DNA of 64,000 nucleotides from an uncultured Nitrosomonadales bacterium (GTDB lineage Bacteria; Pseudomonadota; Gammaproteobacteria; Burkholderiales; Gallionellaceae). The notes under the pieces are model-generated. The model did not search any database. It saw nothing but the letters and a program-made list of their open reading frames with translations, and was not told where the DNA came from. Location of the stretch: positions 17,282-81,281 of the forward strand of contig CAIOKY010000149.1 in NCBI GenBank assembly GCA_903858965.1, in the 5' to 3' direction. The position numbers and the translations under genes were made by a program. Within the stretch, counting starts at the first letter, position 1. The number at the start of each line of letters is the position of its first letter. This document shows, one piece after another, positions 1 to 64,000 of the stretch.

Positions 1-356
1 GGTTTAGCATTTTTGTCCGCTGCAACCTGCACGGTACGCGCACGGTCTGCCGCCGAGATGCCGGTAGTCACCCCGCTTGCGGCCTCGATAGACAACGTGA
101 AATTGGTCGCCAGCGGCAAGCCGTTCTCGCGCACCATCAACGGCAGGTTGAGCTGCTTACAATGCATCTCGGTCAGTGTCAGGCAAATCAACCCGCGGCC
201 ATGCCTGGCCATGAAGTTGATCTTTTCCGGCGTGACAAATTCGGCGGCGAACACCAGGTCACCCTCGTTCTCGCGGTCTTCCTCATCGACCAGTACGACC
301 ATGCGTCCGGCGCGTATCTCTTCGATGATTTCCTGTATGGGGGATATTCCAGTCAT
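1..356 (-). CDS. ribB: 3,4-dihydroxy-2-butanone 4-phosphate synthase (RibB or RibBA), N-terminal part, truncated by window edge
   Basis: Reverse strand translates as [62 protein letters not shown], the RibB signature; next to riboflavin synthase and ribD. Confidence 0.93.
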
Positions 357-368
357 TGGGCTTGTTCT

Positions 369-959
369 CTAATTGGCCGACATCATTCGTTCGACATAGC
401 GCGCGATCATATCCGCTTCAAGGTTGACACGTTTGCCGGCGCGCAAATAATTCAGGTTCGTCATCTGTAGGGTGTGCGGGATCAGGTTCACGCTGAACTC
501 ATTGCCGCTCACTTGGTTGATGGTCAGGCTGACGCCGTTGATCGCAATTGAGCCCTTGACCGCAATGAATTTTGCCAATGCCTGTGGTACGCGCACCACC
601 AGTTTCCAGCTTTCGCCCAGATCGGTGAATGCTACAACTTCGCCCACTCCATCCACGTGGCCGCTGACCAGATGCCCGTCCAGCCGGTCACTCAAGCGCA
701 ACGCCTTTTCCAGATTCACCGGCGCGCCTATTGTATCCAGTCCCTCGGTGCAATTCAGTGTTTCGCGCGACACATCGACGCTAAAGCTGTCGAGAGTATG
801 CGCGACGACTGTCAGGCAAACCCCGTTCACCGCGATACTGTCGCCGCGCTGCACATCGCGCATATCCAAAGTATCGATTGCAATCACCAGACGCAGGCCA
901 CCGTCACGGTCGCTTGCCTGCTTGATACTGCCGATGTCCTCAACGATGCCGCTAAACAT
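369..959 (-). CDS. ribE: Riboflavin synthase, alpha subunit
   Basis: MFSGIVEDIGSI N-terminus and duplicated lumazine-binding domain with GVSLTINQV; rib cluster context. Confidence 0.95.
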   Translation of the reverse strand: MFSGIVEDIGSIKQASDRDGGLRLVIAIDTLDMRDVQRGDSIAVNGVCLTVVAHTLDSFSVDVSRETLNCTEGLDTIGAPVNLEKALRLSDRLDGHLVSGHVDGVGEVVAFTDLGESWKLVVRVPQALAKFIAVKGSIAINGVSLTINQVSGNEFSVNLIPHTLQMTNLNYLRAGKRVNLEADMIARYVERMMSAN

Positions 960-2139
960 TTTCCACCTTCACCATGATGCGCATATCATTCCCAACCTGC
1001 CGCACATCCTGCCACTTGAGATTCACTCGCTGATGCAGACCGGCCAATTCTCCCAGTTGCGCCACGCCGCGCGCCGTGTCGCCCAACAATTGCGGTGCGA
1101 CATACAACAGCAATTCGTCCACCAGTCCTGCGCGCAACATCGCACCATTCAAGGTACTGCCGGCTTCCAGCAACACTTCATTGCAACCGCGCTGCGCCAG
1201 ATCACGCAACATCGCGTTCAAATCCACCTGTCCGTTTTCACCCGCTAGCACACTCACTGCTGCACCCGTTTTTTCCAGAGCTGCAATCTTCTCCATATCG
1301 CGCTCCGCGGTATAGATCAACACATCATCACCTTGCAATACGCGTGCGGTCAGCGGCATGCGCAAACGGCTATCCAGTACCACGCGCAATGGCTGCCGCA
1401 CGGTAGCGTCGGTTTTACGTTCAATTAAGACTTCCAGTACACTATCCTCCGCTTGGCCGCCCTTCCCGCACCCAAGGGCTCCGCCCAACCGTGTCAGGGC
1501 GGCCACATCCCGCACATTCAACTGCGGATCATCCGCCAGCACGGTAGCTATGCCGGTCAACACCGCGCAGGAACGCGCGCGCCAGTGTTGCACATCCAGC
1601 CGTGCCGCCTCGCTGGTGATCCACTTGCTGACTCCGTTCGACAGCGCGGTGCGCCCATCCAGGCTCATCGCGATCTTGCTGCGCAGCCACGGCGTGCCGC
1701 GTGTCATGCGTAAAAAAAAACCAATGTTCAATTCGCGTGCCGCTGCTTCCATCAACCCGACATCAACCGCGATGCCTGCAGCGCGCAACTTCGCGATGCC
1801 CGCGCCTGCCACTTTCGGATTCGGGTCTTGCACCGCAACCACCACACGTGCGACACCCGCAGCGATCAGCGCGTCAGCACAGGGCGGTGTTTTGCCGTGA
1901 TGGCTGCACGGCTCCAGCGTCACATAGGCGGTCGCGCCGCGCGCCTTGTCTCCGGCTTCGCGCAGCGCATACACCTCGGCATGCGGTTCGCCGGCACGCT
2001 GATGCCAGCCGCTGCCAATTATCTTGCCATCTGCCACCAGTACACAGCCCACGCGCGGGTTGGGACTGGTGCTGTACAAACCCTGTTCAGCCAGGCGTAA
2101 CGCCTGCGCCATCCACTGGCTATCCTGGGCAGTAAACAT
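952..2139 (-). CDS. ribD: Bifunctional diaminohydroxyphosphoribosylaminopyrimidine deaminase / 5-amino-6-(5-phosphoribosylamino)uracil reductase
   Basis: HAEVYAL and PCSHHGKTPPC zinc deaminase motifs plus a reductase domain; overlaps ribE. Confidence 0.95.
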   Translation of the reverse strand: MFTAQDSQWMAQALRLAEQGLYSTSPNPRVGCVLVADGKIIGSGWHQRAGEPHAEVYALREAGDKARGATAYVTLEPCSHHGKTPPCADALIAAGVARVVVAVQDPNPKVAGAGIAKLRAAGIAVDVGLMEAAARELNIGFFLRMTRGTPWLRSKIAMSLDGRTALSNGVSKWITSEAARLDVQHWRARSCAVLTGIATVLADDPQLNVRDVAALTRLGGALGCGKGGQAEDSVLEVLIERKTDATVRQPLRVVLDSRLRMPLTARVLQGDDVLIYTAERDMEKIAALEKTGAAVSVLAGENGQVDLNAMLRDLAQRGCNEVLLEAGSTLNGAMLRAGLVDELLLYVAPQLLGDTARGVAQLGELAGLHQRVNLKWQDVRQVGNDMRIMVKVENV

Positions 2140-2630
2140 CAGCTCTTCTTTCGCTGGCTGCTGCTCGCCTTGCGTGCTGGCGACTTGCGCACCGCCTCGA
2201 CGGCTTCGGTAAAATCGCCGACATCCTGAAAACTCTTGTACACCGATGCGAAGCGGATGTAAGCCACCTTGTCGAGCCTGAACAATTCCTTCATCACCAT
2301 CTCGCCGACCTGGCGCGAGCCTATCTCGCGCTCGCCCAAGGCATGGAGTTTCTGCATGACATTGTCTATCGCGGTTTCGACCAGCTCGGCCGACACCGGG
2401 CGCTTGTGCAGCGCACGCTTGAAACTGGTACGCAGTTTTTCCTCGTCAAACTCGCTGCGCATGCCGTTCTGCTTGACCACCTGCGGCATGCGCAATTCCA
2501 CCATCTCGTAAGTGGTAAAGCGTTTGTCGCAAGTCAGACAGCGGCGGCGGCGGCGTATGCTGTCGCCGTCTTCGCTCTCGCGAGTGTCGACTACCTGGGT
2601 CTTATCGCCTTTGCAGAAGGGGCATTTCAT
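2139..2630 (-). CDS. nrdR: Transcriptional repressor NrdR
   Basis: [42 protein letters not shown] zinc ribbon plus ATP-cone. Confidence 0.97.
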
Positions 2631-2667
2631 CGAATACCTCTATAAATGTACTGCCAAGGCCGTTCGC

Positions 2668-3915
2668 TCAAACCCCGTAAACCGGGAACTGCGTGGTCAA
2701 CTTCTTCACCTCGACCATCACGCGCGCGATCACCTTGTCATCGTTCGGCGCATCCAGCACATCAGCGATCAGGTGTGCGAGTTTTTCCGCTTCCAGTTCC
2801 TTGAAGCCGCGCGTGGTCATCGCTGGGCTGCCGATGCGTATGCCCGAAGTGACAAACGGTTTTTGCGGATCGTTGGGGATGGCGTTCTTGTTGACGGTGA
2901 TGTGCGCACGGCCCAGCGCGGCTTCGGCGTCCTTGCCGGTGATATGCTTGGCTTGCAGGTCAACCAGGAACACGTGGCTGTCGGTGCGCCCCGACACGAT
3001 GCGCAGACCACGCTCCTGCAACACCTTGGTCATCACGCGCGCGTTGTCGACGACCTGGCGCTGGTAGGCCTTGAATTCCTTGCTCGCCGCTTCCTTCAGC
3101 GCCACCGCCTTGGCCGCGATCACATGCATCAGCGGGCCGCCTTGCAGCGATGGAAAGATCGCCGAGTTCAGCGCCTTCTCGTGCTCGGCCTTGGCGAGTA
3201 TCAAACCACCGCGCGGACCGCGCAACGTCTTGTGTGTCGTGGTCGTGACGAAATCCGCAATACCGACCGGGCTCGGATAGACCCCCGCCGCGATCAAGCC
3301 TGCATAATGCGCCATGTCCACGAACAGGTATGCGCCCACGCTGTCAGCGATAGCACGGAAGCGCTTCCAGTCGATCACCAGTGCGTAGGCCGATGCGCCC
3401 GCGACGATCATCTTTGGCTTGTGTTCGTTGGCCAGACGCTGTACTTCGTCGTAGTCGATCTCTTCCTTGGCGTTGAGGCCATACTGGATCGCGTTGTAAA
3501 GCTTGCCGCTGATGTTCACCGATGCGCCGTGAGTCAGATGGCCGCCGTGCGCCAACGACATGCCGAGTATCGTGTCACCCGGTTTGAGTACGGACGCATA
3601 CACCGCCTGGTTCGCCTGCGAACCGGAATGCGGCTGCACGTTGACATACTCTGCGCCGAACAACGCCTTGGCGCGGTCGATGGCCAGTTGTTCTGCGACA
3701 TCCACATATTCGCAACCACCGTAATAGCGCTTGCCCGGATAGCCCTCGGCATACTTGTTGGTCAGCTTGCTGCCCTGCGCTTCCATCACGGCCGGGCTGG
3801 TGTAATTTTCCGACGCGATCAGCTCGATGTGATCTTCCTGGCGGCGGTTTTCATTCTGTATGGCGACCCACAATTCCGGGTCGGTGACGGCGATAGTGTT
3901 TTTGCTGGAGAACAT
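2668..3915 (-). CDS. glyA: Serine hydroxymethyltransferase
   Basis: [37 protein letters not shown]-lysine motif; start taken at [10 protein letters not shown]. Confidence 0.96.
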
Positions 3916-3998
3916 GGCGCGGTTCCTTAATTGTGAAAACTGGAAAGGCGCGGATTCTACCATGTTGGCCTGCAAGGCCGGTAATGCTTGAAACAAGG

Positions 3999-4029
3999 CA
4001 ACTTCGCCGGGCTACCCCCGGCGAAGTTG
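3999..4029. terminator. Strong hairpin between pmbA and glyA, likely pmbA terminator or glyA leader structure
   Basis: CAACTTCGCCGGG - 5 nt - CCCGGCGAAGTTG, perfect 13-bp inverted repeat. Confidence 0.65.
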
Positions 4030-4119
4030 GTTTGGTCATTCATGTTTCGACATAGCCATTCGACTAGGCTATCAAACGACGATAGCCAAGTCGCTGGTTA
4101 TCAGCGCGAACGGAAAAAA

Positions 4120-5481
4120 TCACCGTCCCGCTACCGTCATCCCTTCCACCAATATCGACCCGCACTGTTTCGATCCCTGCACCAGCACATCGTTGCCGAC
4201 CGCGACGATATTGCGGAACATGTTTTTCAGATTGCCGGCGATGGTGATCTCCTGCACCGGGTATTGAATCTCGCCGTGCTCGACCCAGAAACCCGCCGCG
4301 CCGCGCGAGTAATCGCCGGTGACCTGGTTCACGCCCTGGCCGAGCAACTCGGTGACGAGCAGGCCGCGTCCCATCTGCTTCAGCAGTCCGTTGAAATCCA
4401 GCTCGCCCGATTGAAGGATCAGATTGTGATTACCACCCGCGTTGCCGGTGGTACGCATGCCGAGCTTGCGCGCGGAATAGCTGCCAAGGAAATAACCGCG
4501 CAGCACGCCGTTCTCGACGATGTTGCGGCGTTGCGTCTTCACGCCTTCATCGTCGAACGGGCTGGAAGCCAAGCCTTTGCGGATGTCCGGAATATCGCTG
4601 ATATTGATGTGCGGAGAAAATATCTGCTTGTCCATCTGGTCGAGCAGGAATGAAGATTTGCGGTACAGGCTGCCGCCGCTGACCGCGCCGACAAAACTGC
4701 CCAGCAGACCGGATGCGATAGTCGCTTCAAACAGTACCGGCACTTGCATCGTGGCTATCTGCCGCGCGTTGAGGCGGCGCACGGTACGCTCGGCGGCGAT
4801 GCGCCCGACTTGCTGCGCATCCATCATATCTTTGGCGTCGCGCGCCACGGCGTACCAGTAGTCGCGCTCCATCGCGTCATCCTCTCCGGCGATCACCGCG
4901 CAACTGAGGCTGTGCCGCGATGAGGGGAAGCCGCCGATAAAACCCAAACTATTGACAGTGATGAATTGTGCTTCATGCAGGTTGACGGTCGCACCTTCGG
5001 AATTGTTGATGCGTTTGTCCGCATCCAGCGCGGCTTGCTCGCATCGTTTGGCCAACTCTATCGCCGCATCGACCGGCAAATCCCACGGGTGATACAAGTC
5101 CATGTCGGGGAAATCGCGCGCCAGCATGTCTTCATCGGGCAGGCCGGAGCAATCATCCTTGGCGGTATAGCGCGCGATCGACAGCGCGGCGTCCACGGTG
5201 TCGCGCACTGCTTGCGGCGTAAAGTCCGAGGTGCTGGCATTGCCGCGTTGCTGGCCAAGATAGACCGTGACGCTCAGGCCTTTGTCGCGGTTGTATTCAA
5301 TGGTCTCGACTTCGCCATGGCGCACCGTGACGCCCTGGCCGAAGCCGACCGATACGTCGGCGGAAGCGGCCGATGCGCCGCGCTGTTTGGCGTAGTCCAG
5401 CATGTCCTGCGCGATGTTGCGCAGGTTGTCTGTGGTATGGGAAAAACGGGGTGCGGAAGTTGCCAGAGTATTCATAAGCAA
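4120..5481 (-). CDS. pmbA: Metalloprotease PmbA (TldE)
   Basis: GxxxxVRHGEVETIEYNRDKGLSVTVYLG and C-terminal GNLKNMFRNIVAVGND. Confidence 0.93.
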   Translation of the reverse strand: MLMNTLATSAPRFSHTTDNLRNIAQDMLDYAKQRGASAASADVSVGFGQGVTVRHGEVETIEYNRDKGLSVTVYLGQQRGNASTSDFTPQAVRDTVDAALSIARYTAKDDCSGLPDEDMLARDFPDMDLYHPWDLPVDAAIELAKRCEQAALDADKRINNSEGATVNLHEAQFITVNSLGFIGGFPSSRHSLSCAVIAGEDDAMERDYWYAVARDAKDMMDAQQVGRIAAERTVRRLNARQIATMQVPVLFEATIASGLLGSFVGAVSGGSLYRKSSFLLDQMDKQIFSPHINISDIPDIRKGLASSPFDDEGVKTQRRNIVENGVLRGYFLGSYSARKLGMRTTGNAGGNHNLILQSGELDFNGLLKQMGRGLLVTELLGQGVNQVTGDYSRGAAGFWVEHGEIQYPVQEITIAGNLKNMFRNIVAVGNDVLVQGSKQCGSILVEGMTVAGR

Positions 5482-5600
5482 AGCGGATGATTAGCGAAAG
5501 GCGGTATCATAGCAGCATCGCCCCAACTCATTAAGACCCGGCTCATTCAAAGACCGTGGCCATTAAGAATGGGCTCAGCAACGCCAAATAGATCACTGTT

Positions 5601-6311
5601 ATGAACAAAGACAAAAAAGACCAAGACGAACCGCTGCATATCCATCTGGGTGATGACGAAGACGAAGATGTACATGACGACGTTGAGATAGATGATGGCG
5701 ATGAATATGATGATGACGGCGTGGAAGTCATCCGGCCCCATGGGCCAGGTTCCCAGACACGCAATATAAACAGCTCTTCTACACGGGGACGCGGCCTGCG
5801 CAACCAGCCTGTGCTGGATGAGGAGGAAGAGCTTCCGCCCAGCAAGACCAAGATCAAGAAGCAGATGCACGAGTTGCGCGACCTTGGCAAGGAATTGACC
5901 GAGCTGGGCAAGGATCAGCTCGCGCAGCTCGACATCCCGGAAAACCTGCGCGATGCGATACGCGAGATAAAGAACATCAACTCTTTCGGCGCGCGGCGCC
6001 GCCAGATGCAATACATCGGCAAACTGATGCGCGACGTGGATACCGCACCGATACTCGCCAAGCTGGATGTGTGGAAGGGCAAGTCGCAACATCACATCGC
6101 CTATACCCACCAGTTGGAACGCTGGCGCGACCGGCTAATGGAAAATGACAACGCTTTGACCGAACTGCTCGCCGCCCATCCGGGCGCTGACGCGCAACGC
6201 CTGCGCACGCTGGTACGCAATGCGCAGAAGGAAATGGAAGCCGGCAAGCCTCCTAAAAACTATCGTGAAATCTTTCAGGTACTACGTGAAATCATCCCCG
6301 AACCAACCTAG
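5601..6311 (+). CDS. yjgA: Ribosome biogenesis factor YjgA (DarP, DUF615) with an acidic N-terminal extension
   Basis: PPSKTKIKKQMHELRDLGKELTELGKDQL and RRQMQYIGKLMRDVD. Confidence 0.9.
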   Translation: MNKDKKDQDEPLHIHLGDDEDEDVHDDVEIDDGDEYDDDGVEVIRPHGPGSQTRNINSSSTRGRGLRNQPVLDEEEELPPSKTKIKKQMHELRDLGKELTELGKDQLAQLDIPENLRDAIREIKNINSFGARRRQMQYIGKLMRDVDTAPILAKLDVWKGKSQHHIAYTHQLERWRDRLMENDNALTELLAAHPGADAQRLRTLVRNAQKEMEAGKPPKNYREIFQVLREIIPEPT

Positions 6312-6318
6312 AGAAAAT

Positions 6319-6984
6319 ATGGCCAGCAACTCTACCCCGATAATCCTACAAACCGGTAATCAACCACAACACAGCATCATCTGGCTACATGGACTGGGCG
6401 CGGACGGACATGACTTCGTGCCCATCGCCGAAGAACTGGTGCTTCCCGTCGCGGTGCGTTATATCTTCCCGCATGCGCCGATGCGCCCGGTCACGGTCAA
6501 TGGCGGATTCGTGATGCGCGCCTGGTACGACATCACCGGGCAAAACATAGATGCACAACAGGATGCGACTGGAATCCGTGCTTCGCAATTACTGGTGGAA
6601 GGTCTCATTGCACAAGAAGTGGCACACGGCATCGCACCGCACAATATCTTCCTGGCCGGATTTTCCCAGGGCGGGGCCATCGCACTGCACACCGCGCTGC
6701 GCCAAGCCGTCCCGCTGGGCGGCGTACTGGCGCTCTCCACTTATTTGCCATTGGCGGAACGTGCACCTGCCGAATTGGTGGAGCAGAGCAAAGTGACTCC
6801 AGTTTTTATGGCGCACGGACGCAGCGATCCTGTCGTGCCTTATGCGCTGGGCGTTGCTTCAAGAGACGCGTTACTGAAATTCGGTTACACGGTGGCGTGG
6901 CGCGAATACGCGATGCAACATTCGGTGTGTGAGGAAGAGCTGCGGGATATTTCGGCCTGGCTGCAGCGGCAGATCGAATCGTGA
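6319..6984 (+). CDS. Phospholipase/carboxylesterase family alpha/beta hydrolase
   Basis: IWLHGLGADGHDF, GFSQGGAIALH nucleophile elbow, HGRSDPVVP; start at MASNSTP. Confidence 0.9.
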   Translation: MASNSTPIILQTGNQPQHSIIWLHGLGADGHDFVPIAEELVLPVAVRYIFPHAPMRPVTVNGGFVMRAWYDITGQNIDAQQDATGIRASQLLVEGLIAQEVAHGIAPHNIFLAGFSQGGAIALHTALRQAVPLGGVLALSTYLPLAERAPAELVEQSKVTPVFMAHGRSDPVVPYALGVASRDALLKFGYTVAWREYAMQHSVCEEELRDISAWLQRQIES

Positions 6985-7006
6985 AGATGGAGAGCCTGGC
7001 TCCCTG

Positions 7007-8572
7007 CTACATTTCCTCGTCCTCACTGGCTTCCTGCACGACAAAGCGGAATTTTGCCAAATCGTAATCGAGGCCTTTTTCCTGCAATCCGTTGGGCATC
7101 AGCAGATAGGTTTTCCCGTCCAGCTGGATCTGCAGGCTGCGGCCCGGTGAAAACGTATCGGCCCTTAACAACAATTGGGCCTCGCCGGTCTCATCGTTCT
7201 GCCTTCCGTAAAGCCACAGCGCGGGCTGGCCGTTTTCGATTGCGCCGCCGGGCACTTTATTCTGATTTAAGACTACACCGGCTATGTGATTGGACAATAT
7301 TTCCGCGCCCACCCGCAACTGGTTCTTCGCATCATCGCGCACCAACCGCCGCACCAACCGCCGCACCACCGCGACACCCCAATGCGGCAGTCCCTCCGGC
7401 TGTATCCCCAGCAAACTGCCGATACCGATGACGCCACTCCCCTTGACAGGGATCACGGTGCTGAATCCACCGGCACTGATTTCCTCGGTCACCCAATGCG
7501 CAAGTTCTTCTTCCCCTGCACCGAAATTCAGGCCTGCTCCGATGCGTTCGATTATCTTGTCGAAACTGTCCACCGCGTTCAGCGTGACATTGGCCATGCG
7601 CCGCGTATTACGCCTAACCGGCGGTGCAATCACATAATTCAGGATGTACTGGACAGCATTTTTGACCACATCCGCTTCATAGCTTCCGCCCAGATTGATA
7701 TCGTCCGGAACGATATTTTTCTTCAGCACCTTCATAAAATCTTCCAGCTTGGCCTGCATCCCCGGCATGGCGATAAAGCGCATCGCGGGATGCGTCGTTG
7801 CCCCCATGTTGATGCGCGTCGGTTCGGCCGGGCGATTTAAATCGAAACTGAGCCGGCTGTTCTGGCCGACCTCGGTATGGATATCTATGGCCGCACGGTA
7901 ATGAGCCACGATACGTTCTGTCAGATGTATATATAGTGGACTCAGCGCACTGAGTCCACTGTCATACCAGGCCATCAGGCATCCGACCTCAAGCTTCACC
8001 GTCGTATCGCCTATCAAACCCTGATACAGGCTGACCGGCGTATCCAGGTAGCGCAGCTGTTCGGCATGCTTGTAAAGCAGCGCAAGATTCGCCCAGATCG
8101 CGTTATCGACCTGGCCGTAGTGTGCGCAGACATATTTGAGGTGCCACGTCGTGGCATGTACCGCGCGGGCAGTCAGCAGCGGCACTTGCGCCTTGATGGC
8201 GCTGCTGCCTCTTTCGCCGTTGCAATAGGCAGTGAACAGCTTGAAATAAGCGTGGGCAATATGGCGCGACCAATTACCCAGCGCCAGCCAAAGACGGTTT
8301 TCCTGGAATTTATTTATTTCGAACGGCGTAAAATACTCGCGCACCAGCTTGCGCATATAAGGCTGCGCGGCATCGTCGAACAGGCGCAGCACGGCAAGAT
8401 GATGATCCAGCTTGAAGTCGTCGGTATGTACCGATACCAACTCTATCAACTCGGTCAGCTCCGCGAGCGACCTGAATGCGTCATTCTTCGGCAGGTCATC
8501 CAACAATGCCTGCGCAGATTTGATGTCCGCGATAGGATTATCAGATTTTTTGCCGAATAATGTAGAAAGCAT
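7007..8572 (-). CDS. Conserved hypothetical protein
   Basis: Long ORF starting MLSTLFGKKSDNPIADIKSAQ; no recognised catalytic motif. Confidence 0.7.
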   Translation of the reverse strand: MLSTLFGKKSDNPIADIKSAQALLDDLPKNDAFRSLAELTELIELVSVHTDDFKLDHHLAVLRLFDDAAQPYMRKLVREYFTPFEINKFQENRLWLALGNWSRHIAHAYFKLFTAYCNGERGSSAIKAQVPLLTARAVHATTWHLKYVCAHYGQVDNAIWANLALLYKHAEQLRYLDTPVSLYQGLIGDTTVKLEVGCLMAWYDSGLSALSPLYIHLTERIVAHYRAAIDIHTEVGQNSRLSFDLNRPAEPTRINMGATTHPAMRFIAMPGMQAKLEDFMKVLKKNIVPDDINLGGSYEADVVKNAVQYILNYVIAPPVRRNTRRMANVTLNAVDSFDKIIERIGAGLNFGAGEEELAHWVTEEISAGGFSTVIPVKGSGVIGIGSLLGIQPEGLPHWGVAVVRRLVRRLVRDDAKNQLRVGAEILSNHIAGVVLNQNKVPGGAIENGQPALWLYGRQNDETGEAQLLLRADTFSPGRSLQIQLDGKTYLLMPNGLQEKGLDYDLAKFRFVVQEASEDEEM

Positions 8573-8632
8573 TCCCCGCTCCTTGAAAAAACCAATTACT
8601 TGCACACAACCTAATGAAACCACAAAATCCCT

Positions 8633-9391
8633 GTGGTGAACAGTACCCAAAGGACCGACTTGATCCCCTGGTTAAGCGATAACGCCCCATTTCCGCCTGT
8701 CGAACGCGCACTGCGTTCGCCCAACGGCTTGCTTGCGGCGGGCGGCGACCTCTCCGTGTCGCGCCTGCTGGAAGCCTACCGCCACGGAATATTTCCGTGG
8801 TTCAATCCCGGCGAGCCGATATTATGGTGGAGTCCCGATCCGCGCATGGTGCTGCTTCCGGGCGAGTTCAAAATCTCGCGCTCGCTGGCCAAAGTATTGC
8901 GCAACTCATCTTATGAAGTACGCACCGACACCGTCTTTGAGCAGGTGATGCGCAACTGCGCCGCGCCGCGCACCGACCATCAGGGAGGTCATCATGGCAC
9001 ATGGATACAGGAAGACATGATCAAGGCATATTGCGCATTGCATCGGCAGGGTTATGCGCATTCGGTCGAAACCTGGATGAACGGCAAACTCGTCGGTGGA
9101 TTGTATGGTATCTGTATCGGCCACATGTTCTATGGCGAATCCATGTTCAGCCATGCCAGCAATGCCTCCAAGATCGCGCTGGCCCATCTCACCAGGCAAT
9201 TTGAGCGCTGGCAGCTCGGCCATGCTACCGGGCCTGGAACAGGTATGATCGATTGCCAGATGAATACGGCTCATCTTGCCTCGCTCGGTGCGGGCGAGAT
9301 CCCGCGCAGCGAATTTATCGCACGGCTGCAAGAATTGGTACACTGTGCGCCGATAACCGACTGGCAATTCGACACGGACCTTTTTAGATGA
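8633..9391 (+). CDS. aat: Leucyl/phenylalanyl-tRNA--protein transferase
   Basis: [40 protein letters not shown] and [13 protein letters not shown]. Confidence 0.97.
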
Positions 9392-10134
9392 GCTTCCTCA
9401 ACGACATTCCGCTCTCCGCGCTGCAGTTTTATCTGACCGCGCCCTATCCGTGCAGCTACCTGCCCGGCCTGCAAGCGCGCTCCCAGGTCGCCACCCCGGC
9501 CTTGCTGATCAACACGCAAGTGTATTCCGAACTGGTGCAACACGGCTTCCGGCGCAGCGGAACCTACACTTATCGTCCGCAGTGCGACAGCTGTCACGCC
9601 TGTGTGCCACTGCGCGTCCTGGCAAAACAATTCAAGGCCAACCGCTCGCAACGGCGCGCCTGGAAGCAACACGCCAATCTCGAAGCCACGCTCCACCCGC
9701 TGCAGGACCAGCCTGAATATTACGACCTTTACCAACGCTATCAGCGCACACGACACAAGGATGGCGGCATGGACAATGACGACCGCGAGTCATATCACAA
9801 CTTCTTGCTGCAAAGCCACGTCGATTCGCTGCTGGTGGAATTCCGCGAGCAAGGCATATTGCGCATGGTCAGCGTGATCGACTTGCTCAGCGATGGCCTG
9901 TCTTCGGTATATACCTTCTACGAACCCGATCTGCCACGTGCACGCCTGGGTGTTTACAACGTGCTTTGGCAAATCGAGCTATGCCGCAAACTCGATCTGG
10001 ACTTCATCTATCTCGGTTACTGGATCGAACACAGCCGCAAAATGGCTTACAAGACCGAATACCGGCCCTCACAGGGCTTGTCGGACGGGATATGGCACGA
10101 CCTTGACCTAAAAAAAACTAGCGGGCAATCCTGA
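9388..10134 (+). CDS. bpt: Aspartate/glutamate leucyltransferase (arginyl-tRNA-protein transferase family)
   Basis: [45 protein letters not shown]. Confidence 0.95.
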
Positions 10135-10136
10135 AC

Positions 10137-11153
10137 GTGTTTTCATTGCTCCGTCCCGCGCTGTTACATCTCGACCCGGAAGCCGCGCATCACTTCACGC
10201 TGAACAGCCTGAATATCCTGCACACATTGGGCTTGAATGGCATCATCGCGCATCACATCCCGAACGACCGGCGCACTGTGATGGGCCTGAAATTTCCCAA
10301 TCCGGTCGGCCTTGCCGCGGGGTTGGACAAAAATGGCGGATACATAGACAGTCTGGCGGCACTCGGTTTCGGCTTCATCGAGATCGGTACCGTCACACCG
10401 CTGCCACAGCCAGGCAATCCCAAGCCGCGCCTGTTCCGCCTGCCGCAAGCCAGCGCGATCATCAATCGCATGGGCTTCAACAACGATGGTGTGGATGCGC
10501 TCATCGCAAACGTGGAACGCGCCCGGTATCGCGGCATATTGGGCATCAACATCGGCAAGAACGCCGCCACCCCCATCGAGCGGGCGGCGGATGATTACCT
10601 GCTCTGCCTGCGCAAGGTGTATGCGTACGCCAGCTACATCACCGTCAATATCTCCTCACCGAACACAAAAAACCTGCGCCAGTTGCAGGACGAAGACGCG
10701 CTTAATGATCTGCTTGCCCAACTCAAAACCGAACAGCAGAAACTCGCCGATACCCATGGCAAGTACGTGCCCATCGCACTGAAGATCGCTCCGGATCTGG
10801 ACAACGGGCAGATTGCGCAGATCGCCCGCCTGCTGATGCAGCATCACATCGACGGCGTGATCGCCACCAACACCACATTGTCGCGCGATGGTGTGGAGAA
10901 CCTGCCGCATGGCGCGGAAACTGGCGGCCTGAGCGGTGCGCCGCTACGCGAAAAATCCACCGCGGTGATCCGCCGGCTTGCTGCCGAACTGAAGGGCACC
11001 CTCCCCATCATCGGTGTCGGCGGCATCCTGAGCGGAGCCGATGCGGCAGAAAAGATCCAGGCCGGTGCCTCGCTGGTGCAGATCTACAGCGGGCTGATCT
11101 ATCGCGGCCCGGCACTGGTCAGCGATGCCTGCACCGCTATCCGCACTCCGTGA
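10137..11153 (+). CDS. pyrD: Dihydroorotate dehydrogenase (quinone)
   Basis: [39 protein letters not shown] start. Confidence 0.96.
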
Positions 11154-11188
11154 CCGGTAGTCCACATCGGGTTAAGGCAGTGTCATTG

Positions 11189-11235
11189 ACATTAGTTCTA
11201 ATTAGAATTATTATAGTTCTAACTAGAACTAATGT
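11189..11235. promoter_or_regulatory. Tandem palindromic operator at the start of the MarR gene
   Basis: ACATTAGTTCTAATTAGAATTATTATAGTTCTAACTAGAACTAATGT: 12-bp outer arms plus two internal palindromes (TTCTAATTAGAA and AGTTCTA-AC-TAGAACT), centres about 21 bp apart. Confidence 0.75.
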
Positions 11236-11693
11236 GCCGGGTGATGTCTTCGTCAAATTTTCTGCCGCTGTTGCGTGAACTGTCGAGTGCCTACCAGGCT
11301 TTCGAAGTCTATTCGTCGGCGCACGTTCGCTCGCTGTCACTGACGCCGGCACAGTTCGATATTGTCGCCACCCTGGGTAACACGTCCGGCATGTCACCCA
11401 AGGAACTGGGCGAAAAGACGCTGATCACCAAGGGGACGCTGACCGGCGTGGTGGATCGCCTGGTCGACAAAAAACTGGTGCGCCGTGCCGCATCCGCCAG
11501 CGACGGGCGTTGCCAGGTCGTCCAGCTGACGGCCCAAGGCGAGAAATTGTTTGCGCGTGTTTTCCCCGCACATATTACCCACATGCAGCGCGCCTTTGCC
11601 GGATTTTCGCCCAAGGAACTGGCCGCCGCAACGGCTAACCTGCGCCGTTTACGGGAGGCATTTTCCGCCGCACACAATGCGCGCAATAAATAG
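11232..11693 (+). CDS. MarR family transcriptional regulator
   Basis: LTPAQFDIVATLGNTSGMSPKELGEKTLITKGTLTGVVDRLVDKKLVRR winged helix; ATG at 11244 is an alternative start. Confidence 0.92.
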   Translation: MCRVMSSSNFLPLLRELSSAYQAFEVYSSAHVRSLSLTPAQFDIVATLGNTSGMSPKELGEKTLITKGTLTGVVDRLVDKKLVRRAASASDGRCQVVQLTAQGEKLFARVFPAHITHMQRAFAGFSPKELAAATANLRRLREAFSAAHNARNK

Positions 11694-11791
11694 GAACATC
11701 GCTTACATGCGTTCCGGAGACGAATTTTTTCGCCTCCTTGCCCGACAGGCAAGGGGGATTCTGTGGCACTTTTCATACAAGGAGTTTTAAC

Positions 11792-12037
11792 ATGTCAACC
11801 AAGCAAGCCGTTATCGCACAAAAAGCACCCTTTGCCGTTAATGTCGAAGCCGGTAAAAGTTACTGGTGGTGTGCCTGTGGCAAAAGCGCCAGCCAGCCTT
11901 TCTGCGACGGCAGCCACAAGGGTAGCGACTTTAGTCCCGTGGAATACAAGGCTAAGGAATCCGGGCCGGTATATTTTTGCGGCTGCAAGAATAGTTCCAA
12001 TGGCGCACTGTGCGACGGCACCCACAAAAAGCTGTAA
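11792..12037 (+). CDS. CDGSH-type iron-sulfur domain protein
   Basis: CACGKSASQPFCDGSHKG and CGCKNSSNGALCDGTHK; AAGGAG ribosome-binding site just upstream. Confidence 0.92.
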   Translation: MSTKQAVIAQKAPFAVNVEAGKSYWWCACGKSASQPFCDGSHKGSDFSPVEYKAKESGPVYFCGCKNSSNGALCDGTHKKL

Positions 12038-12059
12038 CTTCCATCGCATCGCTACCGCC

Positions 12060-12087
12060 AAACCAGGTCGGCTTGCCGGCCTGGTTT
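12060..12087 (+). terminator. Rho-independent terminator after CDGSH gene
   Basis: AAACCAGG...CCTGGTTT followed by CTTTGTT. Confidence 0.7.
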
Positions 12088-12239
12088 CTTTGTTCCGGAC
12101 ACATCCCTTTGCATGAAGGATGAACAGGAAGAACACTTGCGTGTTATCGGGCCTTTCCGGATACACGGTTGCAAAATTGCTTTCCAAGTAGCACAGGCGT
12201 AGAGTGCCGCCCCATTCTGCCACAGGGAATGTCGGATCA

Positions 12240-14111
12240 ATGAGCGATACTCAAACGAAACAAAAGTTGCCTATACTCGCGCTTGGCGCAATCGGCGTGG
12301 TGTTTGGCGACATCGGCACCAGCCCGCTGTATGCGATACAGGCAACTTTTACCGGCCCCCATCCGCTGCCTGTCGTGGAAGCCAATATCCTCGGTGTGCT
12401 GTCAGTCATGTTCTGGACCATCATGCTGCTGGTGTCCCTAAAATATGTGGTCATCATCATGCGCGCGGATAACCACGGTGAAGGTGGGTCGCTGGCTTTG
12501 CTGGCTTTGGTGAGTGAACTCACGGCACACCGGCCCAAATTGAAATGGTTCGTCACTGCGCTGGGCGTATTTGCCGCCGCGCTGTTCTTCGGAGACGGCA
12601 TGATCACCCCGGCGATCTCGGTGATTTCCGCAGTCGAAGGCCTGGACCTTGTGTCTCATGAGTTCAAGAACTACATTCTTCCCATTACCATCATCGTCCT
12701 GACCGGATTATTTTTCATCCAGAAGCGCGGTACAGGCGCGGTGGGCATGGCATTCGGGCCGATCATGGTGTTCTGGTTTTTCAGCCTGGCGGTGTTCGGC
12801 ATTATTTCCATCGCGCAGAGCCCGCAGGTATTGCTCGCGCTGAACCCCGTCTATGCCTTCCAGTTTTTAAGCGCGGATCCGAAAGTCTCCTTTCTCGCAC
12901 TTGGCGCCATCGTTCTCGCGATAACCGGCGGGGAAGCCCTGTATGCCGACATGGGGCACTTCGGTAAATATCCTATCCGTCTGGCGTGGTTCTCTTTCGT
13001 CCTGCCTGCACTGGTGTTGAATTACTTCGGCCAAGGCGCGCTGTTGCTGCACAATCCACAGGCAATCGAAAATCCGTTTTATCTGCTCGCCCCCGCCTGG
13101 ACACTGGTGCCGATGGTGTTGCTGGCTACTGCGGCAACTGTCATCGCTTCGCAAGCCGTCATATCCGGCGCCTTCTCGATAGCGCATCAATCCGTGCAGA
13201 TGGGTTTTCTGCCGCGCATGGAAATTCGCCAGACTTCCGACAAGGCACAAGGGCAGATTTACGTGCCGTTTACCAACTGGACGCTTTATCTGGCTGTGGT
13301 CTTCCTGGTATTTGCCTTCCAGAGCTCGACCAATCTGGCGGCGGCTTATGGCATCGCCGTCACCGGCACCATGACCATCACCACGATACTGATCGCCTTC
13401 GTCATCGTGCTGCTCTGGCGTTGGCCACTGGTTTATGCCATACCCCTGGTCACCGTTCTGCTGATCGTGGACATGACCTATTTTGCAGCCAACGCCATCA
13501 AGATCCCTCAGGGTGGCTGGTTCCCGCTGTGCATTGCCCTGGTATCCTTTACCGTGCTCACCACATGGAAGCGCGGCCGGAAACTGTTGTTCGATGAGAT
13601 CACGCGCCAGACCGTGCCACTACAGGCGATCATCAACGGCATAGATGATATGCCGCGGGTCAGCGGTACGGCGGTATTCCTGACCCCGACCAGCGATGGC
13701 GCACCGTCGGCCATGCTGCACAACCTTAAACACAATCACGTACTGCACGAACGCAACATACTGCTGACGGTGGTGGTCGAGGACAAGCCTTATGTCACAA
13801 AAGGCAACCGCTTTCTGATCAATGATCTCGGCAAGAATTTTTATCGGGTGAAGTTGTTTTACGGTTTCATGCAAACGCCCGATATTCCATTTGCCCTGGA
13901 ACTGTGTGGCGCGCAAATATTGCCCTTCGACATGATGACCACGTCATTCTTCATTTCGCGAGCACTGATCGTTTCCGGCCCCAACCCCGGCATGATGGAA
14001 TGGCGCGAGCGCCTGTTTCAGGCGCTATCCAAGAACGCCATGAACGCGGCAGACTTCTTCAAGATACCGGCCAATCGCGTCATCGAAATGGGCACCCGGA
14101 TCGAAATCTAG
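12240..14111 (+). CDS. kup: Kup-type potassium uptake protein
   Basis: [56 protein letters not shown]. Confidence 0.96.
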
Positions 14112-14138
14112 CCAGTCTTGATTTTTAGTTGTTTGCTC

Positions 14139-16022
14139 TCAACTCCGCACCAGATCACCCAGTTCATCCAGCAACGGGCCGAGGAATTTTTCATAAGGTC
14201 GCCAGCGTTCCACCGAGGTCTTGTAAATCGGCTGGCGCACCTGCGTCAGGCTGGCCGTGCGGATCGAGCGCTGGTTATTGTAAAACTCGATGCAAGCATC
14301 GTCCCAATCCAGGCCGCAAAAAGCGATCATGCGCCGTGCCTGGGTTTCCTGATCGGCGACGATGTCCTCATAATGGACATCGAGAAAAGCTCCGCTTGGC
14401 AGCACACTGCGCCAATGTTCCATCAGGCGCGCATAGTCGACATAGTAACGTCCCAGTTCCGCCAAATCATAAGTGTGTTCCTGCCTGTTGCTGAACAACT
14501 GCATGAAGCAGGACAGGCAGGTATCCACCGGATTATGGTTGACGTGGATGATCTTTGCATTCGGCAGCATCGCATGTATCAGGCCGATGGCAAAAAAATT
14601 CGTCGGCATCTTGTCGGTGATGTGCCGGGCATCTGGCGCACGGGTCTGCAGTCCGGCAACATAGTCCGCGCCCCATGTGCGAAGGCTGGCCTGATCGAGC
14701 GCGGGAATATTATGCGGGAAGACCAAACCCGTTCCGGCAACATCGCGTTGCGCGATATCCAGCAGGTCGGGCAATTCGCCCGCGCCGTGTACATCAGGAT
14801 GGCTGGCAAGAATCTGTTCGGTCAACGTGGTTCCGGAGCGCGGCATGCCGAGCACAAAGATCGGAATGCCGGACGGATCACCCCGCCGCGCAGGCGTGCT
14901 ATCGTCTCCCCCGTTAAAAATCCGCATGGTGTCATCAAAATGCTGTGTCATTTGCGCGGCTACATACTCGAATGTAGCGCGCTTCAATTTACATCCTTCA
15001 GCAAAATGCGGGAACGCCTTGTCGTAATCGCCGATGTCATCAAAACACTTGCCCAGCGCAAACTGCAGGAAGATCGCCTTTTTATAGGGCATCGGTGTTC
15101 CACTACGCCGTGCTGCATCCTCTGTCACCACCAGCGCCGCAAGATTCTCGTCACCGTCTTTCACCTTGCCAACTTGCGCGAGCAGCAGGCGCGCCTCCAG
15201 GTCCTCCGGATTGATCTCCAGCGCCTTGCGGAACAGTCTTTCAGCTTCGACCATCTCGCCGCTGGCCATGCATAGTTGTCCCACGCCGAGCACGGCCTCG
15301 CTGCACTGCGGATCGCTTTCCAGCGCCAGCCGGTAGCACTCCAGTTCCTCCTCGGGTCGCCCGAGCTCGCGCATGATGACACCCAGATTGCTGTGGGCCT
15401 TGGCGAAATCCGGCTTGAGTGCCAGCGCACGCCGATAGCTCGCCGCGGCATCATCGAGCTGTCCCAGCTCTTTCAGGGCTCCGCCCAGATTATTGTATGC
15501 CTCGACGAAGTCCGGCTTGAGCTTCAGCGCACGCCGGTAACTTGCCACCGCTTCATCCAGCTGCCCGAGATCTTGCAGGACCACACCCAGATTATTGTGC
15601 CCCCCGACAAAATCGGGTTTAATCTGCACCGCGCGCCGGCCGCTTGCCACCGCGGCATCGAGTTGTCCGCGGGCACGCAGCAGTGCGGCCAGGTTGCCAT
15701 GCGCTTCGGCATCATTGGGTAAAAGCTCCGCCGCCTTCCGCATCGCCGGCAAGGCATCACTACCTTGCATCTGCAGGGCGAGGCCGAACAGTTTCCAGAC
15801 TACCCCGGAATCTGGGTACGACTTGAGCAGTGAACGCGCCAGTTTTTCCAGTTCCACATAACGAGCGGAATTGAACAGCACGCCGAGCAACTTCAGGTCG
15901 TCCGGCGTCGGCGCCGCTGCGGGCGGCGGCTGGTATCCGGCTTTTCCCAGGCAGCAGTTCTTGTATTTTTTCCCGCTCCCGCAACTGCACGGGTCGTTTC
16001 TTCCCAGCTTCATACTCAACAT
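14139..16022 (-). CDS. SEC-C motif + TPR repeats + sulfotransferase domain protein
   Basis: GRNDPCSCGSGKKYKNCC SEC-C motif, about six TPR-like repeats, FVLGMPRSGTTLTEQILASHPDVHGAGEL PAPS-binding motif. Confidence 0.9.
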   Translation of the reverse strand: MLSMKLGRNDPCSCGSGKKYKNCCLGKAGYQPPPAAAPTPDDLKLLGVLFNSARYVELEKLARSLLKSYPDSGVVWKLFGLALQMQGSDALPAMRKAAELLPNDAEAHGNLAALLRARGQLDAAVASGRRAVQIKPDFVGGHNNLGVVLQDLGQLDEAVASYRRALKLKPDFVEAYNNLGGALKELGQLDDAAASYRRALALKPDFAKAHSNLGVIMRELGRPEEELECYRLALESDPQCSEAVLGVGQLCMASGEMVEAERLFRKALEINPEDLEARLLLAQVGKVKDGDENLAALVVTEDAARRSGTPMPYKKAIFLQFALGKCFDDIGDYDKAFPHFAEGCKLKRATFEYVAAQMTQHFDDTMRIFNGGDDSTPARRGDPSGIPIFVLGMPRSGTTLTEQILASHPDVHGAGELPDLLDIAQRDVAGTGLVFPHNIPALDQASLRTWGADYVAGLQTRAPDARHITDKMPTNFFAIGLIHAMLPNAKIIHVNHNPVDTCLSCFMQLFSNRQEHTYDLAELGRYYVDYARLMEHWRSVLPSGAFLDVHYEDIVADQETQARRMIAFCGLDWDDACIEFYNNQRSIRTASLTQVRQPIYKTSVERWRPYEKFLGPLLDELGDLVRS

Positions 16023-16163
16023 CCTCGATCGATTTTCCCCAATACCCCCGGGACATTCGGAACATTATGGCGGGCAATGCAACAGGGATGCGATTCTATA
16101 CGATTTATTAAAACCGACGCTTCTCTCCAAGCGTCCGTAACCGGGAATCAAACTTTACGGAAT

Positions 16164-16202
16164 ATTCATATACCGCCAACGCGGTTGAAGCGGTATATGA
16201 AT
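16164..16202. promoter_or_regulatory. Perfect 13-bp inverted repeat upstream of the rnf operon
   Basis: ATTCATATACCGC - 13 nt - GCGGTATATGAAT. Confidence 0.7.
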
Positions 16203-16242
16203 CAGGGGATAATCCGCGCCTTATTTGTTCCAAGGTAGCGCA

Positions 16243-16818
16243 ATGACTGAATATATGCTGATCCTGATCAGTGCGGTGTTCGTGAACAACGTCGTGATGG
16301 TCAAGATCCTCGGGCTGTGCCCGTTCATGGGGGTGTCCAAGAAACTGGAAGCCGCCATCGGCATGGGCGCGGCCACCACTTTCGTGTTGACGCTGGGCTC
16401 CGGCTCCAGTTATTTGATCAACAAATACCTGCTCGGCCCCGATCTGTCTTATCTCACCACGCTGTCGTTCATCGTGGTGATCGCCGGCATCGTGCAGTTC
16501 ACCGAAATGGTGGTGCAGAAGACCAGCCCGCCGCTATACCAGATCCTGGGCATCTATCTGCCGCTGATCACCACCAACTGCGCCGTGCTGGGCGTGCCGT
16601 TGTTGAATGTGCAACTCAAACACAACTTCATGGAATCGCTGATCTTCGGCTTCGGCAATGCACTGGGCTTCACAATGGTGATGGTGCTGTTCGCCGGCAT
16701 GCGCGAACGCATGGAAGGCGCGGACGTCCCCGCGATCTTCAAAGGTTCGGCGATCGCGATGGTCACTGCGGGATTGATGAGTCTGTCCTTCATGGGATTC
16801 TCCGGATTAATCAAGTAA
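16243..16818 (+). CDS. rnfA: Electron transport complex subunit RnfA/RsxA
   Basis: [32 protein letters not shown]. Confidence 0.96.
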
Positions 16819-16831
16819 TGGGGAATCCTGA

Positions 16832-17383
16832 ATGTTAAGCGCGCTGCTGGTGATGGCGGCCCTCGCGATCGTGCTTGGCGCGGTGCTGGGTTTTGCCGCG
16901 ATCAAGTTCCACGTCGAAGGCAATCCGCTGGTGGACAAGATCGATGCGATCCTGCCGCAAACGCAGTGCGGACAATGCAGCTTCCCAGGCTGCAAGCCAT
17001 ACGCAACAGCGATTGCAGCCGGAGAGGCCGACATCAACCGCTGCCCGCCGGGCGGCGTGGAAGGCATCCAGAAACTCGCCGACTTGCTCGGTGTGGATTT
17101 CAAACCCTTCGGCGGAGACACCGCCGCACCCAAGCCCAAGTCGGTCGCGATCATCGACGAGAGCACCTGTATAGGCTGCACGTTGTGCATCCAGGCCTGC
17201 CCGGTCGATGCCATCGTCGGCGCGGCCAAACAGATGCACACCATCATCGCTGCGGAATGCACCGGTTGCGAATTGTGCGTCGCGCCCTGCCCGGTGGATT
17301 GCATCAGCATGCAGGTCATCGAGGAAAAGATCAGCAACTGGAAATGGAAATATCCGGTGTACTCGTTGGTAACAGCACAATGA
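16832..17383 (+). CDS. rnfB: Electron transport complex subunit RnfB/RsxB
   Basis: [21 protein letters not shown] and two 4Fe-4S motifs ([24 protein letters not shown]). Confidence 0.96.
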
Positions 17384-18987
17384 GGACCCTTTATCATTTC
17401 CACGGCGGTGTCCATCCTCCCAGCAACAAGACACAATCGACCCGGCTGGCGATCGCGCCTGCGCCGCTGCCGTCCAGGTTGATCGTTCCGCTGCACCAAC
17501 ATGCCGGGGAAACCGCCAAGCCTGTCGTGCAAGCCGGCGACCATGTATTGAAAGGGCAGCTGATAGGAATGCCGGACGGCTTTGTTTCGAGCGCGGTACA
17601 CGCGCCCACGTCGGGCACCATCGCCGCGATCGACATGCAGTTGATCGCCCATCCTTCCGGCCTTCCCAACCTGTGCGCGACGCTGATCCCGGACGGCAAG
17701 GATGAATGGATAGAACTTGAGCCAGTAAAAAATTATCGTGACCACAGCACCACCGAATTACAGCACCTGTTGCGCATGGCCGGCGTAGTGGGTCTGGGTG
17801 GTGCGGCATTCCCCAGCGACATCAAGTTGCGTCTCGGCAAACAAAAAATAAAAACGCTGATCCTGAACGGCGCGGAGTGCGAACCCTACATCACCTGCGA
17901 CGACATGCTGATGCGCGAGCGCGCTGCGGAGATCGTGCAGGGCGCGGAGATACTGCGCTTCATGCTGGATGCGGATGAAGTGCTGTACGGCGTCGAGGAC
18001 AACAAGCCGGAAGCGATTGCCGCGCTGCAACAGGCCATCACAGCAAGTGGCTCCGCCCTTCAACAAAGCAAGCGACATGAGGTTGTTGCGATCCCGACGA
18101 TCTATCCGGGTGGCAGCGCGAAACAATTGATACGCGTACTCACCGGACTGGAGGTGCCCTCCGGAAAATTGCCCACCGACATCGGCGTGCAATGCTTCAA
18201 CGTCGCCACGGCTTATACGGTGCATCGCGCGCTTGCGCATGGCGAGCCGCTGCTGTCTCGCATCGTCACGGTCGCGGGCAACGTGCGCGAGGCGCGGAAC
18301 TACGAAGCGCTGATCGGCACACCGATAGACGAGCTGGTCGCACTGAGCGAAGCGCTGCCCGATACCAACGGTTACATCATGGGCGGCCCGATGATGGGCT
18401 TCGCTTTACCTGGGATGAGTGGCCCGGGACCTGCCGTGCATGTGCCCATGGTAAAAGCCACCAACTGTATTATCGTTTCTTCAGAAAAATTATTCCCACC
18501 GCCGCCGCCCGCGATGCCATGCATACGCTGCACGCGCTGCGTCGAAGTGTGTCCGGCAGATCTGCAGCCGCAGGATTTGTTCTGGTTCGCGCAGTCGAAA
18601 GAATTCGGCAGGGCACAGACCTTCAGCCTGTTCGACTGCATCGAATGCGGCGCGTGCAGCTATGTCTGCCCCAGCCACATCCCATTGGTACAGTATTACC
18701 GTTTCGCGAAGAGCGAGATACGCGCGCGCGAACACGACAAGCAGCTTGCCGATCAAGCACGCGATCGTCACGAGTTTCACGAGCAACGCATCGAACGCGA
18801 GAAGCGTGAAAAAGCCGAGAAACTCGCTGCCAAGGAAAAAGCCGCGCAAGCAGCCAAACTAGCCGCCCAGCCGCTGACAGCGGAACAGCAAGCAGAACTC
18901 GCCAACCTCGCAACGAGCCGCGAGCATATCCGCGAACTTGCCCAATCTGCAGTCGAGCACACAACCGAAAATACCGGGGCCAATTAA
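17380..18987 (+). CDS. rnfC: Electron transport complex subunit RnfC/RsxC
   Basis: [37 protein letters not shown] and [12 protein letters not shown]. Confidence 0.95.
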
Positions 18988-18989
18988 AA

Positions 18990-20033
18990 ATGTTTTTCTC
19001 ACCCTTCATCAGCAAATCAGAAGGCGTCGCCGCGATCATGCTCAAGGTACTGCTCGCATTGCTGCCCGGCATCTCGCTGTACGTGTGGTATTTCGGCCCG
19101 GCTATCCTGGTGTCGATCGCGCTGGCAAGCATCACCGCGCTCGCCACCGAAGCCGCGATGCTCAAGCTGCGCAAGCGGCCGATCGCGCCATTTCTGAAAG
19201 ACAACAGCGCACTACTCACTGCGTGGCTACTCGCGCTGTCTATCCCGCCACTGGCGCCGTGGTGGATGGTCGTGGTCGGCACGGCCTTTGCGATCGCGAT
19301 TGCCAAACATTTATACGGCGGGTTGGGCAGCAATATGTTCAACCCCGCAATGGTCGGCTACGCAGTACTGATTATTTCGTTCCCGATGCAGATGACGCAC
19401 TGGCTCGCTCCACAGGGTTTGGTGCTCGCCGAACTGAGCTTCGCGCAACAGCTGCAATATATTTTTTCCGGCGTATTGCCGAATGGCCTGACGCTGGACG
19501 CGATCACGATGGCCACGCCGCTGGACACGCTGAAGACGCATTTGCATCTCGACGAATCCGTCCAGCAGATTTTGAACATGCCGATCTACGGCCAGATCGG
19601 CGGACACGGCAGCGAGATGGTGGCATGGGGATTTTTGTTCGGCGGGCTTTATCTGCTCGCCTCGCGCATCATCAGCTGGCACATCCCGTTCACCTATCTG
19701 GGCACGCTGTTCGTCATCGCGTGGATATTCCATCTAGCTGATCCCACTCACTACGTCGCGCCGCTGTTCCATTGGTTCTCCGGCGCGGCGATACTGGGCG
19801 CATTCTTCATCCTCACCGATCCGGTCAGCAGTCCCACCACCAACAAGGGACGCCTGATCTACGCGGCAGGCGCGGCTTTGCTTACCTATTTGATCCGCAC
19901 TTTCGGCGGCTTTCCGGACGGTGTTGCATTCGCCACGCTGCTGATGAACATTTGCGTACCACTGATCGTGCTGTACACCCAGCCCAAAGTCTTTGGTAAA
20001 AAAGATGGCGGTAAAAAGGACGACCAGCCATGA
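18990..20033 (+). CDS. rnfD: Electron transport complex subunit RnfD/RsxD
   Basis: NMFNPAMVGYAVLIISFPMQMT, FILTDPVSSPTTNKGRLIYA. Confidence 0.95.
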   Translation: MFFSPFISKSEGVAAIMLKVLLALLPGISLYVWYFGPAILVSIALASITALATEAAMLKLRKRPIAPFLKDNSALLTAWLLALSIPPLAPWWMVVVGTAFAIAIAKHLYGGLGSNMFNPAMVGYAVLIISFPMQMTHWLAPQGLVLAELSFAQQLQYIFSGVLPNGLTLDAITMATPLDTLKTHLHLDESVQQILNMPIYGQIGGHGSEMVAWGFLFGGLYLLASRIISWHIPFTYLGTLFVIAWIFHLADPTHYVAPLFHWFSGAAILGAFFILTDPVSSPTTNKGRLIYAAGAALLTYLIRTFGGFPDGVAFATLLMNICVPLIVLYTQPKVFGKKDGGKKDDQP

Positions 20034-20701
20034 GGCGCACGATCGCCAAGGCTTCTATCGTCACCGCGCTCAACTTGCTGTTCTTTACGGTGATCGGCAC
20101 AGGCCTGCTCGCCATCACCTACCAGCTGACGCATGATCCCATCGCGCGCAGCGAGGAAAAAGAAAAGTTGCGGCTGGTCACGCAAATCGCTCCGAGCGAA
20201 ACCTACGACAACGACATCATCAAGGACAGCGTGCAACTCGCTGCAGACACATTACTGGGCAATGACGACACCACCGTCGCCTACCTCGGCCGCTTGAAAG
20301 GCGAGCCTTCCATCGCGGTGCTGCAAGTCATTGCGCCGGACGGCTACAGCGGCAAGATCAGCCTCATCCTGTCGATTCGCAGCGATGGAAAAGTAGGCGG
20401 CGTGCGCGTAATATCCCACAAGGAAACGCCGGGCTTGGGCGACTACATCGAGATCGCGCGCAGCAAATGGATCACCAATTTTGACGGCAGATCGCTGGAC
20501 GATCCGAAAGACAGCGACTGGAAAGTCAAAAAAGACGGCGGCGCTTTTGATTACATGGCCGGTGCGACCATCACCCCGCGCGCGGTGGTAAAGGCAGTGC
20601 ACAAGGCATTGCAGTATTTCGCGCAGCACCGCGACGAGATGTTCAAGCCGCATCCTCTGGCTAAAATGGAAGCCGCTTCAAATGAAGGAGACAAGAAATG
20701 A
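20030..20701 (+). CDS. rnfG: Electron transport complex subunit RnfG/RsxG
   Basis: GVRVISHKETPGLGDYIE; FDYMAGATITPRAVVKAV FMN attachment motif (GATIT). Confidence 0.95.
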   Translation: MRRTIAKASIVTALNLLFFTVIGTGLLAITYQLTHDPIARSEEKEKLRLVTQIAPSETYDNDIIKDSVQLAADTLLGNDDTTVAYLGRLKGEPSIAVLQVIAPDGYSGKISLILSIRSDGKVGGVRVISHKETPGLGDYIEIARSKWITNFDGRSLDDPKDSDWKVKKDGGAFDYMAGATITPRAVVKAVHKALQYFAQHRDEMFKPHPLAKMEAASNEGDKK

Positions 20702-21405
20702 CCTTACAGGAATTCAAGGATATTTTGCACAACGGCGTGTGGAAGCAGAACACCGGGCTGGTGCAGCTGCTCGGCATGTGTCCCATCCTCGCGGTGAGCA
20801 GCTCGGTGGTCAACGGCGTCAGTCTCGGCCTCGCGACCGCCGTGGTGATGGCGCTGTCCGGCGCGGTGATCGCGCCGATCCGCAACCTCGTCCCGAATGA
20901 AGCGCGCATCCCGGTATTTATTTTAATCATCGCGGTGCTGGTCACCGTCGTGCAATTCAGCATGAATGCCTACATGTACGGCCTGTATGTCGTGCTCGGT
21001 ATCTTCATTCCGCTGATCGTCACCAACTGCATCGTGCTTGCGCGCATTGAGGCCTTCGCCGCGAAGAACCCCATGTGGCAATCCGCGCTGGACGGCTTCG
21101 CGATGGGTTTGGGGCTGACCTGCGTGCTCGCGGTGCTGGGCGGGCTGCGCGAGATATTCGGCCACGGCACGCTGCTGTCCGGCATCGACTTGGTGTTCGG
21201 CGAAGCGGCGAAGAGCTGGGTGATCACCGTCGTGCCGAACTACCACGGCTTCCTGCTCGCCATCCTGCCGCCCGGCGCATTCATCACGCTGGGCATGCTG
21301 ATCGCCGGCAAGAACTGGCTGAACCTGCGCGCCGAACAGAAACTGAAAGGCAGCAGTGCCACCATCACGCCGGTGGATGGCGGGTGTGCGCCTGCGGCGC
21401 ACTGA
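20698..21405 (+). CDS. rnfE: Electron transport complex subunit RnfE/RsxE
   Basis: QNTGLVQLLGMCPILAVSSSVVNGVSLGLAT. Confidence 0.95.
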   Translation: MTLQEFKDILHNGVWKQNTGLVQLLGMCPILAVSSSVVNGVSLGLATAVVMALSGAVIAPIRNLVPNEARIPVFILIIAVLVTVVQFSMNAYMYGLYVVLGIFIPLIVTNCIVLARIEAFAAKNPMWQSALDGFAMGLGLTCVLAVLGGLREIFGHGTLLSGIDLVFGEAAKSWVITVVPNYHGFLLAILPPGAFITLGMLIAGKNWLNLRAEQKLKGSSATITPVDGGCAPAAH

Positions 21406-21444
21406 GCGGGCGACTTTGCCAGCCGTTTTGCGTCAGACCTCCCC

Positions 21445-22023
21445 ATGAACAACATCCGGCACGAAGAAACTTCTCGCGATTCGCTCTACGAGGATATCAA
21501 ACAGAATCTCGACACAATCTATGCATTGTGGGCCGAAGGAAACAATAGTCTTCGGTTCTCCATTCCCATTTTGTGCGCGGCGAAACTTGAAGCTTTCATT
21601 AACGTTGCTGGAAAACTGAAAGTCGAACACTGGGATATTTTGGAACGCAAACTGTCCTTCACCGAAAAGTGCCAAATAGTCTTTGCTGCTGTCGGCGTGG
21701 TCTTTGACCCAACTACTAAGTTAAACAAAGCGGCAATTGCCACCTTCGAAATAAGAAACTCACTCGTCCACCCAAAGATGAAACTGAACCGAATCGACGA
21801 GTACGTTTCGCAAGAAGAATACGAACGGCGAAGTTCTAGTTTTCTTGGTGTATCACACCCACTACGTTCCAAGCTCACACGAAAGGAAGTTGAGCAGATC
21901 AAGAGTACGAGCGAATTGTTCGTTGTTGAGTGGGGGCCAAAGTTGCTTGATAACGCACCATACTACTGGCTGACGGGAGGTTCAACAGGCGGGTTTACCT
22001 TTGAACCAGAACGCAAGAACTAA
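21445..22023 (+). CDS. Hypothetical protein with HEPN-like RNxxxH motif
   Basis: ORF with EIRNSLVHPK; sits between rnfE and nth and looks lower in GC than its neighbours. Confidence 0.65.
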   Translation: MNNIRHEETSRDSLYEDIKQNLDTIYALWAEGNNSLRFSIPILCAAKLEAFINVAGKLKVEHWDILERKLSFTEKCQIVFAAVGVVFDPTTKLNKAAIATFEIRNSLVHPKMKLNRIDEYVSQEEYERRSSSFLGVSHPLRSKLTRKEVEQIKSTSELFVVEWGPKLLDNAPYYWLTGGSTGGFTFEPERKN

Positions 22024-22061
22024 CCCACCGGCTCAAGGACAATTCTGTCGACAAACATCAC

Positions 22062-22694
22062 ATGAACCCCGCCAAACGTCGCGAAATATTTTTACGCCTG
22101 CAAGCGGCCAACCCGCACCCGACTACCGAGCTGGAATACAAGACGCCGTTCGAGCTGCTGGTCGCGGTGATGCTCTCGGCGCAGGCCACCGATGTCAGCG
22201 TGAATGCCGCAACGCGGCACCTGTACCCGGTCGCCAATACGCCCGAGAAAATCCTCGCGCTCGGCGAGGAAAAGCTGCGCGAGTACATCCAGCGCATCGG
22301 CCTGTACAAGACCAAGGCCAAGCACGTGATACAGACCTGTCGTTTGCTGCTGGAGAAGCACGGCGGCACGGTGCCGCAAACCCGCGAGGCGCTGGAAGCA
22401 CTGCCCGGCGTGGGCCGCAAGACCGCCAACGTGATCCTCAATACCGCGTTCGGCCAGCCCACCATCGCGGTGGACACGCACATCTTCCGCGTATCGAATC
22501 GCACCGGCATCGCGCCCGGCAAGGATGTGGTGGAAGTTGAAAAGAAGCTGATCAAGTTTGTGCCGGACGAATTCAAGCACGACGCGCATCATTGGTTGAT
22601 ATTGCACGGTCGCTATGTCTGCCAGGCGCGCAAACCGAAATGCGGCGCGTGTATCATTCGCGACCTTTGTGAGTTCAAGGGAAAGGAACTGTGA
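22062..22694 (+). CDS. nth: Endonuclease III
   Basis: HhH motif LPGVGRKTANVIL and C-terminal 4Fe-4S CxxxxxxCxxCxxxxxC. Confidence 0.97.
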   Translation: MNPAKRREIFLRLQAANPHPTTELEYKTPFELLVAVMLSAQATDVSVNAATRHLYPVANTPEKILALGEEKLREYIQRIGLYKTKAKHVIQTCRLLLEKHGGTVPQTREALEALPGVGRKTANVILNTAFGQPTIAVDTHIFRVSNRTGIAPGKDVVEVEKKLIKFVPDEFKHDAHHWLILHGRYVCQARKPKCGACIIRDLCEFKGKEL

Positions 22695-22705
22695 CCATAA
22701 ATAAT

Positions 22706-22821
22706 CCGTCATTCCCGCGCAGGCGTGAATCCAGTGGGTTTACTTAATGGGCCATTGTTTTGTCCGCGCTTTGCGCGGAGACGTTAGATCGGCTGGATTC
22801 CCGCCTGCGCGGGAATGACGG
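22706..22821. repeat. Inverted pair of ATTCCCGCGCAGGCGGGAAT-type repeats flanking a central hairpin (REP/MITE-like)
   Basis: CCGTCATTCCCGCGCAGGCGTGAATCCAG ... CTGGATTCCCGCCTGCGCGGGAATGACGG with TCCGCGC-TTT-GCGCGGA between. Confidence 0.85.
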
Positions 22822-22851
22822 CAGGTTGTTATTCACTTTGGAGTAGACACT

Positions 22852-23277
22852 TTGTTTTTCAATCCATCGCGCGACGAAGCGCGCAATTTTTTATTTGAAT
22901 CCTGGCGCAAGCACAGAGCCAAGGAATTGTTGACGCCGCTGGAAGACTTGGCCACTCAACTCATCGGCAAGCATCCCGAATACTTTGCCGTGCTGGAAAA
23001 TCCGCAGCAGTATCAGGACAAGGATTATCAACCGGAACAGGGCACAACCAACCCCTTCCTGCATCTGATGATGCACCTGACCATCGAGGAACAGATCTCC
23101 ATCGACCAGCCGGCTGGGATACGCGCGCAGTTCGTACGATTGACGCAGAAGCTGGAATCGGAACACGATGCGCAGCATCGCATGATGGAATGCCTCAGCG
23201 AAATGATCTGGCAAGCACAGCGCAATCGCACCCAGCCGGATGCCGCGATATACTTCGCGTGTTTAGAAAAACAATAG
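22852..23277 (+). CDS. DUF1841 family protein
   Basis: MFFNPSRDEARNFLFESWRKHRAKELLTPLE ... NPFLHLMMHLTIEEQ; TTG start. Confidence 0.85.
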   Translation: MFFNPSRDEARNFLFESWRKHRAKELLTPLEDLATQLIGKHPEYFAVLENPQQYQDKDYQPEQGTTNPFLHLMMHLTIEEQISIDQPAGIRAQFVRLTQKLESEHDAQHRMMECLSEMIWQAQRNRTQPDAAIYFACLEKQ

Positions 23278-23289
23278 ACGGGCAATGCT

Positions 23290-23829
23290 ATGCGCTTGAG
23301 CAAGATCACTACTCGTACCGGCGACACCGGCACAACCGGCTTGGCCGACGGAACTCGTCTCGGCAAAGACCACGCGCGCTTCGCTGTGTTGGGCAGTGTG
23401 GATGAATTGAACAGTCACATCGGTGTAATGCTTGCAGAACAACTTCCAACTGACATTCGCTCGATGTTATTGCAGATACAGAATGATTTGTTCGACCTGG
23501 GCGGCGCACTCGCGCTGCCTACGCAGGACACGTTCGCGGAAAGCAAAGTCGCATGGCTGGATGAGCAGCTCGCGCACTACAACGCCGACCTGCCGCCGCT
23601 GCGCGAATTCATCTTACCCGGCGGTTCGCGCGCAGGTGCGCTGTGCCACGTGGCGCGCACTGTCGCGCGACGCGCCGAGCGCGACCTCGTCGTGCTGTCA
23701 CAAAACGATGCCGTGCCGCAACACGCGCTGCCTTATCTGAATCGCTTGTCTGATCTGTTGTTCGTGCTGAGCCGCTGCATCAACCGCCTGCAAGCGGTAC
23801 CTGAAACATTGTGGCGGCGCGACGAATAA
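23290..23829 (+). CDS. Cob(I)yrinic acid a,c-diamide adenosyltransferase (PduO type)
   Basis: MRLSKITTRTGDTGTTGLADGTRLGKDHARFAVLGSVDELNS. Confidence 0.95.
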   Translation: MRLSKITTRTGDTGTTGLADGTRLGKDHARFAVLGSVDELNSHIGVMLAEQLPTDIRSMLLQIQNDLFDLGGALALPTQDTFAESKVAWLDEQLAHYNADLPPLREFILPGGSRAGALCHVARTVARRAERDLVVLSQNDAVPQHALPYLNRLSDLLFVLSRCINRLQAVPETLWRRDE

Positions 23830-23837
23830 CCTGGATT

Positions 23838-23868
23838 ACCTGCATCTGCGTTGAGGTCCGATGCAGGT
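23838..23868. terminator. Hairpin between convergent genes
   Basis: ACCTGCATC - 13 nt - GATGCAGGT. Confidence 0.5.
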
Positions 23869-23893
23869 GATGATGAAGAAAGAAACCTGAAGG

Positions 23894-24196
23894 TTATTGG
23901 ACGTGCTCGGGATAATGGTAATACCCGGCGTTCAGGTAACGCGCAACCTCCACGACATCGGCGTTATTCCAACCCAGTCCGGCCACTTCCTGCCAGCGGC
24001 GTACTTGTGCATTCAGGCTGACCCAATCCGTGGCGATCTTCTTGTCCCGCCAATGAATCTTGGCGCTGTGGCAGGCGATGCAATGTGTCGTATACAGCAA
24101 TTCCCCGCGCGAAGTATCGCCCTTGGGTTCGGCATTGGCAACAGCGGAAATCATCAGGCCGAATAGCAATACGGCATAAACCCATTTTCCAGTCAT
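23894..24196 (-). CDS. Exported small c-type cytochrome
   Basis: Signal peptide, CIACH heme motif. Confidence 0.8.
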   Translation of the reverse strand: MTGKWVYAVLLFGLMISAVANAEPKGDTSRGELLYTTHCIACHSAKIHWRDKKIATDWVSLNAQVRRWQEVAGLGWNNADVVEVARYLNAGYYHYPEHVQ

Positions 24197-24387
24197 CTCG
24201 CTCTCCTTAAGTGATCGGGCTGATTTTCTCTCGATATGTGTTTCAGTATAGGCCTCGCTCCCCGGTTAATCAAACCACGGTTACCCAAAGAGCCCCGTCA
24301 GGATTTGTGCATCCTTTCCCTTACCTACGGATATCTCGGCGACCATCATTACCCTATTGATTAAATGGTCTTATTTGCTGATTTTTC

Positions 24388-24621
24388 TTGCCTTTTGAAT
24401 CAACCGATGACAATATTTCTTCCACCACATTGCTGGCTCGCTTGCAGTCCCATCAGACCGATAGTGCGCCATCGAAACTAAAAGTTTTGTGGTGTACGTG
24501 GGTTCCCTTAACTATTTTTGGAGGTGTTATCGTGTCAACCATGATTTATTTGCCGCTGGTTTTGTCGCCCTATATTCTGCTGAGTCTCATGATCTTGTTT
24601 AGCGGCAAGTCTTCAGACTAG
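24388..24621 (+). CDS. Small hypothetical membrane protein
   Basis: 77-aa ORF with two hydrophobic segments, followed by a good terminator at about 24669. Confidence 0.4.
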   Translation: MPFESTDDNISSTTLLARLQSHQTDSAPSKLKVLWCTWVPLTIFGGVIVSTMIYLPLVLSPYILLSLMILFSGKSSD

Positions 24622-24668
24622 ATAGTGATGCCCCGGTCAGCGATATCTTGGCTGACAGAATCAAGGGT

Positions 24669-24701
24669 GGCCTGGCTTCGGTCAGGCCTTTTGGTTTTTT
24701 A
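24669..24701 (+). terminator. Rho-independent terminator
   Basis: GGCCTG-GCTTCGGT-CAGGCC followed by TTTTGGTTTTTT. Confidence 0.75.
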
Positions 24702-24862
24702 CCGTAACCAAGGTATGCGCCATAGCAACAACAAGCGCACGGCACAGCCTCTGCAAACATCAGCAAACCGGTAATCGCCGACATCGTTGCCAGTCTGAAG
24801 ATTTACTTTGGCGCGCGGCTATATCACAATGTCCGCAAATCAACTTCTCGGATGTTCAACCG

Positions 24863-25285
24863 ATGACAAGATTCATCCGGCACCCTGCGGAAATCCCGAT
24901 CGAGGTCAAGGTCCACGGCCAGTCGGCCTACGCCACGCATAACGCTGTCAACCTGAGCATCGGCGGGCTGGCCTTTCGTTGTGACCGCGAGCTTGAGCCG
25001 GGGGATATCGCGGAGATACGCATCCCGTTCGTCAGCCCGCCCTTTGCAGCGGAGGCTCGAGTGGCCTGGTGCACGGCGCGCCAGGGCATTTTCGAAATCG
25101 GTGTCGAGTTCCAGGATCAGGATGATGCCTTCACCGCACGCATGGTGGAACAGGTGTGTCACATCGAAAATTACAAACAGGAAATATTGCTCACCGAAGG
25201 ACGACGCCTGTCATCGGAGGAAGCGGCAGCGGAATGGATCGATAAGTTCGCTGCGCGGTTTCCCGGTTCTGCCGATGCAAAATAA
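24863..25285 (+). CDS. PilZ domain protein (putative c-di-GMP binding)
   Basis: RHPAEIPIEV ... HNAVNLSIGGLAFRCDRELEPGDIAEIRIPF, matching the PilZ (D/N)xSxxG element. Confidence 0.8.
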   Translation: MTRFIRHPAEIPIEVKVHGQSAYATHNAVNLSIGGLAFRCDRELEPGDIAEIRIPFVSPPFAAEARVAWCTARQGIFEIGVEFQDQDDAFTARMVEQVCHIENYKQEILLTEGRRLSSEEAAAEWIDKFAARFPGSADAK

Positions 25286-25368
25286 AAAAGCCATTGTCCC
25301 ATCCTCCCGACAGGTCGGGGGAATGAGCCAATGGCTAAAGCAGAACGCCCTGTTAGCGCTTGTAACTA

Positions 25369-25890
25369 CTATGGATTAGGGCCGTAGACAAAATCGACCC
25401 GGCGGTTTTCTTTCCAGCATTTCTCTTCATGGCAAGTGAGCCGCGGCTTCTCTTCACCCAAGCTCAATATTTTTATTTGCCGCTCGGAGACACCCCATAG
25501 CTCAAGATACTTGCGCACGGCGTTAGCCCGCTTTTTGCCCAGGGCAAGATTGTATTCGTTGCTGCCGCGCTCATCCGCATTTCCTTGCAGCGTCACAGTT
25601 TCATTCCCGTGCGCCTTGAGGAAATCACCCTGCTGCTGGAGAACGTCCCGATAGGTCGGCTCGACTACATACTTATCGAAATCAAAGTAAACACTTTTCT
25701 TTTGCAGGTCTTGCAATTGAGCCGCCAATTTTTTCGATTCTGCATCAGAATCTGACACGGTTCCAGTTGAAGGACTGCTTGCAGCTGCCGCAGGAGGCGG
25801 GGCCGGTGTGGGGGCGGGGTTGGATTTTGGTGATGAAGCACATGCCGAAAGTACAAGGAGTAGCGATACAGCGACAACTGATTTTTGCAT
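25369..25890 (-). CDS. Peptidoglycan-associated OmpA-family lipoprotein (Pal-like)
   Basis: Lipobox LSAC; VYFDFDKYVV and GNADERGSNEYNLALGKKRANAVRKYL. Confidence 0.92.
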   Translation of the reverse strand: MQKSVVAVSLLLVLSACASSPKSNPAPTPAPPPAAAASSPSTGTVSDSDAESKKLAAQLQDLQKKSVYFDFDKYVVEPTYRDVLQQQGDFLKAHGNETVTLQGNADERGSNEYNLALGKKRANAVRKYLELWGVSERQIKILSLGEEKPRLTCHEEKCWKENRRVDFVYGPNP

Positions 25891-26021
25891 AATGTTTTTT
25901 CCTGTCGAAGGTTGCGTGACGAAACTTCACAATCACTCCAGGCAACGGCATCCGGAGCTGTTACGAAAGTGATAGCTGCGGATGCTACAAGATGCTCCGT
26001 CAAGATTGCGTTAAGAAAACG

Positions 26022-27311
26022 CTATCCGGTGGACAGAGCGGACGATTTGGCAAAGATCAGCCGCGCTGATGTGCCGTGTCCCGGACTGCTTTTGATGACC
26101 GCCTCCCAGCCGTACCGGTCACAGATGCGCTTGACAAGCGACAGGCCAATGCCGGAGCCGGTGCTGCCGGAGCCCTTGAATTGCCGCTGAAATATTTTCC
26201 CGATCTCTTGCTCGGGTATGCCCCGGCCAGTATCGGTTACCGTCAGCGTATCGTCCTCCAATGCAATGGAAACTTTGCCGGAGTCTGTGTAGGCAAAGGC
26301 ATTTCTGATCAGATTGGCCACGACAATTCCCAGCAGTGTGCGCTCCGCCTCGATATGCGGCTGGCTTATACAAGCGAGTTCGACGGTGGTTGTTTCGTTC
26401 AGCAGATAACGGTGAGCTTCGACGGTATCTGCGACCAATTTCCATACGTCACAGTTTTGCACAACCGGCTCTGCCAGTGTTTCTTCCCTGGCCATCAAAA
26501 GCAATGCCGATGTGATGCCGGTCATTTCCCGGTTGGCACGTGTGATCCTCGCCAGACGCTCCCGCTGCTTGTTGCCGAGTGTGTTGTCGCCTTCCATCAG
26601 TTCCACCGCGCCCTGAACGATGGCCAGCGGTGTCCTGAGTTCATGGCTGACGTCCAGCGTGAATGCTCTTTCTCTATCGATGAAGGCCTTCATGCGTGTC
26701 AGGTAGCCACCGAACACCCCGGCCAGCTTGCCGATTTCATTGTCATCGAATCCCTTGGCGACCTCATGCACCTCGTCTTCGGGCTTTGCCGCGCTCACCC
26801 GCCGCGCAAGCTCCGTCAGGGGTGCAACCACCCTGCCTGCCAGAAACCAGCCGATTCCCGCCGACATCAATGTCGCGATCAATGCACCGAACACCAGATA
26901 AACGAGGAATTCCTGTTCCCGGTGATGTTGCTGTATTTCGTTGAACAGCATGAAGTAACGCTCGCCATCCCGGTCGAACACCGCGACCCGGTAGGGTATG
27001 TCGTCCAGCAACAGCTCATGTTTCCCCGGTGTCAGCCTGAGCAGCTCCGGTGGAATATCTGCTGCGGCATCGCCCTGTTTGTGAACGAAGCCGCGAACAC
27101 TGACTGTTGCAGGCAACAGCGCTTGCGGATTGCGCGCACGACGGAACAGGTAGTCGTCCATTTCCGCACTGAGCGTTTCATCCATCAAGTGCTCGCCAAG
27201 ATTGTGCGCCGCGAAAGACAGTCCCATTGACAGCAACAAGCTGATCGATGCGCCAAATAAAAAGAATGTTGTCGCCAGACGGAAACGCAGGCTGTGACGG
27301 ACGTTACTCAT
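26022..27311 (-). CDS. Sensor histidine kinase
   Basis: Two TM segments, HAMP, FTLDVSHELRTPLAIVQG H-box, DTGRGIP and GSGIGLSLVKRI. Confidence 0.92.
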   Translation of the reverse strand: MSNVRHSLRFRLATTFFLFGASISLLLSMGLSFAAHNLGEHLMDETLSAEMDDYLFRRARNPQALLPATVSVRGFVHKQGDAAADIPPELLRLTPGKHELLLDDIPYRVAVFDRDGERYFMLFNEIQQHHREQEFLVYLVFGALIATLMSAGIGWFLAGRVVAPLTELARRVSAAKPEDEVHEVAKGFDDNEIGKLAGVFGGYLTRMKAFIDRERAFTLDVSHELRTPLAIVQGAVELMEGDNTLGNKQRERLARITRANREMTGITSALLLMAREETLAEPVVQNCDVWKLVADTVEAHRYLLNETTTVELACISQPHIEAERTLLGIVVANLIRNAFAYTDSGKVSIALEDDTLTVTDTGRGIPEQEIGKIFQRQFKGSGSTGSGIGLSLVKRICDRYGWEAVIKSSPGHGTSARLIFAKSSALSTG

Positions 27312-27975
27312 CGCTGATCTGGTAACCGATTCCCCGATGGGTTCTGATCAGCGGCTGATCTGATTGCTTGTCGATGGCGCTGCGCAAGATATGCAGATGC
27401 GCGCGCAGCGCATCGCTGTCCGGGGGAGAGTCGCCCCAGATGCCGCGTTCAAGAACCTCCCTCGACAACACGCGCGGGGAATTCCTCATCAACAGATCCA
27501 GGATCTTTAGCGGTATGGGAGGCAGCTCTATGGTTCTCTTGCCGCGCGTTATTTTCAGCGTGCCGGGATCGAAAGACAAGTCGCCCACGTGCAAGGCGGA
27601 CGAGCTGTCCCGTACCTGGGAGCGGCGCACCAGCGCGTTGAGGCGCGCTTCCACTTCGCGCATCACGAACGGCTTGACCACATAATCATCGGCTCCCGCT
27701 TCGAGTCCGGCAATCTTGTCGTCCAGCGAATCGCGAGCCGTCAGCATCAGGAGCGGCATCTGTTTACCGGCTTCGCGCAAACGGCGGCACAAAACCAAAC
27801 CGTCGATTCCCGGCAACATCAGGTCCAGGATCAGGACATCATATTGGTTCGATGTGGCGAGATGAAGTCCGGAAATGCCATCCCCGGCCAGATCCACGAT
27901 ATGGCCTTTCAGTTCGAAATAATCGAACATGTTTTGCGCAAGGTCGCGATTGTCTTCGATCAGGAGCAGGTACAT
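27304..27975 (-). CDS. OmpR-family response regulator
   Basis: Receiver DLMLPGIDGL plus C-terminal winged helix; overlaps the kinase gene. Confidence 0.93.
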   Translation of the reverse strand: MYLLLIEDNRDLAQNMFDYFELKGHIVDLAGDGISGLHLATSNQYDVLILDLMLPGIDGLVLCRRLREAGKQMPLLMLTARDSLDDKIAGLEAGADDYVVKPFVMREVEARLNALVRRSQVRDSSSALHVGDLSFDPGTLKITRGKRTIELPPIPLKILDLLMRNSPRVLSREVLERGIWGDSPPDSDALRAHLHILRSAIDKQSDQPLIRTHRGIGYQISDE

Positions 27976-28020
27976 TTCTTGAGTATCCGGAAATGTTTTC
28001 CGGCGATCATGCTTTTTTCT

Positions 28021-28899
28021 TCATGCTGCACCGCCGAGGCAGCCATCCTGAAAATCCCTGATGGCCTGGTAGATTTCTTCTTTGGTGTTCATCACGAAGG
28101 GCCCGTGCTGCACGATGGATTCGCGCAGCGGTTTGCCGGAGATCAGGATGGCCCTTGCCGGAACCGTTGCGCCGAGGATCACTCCGTCAGCCTGCGGCAT
28201 GTTGGCAAGTATGCCCATGCGATTCTCGCCCAAGGTCTTGCCGTTGATCGTGACGAAGCCGCGGTAGACATAGATGAAGGCATTGTGCGCCGCCGGAATG
28301 CGTGTCGAGAACGTGCTGCCTGCCGGCAGGTCGATGTCGATATACAGCGGCTCGGTATCCTCGCGCGTCATCGCGCCAGTGACGCCATTGCTCGACCCCG
28401 CGATCACGCGCACCGTCACGCCTTCCGCTGTCACATATTCGGGAATTTCCTCTTTGGCAATATCGCGGTACCAGGCCGGAATCATCTTGCGCCTTGCGGG
28501 CAGGTTCAACCATAACTGGAAGCCTTCCATGACGCCGTCTTCCTGTTCCGGCATCTCGGAATGGATGATGCCGCGTCCGGCGGTCATCCATTGCACACCG
28601 CCGTTTTGCAACAACCCCTGGTGTCCGGCATTGTCGCGATGGCGCATGCGCCCGGCGATCATGTAGGTAACTGTCTCGAAACCGCGGTGCGGATGGTCGG
28701 GAAAGCCGGCGATGTAATCGTCCGGGTCGTCGCTGTGAAAATTGTCCAGCATCAGGAACGGATCGAGCCGTTGTTGCAGATTCTGCGTGAGCACGCGCGT
28801 GAGTTTGACGCCGGCTCCATCGCTGGTCGCCACCCCGGTGACGATGTGCTCTATCGTCCTCGATTGCGCAACAGATGAAAGTTTGATGGCCTGATTCAC
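28021..28899 (-). CDS. Pirin family protein
   Basis: FPDHPHRGFETVTYMIAGRMRHRDNAGHQGLLQNGGVQWMTAGRGIIHSEMPE. Confidence 0.95.
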   Translation of the reverse strand: MNQAIKLSSVAQSRTIEHIVTGVATSDGAGVKLTRVLTQNLQQRLDPFLMLDNFHSDDPDDYIAGFPDHPHRGFETVTYMIAGRMRHRDNAGHQGLLQNGGVQWMTAGRGIIHSEMPEQEDGVMEGFQLWLNLPARRKMIPAWYRDIAKEEIPEYVTAEGVTVRVIAGSSNGVTGAMTREDTEPLYIDIDLPAGSTFSTRIPAAHNAFIYVYRGFVTINGKTLGENRMGILANMPQADGVILGATVPARAILISGKPLRESIVQHGPFVMNTKEEIYQAIRDFQDGCLGGAA

Positions 28900-28959
28900 G
28901 GTTGCATTCCCGTTTTTATTTGTGCCTGGTTCGCACCAGACAATGAACGCGCATGGCGT

Positions 28960-29562
28960 TCATGACTGGCTCGCGGCATCCACCGCATGCAGAAAAACCG
29001 CGTACGGCTGAGCTCCGGAAAATCCCTTGCCTGACGCAAAAATGAAATTCGGCACGCTGCGTATGCCCCGTTCAAAAGCATCGGAGGTCGCACGCTCGAC
29101 CTCTGCCCGGTAACGTCCGGTGTGCAGGGTATCGAGCACCTCGTCGCGGGGCATCCCCACCTCCGCTCCTATTTCAGCAAGCACCTTCGGATCACCGATG
29201 TCGCGTGCTTGCGCGAAGTAAGCAGTGAAAACTGCGCGATGATAGGCATCGTCCAGGCCTTTGGCTTCTGCAAGAAAACCTATTTCATGTGCCTGACGGG
29301 TGTTCGGTACCAGCGCGGGACGGTTAAGCGGCAGACCCGCCGCTTGAGTGGCCTCACGGACCGCAGCTTCGGCGCGTTCCAGGCGTTCCGGGGGAAGTAT
29401 CGAAGCCAGCGGAACACCGCCTTCGGGAGTATCCGGGCGCAGCAAGTAGGGATTCCAATGCAGGCGAACCGGACGCTCTTTTTCCAGCCGTGTGAGTCGC
29501 CCCAAGCCGATGTAACACCATGGACAGATAAAGTCGGCGTATATCTCAATGGTCGTGGGCAT
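28960..29562 (-). CDS. DsbA-family (FrnE-like) thioredoxin-fold oxidoreductase
   Basis: IEIYADFICPWCYIGLGRLTRLEKER CPWC active site. Confidence 0.88.
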   Translation of the reverse strand: MPTTIEIYADFICPWCYIGLGRLTRLEKERPVRLHWNPYLLRPDTPEGGVPLASILPPERLERAEAAVREATQAAGLPLNRPALVPNTRQAHEIGFLAEAKGLDDAYHRAVFTAYFAQARDIGDPKVLAEIGAEVGMPRDEVLDTLHTGRYRAEVERATSDAFERGIRSVPNFIFASGKGFSGAQPYAVFLHAVDAASQS

Positions 29563-29751
29563 TAAAAACTCCTGTTTGTGGTTCGCGAAAACCACAGATT
29601 AAATCGGCGTTTCATCAAGCAACCAAAAAGACTGCCTGGTACGGCTCCTATTATCATGGCGAGTCGTACCGCAAAGCAAATGGGAATCGATTTTTCACCG
29701 GTATCAACAGTGCTACAATTCCGCCCCCCGTTCATATCAAGGAGAACCCTC

Positions 29752-30306
29752 ATGCGTCGCATACTACTTGCTGTTGCTTTAGCCGGTTTATCCACTTTGA
29801 CTTACGCTTCCGGTTTCAAACTATCCAGCCCGGAGATAAAGGCCAACAGTACGATACCCAAGAGTTTCGAATTCAATGGGTTCGGTTGTTCCGGCGAAAA
29901 CAAGTCGCCCGCCCTGAAATGGAGCGGTGCGCCCAAGGACACCAAGAGTTTTGCCGTGACCGTTTATGACCCCGATGCGCCGACCGGCTCGGGCTGGTGG
30001 CACTGGGTAGTCATCAACATCCCGGCTGACGTTACCGAACTGGCTGCGAACGCCGGAGCGCTCAACAGCACCACCCTGCCCAAGGGCGCGGTACAAGGCC
30101 GTACCGACTACGGCTCGGCAGCCTGGGGCGGCACCTGCCCACCACAAGGAGACAAGCCACACCACTACATTTTCACGGTATACGCGCTGAAGACCGATAA
30201 AATCGACGTTCCAGCCGATGCCACTGCGGCGTTGACCGGCTATATGATCCATGCAAATACACTGGGCAAAGCCAGTTTTACCGCAAAGTATGGCCGTTCC
30301 AAGTAA
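29752..30306 (+). CDS. YbhB/YbcL (PEBP/RKIP) family exported protein
   Basis: Signal peptide; ENKSPALKWSGAPKDTKSFAVTVYDPDAPTGSGWWHWVVINIP. Confidence 0.93.
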   Translation: MRRILLAVALAGLSTLTYASGFKLSSPEIKANSTIPKSFEFNGFGCSGENKSPALKWSGAPKDTKSFAVTVYDPDAPTGSGWWHWVVINIPADVTELAANAGALNSTTLPKGAVQGRTDYGSAAWGGTCPPQGDKPHHYIFTVYALKTDKIDVPADATAALTGYMIHANTLGKASFTAKYGRSK

Positions 30307-30321
30307 CCATATAATGCTTAA

Positions 30322-30345
30322 GGGCGGGGGTAAATCATCCCGCCC
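30322..30345 (+). terminator. Probable terminator after PEBP gene
   Basis: GGGCGGG...CCCGCCC. Confidence 0.5.
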
Positions 30346-30430
30346 GATTCAGAAATATTTTTAAACACCATAAAACTGGTGCTAAACTCCTATCCGCTGC
30401 ATGTGCAGTATTCACAACAAGGGAAAAAAC

Positions 30431-30715
30431 ATGAACAGAAAAGAACTCATAGATGCCTTGGCCGACAAGACAGGCAGTTCCAAAGCAGATGCTGATCGCA
30501 ACATTGCAGCACTGATTGAAATCGTCACCAACACTCTGAAGAAGGGTGACAATGTCGCTTTGGTTGGTTTTGGCACATTCGAAGTACGCAAGCGTGCAGC
30601 ACGCGCCGGCCGCAATCCCAGCACTGGCGAAGCAATCAAGATCAAGGCAGCGAAGGTTCCGGCATTCAAGGCTGGCGCTACGCTGAAGACAGCAGTAAAC
30701 GGCGCAAAGAAATAA
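30431..30715 (+). CDS. HU-family DNA-binding protein
   Basis: [32 protein letters not shown] ... [22 protein letters not shown]. Confidence 0.95.
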
Positions 30716-30968
30716 ATCAATTGCATCTGCAGCACACCAGCCCTCCACGGGGCTGGTGACTGTGTCTCGCCACGTCTCATCTGCACGGCGGCCTGCCCGC
30801 AGAAACATAGTCCCAGTTAATTTCTTCAAGTTCGTGATATCGCCGGCGGATTATTCCGACTCCCGGATTTTGCCGCCTCCAGATTTCCCGCATCCTGCCT
30901 CCATTCCGGCGTACGATAGTCCTGTCTGAATACTCCGCGCATGGCTGTGCCGAAAGAGAACTCGCACT

Positions 30969-33551
30969 ATGGATCGTCCCGATGCCCTGTTCTGGAATCT
31001 GCCCATTGAGTCCCTGCAATCACAATTGGAGGCGACCCCGGCCGGGCTGAGCCAGAAGGAGGCGCGTGCGCGCAGCATTCGGTTCGGCCCCAACACACTG
31101 CGCGACCACGGCGAGCGGCCACTGTTCCTCCAGTATCTGGGCCACTTCAAGAATCCGCTGGTAATGGTTCTGCTGGCGGCCAGCGCCGTGTCTGCGCTGA
31201 CCGGCGAGATCACCGGATTCATGATCATCTGGGCCATCGTGCTGATGAGCGTGACGCTGGATTTCTTTCAGGAATACCGCGCCGGCCGCGCTGCGGAACA
31301 GTTGAAAAAAAAGGTGGCGGTACGCGCCACGGTGTTGCGCGATGGGCATGCGCAAGAAATTCCAATCGCACAACTGGTGCTGGGCGATGTCGTGCTGTTG
31401 TCTGCTGGCAGTCTGATCCCGGCCGATTGCCGGTTGCTTGAGGCCAAGGATTTCTTCATCAACCAGTCGTTGCTGACCGGCGAATCCTATCCGGTGGAAA
31501 AACATGCCGGTGAACTAACTGCCCCCGCAGCAGACCTGAGCCAGGCCGGGAATGCCGTATTCATGGGCACCTCGGTCATCAGTGGCATGGCCAAAGCGAT
31601 GGTGTGCCGCTCCGGAGCCGACACGGCGATGGGTGATATCGCAGACTCGCTGGCAGTCAAGCCACCGCCGACCGCTTTCGAGCTGGGCACACAAAGCTTC
31701 GGCATACTGATCATGCGCCTGACGTTCATGCTGGTGCTGTTTGTATTTTTGATCAATGCGTTTTTTCATCGTCCTTTCCTCGAATCCTTCCTGTTTGCGA
31801 TCGCGCTGGCGGTCGGTCTGACTCCGGAGCTGTTGCCCATGGTGGTCACGGTAACGCTGTCGCGCGGCGCGATGCGCATGGCGAAGAAACAGGTGATCGT
31901 GAAGCAACTTGCCGCGATCCATAATCTGGGCAGCATGGACGTGCTGTGCACCGACAAGACCGGCACACTGACAGAGGGGCGCATCAAGCTGGAACGTCAC
32001 TTGGACGCACAAGGTAACGACAGCACCCAAGTGCTGCAACTGGCCTACCTCAACAGTTATTTCGAGACCGGGTTGAAGAGCCCGCTGGATGACGCGATCC
32101 TCGAACACAAAGAGATAGCCACAAGCGGCTGGAGCAAGATCGACGAGGTGCCGTTCGATTTCGAACGGCGACGCGTTTCGGTGCTGGTCGATAATGGTTT
32201 GGCGGGACAAGTGTTGGCCGGGCAGGGGTTATCCGGCCTGGGCAATAAACGGCTGCTCGTGGTCAAAGGCTCACCCGAGGATATCCTCAGGCTGTCCACG
32301 CAATATGCCGTGGGCGAACTGGAAAGATTTCAACCGCTGGACGACAAGGCACTGGCATCGATCCAGGCGCTGCACGACAGCCTTGGCAAGGAAGGCTTCA
32401 AGGTACTTGGTATCGCCTGGCGGCCAGTGGCGCTGGATCATCCGCATGCCGTGGTCAACGACGAGACCGAACTGATCTTCGCCGGTTTCGCCGCGTTCCT
32501 CGACCCGCCCAAGGCGAGCGCGGCGCAGGCGCTCAAGGTGCTCGCGGCTGACGGAATAAGCGTCAAGATCGTCACCGGTGACAGCGAGCTGGTCACCCGC
32601 TATATCTGCGGCCAGCTGGATATGCCGGTCACCGGCGTGCTGAACGGCAGTGAACTGCAGCAGATGGACGATCCCACACTGGCGGTTCGCGTGAGGGAAG
32701 CCAACCTGTTCTGCCGCGTCACGCCCGCGCAGAAGAACCGCATCATCCTGTCGCTGAAAGCGCAGGGACACACGGTGGGTTATCTCGGCGACGGCATCAA
32801 CGATGCGCCTTCGCTACGTTCGGCGGATGTCGGCATCTCGGTAGACAGTGCCGTGGATGTGGCCAAGGCAGCAGCCGACATGATCATGCTGCGGGAAGAC
32901 CTGAACGTGCTGCACGCGGGCGTACAAGAAGGGCGGCGCACTTTCACCAACATCCTGAAATACATCATGATGGGAACGAGTTCGAATTTCGGCAACATGT
33001 TCAGCATGGCCGGTGCGACGCTGTTCCTGCCCTTCCTGCCGATGCTGCCGTCGCAGATATTGCTGAATAACCTGCTCTATGATGTCTCCGAATTGCCGAT
33101 CCCGATGGATAACGTGGACAGCGAATACCTGACTCATCCGCGGCACTGGAACACGACCTTCATCCGTAACTACATGTGGGTGGTCGGACCGGTCAGCTCG
33201 GTGTTCGACTTCCTGATGTTCTTCATCCTGCTGAAAGTTTTCGGCGCAGGCGAAGAGCTGTTCCACACCGGCTGGTTCATCGAGTCCATTGCCACCCAGG
33301 TGCTGGTGATCTTCGTCATCCGCACCCGCGGCAACCCATTCAGGAGCCGGCCGAATATCGCGCTGGCCATCACTTCACTGGCCGTGGTTCTGGTAGCCGC
33401 CGCATTGCCGTTCACGCCGTTTGCGGCGCAGCTCGGTTTCGTCGCTCCGCCACCGCTGTTCTTCATGATCCTGCCGGTGATGGTGATCTGCTATCTGGTG
33501 GCGGTGGAATTCGTGAAGCGATTGTTCTACCGGCATTTTCCGGTGCTCTAA
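30969..33551 (+). CDS. mgtA: Magnesium-translocating P-type ATPase
   Basis: DKTGTLTEGRIKLERHLD phosphorylation motif, GDGINDAPSLRSADVGISVDSAVDVAKAAADMIML. Confidence 0.93.
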   Translation: MDRPDALFWNLPIESLQSQLEATPAGLSQKEARARSIRFGPNTLRDHGERPLFLQYLGHFKNPLVMVLLAASAVSALTGEITGFMIIWAIVLMSVTLDFFQEYRAGRAAEQLKKKVAVRATVLRDGHAQEIPIAQLVLGDVVLLSAGSLIPADCRLLEAKDFFINQSLLTGESYPVEKHAGELTAPAADLSQAGNAVFMGTSVISGMAKAMVCRSGADTAMGDIADSLAVKPPPTAFELGTQSFGILIMRLTFMLVLFVFLINAFFHRPFLESFLFAIALAVGLTPELLPMVVTVTLSRGAMRMAKKQVIVKQLAAIHNLGSMDVLCTDKTGTLTEGRIKLERHLDAQGNDSTQVLQLAYLNSYFETGLKSPLDDAILEHKEIATSGWSKIDEVPFDFERRRVSVLVDNGLAGQVLAGQGLSGLGNKRLLVVKGSPEDILRLSTQYAVGELERFQPLDDKALASIQALHDSLGKEGFKVLGIAWRPVALDHPHAVVNDETELIFAGFAAFLDPPKASAAQALKVLAADGISVKIVTGDSELVTRYICGQLDMPVTGVLNGSELQQMDDPTLAVRVREANLFCRVTPAQKNRIILSLKAQGHTVGYLGDGINDAPSLRSADVGISVDSAVDVAKAAADMIMLREDLNVLHAGVQEGRRTFTNILKYIMMGTSSNFGNMFSMAGATLFLPFLPMLPSQILLNNLLYDVSELPIPMDNVDSEYLTHPRHWNTTFIRNYMWVVGPVSSVFDFLMFFILLKVFGAGEELFHTGWFIESIATQVLVIFVIRTRGNPFRSRPNIALAITSLAVVLVAAALPFTPFAAQLGFVAPPPLFFMILPVMVICYLVAVEFVKRLFYRHFPVL

Positions 33552-33567
33552 AACGCCAACTGAAAGA

Positions 33568-34527
33568 TCACTTTTTGTTGAGATCGGCGCAGGGATCAGC
33601 GCGTTCCATGCGCGGCGAGAACCAGATCACATCAAAGGGTACATCGCCCGAGGCGCTTTCTGTCTCGTAAGTTTCGGGCGCATTCCTCCCCGGAATGACC
33701 TCGACGAAACCGATTGAAAAGATATGTGCCAACGGGGCGCGCGCGGCAAGATACAGCGGCATGCCGACATCGCGGCGGGCGTGACTGCTGCCGACGATGG
33801 CGACGATGCCGCGCCCTATACCGGATATCGCGCTGTCGGCCATCAATGCATCGCGCAGCCGCTGGCCGCGAGCCAGCCCTTCACGCAAGGTATCCCTGAC
33901 CTGGCCGCAATGCGCTCCGCCCATGTGTCTGAGCATGTAGTTTTCCCGGCTCTCGCTCCACACTTCTTCAACTGCCATGCGCTTGAGGGCGTCCGCATCA
34001 TAGGCGGAAAAACCATTCCAGATGACCGGCTGCAATTGCTGGCTCGAAATGTTGGCGGCGATGACCGGCAGTTTGTTGTCGAGCGCAGTGACCAGAAACG
34101 GACGATAGAACTGCCAGTCGGTGAATTTGATCAGGCCGGTCACTGTCTTCAAAGTCTTATCATGATCGCTGCCTGCCAGTGCCGCGTCGAGAGCCGGTTG
34201 ACTGTCCGCATCGAGCTGCTCCATGACCAGCGCCGGTCGCGCTCCCGAATCGATGCGCGCTTTCAACAACTTTAGCTGAAGCTCATGATGCTGCGGATTG
34301 TCATGCGTCTCGCCGAGCAGCAGGACGTTGGCTTTTTCGATTCGGGCAAGCAGCGTAGCTTCGTCGATGAAACTGCGGCTGCGCATATCCCATATCTTGC
34401 CAACCAGCGGATGGTCGGCATAGAGCATGTTCCCGGCAGGTACTGTGTCCGCAAATACCAACGGGGTGCCGGCGAGCAACAACAAGGAAAAGAGAAAGTG
34501 CAGCCTGATACTCGCAATGATTTTCAT
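33568..34527 (-). CDS. ChaN-family exported protein
   Basis: NVLLLGETHDNPQHHELQLKLLKA; N-terminal signal sequence. Confidence 0.85.
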   Translation of the reverse strand: MKIIASIRLHFLFSLLLLAGTPLVFADTVPAGNMLYADHPLVGKIWDMRSRSFIDEATLLARIEKANVLLLGETHDNPQHHELQLKLLKARIDSGARPALVMEQLDADSQPALDAALAGSDHDKTLKTVTGLIKFTDWQFYRPFLVTALDNKLPVIAANISSQQLQPVIWNGFSAYDADALKRMAVEEVWSESRENYMLRHMGGAHCGQVRDTLREGLARGQRLRDALMADSAISGIGRGIVAIVGSSHARRDVGMPLYLAARAPLAHIFSIGFVEVIPGRNAPETYETESASGDVPFDVIWFSPRMERADPCADLNKK

Positions 34528-34592
34528 GCTTGAAGATGCTGCCTGGTCTGATTATGGTCTGGTGTCTGGTGCTGCGTGGCGCGCGATGATAC

Positions 34593-35003
34593 TTATTGTC
34601 CCAATTTGGCGGCGATCTGGCGTTCGGCGGCGGCCCAATGCTCATCCGAACGTCCCTGGAAACCATGCTGCTCGGCGATAAAATATGCCGCAGTCTCGAC
34701 CATGCGATAGCGTTCTTCAGGGGTTGGCCTGGTTACTGTTTTATCGGGCGTGGCCGGCTTGACCCGGATGGCCGGAGTTTTCTTTTCCGGAATTTTCTTT
34801 TCGGGAGGTTTCTTCACTGCGGGCGCTTTGGCTTTTTTCGGTTCCGCTATCGCTGCCTTCTTTGCTGCCGGTTTCTTGACTAGCGATTTTTTCGCAGCCG
34901 TCTGTAATGTAGTGGTAGCAGCCTTGGGCTTTCCGGCAGCCGCACTGCCGGATTTTGCTGTCGTCACTTTTTTTGCCGCCGGTTTTGCTTTGTGTTCAGC
35001 CAT
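34593..35003 (-). CDS. DUF2934 domain protein with Lys/Ala/Pro-rich histone H1-like N-terminal region
   Basis: C-terminal YRMVETAAYFIAEQHGFQGRSDEHWAAAERQI; N-terminal KPAAKK/KKPxxKK repeats; start at MAEHKAKP. Confidence 0.8.
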   Translation of the reverse strand: MAEHKAKPAAKKVTTAKSGSAAAGKPKAATTTLQTAAKKSLVKKPAAKKAAIAEPKKAKAPAVKKPPEKKIPEKKTPAIRVKPATPDKTVTRPTPEERYRMVETAAYFIAEQHGFQGRSDEHWAAAERQIAAKLGQ

Positions 35004-35217
35004 GTCTATCACCTCGCTGATTCCAGGATTGCGCCGGATTGACCTGTGCCGCGCAAGGTTGCGCTGATCCGCACTCATCCGGCGATTGTTAAACACCTGC
35101 CCTGTTCGGCATAATAGGCACACTGCCTATACCGGTCAACCGGTTAGGGTTAATATCCCAACCACAGCGGATTATTCTGCTGAAACCTTGTGACATCGTG
35201 ATGACGGGATCGGCCTG

Positions 35218-35715
35218 ATGACTACGCTGGAAATCTGGGAACTGCTGAGTTACGTGGTGACGGTGGTCGGCCTGCCGCTGGCGATCTCCGTGTTCGTCTT
35301 CGAACAACGCAAAGAACGCAACAACGAGGAAGAGGAAGTCTATCAGCTGCTCTCCGACAACTATCAGGAGTTCCTCAAGGTTGCGCTGGTAAATCCCGAT
35401 CTGCGCTTGTTCGCCACAGAAGAAACGCCGGCGCTCTCGCAAGAACAACGCGAGCGCATGTTCATCATCTTCAGCATGCTGATCTCATTGTTCGAACGCG
35501 CCTACCTGCTGCTCTACGAAGACAACCTGAAAGAAAAGCCGTTGCGGCGCTGGCGTTCGTGGGAAGATTACATGGGCGAATGGTGCAACCGCGCCGATTT
35601 CCGCGCCGCGCTGCCCGCCTTGCTGCGCGGGGAAGATCCCGAGTTCGCGGATTACATTCAAAGGCTCGCGGCCAGCACCACGGTTGCGCAGGATTCAAGA
35701 GAGAAGACATGCTGA
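35218..35715 (+). CDS. Hypothetical protein with N-terminal membrane segment
   Basis: LLSYVVTVVGLPLAISVFVFEQRKER; stop overlaps ParA start (ATGCTGA). Confidence 0.75.
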   Translation: MTTLEIWELLSYVVTVVGLPLAISVFVFEQRKERNNEEEEVYQLLSDNYQEFLKVALVNPDLRLFATEETPALSQEQRERMFIIFSMLISLFERAYLLLYEDNLKEKPLRRWRSWEDYMGEWCNRADFRAALPALLRGEDPEFADYIQRLAASTTVAQDSREKTC

Positions 35716-36491
35716 CAATACTGGTCATCAATTCAAAAGGGGGTTCGGGCAAGACCACCCTGACCACCAATCTTGCCAGTTACTATGCCAGCAGAAAAAT
35801 CCGGACGGCGATCATGGACTACGACCCGCAGGGTTCGAGCATACAATGGCTGCGGGTACGGCCCGATAACGCGGAGAAGATACACGGCGCCAACGCCGCA
35901 CCGCCCAAGGGCGCCAGCACGCTGCGCAGTCTGCATTCATGGGTTCCGACAGACACCGAAGTCCTGATCCTGGATGCGCCTGCCGGAGCGAAGGGTCTGT
36001 TGCTGCAAGACCTGGTGCGCAAGTCCAACTACATCGTGATCCCGGTCTCACCCTCCGCCATCGATATCCATGCCACCGCCGATTTCATCAAGGAGCTGTT
36101 CCTGTTCGGCGGCGCGCGTACTTCCAAGGCAAAGATCGCCGTGGTTGCCAACCGCGTGCGCAACCCGTCCTCGACAATTTACGGGGCGCTCGAGCGTTTC
36201 CTCAATTCGCTGAAGCTGCCATTCCTCACCAACATCCGCGATTCGGAAAATTATCTGCACGCCGTCGAGCAAGGCCTGGGCGTGTTCGAGATGGACGAAA
36301 CCGCGACTGCCGCTGAAAGACGGGAGCTGATGCCGATCCTGAAATGGCTGGAAGGCCAATTCCCGAGCCGGTTCGGGTCGCGTATCGAGAATAAAACATC
36401 GGCCATCGAGGGATCGAGAAAGTTCGCGGCATTTCGCACACAGAACATCACCATCCTCAGCGCCACCGGAAGATTCAAAAGTTATCCGTGA
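35709..36491 (+). CDS. ParA/MinD-family ATPase (copy 1)
   Basis: INSKGGSGKTTLTTNLASYYASRK deviant Walker A, MDYDPQGSS, LILDAPAG. Confidence 0.9.
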   Translation: MLTILVINSKGGSGKTTLTTNLASYYASRKIRTAIMDYDPQGSSIQWLRVRPDNAEKIHGANAAPPKGASTLRSLHSWVPTDTEVLILDAPAGAKGLLLQDLVRKSNYIVIPVSPSAIDIHATADFIKELFLFGGARTSKAKIAVVANRVRNPSSTIYGALERFLNSLKLPFLTNIRDSENYLHAVEQGLGVFEMDETATAAERRELMPILKWLEGQFPSRFGSRIENKTSAIEGSRKFAAFRTQNITILSATGRFKSYP

Positions 36492-36622
36492 CACGGTTGC
36501 GCCCGGAACATAATGCGCATTACATTATTTGATAATAATGGTTTGAATATCCTGATAAATCTTATATATTACTGGATATGCCGGATTGAACGCTTGCTGG
36601 ACGACATCACAAAGGGGAGCCC

Positions 36623-37390
36623 ATGCTGACGATACTGATCATCAATTCCAAAGGTGGATCGGGAAAGACCACCTTGAGCACCACTCTCGCCAGTTATTAC
36701 GCCAGCAAAAAATTCCGAACCACGATCATGGACTACGACCCGCAAGGGTCTTGCCTGCAGTGGCTGCGGGTACGTCCCGGCCACATGGGCAATATCCACG
36801 CCGCCAATGCCGCACCGCCAAAGGGTGCCAGCAACCTGCACAATTTACAGAAATGGGTTCCGGTCGGCACCGAGGTGCTGGTCATCGATGCACCTTCCGG
36901 AGTAAAAGGATTGTTGCTGCAGGAGATGGTACGCAAGGCCAACTTCATCGTGGTGCCGGTCGTTCCATCACCGATCGATATTCACGCCACCGCCGACTTC
37001 ATCAAGGAGATGTTCACGATAGGTGGCGCTGCCATCGGCAAGACCAAGGTCGCCATGGTTGCCAATCGGATGCGCCGGTCTTCTCCCGCACGCGAACCAC
37101 TGGAACGCTTCCTCTCTTCTCTGCGACTGCCATTCCTGACCAGCATCAGCGATTCCGACAATTACCTGCGCGCTGTTGAAAAAGGTCTGGGCATATTCGA
37201 AATGGGCGAAGTACAAACTGCCATGGAAAGACAGGAACTGCTGCCTATCCTGAAATGGCTGGACGGACAGGTTCAGGTTGCCGAAATCGAAAGTAATGTC
37301 GTCAACATAGATGACTCCAGAAAGCTTGCCGCCAATCGCTCGGTCGGCAAGGCATGGCACTCTCCCATTACCCGTAACGCGCTCAGATAA
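36623..37390 (+). CDS. ParA/MinD-family ATPase (copy 2, tandem paralogue)
   Basis: INSKGGSGKTTLSTTLASYYASKK, MDYDPQGSC, collinear with copy 1; AAGGGGAGC RBS. Confidence 0.9.
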   Translation: MLTILIINSKGGSGKTTLSTTLASYYASKKFRTTIMDYDPQGSCLQWLRVRPGHMGNIHAANAAPPKGASNLHNLQKWVPVGTEVLVIDAPSGVKGLLLQEMVRKANFIVVPVVPSPIDIHATADFIKEMFTIGGAAIGKTKVAMVANRMRRSSPAREPLERFLSSLRLPFLTSISDSDNYLRAVEKGLGIFEMGEVQTAMERQELLPILKWLDGQVQVAEIESNVVNIDDSRKLAANRSVGKAWHSPITRNALR

Positions 37391-37488
37391 GTTTCCGGCC
37401 CAGCCGTCGCGCGACAGATACGCTGCTTTTTTATCGGCACACCTTCCGACAAATACTTTCTACGAGCGAACAGAAAGGGAGGCTCGCG

Positions 37489-38265
37489 ATGTCCAAAACT
37501 TCTGCCAAAAAACGCGGTTACGGCTGGCAGCCGGATGTGCCGGATCAACGCGACCATCTCTACGCCGCGCCGGTAGTCCATCTCGCGAAGCTGCCCACCA
37601 AGGCTGATCTGCGCCCGCACTGCCCGCCGGTTTACGACCAGGGCCAACTCGGCAGTTGCACAGCGAATGCCATCGGTGCAGCCATCCAGTTCGAACGGCG
37701 CAAACAAAAACTCAAACCTGATTTCGCCCCGTCGCGCCTGTTCATCTACTACAACGAGCGCGTCATGGAACACAGCGTTAAATCCGATGCGGGCGCACAG
37801 ATTCGCGATGGCATCAAGAGTGTCGCCAAGCAAGGCGATTGCACGGAAAAAGAATGGCCGTACAACATCGCCAGGTTCACCGACAAACCCACACCCTCAT
37901 GCTACAAGGATGCAGTTAAATACAAGACCGTGAGCTACCAGCGCGTGCCGCAAGTACTCAACCAGATGAAAGGTTGTCTCGCCTCCGGCTATCCCTTCGT
38001 GTTCGGTTTCTCGGTCTACACCGAATTTGAAAACGACATCGTCGCGAAAACCGGCGTGCTCAATATGCCCGGCGCAAAAGAAAAACTGTTGGGCGGCCAC
38101 GCAGTGCTGGCCGTCGGCTACGACGACAAGACGCAACGCTTCATCGTGCGCAATTCATGGGGCAACAAGTGGGGGATCAAGGGTTACTTCACGATGCCCT
38201 ATTCCTATCTTACCGATTCAAACCTGGCCGACGACCTGTGGACGATACGGCTGGAGTCGGCTTGA
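37489..38265 (+). CDS. C1 (papain-like) family cysteine protease, no signal peptide
   Basis: YDQGQLGSCTANAIGAAIQFE, GGHAVLAVGYDD, FIVRNSWGNKWGIKGYFTMPY. Confidence 0.92.
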   Translation: MSKTSAKKRGYGWQPDVPDQRDHLYAAPVVHLAKLPTKADLRPHCPPVYDQGQLGSCTANAIGAAIQFERRKQKLKPDFAPSRLFIYYNERVMEHSVKSDAGAQIRDGIKSVAKQGDCTEKEWPYNIARFTDKPTPSCYKDAVKYKTVSYQRVPQVLNQMKGCLASGYPFVFGFSVYTEFENDIVAKTGVLNMPGAKEKLLGGHAVLAVGYDDKTQRFIVRNSWGNKWGIKGYFTMPYSYLTDSNLADDLWTIRLESA

Positions 38266-38304
38266 AATTCGGCATCCCGGCCTTGAACTGTTCAAGGAGA
38301 TAAC

Positions 38305-39453
38305 ATGGCCACCTATACGCTTTACTACGCGACCAACCGCAATCATATCGGCGCAGACCGCTGGCATCCGGATTCATACGTCACCAAGTTCAGCGACGAT
38401 GGCATGGAGAATCTGCGCTTCGGCATTGTGACCGTGACGGCCGATGATTTCCAGGTTGGAAAATATTTAAGCTCGGACATGCAGGATTGCGGCAAAGGCA
38501 ACGGAGAAGATCTCGGCGGCTATCTGGCCGTTTGCGCCAAGACAGCACAGATCGATGCCTACCAGGAAAGCATCAACAAGGACATCGCTGATGTCGCGCA
38601 ACCGCAGGCCAAGTTGGGTTCGCAAGCGATGTTCGCCGATGTGCAATCCGATATGGAGAACAGCAGCGACGTGCTGCTCTATATACACGGCTTCAATGTA
38701 TCGTGGTTCGACGCGGTGGGATCGGCATTGGCGTTGCAACTGATGTTGCGCAACGCACCGACCAAAGACCCGAAGCAAAACGTGCTGGTCATCTTGTTCA
38801 CCTGGCCTTCGGACGGCATGGCGCTGCCCTGGGTGTCATACAAATCAGACCGTTCCGAGGCAACCGGTTCCGGTGCGGCGGTCGGGCGCGCATTCTTGAA
38901 GGCACGCGATTTTCTTGCCGACCTGCATGACCGCGCAAAACAGGGCGGGGAAACATTGTGCGGTCAGGACATCCACCTGCTCTGCCATTCGATGGGCAAC
39001 TTTTTGTTGCAGAGCGCGCTCGCTCGTACCTTCGACCACACTCCGGGCAACTGCCTGCCGCGCATATTCGAGCACGTATTCCTGTGCGCGCCCGATGTCG
39101 ACGACACCGCACTGGAACCCAACCAGCCGCTGGCACAAGTGGACCAGATCGCGCGCAACGTCACGATCTATTACAACCGCGACGACAAGGCGATGGTGAT
39201 ATCAGACTACACCAAGGGCAACCCGGAACGGCTGGGCGGAACCGGCGCGGCACATCCCGCGCTGCTGCACAATAAAGTCCATCAGGTTGATTGCACGCAG
39301 GTCGTGCATGGCCTCGTCGAACACAGCTACTATCTCGCCGGAAACATCAACGCCGATATACGCGCGAGCATCGATGGCTGGGAGCAGGATGACCCGCGAC
39401 GCAAGCGGACGCGCAGCAGTACGTTGAGTAATGTTTGGGCGATGAAATCATAA
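38305..39453 (+). CDS. Alpha/beta hydrolase, DUF900-like
   Basis: YYATNRN start, VLLYIHGFNVSWFDAVGSALAL, IHLLCHSMGNFLLQSAL nucleophile elbow. Confidence 0.85.
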   Translation: MATYTLYYATNRNHIGADRWHPDSYVTKFSDDGMENLRFGIVTVTADDFQVGKYLSSDMQDCGKGNGEDLGGYLAVCAKTAQIDAYQESINKDIADVAQPQAKLGSQAMFADVQSDMENSSDVLLYIHGFNVSWFDAVGSALALQLMLRNAPTKDPKQNVLVILFTWPSDGMALPWVSYKSDRSEATGSGAAVGRAFLKARDFLADLHDRAKQGGETLCGQDIHLLCHSMGNFLLQSALARTFDHTPGNCLPRIFEHVFLCAPDVDDTALEPNQPLAQVDQIARNVTIYYNRDDKAMVISDYTKGNPERLGGTGAAHPALLHNKVHQVDCTQVVHGLVEHSYYLAGNINADIRASIDGWEQDDPRRKRTRSSTLSNVWAMKS

Positions 39454-39587
39454 TTGCAGTATAGAATAACCAGATAAATTGCGATGTAATGACCGCTTTG
39501 TGCCAAATGCGGATATTCGCGATTACAATTCCATTCGATTCTCGGCACAATACGCAAGTGATTTTTTACACTATGGCTAGGTAGTCC

Positions 39588-39833
39588 ATGCACTTTATAG
39601 TGGGTCTGCTGGGTACTTTTGACACATTCATCCAATGGGGTTTTGGATGGCGCTATCTCCTATCGCCAAGTTTTCGACGTTCAGTACATAACCGCTGGCA
39701 TTACAAAAGTAGAGCACCAATTGTTGCCGAAGCGATCTTTGCTCTGGTTTGTTTTGTTGCAGTAAATACCATTATTGCATTGATATTGTGGCGAGTATTA
39801 GTTGGGCCTATTCCCTCGGTTCATGAATGGTAA
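39588..39833 (+). CDS. Small hypothetical membrane protein
   Basis: 81-aa ORF with C-terminal hydrophobic helix in AT-richer region. Confidence 0.4.
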   Translation: MHFIVGLLGTFDTFIQWGFGWRYLLSPSFRRSVHNRWHYKSRAPIVAEAIFALVCFVAVNTIIALILWRVLVGPIPSVHEW

Positions 39834-40052
39834 TAATGATTTGGGACAGATAGATAAGTAACAATAACTAGATGCATGGGTAACTATCCTCTTTGAACGG
39901 CCGCCTTCTGGCATCGAGTTTGATATTATGAAGTTCCGTTGCGTGCCAATAGGAGTCGTTCGACGAGTAAACGCAGAATGCTAACTATCGGCCAACTTCG
40001 GACGTTCGAGCGTGTCCTCCAATTGTATGAATTGCACCACTCAAAGGTCTAA

Positions 40053-41165
40053 ATGAAACGACTTACTTGGATTGTTGTTGTGTTACTTGCCATGCCATTA
40101 TCGGCAACGGCAGGATTGTTTGGCTTGGGGAGCAGTAAGAGTGATGTGGCCACAAAGGTGGCGACATTGGATGAGGATGGTCTGATATTAGGACTAGACT
40201 TCAGCCCGGATGGCAAGCATCTCGCAGCGACCCCTTTCGACTCCGCAACAGTTCATATATGGAATTGGCAAGACAATCGTTTGGAACGAACTTTGGAAAG
40301 AGCGCAAGGATCGAACATAACGGTGACTGAACCTGTTCGATACAGCCCGGATGGGAAATTGCTTGCGGTCTGTCACACCCGCGCCGCTGGTTTCTTGGTA
40401 ATCCGTGTATGGGGCACTGACACTTGGAATGTCATACATGACATTGCTGAACCAACTGGAGGCGGAGGGTGTGATGCAATCGGATTTACATCAGACGGAA
40501 AGTCATTGATCAGAGTATTAGCCAGAATGCCAGGATTCTCAGGAAGCAGTTTAATTGCATATGACACCTCTACGTGGCAGCCCTCGTGGGGAATTAATAC
40601 ACAACCCTTTCTTCCTTCAACCTTAGCAATCAGTTCCGATAACAAATTTATTGCAATCGGCGGCCAGTCTTTCAACGGGGGTAATGGTTCACCAGTAACT
40701 ATACAAGGGGAAATAACCATAGTGGATATGGCACAGCGTGAGATTATCAGAACTATAGAGATCAAGAATGGACAGCGTGGCGCGCTCGCTTGGAGTGCAG
40801 ATGGCATCCATCTTGCCTATGGAGGTGAGGAAGGCATTGAAATATTTGATGTACGTTCTGGAGCGCGTGTGGTTGAAGAGAAAACCGATGAAACGATAAC
40901 GCATGTTCATATCCGATATACACCGGATGGCAAATATTTCATCGAGAGCGGCTTTGGCGAACATGGAACAAAAGTCCGAATCTGGGATGGGCAGCATCAA
41001 GAATTATTGCAAGAAATAAAGGCCATACCTGGCTGTATTGCGATATCGAAAGATGGACGCTATATGGCAATGGGTGGTAGTGCACCGGGCATTACCAACA
41101 TAAATCCTCTTCTCGGTTTGATGCTTCCATCCAGAGGAAAAATTGTTGTTTATGAGCTGAAGTGA
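40053..41165 (+). CDS. Exported WD40-like beta-propeller protein
   Basis: Signal peptide; repeated DFSPDGKHLA..VHIWNW, RYSPDGKLLAV, RYTPDGKYF..VRIWDG units. Confidence 0.8.
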   Translation: MKRLTWIVVVLLAMPLSATAGLFGLGSSKSDVATKVATLDEDGLILGLDFSPDGKHLAATPFDSATVHIWNWQDNRLERTLERAQGSNITVTEPVRYSPDGKLLAVCHTRAAGFLVIRVWGTDTWNVIHDIAEPTGGGGCDAIGFTSDGKSLIRVLARMPGFSGSSLIAYDTSTWQPSWGINTQPFLPSTLAISSDNKFIAIGGQSFNGGNGSPVTIQGEITIVDMAQREIIRTIEIKNGQRGALAWSADGIHLAYGGEEGIEIFDVRSGARVVEEKTDETITHVHIRYTPDGKYFIESGFGEHGTKVRIWDGQHQELLQEIKAIPGCIAISKDGRYMAMGGSAPGITNINPLLGLMLPSRGKIVVYELK

Positions 41166-41281
41166 ATTTCGTCTGCTTTGGGTTAGTACGAGACGGTTGG
41201 CCAACCTAGCAGGCATGTCCGTTGTGTGTCGGAAGCAGACACATCATGGATGCAACCTTCCGTCGCATCACAACCCGTGAT

Positions 41282-41440
41282 TCACTCGTCGCAATCGTCC
41301 ACTGAAAAATATTCAGACCAGCCCTCGACGCCTTTCAGGAAATCCTCTGGTTGTGTATCACGCCGGTTGTTCTCCGGTTGCGGTGGCAGCTTCAAGAGGA
41401 ACCGGGGAATAAAGAAATCTTCGCTCTGTTGTTCTTGCAT
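41282..41440 (-). CDS. Small 52-aa hypothetical protein (not in supplied ORF track)
   Basis: MQEQQSEDFFIPRFLLKLPPQPENNRRDTQPEDFLKGVEGWSEYFSVDDCDE; GGAG-type RBS (CGGAGAAAACAAATG). Confidence 0.5.
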   Translation of the reverse strand: MQEQQSEDFFIPRFLLKLPPQPENNRRDTQPEDFLKGVEGWSEYFSVDDCDE

Positions 41441-41572
41441 TTGTTTTCTCCGCTGGTCTTAAATTGATATCAGCAAAATAGCGAAAACATGTTGCAGGAA
41501 GTTGAAAGTTTTATTTCAGCAAGATGAAATTTGTGACGCCGTCATGCTTGCCGCCGGCGTAAACCTCGCCTG

Positions 41573-42226
41573 TCAAAGCCCGGACAGATAATCCGCCAGG
41601 GCGTCGATCTCGGCATCGGTCAGATTCTCGGCGATCTGGCTCATGATGTTGCCCGGGCTGTTAAGGCGCTCTCCGCTCCTCCAATTAATCAGCTGGGCGC
41701 GCAGGTATCCCTTGTGCTGGCCGCCTATCACGGGAAAGGTCGAGATATTCGGCGCCCTGCCCTTGCCATTCACACCATGGCAAGTCTCGCATGGCGGGAT
41801 CTTGCGGGGTACATCGCCTTTCAGGAATATCTTTTTCCCGACCGGATTGCCTTCCGGACCATTACCCTGCATCTTTTTCTGGCTGGCAAAAAAAGTGGCG
41901 ATGTCGATCAGCTCGGCATCGTTGATCGTCAGCGCCAGGGCGCTCATGATCTGGTGGGTGCGCGCACCCGACTGGAAATCGCGCAGCTCCTTGGCGATAT
42001 AGCGGGAATACTGCCCGGCGAGATTGGGCACCATGTCATCCAGGCTTACGCCGGTTTCGCCGTGGCAGCCTTGGCACAGTTCGGATTTATTCTTGCCCGT
42101 GCCCACGTTGCCGGCACCCAGGCGCAGCTTGATCACATCGACCCGCTCTGCGACACAGGTTGTGGCGGCAGTCAGCAGGGTGACCGCAAAAAAACCCGTG
42201 ACGATCCTGTTTTGAATATGGAACAT
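41573..42226 (-). CDS. Diheme cytochrome c (c4-like)
   Basis: Signal peptide; CQGCH and CETCH heme motifs in duplicated halves. Confidence 0.9.
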   Translation of the reverse strand: MFHIQNRIVTGFFAVTLLTAATTCVAERVDVIKLRLGAGNVGTGKNKSELCQGCHGETGVSLDDMVPNLAGQYSRYIAKELRDFQSGARTHQIMSALALTINDAELIDIATFFASQKKMQGNGPEGNPVGKKIFLKGDVPRKIPPCETCHGVNGKGRAPNISTFPVIGGQHKGYLRAQLINWRSGERLNSPGNIMSQIAENLTDAEIDALADYLSGL

Positions 42227-42304
42227 GGCATTGAACTCCAGTACCGGTAAAAAGCTTTTCGATTAAACCGCAAAAAACAAAATCATCAGACGCTGCTCTG
42301 CCCG

Positions 42305-43207
42305 CTACGGCAGCGTCCTGACCACCCTGAAACCGGTGTCGAAATACCTGTAATCGGGAGCGCTGACGCTGCGGAATGCGGAGCGTGCGCCGATCTGGTA
42401 GTAGATCCACGAGCCGCCGCGAAGCACGCGCTTAGCGTTATCTCCTGCCCATGTGCTGCCGTTATTAGGCGCACCTTTGTAGCTGTCGCGATAGCTGTCT
42501 TCCACCCACTCGCCCACGTTGCCGCTCATGTCGTACAAGCCAAAAGCATTGGCTTGTTTGGCGGCTGCGGGATGGGTGGCTTTGCCGCTGTTCTGGTCGT
42601 ACCACGCCACGCTGTCCGCATTGTCGCCGCCGCAGTACTCGGTCTGCTTCCCGGCCCGGCAGGCATATTCCCATTGCGCCTCGCTCGGCAGTTGGTAGTG
42701 CTTGCCGGTCTTGAGCGAGAGCCATGTGATGTAGGCCTGGGCATCAGCAAAATTGATGCAGGCAACAGGATGGCTGTCGTCTTGTGCGTAGCCGGGGTTG
42801 CGCCAGTTGGTGTCGTTGAACTCTTCCCATTTATCGCCTGAAAGCATCCAGCATTTGTCGCCGGCGTCATAGCCCGACGCACTCACAAATGCGGCAAACT
42901 GGCCCCGGGTAATCTCGGTCTTGCCCATCGCGAACGGCTGTTCAAACGTGACGCGATGTTCGGGCTTTTCATCTTTTTCGTCGCTGCCAGCCGAACCCAT
43001 GTCGAAGCTGTCTGCGGGGATCGCAACCATGTCAGGACAATCGGTACAGTCCCTGAAAACTGTTCCGGGTTCGAGCGGCTCGGGAGCTTCCTTGGCGGGC
43101 TGGTCTATTGCTGCCTTGTTTGCAGCCTGTGCGGGAAGGGATATGGCGGCCAGACAGAACGTGGCGATCGCGAGGGCTATCAGGTTGTGCAGTTTTGATT
43201 TGCTCAT
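42305..43207 (-). CDS. SUMF1/formylglycine-generating-enzyme-like exported protein
   Basis: MVAIPADSFDMGS...GKTEITRGQFAAF, LPSEAQWEYACRAG, GLYDMSGNVGEWVEDSY, RVLRGGSW. Confidence 0.93.
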   Translation of the reverse strand: MSKSKLHNLIALAIATFCLAAISLPAQAANKAAIDQPAKEAPEPLEPGTVFRDCTDCPDMVAIPADSFDMGSAGSDEKDEKPEHRVTFEQPFAMGKTEITRGQFAAFVSASGYDAGDKCWMLSGDKWEEFNDTNWRNPGYAQDDSHPVACINFADAQAYITWLSLKTGKHYQLPSEAQWEYACRAGKQTEYCGGDNADSVAWYDQNSGKATHPAAAKQANAFGLYDMSGNVGEWVEDSYRDSYKGAPNNGSTWAGDNAKRVLRGGSWIYYQIGARSAFRSVSAPDYRYFDTGFRVVRTLP

Positions 43208-43264
43208 ACTTCCCTCGCCAAATGTAGATCGAAAGTTTTTCTACAAGCCCTTTTTACTTTGTAA

Positions 43265-44377
43265 CTACACCTGTCGCTGCCGTAACTCGGCGCGCTTGAG
43301 ATACGCCTCGCGCGCGATCTGCACATCTTCCAGAAAGTACGGCAGCTCTTTCAGCAACATCGCCTGCGGGCCGTCCACCAGGGCCTTGGGCGGTGCGGGA
43401 TGAAAATCCACCAGCACCATGTTAGCTCCGGCGATCACGCCCTGTGCGGTCACCTGCATCATGTCGAGGATGCCGTCCGGCGAAGCGGCCCGCGAGCCGA
43501 CCGAATGCGACGGATCTATGCACACCGGCATGCGCGTCAGGCGCTTGACCACCGGCACATGCGAAAAGTCGACGAAGTTGCGGTGCGGGTCGCCCATATT
43601 GGTCTTCATGCCGCGCAGGCCGAACACCACGTTGCGGTTGCCCTCGGAAGCCAGGTATTCCGCGGCGTTCAGCGATTCGTCCAGCGTGATGCCGAAGCCG
43701 CGCTTGAGCAGGATGGGCATCTCGGTTTGCCGCCCGACGATCTTCAGCAACTCGAAATTCTGCGTGTTGCGCGTGCCGATCTGCAGCATCACGCCGGTAG
43801 CATTGCCGGTCGCATGCAGCGCTTCCTTGATCTCGTACAGATGCGATTCGTGGGTGATCTCCATCGCGATCACCTTGATGCCGTATTTGCCGGCCAGCTC
43901 GAACACATAAGGCAGGCAATATTTGCCGTGGCCCTGGAACGCATACGGGCTGGTGCGCGGCTTGTATGCGCCCATGCGCGTGCACACCTGCCCGCAGTCG
44001 TGTACCGCCTTCATCATGATCTCGACATGCTCGTAGATGTCCACTGCGCACAACCCGGCGAACACGTTCAGCGTGTCCTGCCCGAAGCGCACGCCGTTGT
44101 ATTCAAAATGGGTGGGACGCTGGTCGTCCTTGTGCCGCCCCAGGATGCGGTACTCCTCGGAAACCCGCACCGCGCGCTCGACACAGGGCAGGTTCTGCAT
44201 GTCCTCGATCTCCAGCGACTGGGTGTTGCCGATCAGGTAGATCTCGGTCAATGTCTTCTCACTGCCGCGCTCGGTATGCACGCGCGTCTGGATGCCGGGC
44301 AGTGATGCGAGGTGAGTCATCAGCTGCTTGTATTCCGGCGCTTGCTCGCTGGCGTTGGAATTGAGGATCAGGATCAT
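43265..44377 (-). CDS. 3-deoxy-7-phosphoheptulonate synthase (AroF/ferredoxin-like-domain type)
   Basis: GAYKPRTSPYAFQGHG, EITHESHLYEIKE, DPSHSVGSR, DFHPAPPKALVDGPQAM. Confidence 0.93.
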   Translation of the reverse strand: MILILNSNASEQAPEYKQLMTHLASLPGIQTRVHTERGSEKTLTEIYLIGNTQSLEIEDMQNLPCVERAVRVSEEYRILGRHKDDQRPTHFEYNGVRFGQDTLNVFAGLCAVDIYEHVEIMMKAVHDCGQVCTRMGAYKPRTSPYAFQGHGKYCLPYVFELAGKYGIKVIAMEITHESHLYEIKEALHATGNATGVMLQIGTRNTQNFELLKIVGRQTEMPILLKRGFGITLDESLNAAEYLASEGNRNVVFGLRGMKTNMGDPHRNFVDFSHVPVVKRLTRMPVCIDPSHSVGSRAASPDGILDMMQVTAQGVIAGANMVLVDFHPAPPKALVDGPQAMLLKELPYFLEDVQIAREAYLKRAELRQRQV

Positions 44378-44403
44378 TAGTTATTTCTCCAAATTTTCAA
44401 ATA

Positions 44404-44475
44404 CCGTTCGCGGTGAGTGTTTTCCGTTCGTTCCTTCGATACACCGCGCTACACGCGGCACTCAGGACGAACGGA
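44404..44475. repeat. Palindromic intergenic repeat, copy 1
   Basis: CCGTTCGCGGTGAG...CCTTCGATACACCGCG...CGCGGCACTCAGGACGAACGG. Confidence 0.7.
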
Positions 44476-44516
44476 AAATGTATCGAACCGCATCTTCGTA
44501 CATCGTACGAGGCTCC

Positions 44517-45101
44517 TTAATTTTTCCGATTCAGCAAAATCGCCAGCTGCGTCGGCAACTGCGCCATCGGTTCGCGTGCGAAGCCGCTTTTGGCGAACTG
44601 CGTCCAGCGCCCGATCACGTAGCACACCAGCACATTGGCGTGCGCGCCCACATCCACCGCTTCGCCCAGTTCGCCCTGGGTGGCGGCCATGCGCAGCGAT
44701 TGCTTGAGCGTGGCTTCGATGCGGTCGAACAACTGGTTGATGCGCAGTTGCAAACGTTCGTCCTCGTTCACCAGCGCATCGCCGATCAGCACGCGCGTCA
44801 TGCCGCGATTCTTCTGCGCGAAGTTGAACAGCATCGTCACGATCGCCTCGATCTGCTTCACCCCGCTCTTCTCTTCCTGGGTGATCTTGTTGATCAGGCC
44901 GAACATGGTCTGCTCGATGAACTCGATCAAGCCCTCGAACATCTGCGCCTTGCTGGCGAAGTGGCGGTACAGCGCCGCTTCGGAAAGCTCCAGCCGCGCG
45001 GCCAGTGCGGCCGTGGTGATCTTCTCGCCCTTGGGCTGTTCGAGCATCTGCGCCACGGTTTGCAATATCTGTAATTTTCTCTCGCCCGGTTTTGCGGCCA
45101 T
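44517..45101 (-). CDS. slmA: Nucleoid occlusion factor SlmA (TetR family)
   Basis: KGEKITTAALAARLELSEAALYRHFASKAQMFEGLIEFIE. Confidence 0.92.
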   Translation of the reverse strand: MAAKPGERKLQILQTVAQMLEQPKGEKITTAALAARLELSEAALYRHFASKAQMFEGLIEFIEQTMFGLINKITQEEKSGVKQIEAIVTMLFNFAQKNRGMTRVLIGDALVNEDERLQLRINQLFDRIEATLKQSLRMAATQGELGEAVDVGAHANVLVCYVIGRWTQFAKSGFAREPMAQLPTQLAILLNRKN

Positions 45102-45112
45102 GTCGCCCCCTT

Positions 45113-45760
45113 TTATTTCAAACGATGCAGCGCGTCCGGCAGCTGCATCACATCACGAATCTTCACGTCCACATACGGCGCACTTTTGTTGCCTGAACTG
45201 ACCCACACCGTGCGCATCCCCAGACGTTTTGCGGTGAGCAAATTCTCCGGGCTGTCCTCGACCATCACGCATTGCGCTGCGCGTATGCGATGTTGCTTCA
45301 ACAAACGCATGAAACCATATTTGTCCGGCTTGGGGCGGTAGCGCGTGTGCTCCACCGCCATCACATCGTCGAACAAGTCATCCACACGCAACAGCTTCAG
45401 CACCGCATGCGCGTAATGTTGCGGCGCATTCGAGAACACCACTTTCCTGCCCGGCAAATTCTTCAACACATGGCGCAAGCGCGGTTCGCGCAACACCATC
45501 TGCGGCAGATCCGGGAACTGGTGCGTATGCCACAGAAAATGTTCCGGGTCGGTGCCATGATTGCGCATCAGCCCGCTCAGGGTCGCGCCATAGCGCTGCC
45601 AGTAATGCATGCGCAAATCGTTCGCCGCCGCTTCGTCCAGTTGCAGATGCTGTTGCACATAAGCCGTCATGCTGCGGTTGATGTGCGGGAAGATGTGCGG
45701 ACTCGCATCGTGCAACGTGTTGTCCAGATCAAAAATCCAAAATTTCTGATTCACCTGCAA
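45113..45760 (-). CDS. HAD-family pyrimidine 5'-nucleotidase
   Basis: WIFDLDNTLHDASPHIFPHINRSMTAYVQ; VVFSNAP; PDKYGFMRLL. Confidence 0.92.
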   Translation of the reverse strand: MQVNQKFWIFDLDNTLHDASPHIFPHINRSMTAYVQQHLQLDEAAANDLRMHYWQRYGATLSGLMRNHGTDPEHFLWHTHQFPDLPQMVLREPRLRHVLKNLPGRKVVFSNAPQHYAHAVLKLLRVDDLFDDVMAVEHTRYRPKPDKYGFMRLLKQHRIRAAQCVMVEDSPENLLTAKRLGMRTVWVSSGNKSAPYVDVKIRDVMQLPDALHRLK

Positions 45761-45768
45761 ACCTCAAA

Positions 45769-45858
45769 CCGTTCGTGGTGAGTAGCTTTGCCTAGCAAAG
45801 CATATCGAACCACCGGCACCCTTCGATACGGGGCTGCGCCCCTACTCAGGGCGAACGG
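45769..45858. repeat. Palindromic intergenic repeat, copy 2
   Basis: CCGTTCGTGGTGAG...TATCGAACCACCGG...CCTTCGATACGGGGCTGCGCCCCTACTCAGGGCGAACGG. Confidence 0.75.
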
Positions 45859-45881
45859 GACGAGTAACAAAGCGACCCCCA

Positions 45882-46775
<894 letters not shown>

Positions 46776-46846
46776 TCAGTGATATTTGCCGCGGATTTTA
46801 CACCAGAAGAATCTTTCAAGACGGATATTTCAGCGCTGAAAATAAA

Positions 46847-46868
46847 TCAGGCGGCAAGTGCCGCCTGA
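46847..46868 (-). terminator. Terminator downstream of PCu(A)C gene
   Basis: TCAGGCGGCA-CT-TGCCGCCTGA followed by TTTATTTT on the minus strand. Confidence 0.75.
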
Positions 46869-46892
46869 GATTACAACGAAGCCAACACTTAC

Positions 46893-47384
46893 TCAGTACA
46901 TCGGCATATGATCGTCGCCATGCGATGGTGTTTGAGTCGCGGTCAGCGCTTTCACTTCAGCCTTTGTCTCGATTTTCACCACGCCTTTGCCCACCTGGAT
47001 GTCCAACGTCAGCGGCAAAGTTTCACCTTCCTTGAGCGGCGCCTTCAAACCGTCCAGCATCAAGTGATAGCCGCTCTCGCCCAGATTCACTGCCTTACCG
47101 GCTGGCAGTTCGATAACTTTCACCTCGCGCATCATCATCATGCCGCCCTCGGTCTTCATGCTGTGCAATTCCACAGTCTTCGCAGCCGGGCTGGACACGC
47201 CGACCAGTGTCGCCGCCTGCTTGCTGGTGATGGTCAGGTCCACGCCTGCCTGATCCTGTCCCGGAGCGGTGGCGCGGGTCCACGCACCGCTGACCTCAAT
47301 ATTATCTGTATTGCCAGCGGCAAAACTGGTGAAGCTGACCAGTAAAGCTGCGGCCAATCCGCAAAACCGAATTAACTTGTTCAT
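46893..47384 (-). CDS. Periplasmic copper chaperone PCu(A)C family
   Basis: Signal peptide; VELHSMKTEGGMMMMREV and GYHLMLDGLKAPLKEGETLPLTL (H(M)X10MX21HXM-like). Confidence 0.93.
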   Translation of the reverse strand: MNKLIRFCGLAAALLVSFTSFAAGNTDNIEVSGAWTRATAPGQDQAGVDLTITSKQAATLVGVSSPAAKTVELHSMKTEGGMMMMREVKVIELPAGKAVNLGESGYHLMLDGLKAPLKEGETLPLTLDIQVGKGVVKIETKAEVKALTATQTPSHGDDHMPMY

Positions 47385-47546
47385 GATCTTTCCGTCCGTT
47401 AAATTAAGGCCGACAAATTATACCCACCTACCATGATGCACCATACCGTGATTTGGCGCGGCATGATTATTCCGTAAACCTCCGCGCAGGGGAATGCGGC
47501 ATGATGTCGCACCCCTGATGGCGACCTCTCCGTTTACAATTGCGCC

Positions 47547-48851
47547 ATGGACAGCACGATACTTTCATCCCATGCCGGTCACAACCAGCTGCGCCGTCTG
47601 GTCGCATTGCGCGGCATCGCGGTCGCCGCACAGCTCGTCACGCTCGCAATCGTCTGGAGTATCCTGAATCTGGAATTGAACTGGTGGCCGATGCTGTTGA
47701 CCATTACAGCGCTTGCTGCCATCAATTTATTTACCTGGTTGCGTCTGCGGAAAGACAACCCGGTTTCCAACCCCGAATTGTTCGCACAATTAAGCATCGA
47801 TGTCATTGCATTGACCATCCTGTTGTATTACGGCGGTGGTTCGACCAATCCCTTCATCTCGCTGTATCTGTTGCCGTTGGTGATCGCCGCCGCGACATTG
47901 CCGCCGCGCTACACCTGGGGCATGGCCGTGCTGACCACGCTCTGCTATACCTTCCTGATGAAATTCTATGTACCGTTGCCCGCGCTGCATGGTCAATCCG
48001 CCTCTATGGAGGGCATGCACGATATGGGCGAAATGGCCCAGGAAAGCATCTTCAGCCTGCACGTCCTGGGTATGTGGCTGGGCTTCGTCATCAGCGCAGT
48101 GGTGGTGGCGTATTTTGTCGTGCGGATGGCACAGGCAGTGCGCAGCCGCGACGAGATGCTGGCGCGGGTGCGCGAAGAGATACTGCGCAACGAACGTATC
48201 GTGGCACTGGGCACACAGGCGGCCGGAGCAGCGCACGAGATGGGCACGCCGCTGTCAACGTTGGCGGTGGTGATTGGTGAACTTAAAAACGACGCCACCG
48301 ATGAACATACCGCGTTGCGTGACAGCCTGACGATACTCGACGAGCAGGTGCGCGGTTGCAAACGCATCCTCGACAAGATCCTGGCGAACGCGCAGGACAG
48401 CGGCATGACACTGCCGCGGGCCGCAGATGCCTTGATGGCCGAGGTGGTCAACGAATGGCAGTTGCTGCGCCCCACTGCGCAATATCACTATCACAGCACG
48501 GGGGTTCAGCCCGCCCCGCTCATCAATGTCGACGTGACACTGCGCGCCGCGTTGATGAACCTGCTCAACAACGCCGCCGACGCCAGCCCGCAATCCATCG
48601 ATATACACACCGGCTGGGACGGTTCCAATTTCCAATTGGAAATTCGCGATCACGGCAACGGACTGAGCGATGAGGCCGCGCTCAAGGCCGGCTCGGCATT
48701 CTTTACCACCAAAAAGGATGGGCGCGGACTGGGCTTGTTCCTCGCCAACGCGACCATCGAGCGCATGGGCGGCACGGTGCGCCTGTTCAACCGCGACGAG
48801 GGCGGCGCGACCACCGAGCTCACATTGCCTATTGTGAAGGCTGCGACATGA
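47547..48851 (+). CDS. regB: RegB/PrrB-type redox sensor histidine kinase
   Basis: GGGSTNPFISLYLLPLVIAA quinone-box; ALGTQAAGAAHEMGTPLSTLAVV H-box; conserved Cys in QVRGCKRIL. Confidence 0.92.
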   Translation: MDSTILSSHAGHNQLRRLVALRGIAVAAQLVTLAIVWSILNLELNWWPMLLTITALAAINLFTWLRLRKDNPVSNPELFAQLSIDVIALTILLYYGGGSTNPFISLYLLPLVIAAATLPPRYTWGMAVLTTLCYTFLMKFYVPLPALHGQSASMEGMHDMGEMAQESIFSLHVLGMWLGFVISAVVVAYFVVRMAQAVRSRDEMLARVREEILRNERIVALGTQAAGAAHEMGTPLSTLAVVIGELKNDATDEHTALRDSLTILDEQVRGCKRILDKILANAQDSGMTLPRAADALMAEVVNEWQLLRPTAQYHYHSTGVQPAPLINVDVTLRAALMNLLNNAADASPQSIDIHTGWDGSNFQLEIRDHGNGLSDEAALKAGSAFFTTKKDGRGLGLFLANATIERMGGTVRLFNRDEGGATTELTLPIVKAAT

Positions 48852-49396
48852 CTGCGCCGCGCGAAGAATTGGCCACTCTGTTATTGGTGGACGACGACAC
48901 CACCTTCTGCAAGGTATTAAGCGCGGCGTTGGAAAAGCGCAACTATGCCGTGACCGTGGCACACAGCGTGGAACAGGCAATGCCGCTGGCAAAAAACAAT
49001 CCGCCGGAGTTCGCCGTGGTCGACCTGAAAATGGGCGGCACGCCGGGGCTGGCTCTGGTCAAGGCGTTGCACGACCTCGATCCGAACACGCGCATCGTGA
49101 TGCTGACCGGTTATGCCAGCATCGCCACCGCCGTCGAGGCGATCAAGCTCGGTGCGACGCAATACCTGGCCAAGCCCGCCAACGCCGACGAGATCGTCGC
49201 AGCCTTTAGCCACATACCGGATGGAAACATGCCGCTCAAGATGCAACCCACGCAGATCGAAAATCTGGAGTGGGAACATATCCAGCGCGTATTGCGCGAG
49301 CATGATGACAACATTTCCGCCACTGCCCGCGCCCTCAACATGCACCGCCGCACGCTGCAGCGCAAACTGGCCAAACCGCCGCTGCGCCACAATTAA
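48848..49396 (+). CDS. regA: RegA/PrrA/ActR-type response regulator
   Basis: Receiver domain followed by Fis-type HTH EWEHIQRVLREHDDNISATARALNMHRRTLQRKL. Confidence 0.92.
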   Translation: MTAPREELATLLLVDDDTTFCKVLSAALEKRNYAVTVAHSVEQAMPLAKNNPPEFAVVDLKMGGTPGLALVKALHDLDPNTRIVMLTGYASIATAVEAIKLGATQYLAKPANADEIVAAFSHIPDGNMPLKMQPTQIENLEWEHIQRVLREHDDNISATARALNMHRRTLQRKLAKPPLRHN

Positions 49397-49486
49397 TTTT
49401 CCCCTGCAGATTCGGGCACTAATCTGGATTCCTGGGGATTCCCGGAAGTGCCTTATAATTGCGCCCTCAAAATTACCTCCTGCCTT

Positions 49487-50638
49487 ATGAAACTCATTCT
49501 ATTTCTCATCATCGCGCTGCTGCCTGTGCCCGCATCCGCGCAACCGGCCACTACGCCTGCCAATCCTTTGCCTGTCGCGCCATTACTGGCTGCCAAGTCG
49601 TACCTGTTGTATGACTACACCAGCAATCAGATACTGGTGAACCAGAACGGCGATGCGCGCATGGAACCCGCTTCGCTGACCAAGCTGATGACCGCCTACC
49701 TGGCTTTTGACGCGCTCAAACACGGCACGCTGTCGCTGGAGCAACAATTAACCGTACCCGCTGCCGCAGTGCGCAACCGCAGCGACGAATCGCGCATGCT
49801 GCTCAAGCCAGGACAGAACGTGAAAGTGGATGACCTGTTGCGCGGGCTGATCGTGCAATCGGGCAACGATGCAGCCATCACGCTGGCGGTCAATATCGCC
49901 GGCAGCGAGGCGGGTTTTGTCGACATGATGAATCAGGAAGCGAAGCGGCTGGGAATGAGTAATACTCATTTCACCAATCCGGTCGGCATGCCGGACGCGG
50001 AACATTACAGTAGTGCGGTCGATCTGGCTGTGCTGGCGGCTGCGATCGTGCGCGATTATCCGCAGCACTATCCATTGTTTGCATTGCGCGAATTCACTTT
50101 CAACAACGTCACCCAGGCCAATCGCAATCGTCTGTTGTGGCTCGACCCCTATGCGGATGGCATGAAAACCGGGCACACCGAGTCGGCCGGATTTTGTCTG
50201 GTCGGATCAGCGCAGCGCGACAACCACCGCTTGATCACGGTGATGTTCGGCGCGGATACCGACAGCCTGCGCGCCACTGAAAGCCAGAATCTGATGAACT
50301 TCGGCTTTCAGAATTTCGATGCCATACGCTTGTACAAAAAAGATCAGCCTGTCACCCAGGTCCGTGTCTGGAAAGGGACTGACAGCAGCCTTGATGTCGG
50401 CTTCCGCCGCGATCTGTTCCTGACCATACCGAAGGGGATGCTTGCCCAACTCAAGGCCACCATGGAAACGCACCAGCCCATCCTCTCGCCTATCCTCAGC
50501 GGGCAACAAATAGGCGTGCTCAAGCTGACGCTGGACGGCAAACCGTATGCGCAGTTTCCTTTGCTGGCGCTGGACAGCGTACCGCTGGCGAATGTATTTT
50601 CGCGCGGCTGGGATAGCATCCGCCTGATGTTCGAATAG
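49487..50638 (+). CDS. dacC: D-alanyl-D-alanine carboxypeptidase (PBP5/6 family)
   Basis: EPASLTKLMTAYLAF (SxxK), SGNDA (SxN), MKTGHTESAGFCLVGSA (KTG). Confidence 0.94.
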   Translation: MKLILFLIIALLPVPASAQPATTPANPLPVAPLLAAKSYLLYDYTSNQILVNQNGDARMEPASLTKLMTAYLAFDALKHGTLSLEQQLTVPAAAVRNRSDESRMLLKPGQNVKVDDLLRGLIVQSGNDAAITLAVNIAGSEAGFVDMMNQEAKRLGMSNTHFTNPVGMPDAEHYSSAVDLAVLAAAIVRDYPQHYPLFALREFTFNNVTQANRNRLLWLDPYADGMKTGHTESAGFCLVGSAQRDNHRLITVMFGADTDSLRATESQNLMNFGFQNFDAIRLYKKDQPVTQVRVWKGTDSSLDVGFRRDLFLTIPKGMLAQLKATMETHQPILSPILSGQQIGVLKLTLDGKPYAQFPLLALDSVPLANVFSRGWDSIRLMFE

Positions 50639-50647
50639 GAAGAAGGG

Positions 50648-51517
50648 ATGACGATCTTTCTTAACGGCGAATTCATGCCCATAGCGGAAGCGAAGATCTC
50701 CGTGCTGGATCGCGGCTTCATTTTCGGCGACGGCGTATATGAAGTCATTCCGGTGTATTCGCGCCGTCCGTTTCGCCTGGCAGGACATCTGCACCGCCTG
50801 CAACAAAGTCTGGACGGCATCAAGCTGGCCAACCTGTATAGCGATAATGAATGGACGGCGATCATCAACGAGCTCATCGCGCGCAATGAAGCGCAGGACC
50901 AATACCTGTATCTGCACATCACACGCGGCGTGGCGAAACGCGATCACGCCTTTCCGAATCCGCCGGTCAAGCCCACGGTATTCATGATGAGTAACCCGCT
51001 GTCCGTGCCACCCGCTGACCTGCTGAAAAGCGGCGTGGGTGCGGTCACCGCGCAGGACAACCGCTGGTTGCGCTGCGACATCAAGGCCATCTCGCTGTTG
51101 CCCAATGTACTGCTGCGCCAGATGGCAGTCGACGCGGGTTGCGCCGAGACGATACTGATACGCCCCGGATCAAACAACGAGCCCGGGTTCATGACCGAGG
51201 GCGCGGCCAGCAATATCTTCGTGGTGAAAGACGGCAGGCTGCTTGCGCCGCCCAAGGACAACCTGATGCTGCCCGGCATCACCTACGACGTGATACTGGA
51301 GATTGCTGCAGCCAATGGCATCCCGCATGAGGTGCGCAAGATCGCGGTCACGGAAGTGTTTGCAGCGGATGAACTTTTGCTCACCTCATCCACCAAAGAA
51401 GTGTTGGCAATCACGCAGCTCGACGGCACACCGGTCGGCAGCGGCAAACCGGGCGCGATGTTCGCCAAGCTGCATAAACTCTATCAGGAATACAAACAAA
51501 AGGTGATGCGCGCATGA
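50648..51517 (+). CDS. D-amino acid aminotransferase (class IV)
   Basis: MTIFLNGEFMPIAEAKISVLDRGFIFGDGVYEVIPVY; TEGAASNIFVVKDG. Confidence 0.93.
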   Translation: MTIFLNGEFMPIAEAKISVLDRGFIFGDGVYEVIPVYSRRPFRLAGHLHRLQQSLDGIKLANLYSDNEWTAIINELIARNEAQDQYLYLHITRGVAKRDHAFPNPPVKPTVFMMSNPLSVPPADLLKSGVGAVTAQDNRWLRCDIKAISLLPNVLLRQMAVDAGCAETILIRPGSNNEPGFMTEGAASNIFVVKDGRLLAPPKDNLMLPGITYDVILEIAAANGIPHEVRKIAVTEVFAADELLLTSSTKEVLAITQLDGTPVGSGKPGAMFAKLHKLYQEYKQKVMRA

Positions 51518-51828
51518 ACGACGAACCGGACAATAAATTCCCTGTGCACACGCTGCCGGAGCATGAATTGCAAACCAGCCTGATCGAGTATCCCTGCGAG
51601 TTTCCAATCAAGATCTTCGGCCTGCAGCAAGCGGGATTCGCGCAAGCAGTATTGGAAGTGGTCACGCAACATGATCCGGGCTTTGTCGCCGCCACGATGG
51701 AGATGCGCGCCAGCAAAAATGCGCGCTATCTCAGTCTGACCTGCACCGTGCATGCCATCTCGCGCGAACAGCTCGACGCGCTGTACCAGGATTTGTGTGA
51801 TCATCCATCCATCGTAATGGTGCTGTGA
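51514..51828 (+). CDS. ybeD: DUF493 (YbeD) family protein
   Basis: LIEYPCEFPIKIFGLQQAGF; directly upstream of lipB, as commonly seen. Confidence 0.9.
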   Translation: MNDEPDNKFPVHTLPEHELQTSLIEYPCEFPIKIFGLQQAGFAQAVLEVVTQHDPGFVAATMEMRASKNARYLSLTCTVHAISREQLDALYQDLCDHPSIVMVL

Positions 51829-52484
51829 CTCCACATGTCAAATCGCTGGGCCTGGTCGAATATCAACCCACCTGGGAGGCGATGAAGCGGTTCACTGCAG
51901 AGCGCATCCCCGATGACGGGCAGACCCCGGGAACGCGCGATGAAATATGGCTGGTGCAGCATCCGCCGGTTTACACGCAAGGGTTGGCAGGCAAGCCGGA
52001 ACATCTGCTGCACGTCACCAGTATTCCCGTCATCAAGATCGATCGCGGCGGGCAGATCACTTATCATGGTCCCGGCCAGATCGTCGCCTATACATTGCTC
52101 GACATGCGCCGCTGGAAGATCAGCGTGCGCGCGCTGGTGCGCCTGATGGAACAGGCGGTGATAGCCCTGCTGGCCGAATACGGCGTGGTTGCGCATGGAC
52201 GCGAGGACGCGCCCGGCGTGTACGTGGGCGATGCGAAGATTGCTGCCTTGGGATTAAAAATAAAAAACGGTTACTGCTATCATGGCTTGTCATTCAACGT
52301 GGATATGGACCTGGCCCCGTTCGCCAATATCAACCCGTGCGGCTACGCCGGGCTGCGCGTCACGCAGGCGTGCGAACTGGGCATCACAGTGCCGATCAAC
52401 GAACTGCAAGCCGAGCTGGCGCAGAATCTGGTTCACGGATTACAGCATCACCTTGAGAGAAAGCAATCGTATGAGCAACATTGA
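51825..52484 (+). CDS. lipB: Octanoyltransferase
   Basis: [41 protein letters not shown] start. Confidence 0.96.
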
Positions 52485-53412
52485 AAACAAACAAACGGGC
52501 AAAGACAAGACCGCGCGCAACCCGATCAAGATCGTGCCGCTGCAGGAGCGCCTGCGCAAGCCGGAATGGATACGCGTGAAGTCCGGCAGCGGTCAGGGCT
52601 ATCACGACGTGAAGCGCATGCTGCGCGAACACAATCTTCACACGGTGTGCGAGGAAGCATCCTGCCCGAACATAGGCGAGTGCTTCGGCAAGGGCACCGC
52701 GACCTTCATGATCCTCGGCGATTTATGCACGCGGCGCTGCCCGTTCTGCGACGTGGCGCACGGCAAGCCGCTGCCGCCGGATGCCAAAGAGCCCGCCAAT
52801 CTCGCGCGCTCGATCGGCTTGCTCAAACTGAAATACGTGGTCATCACCAGCGTGGACAGGGACGATCTGCGCGACGGCGGCGCACAACATTTTGCCGATT
52901 GCCTGAATGCAATCCGCGCCAGCTCGCCCGCAACGCGTCTGGAGATACTGGTGCCGGATTTTCGCGGTCGCCTGGAAGAAGCGCTGGACGCGCTTTCCGC
53001 GAGCCTGCCCGATGTGCTGAACCACAATCTGGAAACCGTACCGCGCCTGTACAAATTGGCGCGCCCCGGCGCGGATTACGCGCATTCGCTGAAGCTGCTC
53101 AAGGATTTCAAGATGCGCTTCCCGCACATCCCGACCAAGTCCGGCCTGATGCTGGGACTGGGCGAAACCGACGAGGAAGTACTGGAAGTGATGCGCGACC
53201 TGCGCGCGCACGATGTGAACATGCTCACCATCGGACAATATTTGCAGCCTTCCGACGGACATCTGCCGGTGCTGCGTTACGCGCCGCTGGAATCCTTCAC
53301 GATGTTCGAACATACCGCGAAAGAAATGGGCTTCAGCCATGCGGCCTGCGGGCCTATGGTGCGCAGCAGTTATTTTGCCGATGAGCAGGCACATCAGGCG
53401 GGTGTCATCTGA
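52471..53412 (+). CDS. lipA: Lipoyl synthase
   Basis: [13 protein letters not shown] and [13 protein letters not shown] radical SAM motifs; start at MSNIENKQ. Confidence 0.97.
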
Positions 53413-53526
53413 CCAAATTCCCGACTTGTTTTATATGTTATGCGCGCTGGTTTGCTTTGTCTCCGCATAAGGTTTATCGTGAGCACATATATTTCTGATG
53501 CTGATTTTTTACCCAAGGAGACTATT

Positions 53527-53847
53527 ATGAAAACCCGTTATTTGATCGCCATGATCGCCGCTCTGTCCGTTTCATCTCTTGCCTTTGCCGCAGATGATGC
53601 CGAAGCCCTGTTCACTAAAAACAGATGCAGTAACTGTCACAAGGTTGACAGCAAGGGTGTCGGCCCGATGCTGAAAGATATCGCAGCCAAGTATGCGACA
53701 GACAAAAGTGCCGCGGCCACGCTGGAAAAGAAAGTGCGTTCCGGTGGCAGTGGTGTGTGGGGCTCGATGCCAATGCCGCGCACGCCTGATTCGGTCAGCG
53801 ATGCAGACATCAAGGCCCTGGTCGCGTGGGTGTTGTCGCACAAATAG
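53527..53847 (+). CDS. Small monoheme cytochrome c (c551/c552-like)
   Basis: Signal peptide, CSNCHKVDSKGVGP, WGSMPMPRTPDSVSDADIKALVAWVL. Confidence 0.93.
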   Translation: MKTRYLIAMIAALSVSSLAFAADDAEALFTKNRCSNCHKVDSKGVGPMLKDIAAKYATDKSAAATLEKKVRSGGSGVWGSMPMPRTPDSVSDADIKALVAWVLSHK

Positions 53848-53872
53848 ACATGCAACGCGCTTGATAAACGAC

Positions 53873-53895
53873 AAGGCCAGCTTCAAGCTGGCCTT
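53873..53895. terminator. Terminator after cytochrome c
   Basis: AAGGCCAGCTT-C-AAGCTGGCCTT, followed by TGTGCTTT. Confidence 0.75.
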
Positions 53896-54015
53896 TGTGC
53901 TTTATGCCCTGCGCCATTGTCAGCCTGTCAGCCCGGTCGCAAAGTTCAAAACCACAGGTGCAGCTCCGGGCAGCCGACAGGGTATAATCGCGCCACTTTT
54001 TTCGCCTCACCCCCA

Positions 54016-55896
54016 ATGAATATTCTTTACGAAGAAGACGGCAGTTTCAAGGTCGGCAGCATCATGACCGATAACACCACATCGCTCCAGATCGAAAGCC
54101 TGTCCGGCAAGCGCAGCAAGGTCAAGGCGACCAATGTGATGCTGCGTTTCACCCAACCTGCCCTGGCCGAATTCATGGCCCAGGCCGAAGCGCTGTCCGC
54201 AAGCATCGAGGTGGATTTCCTGTGGGAATGCTGTCCGCCGGATGAGTTCGGTTCCGAGCAGATCGCCGCCGAATATTTCGGCCACCCGCCTAGTGCCCTG
54301 GAAGCCGCTGCGACGCTGATACGTCTGCATAGCGCGCCTATCTATTTCCACAAGAAAGGCAAAGGCCGCTATCGCGCAGCTCCGCCGGACGTGCTGAAAG
54401 CCGCACTGGCCGGGGCCGAAAAGAAACGCCAGCAATTGGCTCTGCAGGCGCGCATGACCGAACAGCTCACTCGCTTTGAATTACCCGCCGAGTTCACCGG
54501 ACACATTGATCATCTGCTCTACAAGCCAGACCGCAATACCATTGAGGTCAAGGCACTCGAGGCGGCTTGTGCCGCAACGCACCTGTCTGCCGCACACCTG
54601 TTGCATCGTTGCGGCGCACTGCCTTCCACGCACGATTACCACTTCCATCAATTCCTGTTCGAGTATTTCCCGAAAGGACTGGACTTTCCGCCCGTGGTAT
54701 TGGGTACATGGGCAGAATTGCCGCTGGCCACCGTACATGCCTTCAGTATCGACGATGCAACCACCACCGAGATCGATGATGCGTTCTCGGTGGAGAAACT
54801 CGCCAACGGCAACTGGCGCATCGGCGTGCATATCGCCGCGCCCGCACTGGGTATGCCGCGCGACTCGGATGGCGACAAGATCGCCGCGCAACGGCTCTCC
54901 ACGGTCTACATGCCCGGACGGAAGATCACGATGCTGCCGGACAGCGTAGTGGAGACTTTCACGCTGCGCGCGGATCATGTGTGTCCTGCGCTGTCGATGT
55001 ATAACGAGATTGACGGCGAAACACTGGGGATATTGGGTCACGAGAGCCGCATCGAACGCATCCACATCGCGGCGAACCTGCGCCATGACACGCTGGAGCC
55101 GCTGTTCAACGAGGAGACACTGGCGACGGGCAAGCTCGATTATCCTTATGCTGGCGAACTGAAACTGTTGTGGGACCTGGCGCAAAAAATGGAAGCCGGT
55201 CGCGGCAAGCCGTCCGACAACAACCCACAACAAGTGGATTACAACTTCAACATCGAGTCCGAAGAGCTTGTGGCCGGGCACCCGAACGACCGGGTCAGTA
55301 TCACGCAACGGCGGCGCGGTTCGCCGATCGACAAGGTGGTTTCTGAACTGATGATCCTGGTGAACAGCGAATGGGGCAAGCACCTGGCCGAACACGGTTT
55401 CGTCGGCATCTATCGTACCCAGCAGAACGGCAAGGTGAAGATGAGCACGGTCGCCGCACCGCATCAGGGCTTGGGCGTGGCGCAATACATGTGGTCAAGC
55501 TCGCCGCTGCGCCGCTATGTGGATATGGTGAACCAGCGCCAGATCATCGCGATGCTGCGCGGCGAGGAGCCGGCCTATCCGAAGAACGACCCGGCACTGT
55601 ATACGACGATCCGCGATTTCGACACGATGTACACTGTCTACGGCGAATTCCAGAAGAACATGGAGCGCTACTGGTGTTTGCGCTGGCTCCAGCAGGAAAA
55701 TGTCGAGCAGGTGGAAGCCGTCGTGCTGCGCGAAAACCTGGTGAAGCTCGCCAGCATCCCGCTGGTGTTCCGCGTACCGTCGCTGCCGGAAGCGCTGCCC
55801 GCCAACACCCGCGTGCAGCTGGCAATAGGCGAGATTGACCTGCTGGACCTGAATCTGGACGCGCGCTTTGTCGCAACGATAGAGGATGCTGCTTGA
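54016..55896 (+). CDS. RNase II/RNB-family exoribonuclease
   Basis: FSIDDATTTEIDDAFSVEKLANGNWRIGVHIAAPA and YMWSSSPLRRYVDMVNQRQIIAML. Confidence 0.93.
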   Translation: MNILYEEDGSFKVGSIMTDNTTSLQIESLSGKRSKVKATNVMLRFTQPALAEFMAQAEALSASIEVDFLWECCPPDEFGSEQIAAEYFGHPPSALEAAATLIRLHSAPIYFHKKGKGRYRAAPPDVLKAALAGAEKKRQQLALQARMTEQLTRFELPAEFTGHIDHLLYKPDRNTIEVKALEAACAATHLSAAHLLHRCGALPSTHDYHFHQFLFEYFPKGLDFPPVVLGTWAELPLATVHAFSIDDATTTEIDDAFSVEKLANGNWRIGVHIAAPALGMPRDSDGDKIAAQRLSTVYMPGRKITMLPDSVVETFTLRADHVCPALSMYNEIDGETLGILGHESRIERIHIAANLRHDTLEPLFNEETLATGKLDYPYAGELKLLWDLAQKMEAGRGKPSDNNPQQVDYNFNIESEELVAGHPNDRVSITQRRRGSPIDKVVSELMILVNSEWGKHLAEHGFVGIYRTQQNGKVKMSTVAAPHQGLGVAQYMWSSSPLRRYVDMVNQRQIIAMLRGEEPAYPKNDPALYTTIRDFDTMYTVYGEFQKNMERYWCLRWLQQENVEQVEAVVLRENLVKLASIPLVFRVPSLPEALPANTRVQLAIGEIDLLDLNLDARFVATIEDAA

Positions 55897-56777
55897 ATGC
55901 CGGACTAAAAACCAGATTAACCACAGTCTCGCAACTGCTAAGGACGAGATTATCCTTTTCGATGATCTTTTCCATCCTGCTGCACGCTTTTATCTTGTTC
56001 GGCCTCGCGCTGGTGATGCCTGAACCACGCAATGCGGACAACCTGATGCAGCCATTGCAGGTGGTGTTGGTCAACAGCAAATCCAAATCAAGACCCAGCC
56101 AGGCTGATGCACTGGCCCAGCACAATCTGGATGGCGGCGGCATTACAGCCGAAGACCGGCGCGCCAAGAGTCCGCTGCCCACGATGCGCGACGATCTCAA
56201 GTTCACCCCCGAACAACGCACCAAGCGCGTCGCCGCGCTGGAAGAAGAAACAAAACGTATGCTGACCCGGCTGAAGAGCGACTACACCACCGTGCAACCG
56301 GAACCCAAAAAGCAGAAAAGCAGCACCGCCAGCAATGGCGATGACCTGATACAAAAAGCCCTTGAGATCGCCCGCCTCGAAGCGCAAATCAATAAAAGCT
56401 GGGATGCCTATCAAAAGTTCCCGCGCCGCAAATTCATCGGCGCACACACCCAGGAATACCGCTTCGCACAATACATCGAAGATTGGCGCGTCAAGGTGGA
56501 ACGCATCGGCAACCTGAATTATCCCGAGCAGGCACGCCGCCAGAAGATCTTCGGCAAACTGCAACTCAGTGTTGCAATAGCAAAGGACGGCAGCGTGGAC
56601 AGCGTGGAAGTGAGCAAATCCTCAGGCCAGCGTTTGCTCGATGCGGCAGCGATACGCATCGTCAAGCTTGCGGCGCCCTACGCGCCATTGCCTCCCAACA
56701 TCACCAAGGACACCGACATCCTGACCATCACGCGCACATGGTCGTTCACCTCGTCGGATACCCTGGAGAGTGAATAG
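55893..56777 (+). CDS. TonB-family energy transducer
   Basis: N-terminal TM segment, long charged linker, C-terminal NYPEQARRQKIFGKLQLSVAIAKDGSVDSVEVSKSSGQRLLDAAAIRIV. Confidence 0.88.
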   Translation: MNAGLKTRLTTVSQLLRTRLSFSMIFSILLHAFILFGLALVMPEPRNADNLMQPLQVVLVNSKSKSRPSQADALAQHNLDGGGITAEDRRAKSPLPTMRDDLKFTPEQRTKRVAALEEETKRMLTRLKSDYTTVQPEPKKQKSSTASNGDDLIQKALEIARLEAQINKSWDAYQKFPRRKFIGAHTQEYRFAQYIEDWRVKVERIGNLNYPEQARRQKIFGKLQLSVAIAKDGSVDSVEVSKSSGQRLLDAAAIRIVKLAAPYAPLPPNITKDTDILTITRTWSFTSSDTLESE

Positions 56778-56817
56778 CATCTTGCTCCACTCAGAATTCT
56801 TGGTTAAAGTGTGGCCC

Positions 56818-57126
56818 ATGCATAGCGCCCTGTTTTCCAGACTACTACTGATCTTCGCCCTGTTGTTTGCGCAGATGGGCAGTTTGGCGCACGGCATTTC
56901 GCACATCATCGCCGAACCATCGCAAGGCTCGGAACAGTCACTGCCGCATGACAAATATTGCGACCAGTGCGCTGCTTATGCCCAGATCGGCAGTGCAGTC
57001 GGCAGCAGTAGCATCAACATTGTCGTCAGCGAAAACTGCGAAACACTGCATTCCGGCCATATCGGCTGTTACCTATCCAACACTTTTGTCGCATTCGCGG
57101 CGCGCGCCCCGCCCTACTCCGCATAA
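56818..57126 (+). CDS. Small exported His/Cys protein, paralogue A
   Basis: MHSALFSRLLLIFALLFAQMGSLAHGISH...PHDKYCDQCAAYAQIGSA; similar to 60244..60567. Confidence 0.75.
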   Translation: MHSALFSRLLLIFALLFAQMGSLAHGISHIIAEPSQGSEQSLPHDKYCDQCAAYAQIGSAVGSSSINIVVSENCETLHSGHIGCYLSNTFVAFAARAPPYSA

Positions 57127-57138
57127 GCCATTCCAGTT

Positions 57139-57157
57139 CCTCGCTGTATATGCGAGG
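57139..57157 (+). promoter_or_regulatory. Hairpin between paralogue A and outer-membrane gene
   Basis: CCTCGC-TGTATAT-GCGAGG. Confidence 0.45.
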
Positions 57158-57183
57158 CCTAGCCATGCTTTCAAGGAGTAAAC

Positions 57184-58545
57184 ATGTCACGAAATATTTG
57201 GTGCGCGGCTATTGCCGTGCTGTTGGGCAATCCGCTCGCGGCGCTTGCTGCGGATGATAGCGACCAGCAATCCGTAGCCGAACAGATCCAGCAATTAAAG
57301 CAAAGCAATGCGCAACTGGAACAGCGCCTGCAACACGTGGAAAATACTGCAACGCAGGCGCAAGCCCGCAGCAGCACTGCGCCGAGCAGTGTAAACAGCT
57401 TCAACCCCGCCGTGGCGATGATCCTGTCCGGCACCTATGGGCAACTCAGACAGGATCCCGCTATACCCGCAACCGGCTTCGCAATGAACGCCAATAACAC
57501 CGGTTACGTGCGCGGATTTTCCCTGCAGGAATCGGAGCTCAGCATCTCTGCCAACATCGATCCGCAGTTCAGCGGCGTCGGCACTTTCTCGCTGGCCCCG
57601 GAAGGCGGCATCAGCGTGGAAAACGGTTTCGTGCAGACCAGCGCAATGGGCAACGGCCTCAACCTGAAGTTCGGGCGATTCTTTTCCGGCCTCGGCTATC
57701 TCAACGAACAACATTCGCACGTCTGGGACTTCGCCGATCAGCCGCTGGTGTATCGCGTGCTGTGGGACAACCAGTACGCCGATGACGGCGTGCAATTGAA
57801 ATGGCTGGCACCGACCGACATGTTCGTCGAGATCGGCGGAGAGATCGGACGCGGGCTGGGCTTCCCCGGCACAGACAGGCAAAACAAGAATGGCGCGGGA
57901 GCAGGAGTATTGTTCGCGCACATTGGCGACGACATCGGCATCGAGCAAAGCTGGCGTGCCGGTGTTTCGCTACACGAGACCCGGCGCGAGAACGCGGTCA
58001 GCGATGCGGTGCCGGATTTGCTTGGCACATCGGGTGGCGTGAGCGACAGTTTCACGGGCGACAGCAGGACTGCCGGTCTGGACTTCGTGTGGAAATATTC
58101 GCCCAACGGCAATATCCGCGAGCGCTACCTGAAAGTACAGAGCGAATATTTTCAGCGCAAGGAAAATGGCATGCTGACCTATGATTACACAGCCCCGGGA
58201 GCTATTCCCGCAGGTGCAAACATTACTGACAGTTATTCCGATACCCAATCCGGCTGGTATCTGCAAAGCGTGTACCAGTTCATGCCGACCTGGCGCACCG
58301 GTTTACGCTATGACCGGCTGGCTCCGGGCACTGCCAGCGTGGGCGCGTCTATCGCAGGTGATGTCATCAGCAATTATGCGTTCAGTCCCTCTCGCCTCAC
58401 CTGGATGACGGATTACAACCCCAGCGAGTTCACCCGCATACGCCTGCAACTGGCGCACGATGAATCGCGCCAGGGGCTGACGGACAACCAGGTATTCGTG
58501 CAGTACATCATGAGTCTGGGCGCGCACGGCGCACACCAATATTGA
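57184..58545 (+). CDS. Outer-membrane beta-barrel (porin-like) protein with N-terminal coiled coil
   Basis: Signal peptide, QIQQLKQSNAQLEQRLQHVEN coiled coil, amphipathic beta-barrel segments, RIRLQLAHDES near the C-terminus. Confidence 0.8.
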   Translation: MSRNIWCAAIAVLLGNPLAALAADDSDQQSVAEQIQQLKQSNAQLEQRLQHVENTATQAQARSSTAPSSVNSFNPAVAMILSGTYGQLRQDPAIPATGFAMNANNTGYVRGFSLQESELSISANIDPQFSGVGTFSLAPEGGISVENGFVQTSAMGNGLNLKFGRFFSGLGYLNEQHSHVWDFADQPLVYRVLWDNQYADDGVQLKWLAPTDMFVEIGGEIGRGLGFPGTDRQNKNGAGAGVLFAHIGDDIGIEQSWRAGVSLHETRRENAVSDAVPDLLGTSGGVSDSFTGDSRTAGLDFVWKYSPNGNIRERYLKVQSEYFQRKENGMLTYDYTAPGAIPAGANITDSYSDTQSGWYLQSVYQFMPTWRTGLRYDRLAPGTASVGASIAGDVISNYAFSPSRLTWMTDYNPSEFTRIRLQLAHDESRQGLTDNQVFVQYIMSLGAHGAHQY

Positions 58546-58570
58546 TTAGCATCATTCAAAAGGAAAAATC

Positions 58571-59467
58571 ATGCAGAAAATCCTCTATACGTTTTTATTG
58601 TTGCTGCTGAGCGGCAACGTCCACGCCGCACTCAACGTGTTCGCCTGCGAACCGGAATGGGCGGCGCTCACGCAACAACTCGCGGGCGACAAGGCCAGCA
58701 TCTACACCGCCACAGGCCCGTTGCAAGACCCGCACCAGGTGCAGGCACGCCCCAGCCTGATCGCCAAGGCGCGCAATGCACAACTGTTGGTATGCACCGG
58801 CGCGGAACTGGAGATCGGATGGATGCCGGTGGTATTGCGCGAGTCCGGCAACAGCGCGATACAACCGGGCAGCGGTGGCAGTTTTGAAGCGGCGCAATAT
58901 GTGACGATGCTGGAAGTGCCTACCCGGCTGGATCGCGCTGATGGTGATGTGCATGCGGCAGGCAATCCGCACATCCAGACCGACCCGCGCAATTTCCTGC
59001 CGATCGCAGATGCACTCAGCAAACGCCTGGTCCAGATTGATCCGGCTAACGCCGCGTATTATCAACAGCAGCTCACCACGTTCAATCAGCAATGGCGTGC
59101 CGCAATCGCGAAGTGGGAAAAGCAGGCCGCTCCGCTCAGGGGTGTATCCATCATCGCGCATCACAAAGGTTTCCCCTACCTGAACGACTGGCTGGGACTG
59201 AAAGAAGTCGCCGAGCTGGAACCCAAGCCCGGCATGGAACCCAGCGCCGCATATCTGGGGAAAGTGCTGGGTGAATTGCAACAGCACCCGGCCAGAATGG
59301 TGATACGCGCCGCCTACCAGAATGAACGTCCATCGGAGTGGATTGCGGAACGCGCGCATATTCCCGCCGTGAATCTGCCATTCACAGTGGGTGGCACACC
59401 GCAGGCCACGGATCTGTTCACGATGTTCGATGATAGTGTGCAACGTTTGCTGGCAGGACTGAAATGA
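58571..59467 (+). CDS. Metal (zinc/manganese) ABC transporter substrate-binding protein, ZnuA-like
   Basis: FACEPEWAALTQQLAGDKASIYTATGPLQDPHQVQARPSLIAKARNAQLLVCTGAELEIGW, GNPHIQTDP, IAHHKGFPYL. Confidence 0.92.
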   Translation: MQKILYTFLLLLLSGNVHAALNVFACEPEWAALTQQLAGDKASIYTATGPLQDPHQVQARPSLIAKARNAQLLVCTGAELEIGWMPVVLRESGNSAIQPGSGGSFEAAQYVTMLEVPTRLDRADGDVHAAGNPHIQTDPRNFLPIADALSKRLVQIDPANAAYYQQQLTTFNQQWRAAIAKWEKQAAPLRGVSIIAHHKGFPYLNDWLGLKEVAELEPKPGMEPSAAYLGKVLGELQQHPARMVIRAAYQNERPSEWIAERAHIPAVNLPFTVGGTPQATDLFTMFDDSVQRLLAGLK

Positions 59468-60210
59468 ACGACATCGAGTTTTCCATATTGCTGCCTGCGT
59501 TCATCGCAGGTTTGCTGGTGCTCGCCACACACATCCCTCTCGGCATGAAGGTGCTGGCGCGCGGCGTGATCTTCGCCGATCTCGCTGTCGCACAGATCGC
59601 CGGGCTGGGTGTCATCATCGCCGCTTTGCTCGACTTGGCCGAACGGCCGCTGCTGGTGCAACTGATCGCCGCCGCCAGCGCGCTGTGTGGCGCGGGATTG
59701 CTGGCGTGGATCGAACATCGCCTGGCCGATGTCAAGGAAGCGTGCATCGGACTGACTTTCGTGCTCGCTGCCAGCGCTGGCATCCTGCTGATGAGCCGCG
59801 ATGTCCATGCGGGTGAACACCTCAAGGATCTGCTGGTCGGGCAGATCCTCTGGGTGAATACCAATCAGTTGATCGCGACCGCCGTATTGACCGCCGTGTT
59901 GCTCGCACTGTGGCAATGGACCAAACTGAAAAACCGCAATCTCGGTTTCTACGGTTTATTCGCGCTGGCCGTCACCGCCTCGGTGCAACTGGTCGGCGTA
60001 TATCTGGTGTTCGCCAGCCTGATCGTTCCGGCACTCGCCACGTATCGCGTCAAACACCAGCGCACGCTTTATGCGTTTGTGATCGGCATCGCCGGATATG
60101 CGATCGGGTTATTGCTGTCCTCATGGTTCGATCTACCGAGCGGCGCAACGGTAGTGTGGGCGATGGCCGTGACCGGCGTTGTTGCGGCCTGGTTGCTGAA
60201 CGCTTCTTAA
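59464..60210 (+). CDS. Metal ABC transporter permease, ZnuB-like
   Basis: VLARGVIFADLAVAQIAGLGVIIAAL, VQLVGVYLVFASLIVPALAT. Confidence 0.9.
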   Translation: MNDIEFSILLPAFIAGLLVLATHIPLGMKVLARGVIFADLAVAQIAGLGVIIAALLDLAERPLLVQLIAAASALCGAGLLAWIEHRLADVKEACIGLTFVLAASAGILLMSRDVHAGEHLKDLLVGQILWVNTNQLIATAVLTAVLLALWQWTKLKNRNLGFYGLFALAVTASVQLVGVYLVFASLIVPALATYRVKHQRTLYAFVIGIAGYAIGLLLSSWFDLPSGATVVWAMAVTGVVAAWLLNAS

Positions 60211-60243
60211 CTTCCAATATTGCTCTCGGCTAAAGCGTTTTCC

Positions 60244-60567
60244 ATGCGTAACTCATTATTTGCCAGGCTCCTGTTGATTATAGCCCTGCTGTTCGCACAG
60301 CAAGCCGGTGCAGCACATGCCTTGCAACACGCGCTTGAGGATTTGACGCCACAACAGGAAGACAAACAGGTGCCACATTCCGGCGCCTGCGAACAATGTG
60401 CAACCTATATGCAACTGGGTAGCGCCCTCAACGTCAGCGTATACAAATTCACACCTATAATCGTATCCGGTGAAGCGATACAACACCGCTATATCTCATT
60501 CCGTTCAATCCATGTCTTTACCGCCGTTGCACGCGGCCCGCCTTCTTTCCTCCAGTCGTTCGCATAA
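60244..60567 (+). CDS. Small exported His/Cys protein, paralogue B
   Basis: MRNSLFARLLLIIALLFAQQAGAAHALQHALEDL...PHSGACEQCATYMQLGSA...VARGPPSFLQ. Confidence 0.75.
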   Translation: MRNSLFARLLLIIALLFAQQAGAAHALQHALEDLTPQQEDKQVPHSGACEQCATYMQLGSALNVSVYKFTPIIVSGEAIQHRYISFRSIHVFTAVARGPPSFLQSFA

Positions 60568-60574
60568 ACACTGA

Positions 60575-60599
60575 CTCTTCCCCATTTGCGGGGGAAGAG
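60575..60599 (+). promoter_or_regulatory. Hairpin between paralogue B and TonB-dependent receptor gene
   Basis: CTCTTCCCC-ATTTGCG-GGGGAAGAG. Confidence 0.55.
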
Positions 60600-60633
60600 A
60601 AAGCATTTTGGCAATTCTTTGGAGGAAAACATC

Positions 60634-63024
60634 ATGTTAAAACACATCTTATTGTGCGCGGCGCTGGCCGTGCCGCTTTACGCCCATGCCGAAAATAACT
60701 TGGAGCCAAGTTCCAGTCATGAACAAACAAACGAAACAGCCAAGTTGAATGGTATTCAGGGTCAGGTCAACGATACCTTGGGACGCCCTATTGCCGAGGC
60801 CGATGTCACACTGAAGAGCGTTACTGGTGAAGTGGTTGCCCATGCCACCAGCGATACCGAAGGTCATTTCGCTTTCACTGCCACGGTACCGGGCACCTAT
60901 GCTGTTTTGTCGGATAAACCCGGTTTTAAAACCGGTTCATCAATTGTCACGTTCTCAGCGGGGATGGCAAGCACCATCATTACGCTGGCAGCCTCGCAGG
61001 TACAGGATATCACTATCACGGCGACAAAACTGGAAAAGGCCCGCAATGGCCTGTCACCCAAAACTGGCGGAAGTGTCTACAAGTTCGATGCCAGCAACAT
61101 TGACAATTTACCGCAAGGAGAAAGTACCGCCTTCAACCAGGTACTGCTCCAGGCACCCGGGGTGGCCAATGATTCATACGGCCAATTGCATGTGCGTGGT
61201 GATCATGGCAACACCCAGTATCGTATTAACGGCGTTATCCTGCCGGAAGGTGTCAGTGGTTTCGGTCAAACAATGGACACACGCTTTGCGCAAGGTATCG
61301 ATCTGTTGACGGGTGCTTTACCAGCCCAGTACGGCTATCGCACGGCAGGTGTTATTGAAATCAACACCAAAACCAACTTCGAGGCAGGCGGACACATTGA
61401 TTTGTATGGTGGTAGCAACCATACCTTAAATCCCAGCATCGAATATGGAAACACCAATGGCAATCTTTCATATTTTGTCGATGGGTCATATCTGACTAAC
61501 GACGTCGGAATAGAAAATCCAACCTCCAGCGCTAATCCGATACATGACACCACAAAGCAGGAGAAAGGGTTCGCCTATCTTTCTTATCTGCTGAATCCCG
61601 ACACCAAGCTGAGTTTCATGTTTGGCAGTTACGACGGCAAATTTCAGGTGCCGAATAATCCGGGTCAAACCCCCGACCCAAACAATCTCGGAATACTCGC
61701 GCAACTTCCCGCCGGATATAACCCCGATTCCGCCACGTTGAACGACAATCAGAGCGAGGTAAACCGCTTTGCAGTGGCTGCGTTGCAAAGCTCGCTCAAC
61801 GACAGATTCGACTATCAGGTCGCACTGTTTACGCGCTACTCCAGCGTCCATTACATACCGGATATCAATGGTAATCTGGCGTTCAACGGCGTGGCGTCGG
61901 ATGTATTTCGCAGCAGCTCCAGCACCGGCATTCAAGCTGATGGCAGTGATCGGCTGAATGAAACGCATACGTTGCGGATGGGGATGTTCGGCAGCGATGA
62001 AAACATCGTGAGCAACAACTCCTCCACGGTATTTCCGGTGGATAGTTCGGGGAATGTTTCAGGACCAGCCTACACTATCGTCGACAATAATCCCAAAAAC
62101 GGCAACACACTGCTGGGGCTTTATCTTCAGGATGAATGGAAGGCGACCGACAAACTGACCGTAAACTATGGCGGACGTTTCGACCAGGTCAACGCCTATG
62201 TCAACGAACATCAATTCAGTCCAAGACTGGGGCTGGTTTACAAATCCAGCGACCGGACTACCTGGCACAGCGGATATGCTCGTTACTTTACTCCGCCTCC
62301 GACCGAGCTGGTTTCCTCTACCACCCAGGCTCTGTTTGCGAACACCACCAATGACCAACCGGGAGCCAATTCGCCGGTAAAGTCGGAGCGGGCAAACTAT
62401 CTGGATGCCGGCGTTACCCATCAACTGACACCGGTTGTCAGCCTTGGTTTGGATACTTTCTACAAGCAAACCAGAAACACCATCGACGAAGGCCAGTTCG
62501 GATCCGCGCTGATTTTGACGCCATTCAATTATGAACAAGGAAAAATTTATGGTGCTGAATTAACGAGCAACTATAAATCAGGCGACCTTTCCGGTTACGC
62601 CAATCTGGCCAGAACCATCAGCATGGCGAAAAACATCATATCAAGCCAGTATCTGTTCGATTCGACCGAACTTGCGTACGCGGCCGATAACTGGGTGAAC
62701 GTCGACCATGAACAGGCGCTGACCATTTCGACCGGCGCTTCCTATCTTTGGTCTGGCACGCGCCTGAACGGCGACTTGATATACGAGAGCGGTTTACGCA
62801 ACGGTTTTGCCAACACCACCCATCTGCCAGGCTATACCGTGTTGAATCTAGGCGCCAGTCAAAAAATGAAATTTGTTGACATCGGACCGATCGAAGCCCG
62901 GCTGGCGATTACCAATGTTACGGACAAGATATATCAGATCCGGGACGGCTCAGGTATAGGTGTGGGCGCTCCACAGTACGGCCAGCGGCGCGGCCTGTTC
63001 ATCGGCCTGTCCAAGCCACTGTAA
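60634..63024 (+). CDS. TonB-dependent receptor with N-terminal carboxypeptidase-regulatory-like domain
   Basis: GIQGQVNDTLGRPIAEADVTLKSVTGEVVAHATSDTEGHFAFTA; plug domain VLLQAPGVANDSYGQLHVRGDHGNTQYRINGVILPEGVSGFGQ. Confidence 0.93.
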   Translation: MLKHILLCAALAVPLYAHAENNLEPSSSHEQTNETAKLNGIQGQVNDTLGRPIAEADVTLKSVTGEVVAHATSDTEGHFAFTATVPGTYAVLSDKPGFKTGSSIVTFSAGMASTIITLAASQVQDITITATKLEKARNGLSPKTGGSVYKFDASNIDNLPQGESTAFNQVLLQAPGVANDSYGQLHVRGDHGNTQYRINGVILPEGVSGFGQTMDTRFAQGIDLLTGALPAQYGYRTAGVIEINTKTNFEAGGHIDLYGGSNHTLNPSIEYGNTNGNLSYFVDGSYLTNDVGIENPTSSANPIHDTTKQEKGFAYLSYLLNPDTKLSFMFGSYDGKFQVPNNPGQTPDPNNLGILAQLPAGYNPDSATLNDNQSEVNRFAVAALQSSLNDRFDYQVALFTRYSSVHYIPDINGNLAFNGVASDVFRSSSSTGIQADGSDRLNETHTLRMGMFGSDENIVSNNSSTVFPVDSSGNVSGPAYTIVDNNPKNGNTLLGLYLQDEWKATDKLTVNYGGRFDQVNAYVNEHQFSPRLGLVYKSSDRTTWHSGYARYFTPPPTELVSSTTQALFANTTNDQPGANSPVKSERANYLDAGVTHQLTPVVSLGLDTFYKQTRNTIDEGQFGSALILTPFNYEQGKIYGAELTSNYKSGDLSGYANLARTISMAKNIISSQYLFDSTELAYAADNWVNVDHEQALTISTGASYLWSGTRLNGDLIYESGLRNGFANTTHLPGYTVLNLGASQKMKFVDIGPIEARLAITNVTDKIYQIRDGSGIGVGAPQYGQRRGLFIGLSKPL

Positions 63025-63078
63025 CTTTTACAACCAAGAACAGGTTATGCCTTGCATAACCTGTTAGAGGAATCAATC

Positions 63079-63723
63079 ATGCAAGAAATTACTGAAGCAT
63101 TCCAAGCGATGAAATTCGGCGGAGTAACTATCTACCCGCTGCTGGCCTTGGCCGTTTTGGCGCTGGTCATCATCATCGATAAATTCTATCTCTATCGGCG
63201 CCATATTCAGTTTCCGCTAACCATGTCCAACCTGATCGAAACATACGGTTTCACTTGGGAAAGTCTGGAACAGGAACTGGCTACACTCACGCCAGAAAAT
63301 TATTACGGCAGATTTTGCCGCATCGTTCTGGATAACCGTGACAAACCGGTTTGGTGGTTAGAGTCACGTGCCGGCGACGAAGCGCAAATCATCGAAGAAG
63401 GTATGGGGCGCGGCATGTGGATATTGGAAACCATCGTGACCGGCGCGCCCTTGCTGGGTCTGCTGGGCACTATTACCGGCATGATGCATTCATTCAATCT
63501 GATCGGTGGCACCGGTTTAGTCGATCCGAGCGGCGTTACAGGCGGCGTGGCGCAAGCCCTGATCGCTACTGCTTTCGGTATCTTCATCGCCGTTTTCGCA
63601 TTGTTTGGCTTCAACTTTTTCTCGCGCCGCCAAGTACAGGTGCTGGAGAAAATGGAGCGGCTCGGCACGCGCATCATAGACAATATCCGGCTGAATCGGC
63701 ACGAAGACAAGGTCAAGCAATGA
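63079..63723 (+). CDS. exbB: MotA/TolQ/ExbB proton channel family protein
   Basis: GAPLLGLLGTITGMMHSFNLIG and GGVAQALIATAFGIFIAVFALFGFN. Confidence 0.93.
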   Translation: MQEITEAFQAMKFGGVTIYPLLALAVLALVIIIDKFYLYRRHIQFPLTMSNLIETYGFTWESLEQELATLTPENYYGRFCRIVLDNRDKPVWWLESRAGDEAQIIEEGMGRGMWILETIVTGAPLLGLLGTITGMMHSFNLIGGTGLVDPSGVTGGVAQALIATAFGIFIAVFALFGFNFFSRRQVQVLEKMERLGTRIIDNIRLNRHEDKVKQ

Positions 63724-64000
63724 AATTGCGAAAATCTCGCGAATACAAACGCGGCCGCATCGAGATCATCCCGATGATAGACGTGATGTTCTTCCTGCTG
63801 GCCACCTTCATGCTGGCTTCGCTGTCGATGCAAAACCTGCATTCGCTGCCGGTCAACCTTCCCCAAGGACACGCCGCGCCTATCCAGGCCAAGACTCCGA
63901 TCACCCTGACCATCACGCCCGAAAGCCAGATCTACCTCAACAAGACACTGGTGACTCTGGATACCCTGACGGCTACGCTGAAACCGATGCTGACCGGCCC
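63720..64000 (+). CDS. exbD: ExbD/TolR family protein, truncated by window edge
   Basis: MKLRKSREYKRGRIEIIPMIDVMFFLLATFMLASL. Confidence 0.93.
   Translation, partial: MKLRKSREYKRGRIEIIPMIDVMFFLLATFMLASLSMQNLHSLPVNLPQGHAAPIQAKTPITLTITPESQIYLNKTLVTLDTLTATLKPMLTG

Follow-up and report, generated by a model that had tools for sequence, protein, structure and literature searches.

Two putative CruR-like metal-sensing leader peptides in a zinc-type uptake locus of an uncultured Gallionellaceae bacterium

The window, a stretch of 64,000 nucleotides from an uncultured Nitrosomonadales bacterium (Gallionellaceae), ends in a compact metal-uptake locus that contains two small open reading frames (ORFs), A and B. 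We propose that A and B are probably a pair of upstream ORFs encoding CruR-like arrest-peptide leaders that sense metal, both within a single zinc-type uptake locus; judging from their sequences and those of their homologues, they are most likely metal-sensing leader peptides rather than transport parts. A broader proposal, to which we give even chances, is that they represent a widespread, undescribed branch of nascent-chain sensors, in which a C-[DE]-x-C or His/Cys site combined with RAPP controls zinc uptake by translation-coupled attenuation, replacing Zur, and that the two sensors here separately gate two alternative outer-membrane routes.

Organization of the locus

The nine genes listed in the initial annotation are all present, in the order given there and on one strand. 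The domains of their products were assigned with Pfam and NCBIfam profiles, and the features are as follows.

55962..56777, + strand: tonB1, TonB-family protein (TonB_C, 2e-19)
56818..57126, + strand: leader ORF A, 102 aa (export signal, CDQC, RAPP, homologues upstream of OMP genes, dN/dS)
57184..58545, + strand: porin-like outer-membrane protein (OMP), 453 aa, with an N-terminal coiled coil and without a plug domain (AlphaFold, Foldseek)
58571..59467, + strand: znuA-like periplasmic metal-binding protein (PF01297, 5e-42)
59464..60210, + strand: znuB-like ABC-3 permease (PF00950; 4-nt overlap with znuA)
60244..60567, + strand: leader ORF B, 107 aa (export signal, CEQC, RGPP)
60634..63024, + strand: TonB-dependent receptor (TBDR), 796 aa, with an N-terminal CarboxypepD_reg domain (TonB_dep_Rec and CarboxypepD_reg)
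63079..63723, + strand: exbB (MotA_ExbB, 7e-26)
63720..64000, + strand: exbD, cut by the contig end (remainder on contig C47, L004)

The start of tonB was first placed at 55893, an upstream TTG, and is set here at 55962. Neighboring genes are separated by 25 to 66 nt or overlap by 4 nt, much as originally described (overlapping or tens of bases apart); A starts 40 nt after tonB1, and B starts 33 nt after znuB. The window ends where the contig ends, and its last 26 nt are common to contig C47, which continues with the rest of exbD, a second tonB (tonB2), aroE, and mtgA. Locus L162 carries exbB-exbD-tonB2 in unbroken order, and the TBDR-exbB-exbD(-tonB2) module recurs in relatives.

The initial claim that the locus carries its own energizer is supported. 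The first tonB goes with rnb. In Gallionellaceae relatives, rnb-tonB1 adjoins the OMP module, while elsewhere in the order it is rarely near that module and the A-type leader usually has no tonB1 ahead of it. As a conserved neighbor of rnb, tonB1 is probably not specific to the cassette, whose own TonB is encoded by the second tonB, beyond the window. A search of solved structures for the TBDR substrate gave no sequence match at 0.001.

A zinc-type operon behind leader A

By analogy, the OMP-ZnuA-ZnuB operon behind A is classed as zinc-type because the same gene set is induced by zinc limitation in Vibrio parahaemolyticus, in which omr-znuAII-znuBII is upregulated 283- to 1033-fold and listed in the Zur regulon (PMC9817125). 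This assignment agrees with the initial view of a metal-acquisition locus for which zinc is the likeliest metal. Two components of a ZnuABC importer, a PF01297 binding protein and an ABC-3 permease, are present in the locus. An alignment shows that His55, His128, His134, and His198 of ZnuA are invariant and that the protein has no His-rich loop; its solved relatives bind Zn and Mn. ZnuB is the sole ABC-3 permease found in the genome. The locus contains no ABC ATPase, and no ZnuC partner was recognized elsewhere in the genome (a metagenome-assembled genome [MAG] that is 95% complete), where the best ATPase scored 102 bits against the ZnuC cutoff of 306 and the ATPases inspected resemble the ABC-2, LptB, and Uup types.

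The name "zinc-regulated TonB-dependent outer membrane receptor" suggested that the 453-aa OMP might be a TonB-dependent receptor, an assignment that we reject. No Pfam plug or receptor domain was matched in the OMP at 57184, and its AlphaFold model (pLDDT 73), for which the Foldseek matches are the OmpT, OprO, and DcaP porins, has a general-porin fold instead of a plug in a 22-strand barrel.

Leader signature of the small ORFs

In ORF A, CDQC (nt 56959-56970) is followed by 44 aa, RAPP (nt 57103-57114), 3 aa, and the stop codon; in ORF B, CEQC (nt 60388-60399) is followed by 44 aa, RGPP (nt 60532-60543), 7 aa, and the stop codon. Alignment of the leaders, inspected by eye, revealed a hydrophobic N terminus with a conserved LLFAQ-type segment, consistent with an export signal. 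The label "His/Cys protein" given to A and B is correct yet modest, as A has 4 Cys and 6 His and B has 2 Cys and 5 His.

These proteins had been proposed as new periplasmic components. In favor of carriers that pass metal between the outer-membrane protein and ZnuA, both have an export signal at the N terminus, contain Cys and His, and are encoded beside outer-membrane proteins. Nevertheless, we consider a carrier function very improbable, as what is found instead is a leader signature of CxxC-44-RAPP/RGPP, weak ribosome-binding sites, and a hairpin. Outside the export signal and the stretch with CxxC and His, conservation centers on RAPP/RGPP, placed near the stop at a fixed distance from CxxC, and is poor in the 44 residues that link the motifs. 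Both RAPP and RGPP act as strong arrest motifs in general and are avoided in bacterial proteomes, and in vitro arrest has been seen for CruR (PMC12992588). Moreover, ribosome-binding sites are weak ahead of A and B but strong ahead of the OMP and TBDR genes, Vibrio campbellii manages without the small protein, and CruR is thought to be degraded (PMC9426467).

Conservation and selection

The initial annotation named conservation of the small ORFs with OMP genes as a point on which its reading turned, and this conservation is found: OMP(-znuA-znuB) is immediately preceded by an A-type ORF in 109 of 120 order-wide loci, and the postulated modules of a small ORF plus an outer-membrane protein are borne out by homologous loci. 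Class-wide, a leader is directly upstream of OMP-znuA-znuB at 67 of 81 loci, and B is most closely related to leaders that precede the OMP module in other Gallionellaceae/Ferrovum MAGs. In 1.58 Mb searched, the pattern CxxC-(42-46)-R[AG]PP-(1-8)-stop occurred 107 times directly upstream of an OMP gene and 3 times elsewhere, and all 3 of the latter are similar leaders.

The order-wide leader search required CxxC and RxPP by construction, with an allowed spacing of 38 to 50 residues, so the invariance of those letters is no evidence; what is informative is how many of the loci have a match, how far apart the motifs lie, how short the tail is, and whether Ala or Gly is used. Among the 104 unique sequences of A-type leaders, the CxxC-to-RxPP spacing is 43 to 46 residues, with RAPP in 90, RGPP in 13, and RDPP in 1. 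The dN/dS of ORF A is 0.15 to 0.35, and the pairwise values have a median of 0.28 and are all below 0.7, which indicates strong purifying selection and argues that the small ORFs are real genes. A k-mer located 14 nt ahead of the start of leader A, TTAAAGTG, is confined to close Gallionellaceae relatives and thus provides no evidence for a general element. Taken across genomes, CxxC-RAPP leaders appear to be joined to the zinc-type uptake operon in hundreds of bacteria.

Alternation of leaders and Zur boxes

Zur or Fur boxes had been proposed upstream of the locus. No Zur box was found in the 260 nt scored upstream of each of 109 order-wide leaders, a set that, of the two ORFs here, includes A, and scores for Fur or Zur boxes upstream of order-wide leaders equaled those of shuffled sequences. 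The only FUR-family protein of the genome looks like Fur. Class-wide, a Zur box occurs in 12 of 33 loci without an intact CxxC leader versus 3 of 48 with one (P = 0.001), a contrast between related loci that are phylogenetically nonindependent. In V. campbellii, used as a stand-in for V. parahaemolyticus omr, the homologues of OMP-ZnuA-ZnuB lack a leader and carry a TGTTATGCTATAACA-type box. Across loci, a CxxC leader and a Zur box tend to stand in for each other.

This tendency bears on whether A and B might be secretion monitors of the SecM/ApdP kind, in which export relieves arrest, such that outer-membrane genes follow Sec capacity and not metal. An export signal with a C-terminal RAPP or RGPP is common to Sec-linked arrest peptides (PMC12992588). 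However, secretion monitoring does not predict alternation with Zur boxes, it leaves CxxC and its spacing to RAPP unexplained, and CruR functions without its signal peptide (PMC9426467); we regard it as having only a slim chance of being correct.

Which metal is sensed

CxxC by itself cannot separate Zn(II) from Cu(I). Zn(II) is the likeliest ligand of the A and B leaders. CruR, the nearest characterized architecture, responds to copper through CxxC, and leaders of the DUF2946 family head copper operons (PMC9426467). A and B might therefore be CruR-type arrest peptides that sense copper, with copper excess shutting an outer-membrane importer or with the locus importing copper. The suggestion that the small proteins are DUF2946-like survives weakly for B, which matches Pfam DUF2946 (PF11162) with an E value of 0.057, under the curated cutoff, and fails for A, which has no match; DUF2946 is weakly matched by 15 of 19 scanned leaders at an E value of ≤1 (best, 1e-5).

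Against copper, leader A precedes a gene set that is induced by zinc limitation in Vibrio and often has Zur boxes. Its type of site, C-[DE]-x-C preceded by a His (at −4), is unlike the HC-P-[YF]-C found in most DUF2946 leaders from the same order. Finally, CxxC has been lost from 19 class-wide leaders that keep R[AG]PP, most of which retain one Cys beside a His-rich stretch. We thus consider copper sensing unlikely and favor zinc-sensing leaders.

Intergenic structure and a proposed mechanism

Both leaders are followed by hairpins.

57139..57157, + strand: A-OMP intergenic hairpin (CCTCGC-7 nt-GCGAGG), 12 nt past the A stop (z, −0.85)
60575..60599, + strand: B-TBDR intergenic hairpin (CTCTTCCCC-7 nt-GGGGGAAGA; minimum free energy, −18.5 kcal/mol; z, −1.9)

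Taken alone, the hairpin behind A is modest and unremarkable. Order-wide, leader-OMP intergenic regions are more structured than controls (z of −1.30 versus −0.26 and −0.22), with hairpins in 44 of 78 regions versus 20 of 78 and 15 of 77; across the 78 homologous regions, the hairpin starts a median of 12 nt after the leader stop. A T-rich tail follows the hairpin in 27 leader-OMP regions versus 0 and 4 in the controls. The leaders are also richer in C than in G, a skew that exceeds that of OMP and near-znuA stretches. The C-over-G bias and the hairpins with T-rich tails are compatible with both Rho-dependent and intrinsic attenuation. Masking of a ribosome-binding site that is relieved by a stalled ribosome was rejected, as the folding of 102 leader-gene junctions revealed no such effect.

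We infer arrest by A and B, cotranscription of the operon, zinc as the ligand, and the mode of termination, and the model runs as follows. A and B would be weakly translated, and when metal is scarce, the ribosome would stall at the C-terminal RAPP of A or RGPP of B, allowing transcription or expression to run on into the next gene. Leader A would thereby gate the porin-like OMP and then znuA-znuB, and leader B would gate the TBDR and then exbBD-tonB2. Binding of metal to the nascent CxxC/His region may free the stall by folding or pulling, such that translation ends, transcription halts in the structured intergenic region through Rho or the hairpin, and the gene is off; the released peptide would be exported and degraded. 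In the case of CruR and copper, others have shown that the ribosome arrests at RAPP, that metal relieves the arrest through CxxC, and that termination depends on Rho (PMC9426467).

Implications

A 2025 survey found small proteins with RAPP or RGPP upstream of "TonB-related" genes (PMC12992588), and the general phenomenon of such leaders is therefore already known. In the papers searched, we did not find the zinc-type operon, the fixed OMP-ZnuA-ZnuB pairing, the alternation with Zur, or tandem leaders. Leader control of this type is known for copper, and here it would serve an uptake operon of the zinc type; those who described CruR knew of no control by zinc through a leader peptide or riboswitch and noted that no riboswitch was described for copper or zinc (PMC9426467). 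If the leaders read zinc, many operons of Gammaproteobacteria (GTDB, including Burkholderiales) that have no Zur box would run zinc homeostasis by ribosome arrest, and hundreds of "hypothetical" or "DUF2946" genes beside zinc transporters would gain a function. The alternation of Zur and leader provides a natural experiment on regulator change in one operon, and a comparison of the CPYC, CDKC, and His/Cys versions would allow a direct test of which metal CruR-type sensors recognize.

Comparison with known systems

ApdA and ApdP, which are linked to Sec/YidC, likewise have a RAPP-type motif near the C terminus of a small exported protein, but they lie upstream of protein localization genes, and no metal-binding CxxC is described for them. 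CutF from Rhodobacter capsulatus (PMC9973294) is also a DUF2946-like nascent exported protein that governs downstream genes and combines a Cys motif with a proline motif at its C terminus. It differs in having CxxxC, in activating with copper, and in opening a stem-loop that hides a ribosome-binding site, a form of masking not seen for A/B-type leaders.

With ZnuABC and AztABC importers, the locus shares a PF01297 binding protein and an ABC-3 permease, without the ZnuC/AztA ATPase. The V. parahaemolyticus omr-znuAII-znuBII operon (PMC9817125), induced by zinc limitation, is likewise an OMP-ZnuA-ZnuB set without an ATPase gene; in V. campbellii, the homologous genes carry a Zur-type box without a leader, whereas the window has a leader and no Zur box.

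The closest likeness is to CruR, a DUF2946 upstream ORF of Bordetella pertussis that precedes the gene for the TonB-dependent receptor BfrG/CrtA and is considered to be short-lived and without any other role (PMC9426467). Like CruR, A and B are small exported ORFs directly ahead of outer-membrane transporter genes, with a C-over-G bias (compare the rut region of cruR) and a structured intergenic region. CxxC and RAPP are 45 residues apart in CruR, with 3 residues before the stop (PMC9426467), and the corresponding motifs are 44 apart in A and B, with 3 and 7. The gap from leader to gene is usually about 66 nt order-wide versus 162 nt for CruR. Unlike CruR, A has no DUF2946 match and B only a marginal one, and the site reads C-[DE]-x-C, with His at −4, where DUF2946 leaders mostly have HC-P-[YF]-C. 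Whereas known CruR-type leaders are the first genes of their operons, A follows tonB1 and B follows znuB, and the pair is tied to a zinc-type OMP-ZnuA-ZnuB operon, with two leaders in one locus and B internal to it.

Locus layout and module exchange

On one strand of the window, the genes run tonB1, small ORF A (56818-57126), OMP (57184-58545), znuA, znuB, small ORF B (60244-60567), a TonB-dependent receptor gene (TBDR; 60634-63024), exbB, and the start of exbD. Neighboring genes are separated by gaps of 25 to 66 nt or overlap by 4 nt, and A and B are presumably cotranscribed with them. Contig C149 terminates at the window end, where its last 26 nt are common to contig C47 of the same genome, which carries on with exbD, a second tonB (tonB2), aroE, and mtgA.

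The site beside tonB1 is home to interchangeable modules, each led by its own small ORF, as evidenced by layouts that differ among relatives. Of two genomes from the same genus as the window, G115 (locus L035) has the OMP module only, and G190 (L162) has rnb-tonB1-leader-TBDR-exbB-exbD-tonB2, with no OMP module adjoining tonB1; in the window the two modules follow one another in tandem. Among other Gallionellaceae, rnb-tonB1-leader-OMP-znuA-znuB-aroE-mtgA is a common order, and at L060 and L070 the two modules are adjacent in reverse order relative to the window.

Two short elements were also observed. A perfect 12-bp inverted repeat, AACAGGTTATGC-CTT-GCATAACCTGTT, occupies 63039-63065, between the TBDR and exbB genes. 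The sequence TTAAAGTG (56804-56811) lies 14 nt ahead of the leader A start and occurs at eight loci of close Gallionellaceae relatives; perhaps it is a promoter element giving a very short 5' leader.

Anatomy and conservation of the leaders

CruR of Bordetella pertussis is a DUF2946 upstream ORF whose C-terminal RAPP is a ribosome arrest site and whose CxxC, 45 residues ahead of RAPP, perceives copper; when arrest is relieved, Rho-dependent termination occurs ahead of the downstream TonB-dependent receptor gene (PMC9426467). CruR arrest has been observed in translation with purified components; of the arrest motifs tested, RAPP and RGPP proved the most robust, and both are avoided in proteomes and are a hallmark of small exported proteins encoded upstream of metal genes (PMC12992588). 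A and B share the CruR architecture of CxxC, about 45 residues, and a C-terminal RAPP-type motif: from its CxxC onward, A reads CDQC, 44 residues, RAPP, YSA, stop, and B reads CEQC, 44 residues, RGPP, SFLQSFA, stop.

Order-wide, we compared 120 OMP loci (40 from whole genomes and 80 on named contigs, with a few genomes counted twice). An A-type ORF lies immediately upstream of OMP in 109 of the 120; another 6 have RAPP and an altered CxxC, 1 has CxxC and an altered RAPP, 3 are cut by a contig end, and 2 are without a leader. Among 104 unique leaders, the spacing from CxxC to the arrest motif is 44 residues in 86 and ranges from 43 to 46 overall, 79 have a tail of 3 residues, and a His lies 4 residues ahead of CxxC in 71; the motif itself is RAPP (90), RGPP (13), or RDPP (1). 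Over 1.58 Mb, the strict leader motif gave 107 matches upstream of OMP plus 3 at other positions, all 3 in leader-like ORFs. Class-wide, 67/81 loci with sufficient upstream sequence have a leader, 48 of them with a correctly spaced CxxC. The A-type ORF evolves as a protein, as evidenced by a median dN/dS of 0.28 (467 pairs), with no value above 0.7.

RNA structure and possible attenuation

The leader-OMP intergenic regions (median, 66 nt; 102 order-wide loci) have more structure than same-length controls. Perfect hairpins occur in 44/78 of them, versus 20/78 within the OMP gene and 15/77 upstream of the leader, and they start a median of 12 nt past the stop codon. T-rich hairpin tails number 27, 0, and 4, respectively. 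In the window, the hairpins are as follows.

57139-57157, hairpin behind leader A (weak taken alone)
60575-60599, hairpin behind leader B

The leaders have a greater C-over-G excess than OMP and near-znuA stretches, and the rut region of cruR likewise has such an excess. No evidence for ribosome-binding-site masking was found at the 102 leader-OMP junctions. Rho-dependent and intrinsic attenuation would both be compatible with these features.

Metal identity

OMP is predicted to be a plugless, porin-like barrel. ZnuA has four invariant His residues, and its closest solved relatives bind zinc and manganese. Almost none of the 80 named loci has an ABC ATPase pattern alongside znuAB (58571-60210 in the window). 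The znuB permease is the sole ABC-3 family member in the window's genome, throughout which the best ZnuC-like ATPase candidates fell below half of the cut-off.

In Vibrio parahaemolyticus, omr-znuAII-znuBII is in the Zur regulon list and is upregulated 283- to 1,033-fold under Zn limitation (PMC9817125). The homologous Vibrio campbellii operon has a TGTTATGCTATAACA-type box and lacks a leader ORF. Class-wide, a Zur-like box precedes 3/48 operons with a CxxC leader, 5/19 with a CxxC-less leader, and 7/14 leaderless operons (CxxC-leader operons versus all others, Fisher P = 0.001); order-wide, none was found upstream of 109 leaders. The window's genome (95% complete) encodes one FUR-family protein, which is Fur-like by its HHDH and CxxC pattern. 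Together with the ZnuA and OMP features and the His/Cys content of the CxxC-less leaders, the Vibrio induction, Zur-box contrast, and lone Fur-like protein favor Zn(II) as the leader ligand, copper being a less probable alternative. If A and B are leader peptides, zinc is probably the metal.

Leader relatives and variants

The closest similarity of leader B is to OMP-module leaders from other Gallionellaceae and one Ferrovum MAG, suggesting that a leader can pass from one outer-membrane gene to another. Elsewhere, same-plan leaders with RAPP, RGPP, RSPP, or QAPP-type ends are frequent ahead of TBDR modules. In other families, TBDR-exbB-exbD is often headed by CxxC leaders with RSPP or QAPP in place of RAPP at the C terminus (L160, L163, L169-L174, and L180, and also L161, L179, L185, and L187); RSPP and QAPP are possibly further arrest motifs.

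Order-wide, most of the DUF2946 proteins picked up by the Pfam model carry HC-P-[YF]-C and a RAPP end, and so the OMP-linked leaders, which in the window score under the DUF2946 cut-off, form a distinct branch. Leaders without CxxC retain R[AG]PP, in most cases along with a single Cys and a stretch rich in His (e.g., HSVEHPFHxxxxSC). The leaders at L199, L203, L207, L210, L212, L223, and L238 retain RAPP, with CxxC swapped for a His-rich stretch plus one Cys of the HSVEHPFHxxxxSCxx[YF] type. On a Sulfurovum mangrovi plasmid (Campylobacterota; L274, 3306-3662), a 118-residue ORF containing CQVC and, at its C terminus, HAPP lies ahead of an OMP-znuA-permease operon and may be a distantly related version of this leader.

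Proposed mechanism and known systems

Given the observed anatomy, conservation, selection on A, hairpins, partner genes, and Zur-box contrast, A and B are very probably leader peptides. We propose that they are two CruR-like arrest peptides that would act as separate metal checkpoints ahead of two outer-membrane entry genes, with A gating the porin/ZnuAB branch and B the TonB-powered branch; when metal is scarce, both entry genes would stay on. The joint statement, CruR-like leaders with zinc as the likeliest ligand, is likely, if less secure than the leader-peptide reading itself.

No description of a zinc-responsive arrest peptide was found in the literature searched, the coverage of which was incomplete, and the "TonB-related" class of a 2025 survey may already include some of these ORFs. 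Arrest peptides of this kind are already known from CruR, CutF, and RAPP peptides. What is new is that these leaders are in fixed linkage to an OMP-ZnuA-ZnuB operon of zinc type, have a distinct metal site, and alternate with Zur, and that one locus holds two of them.
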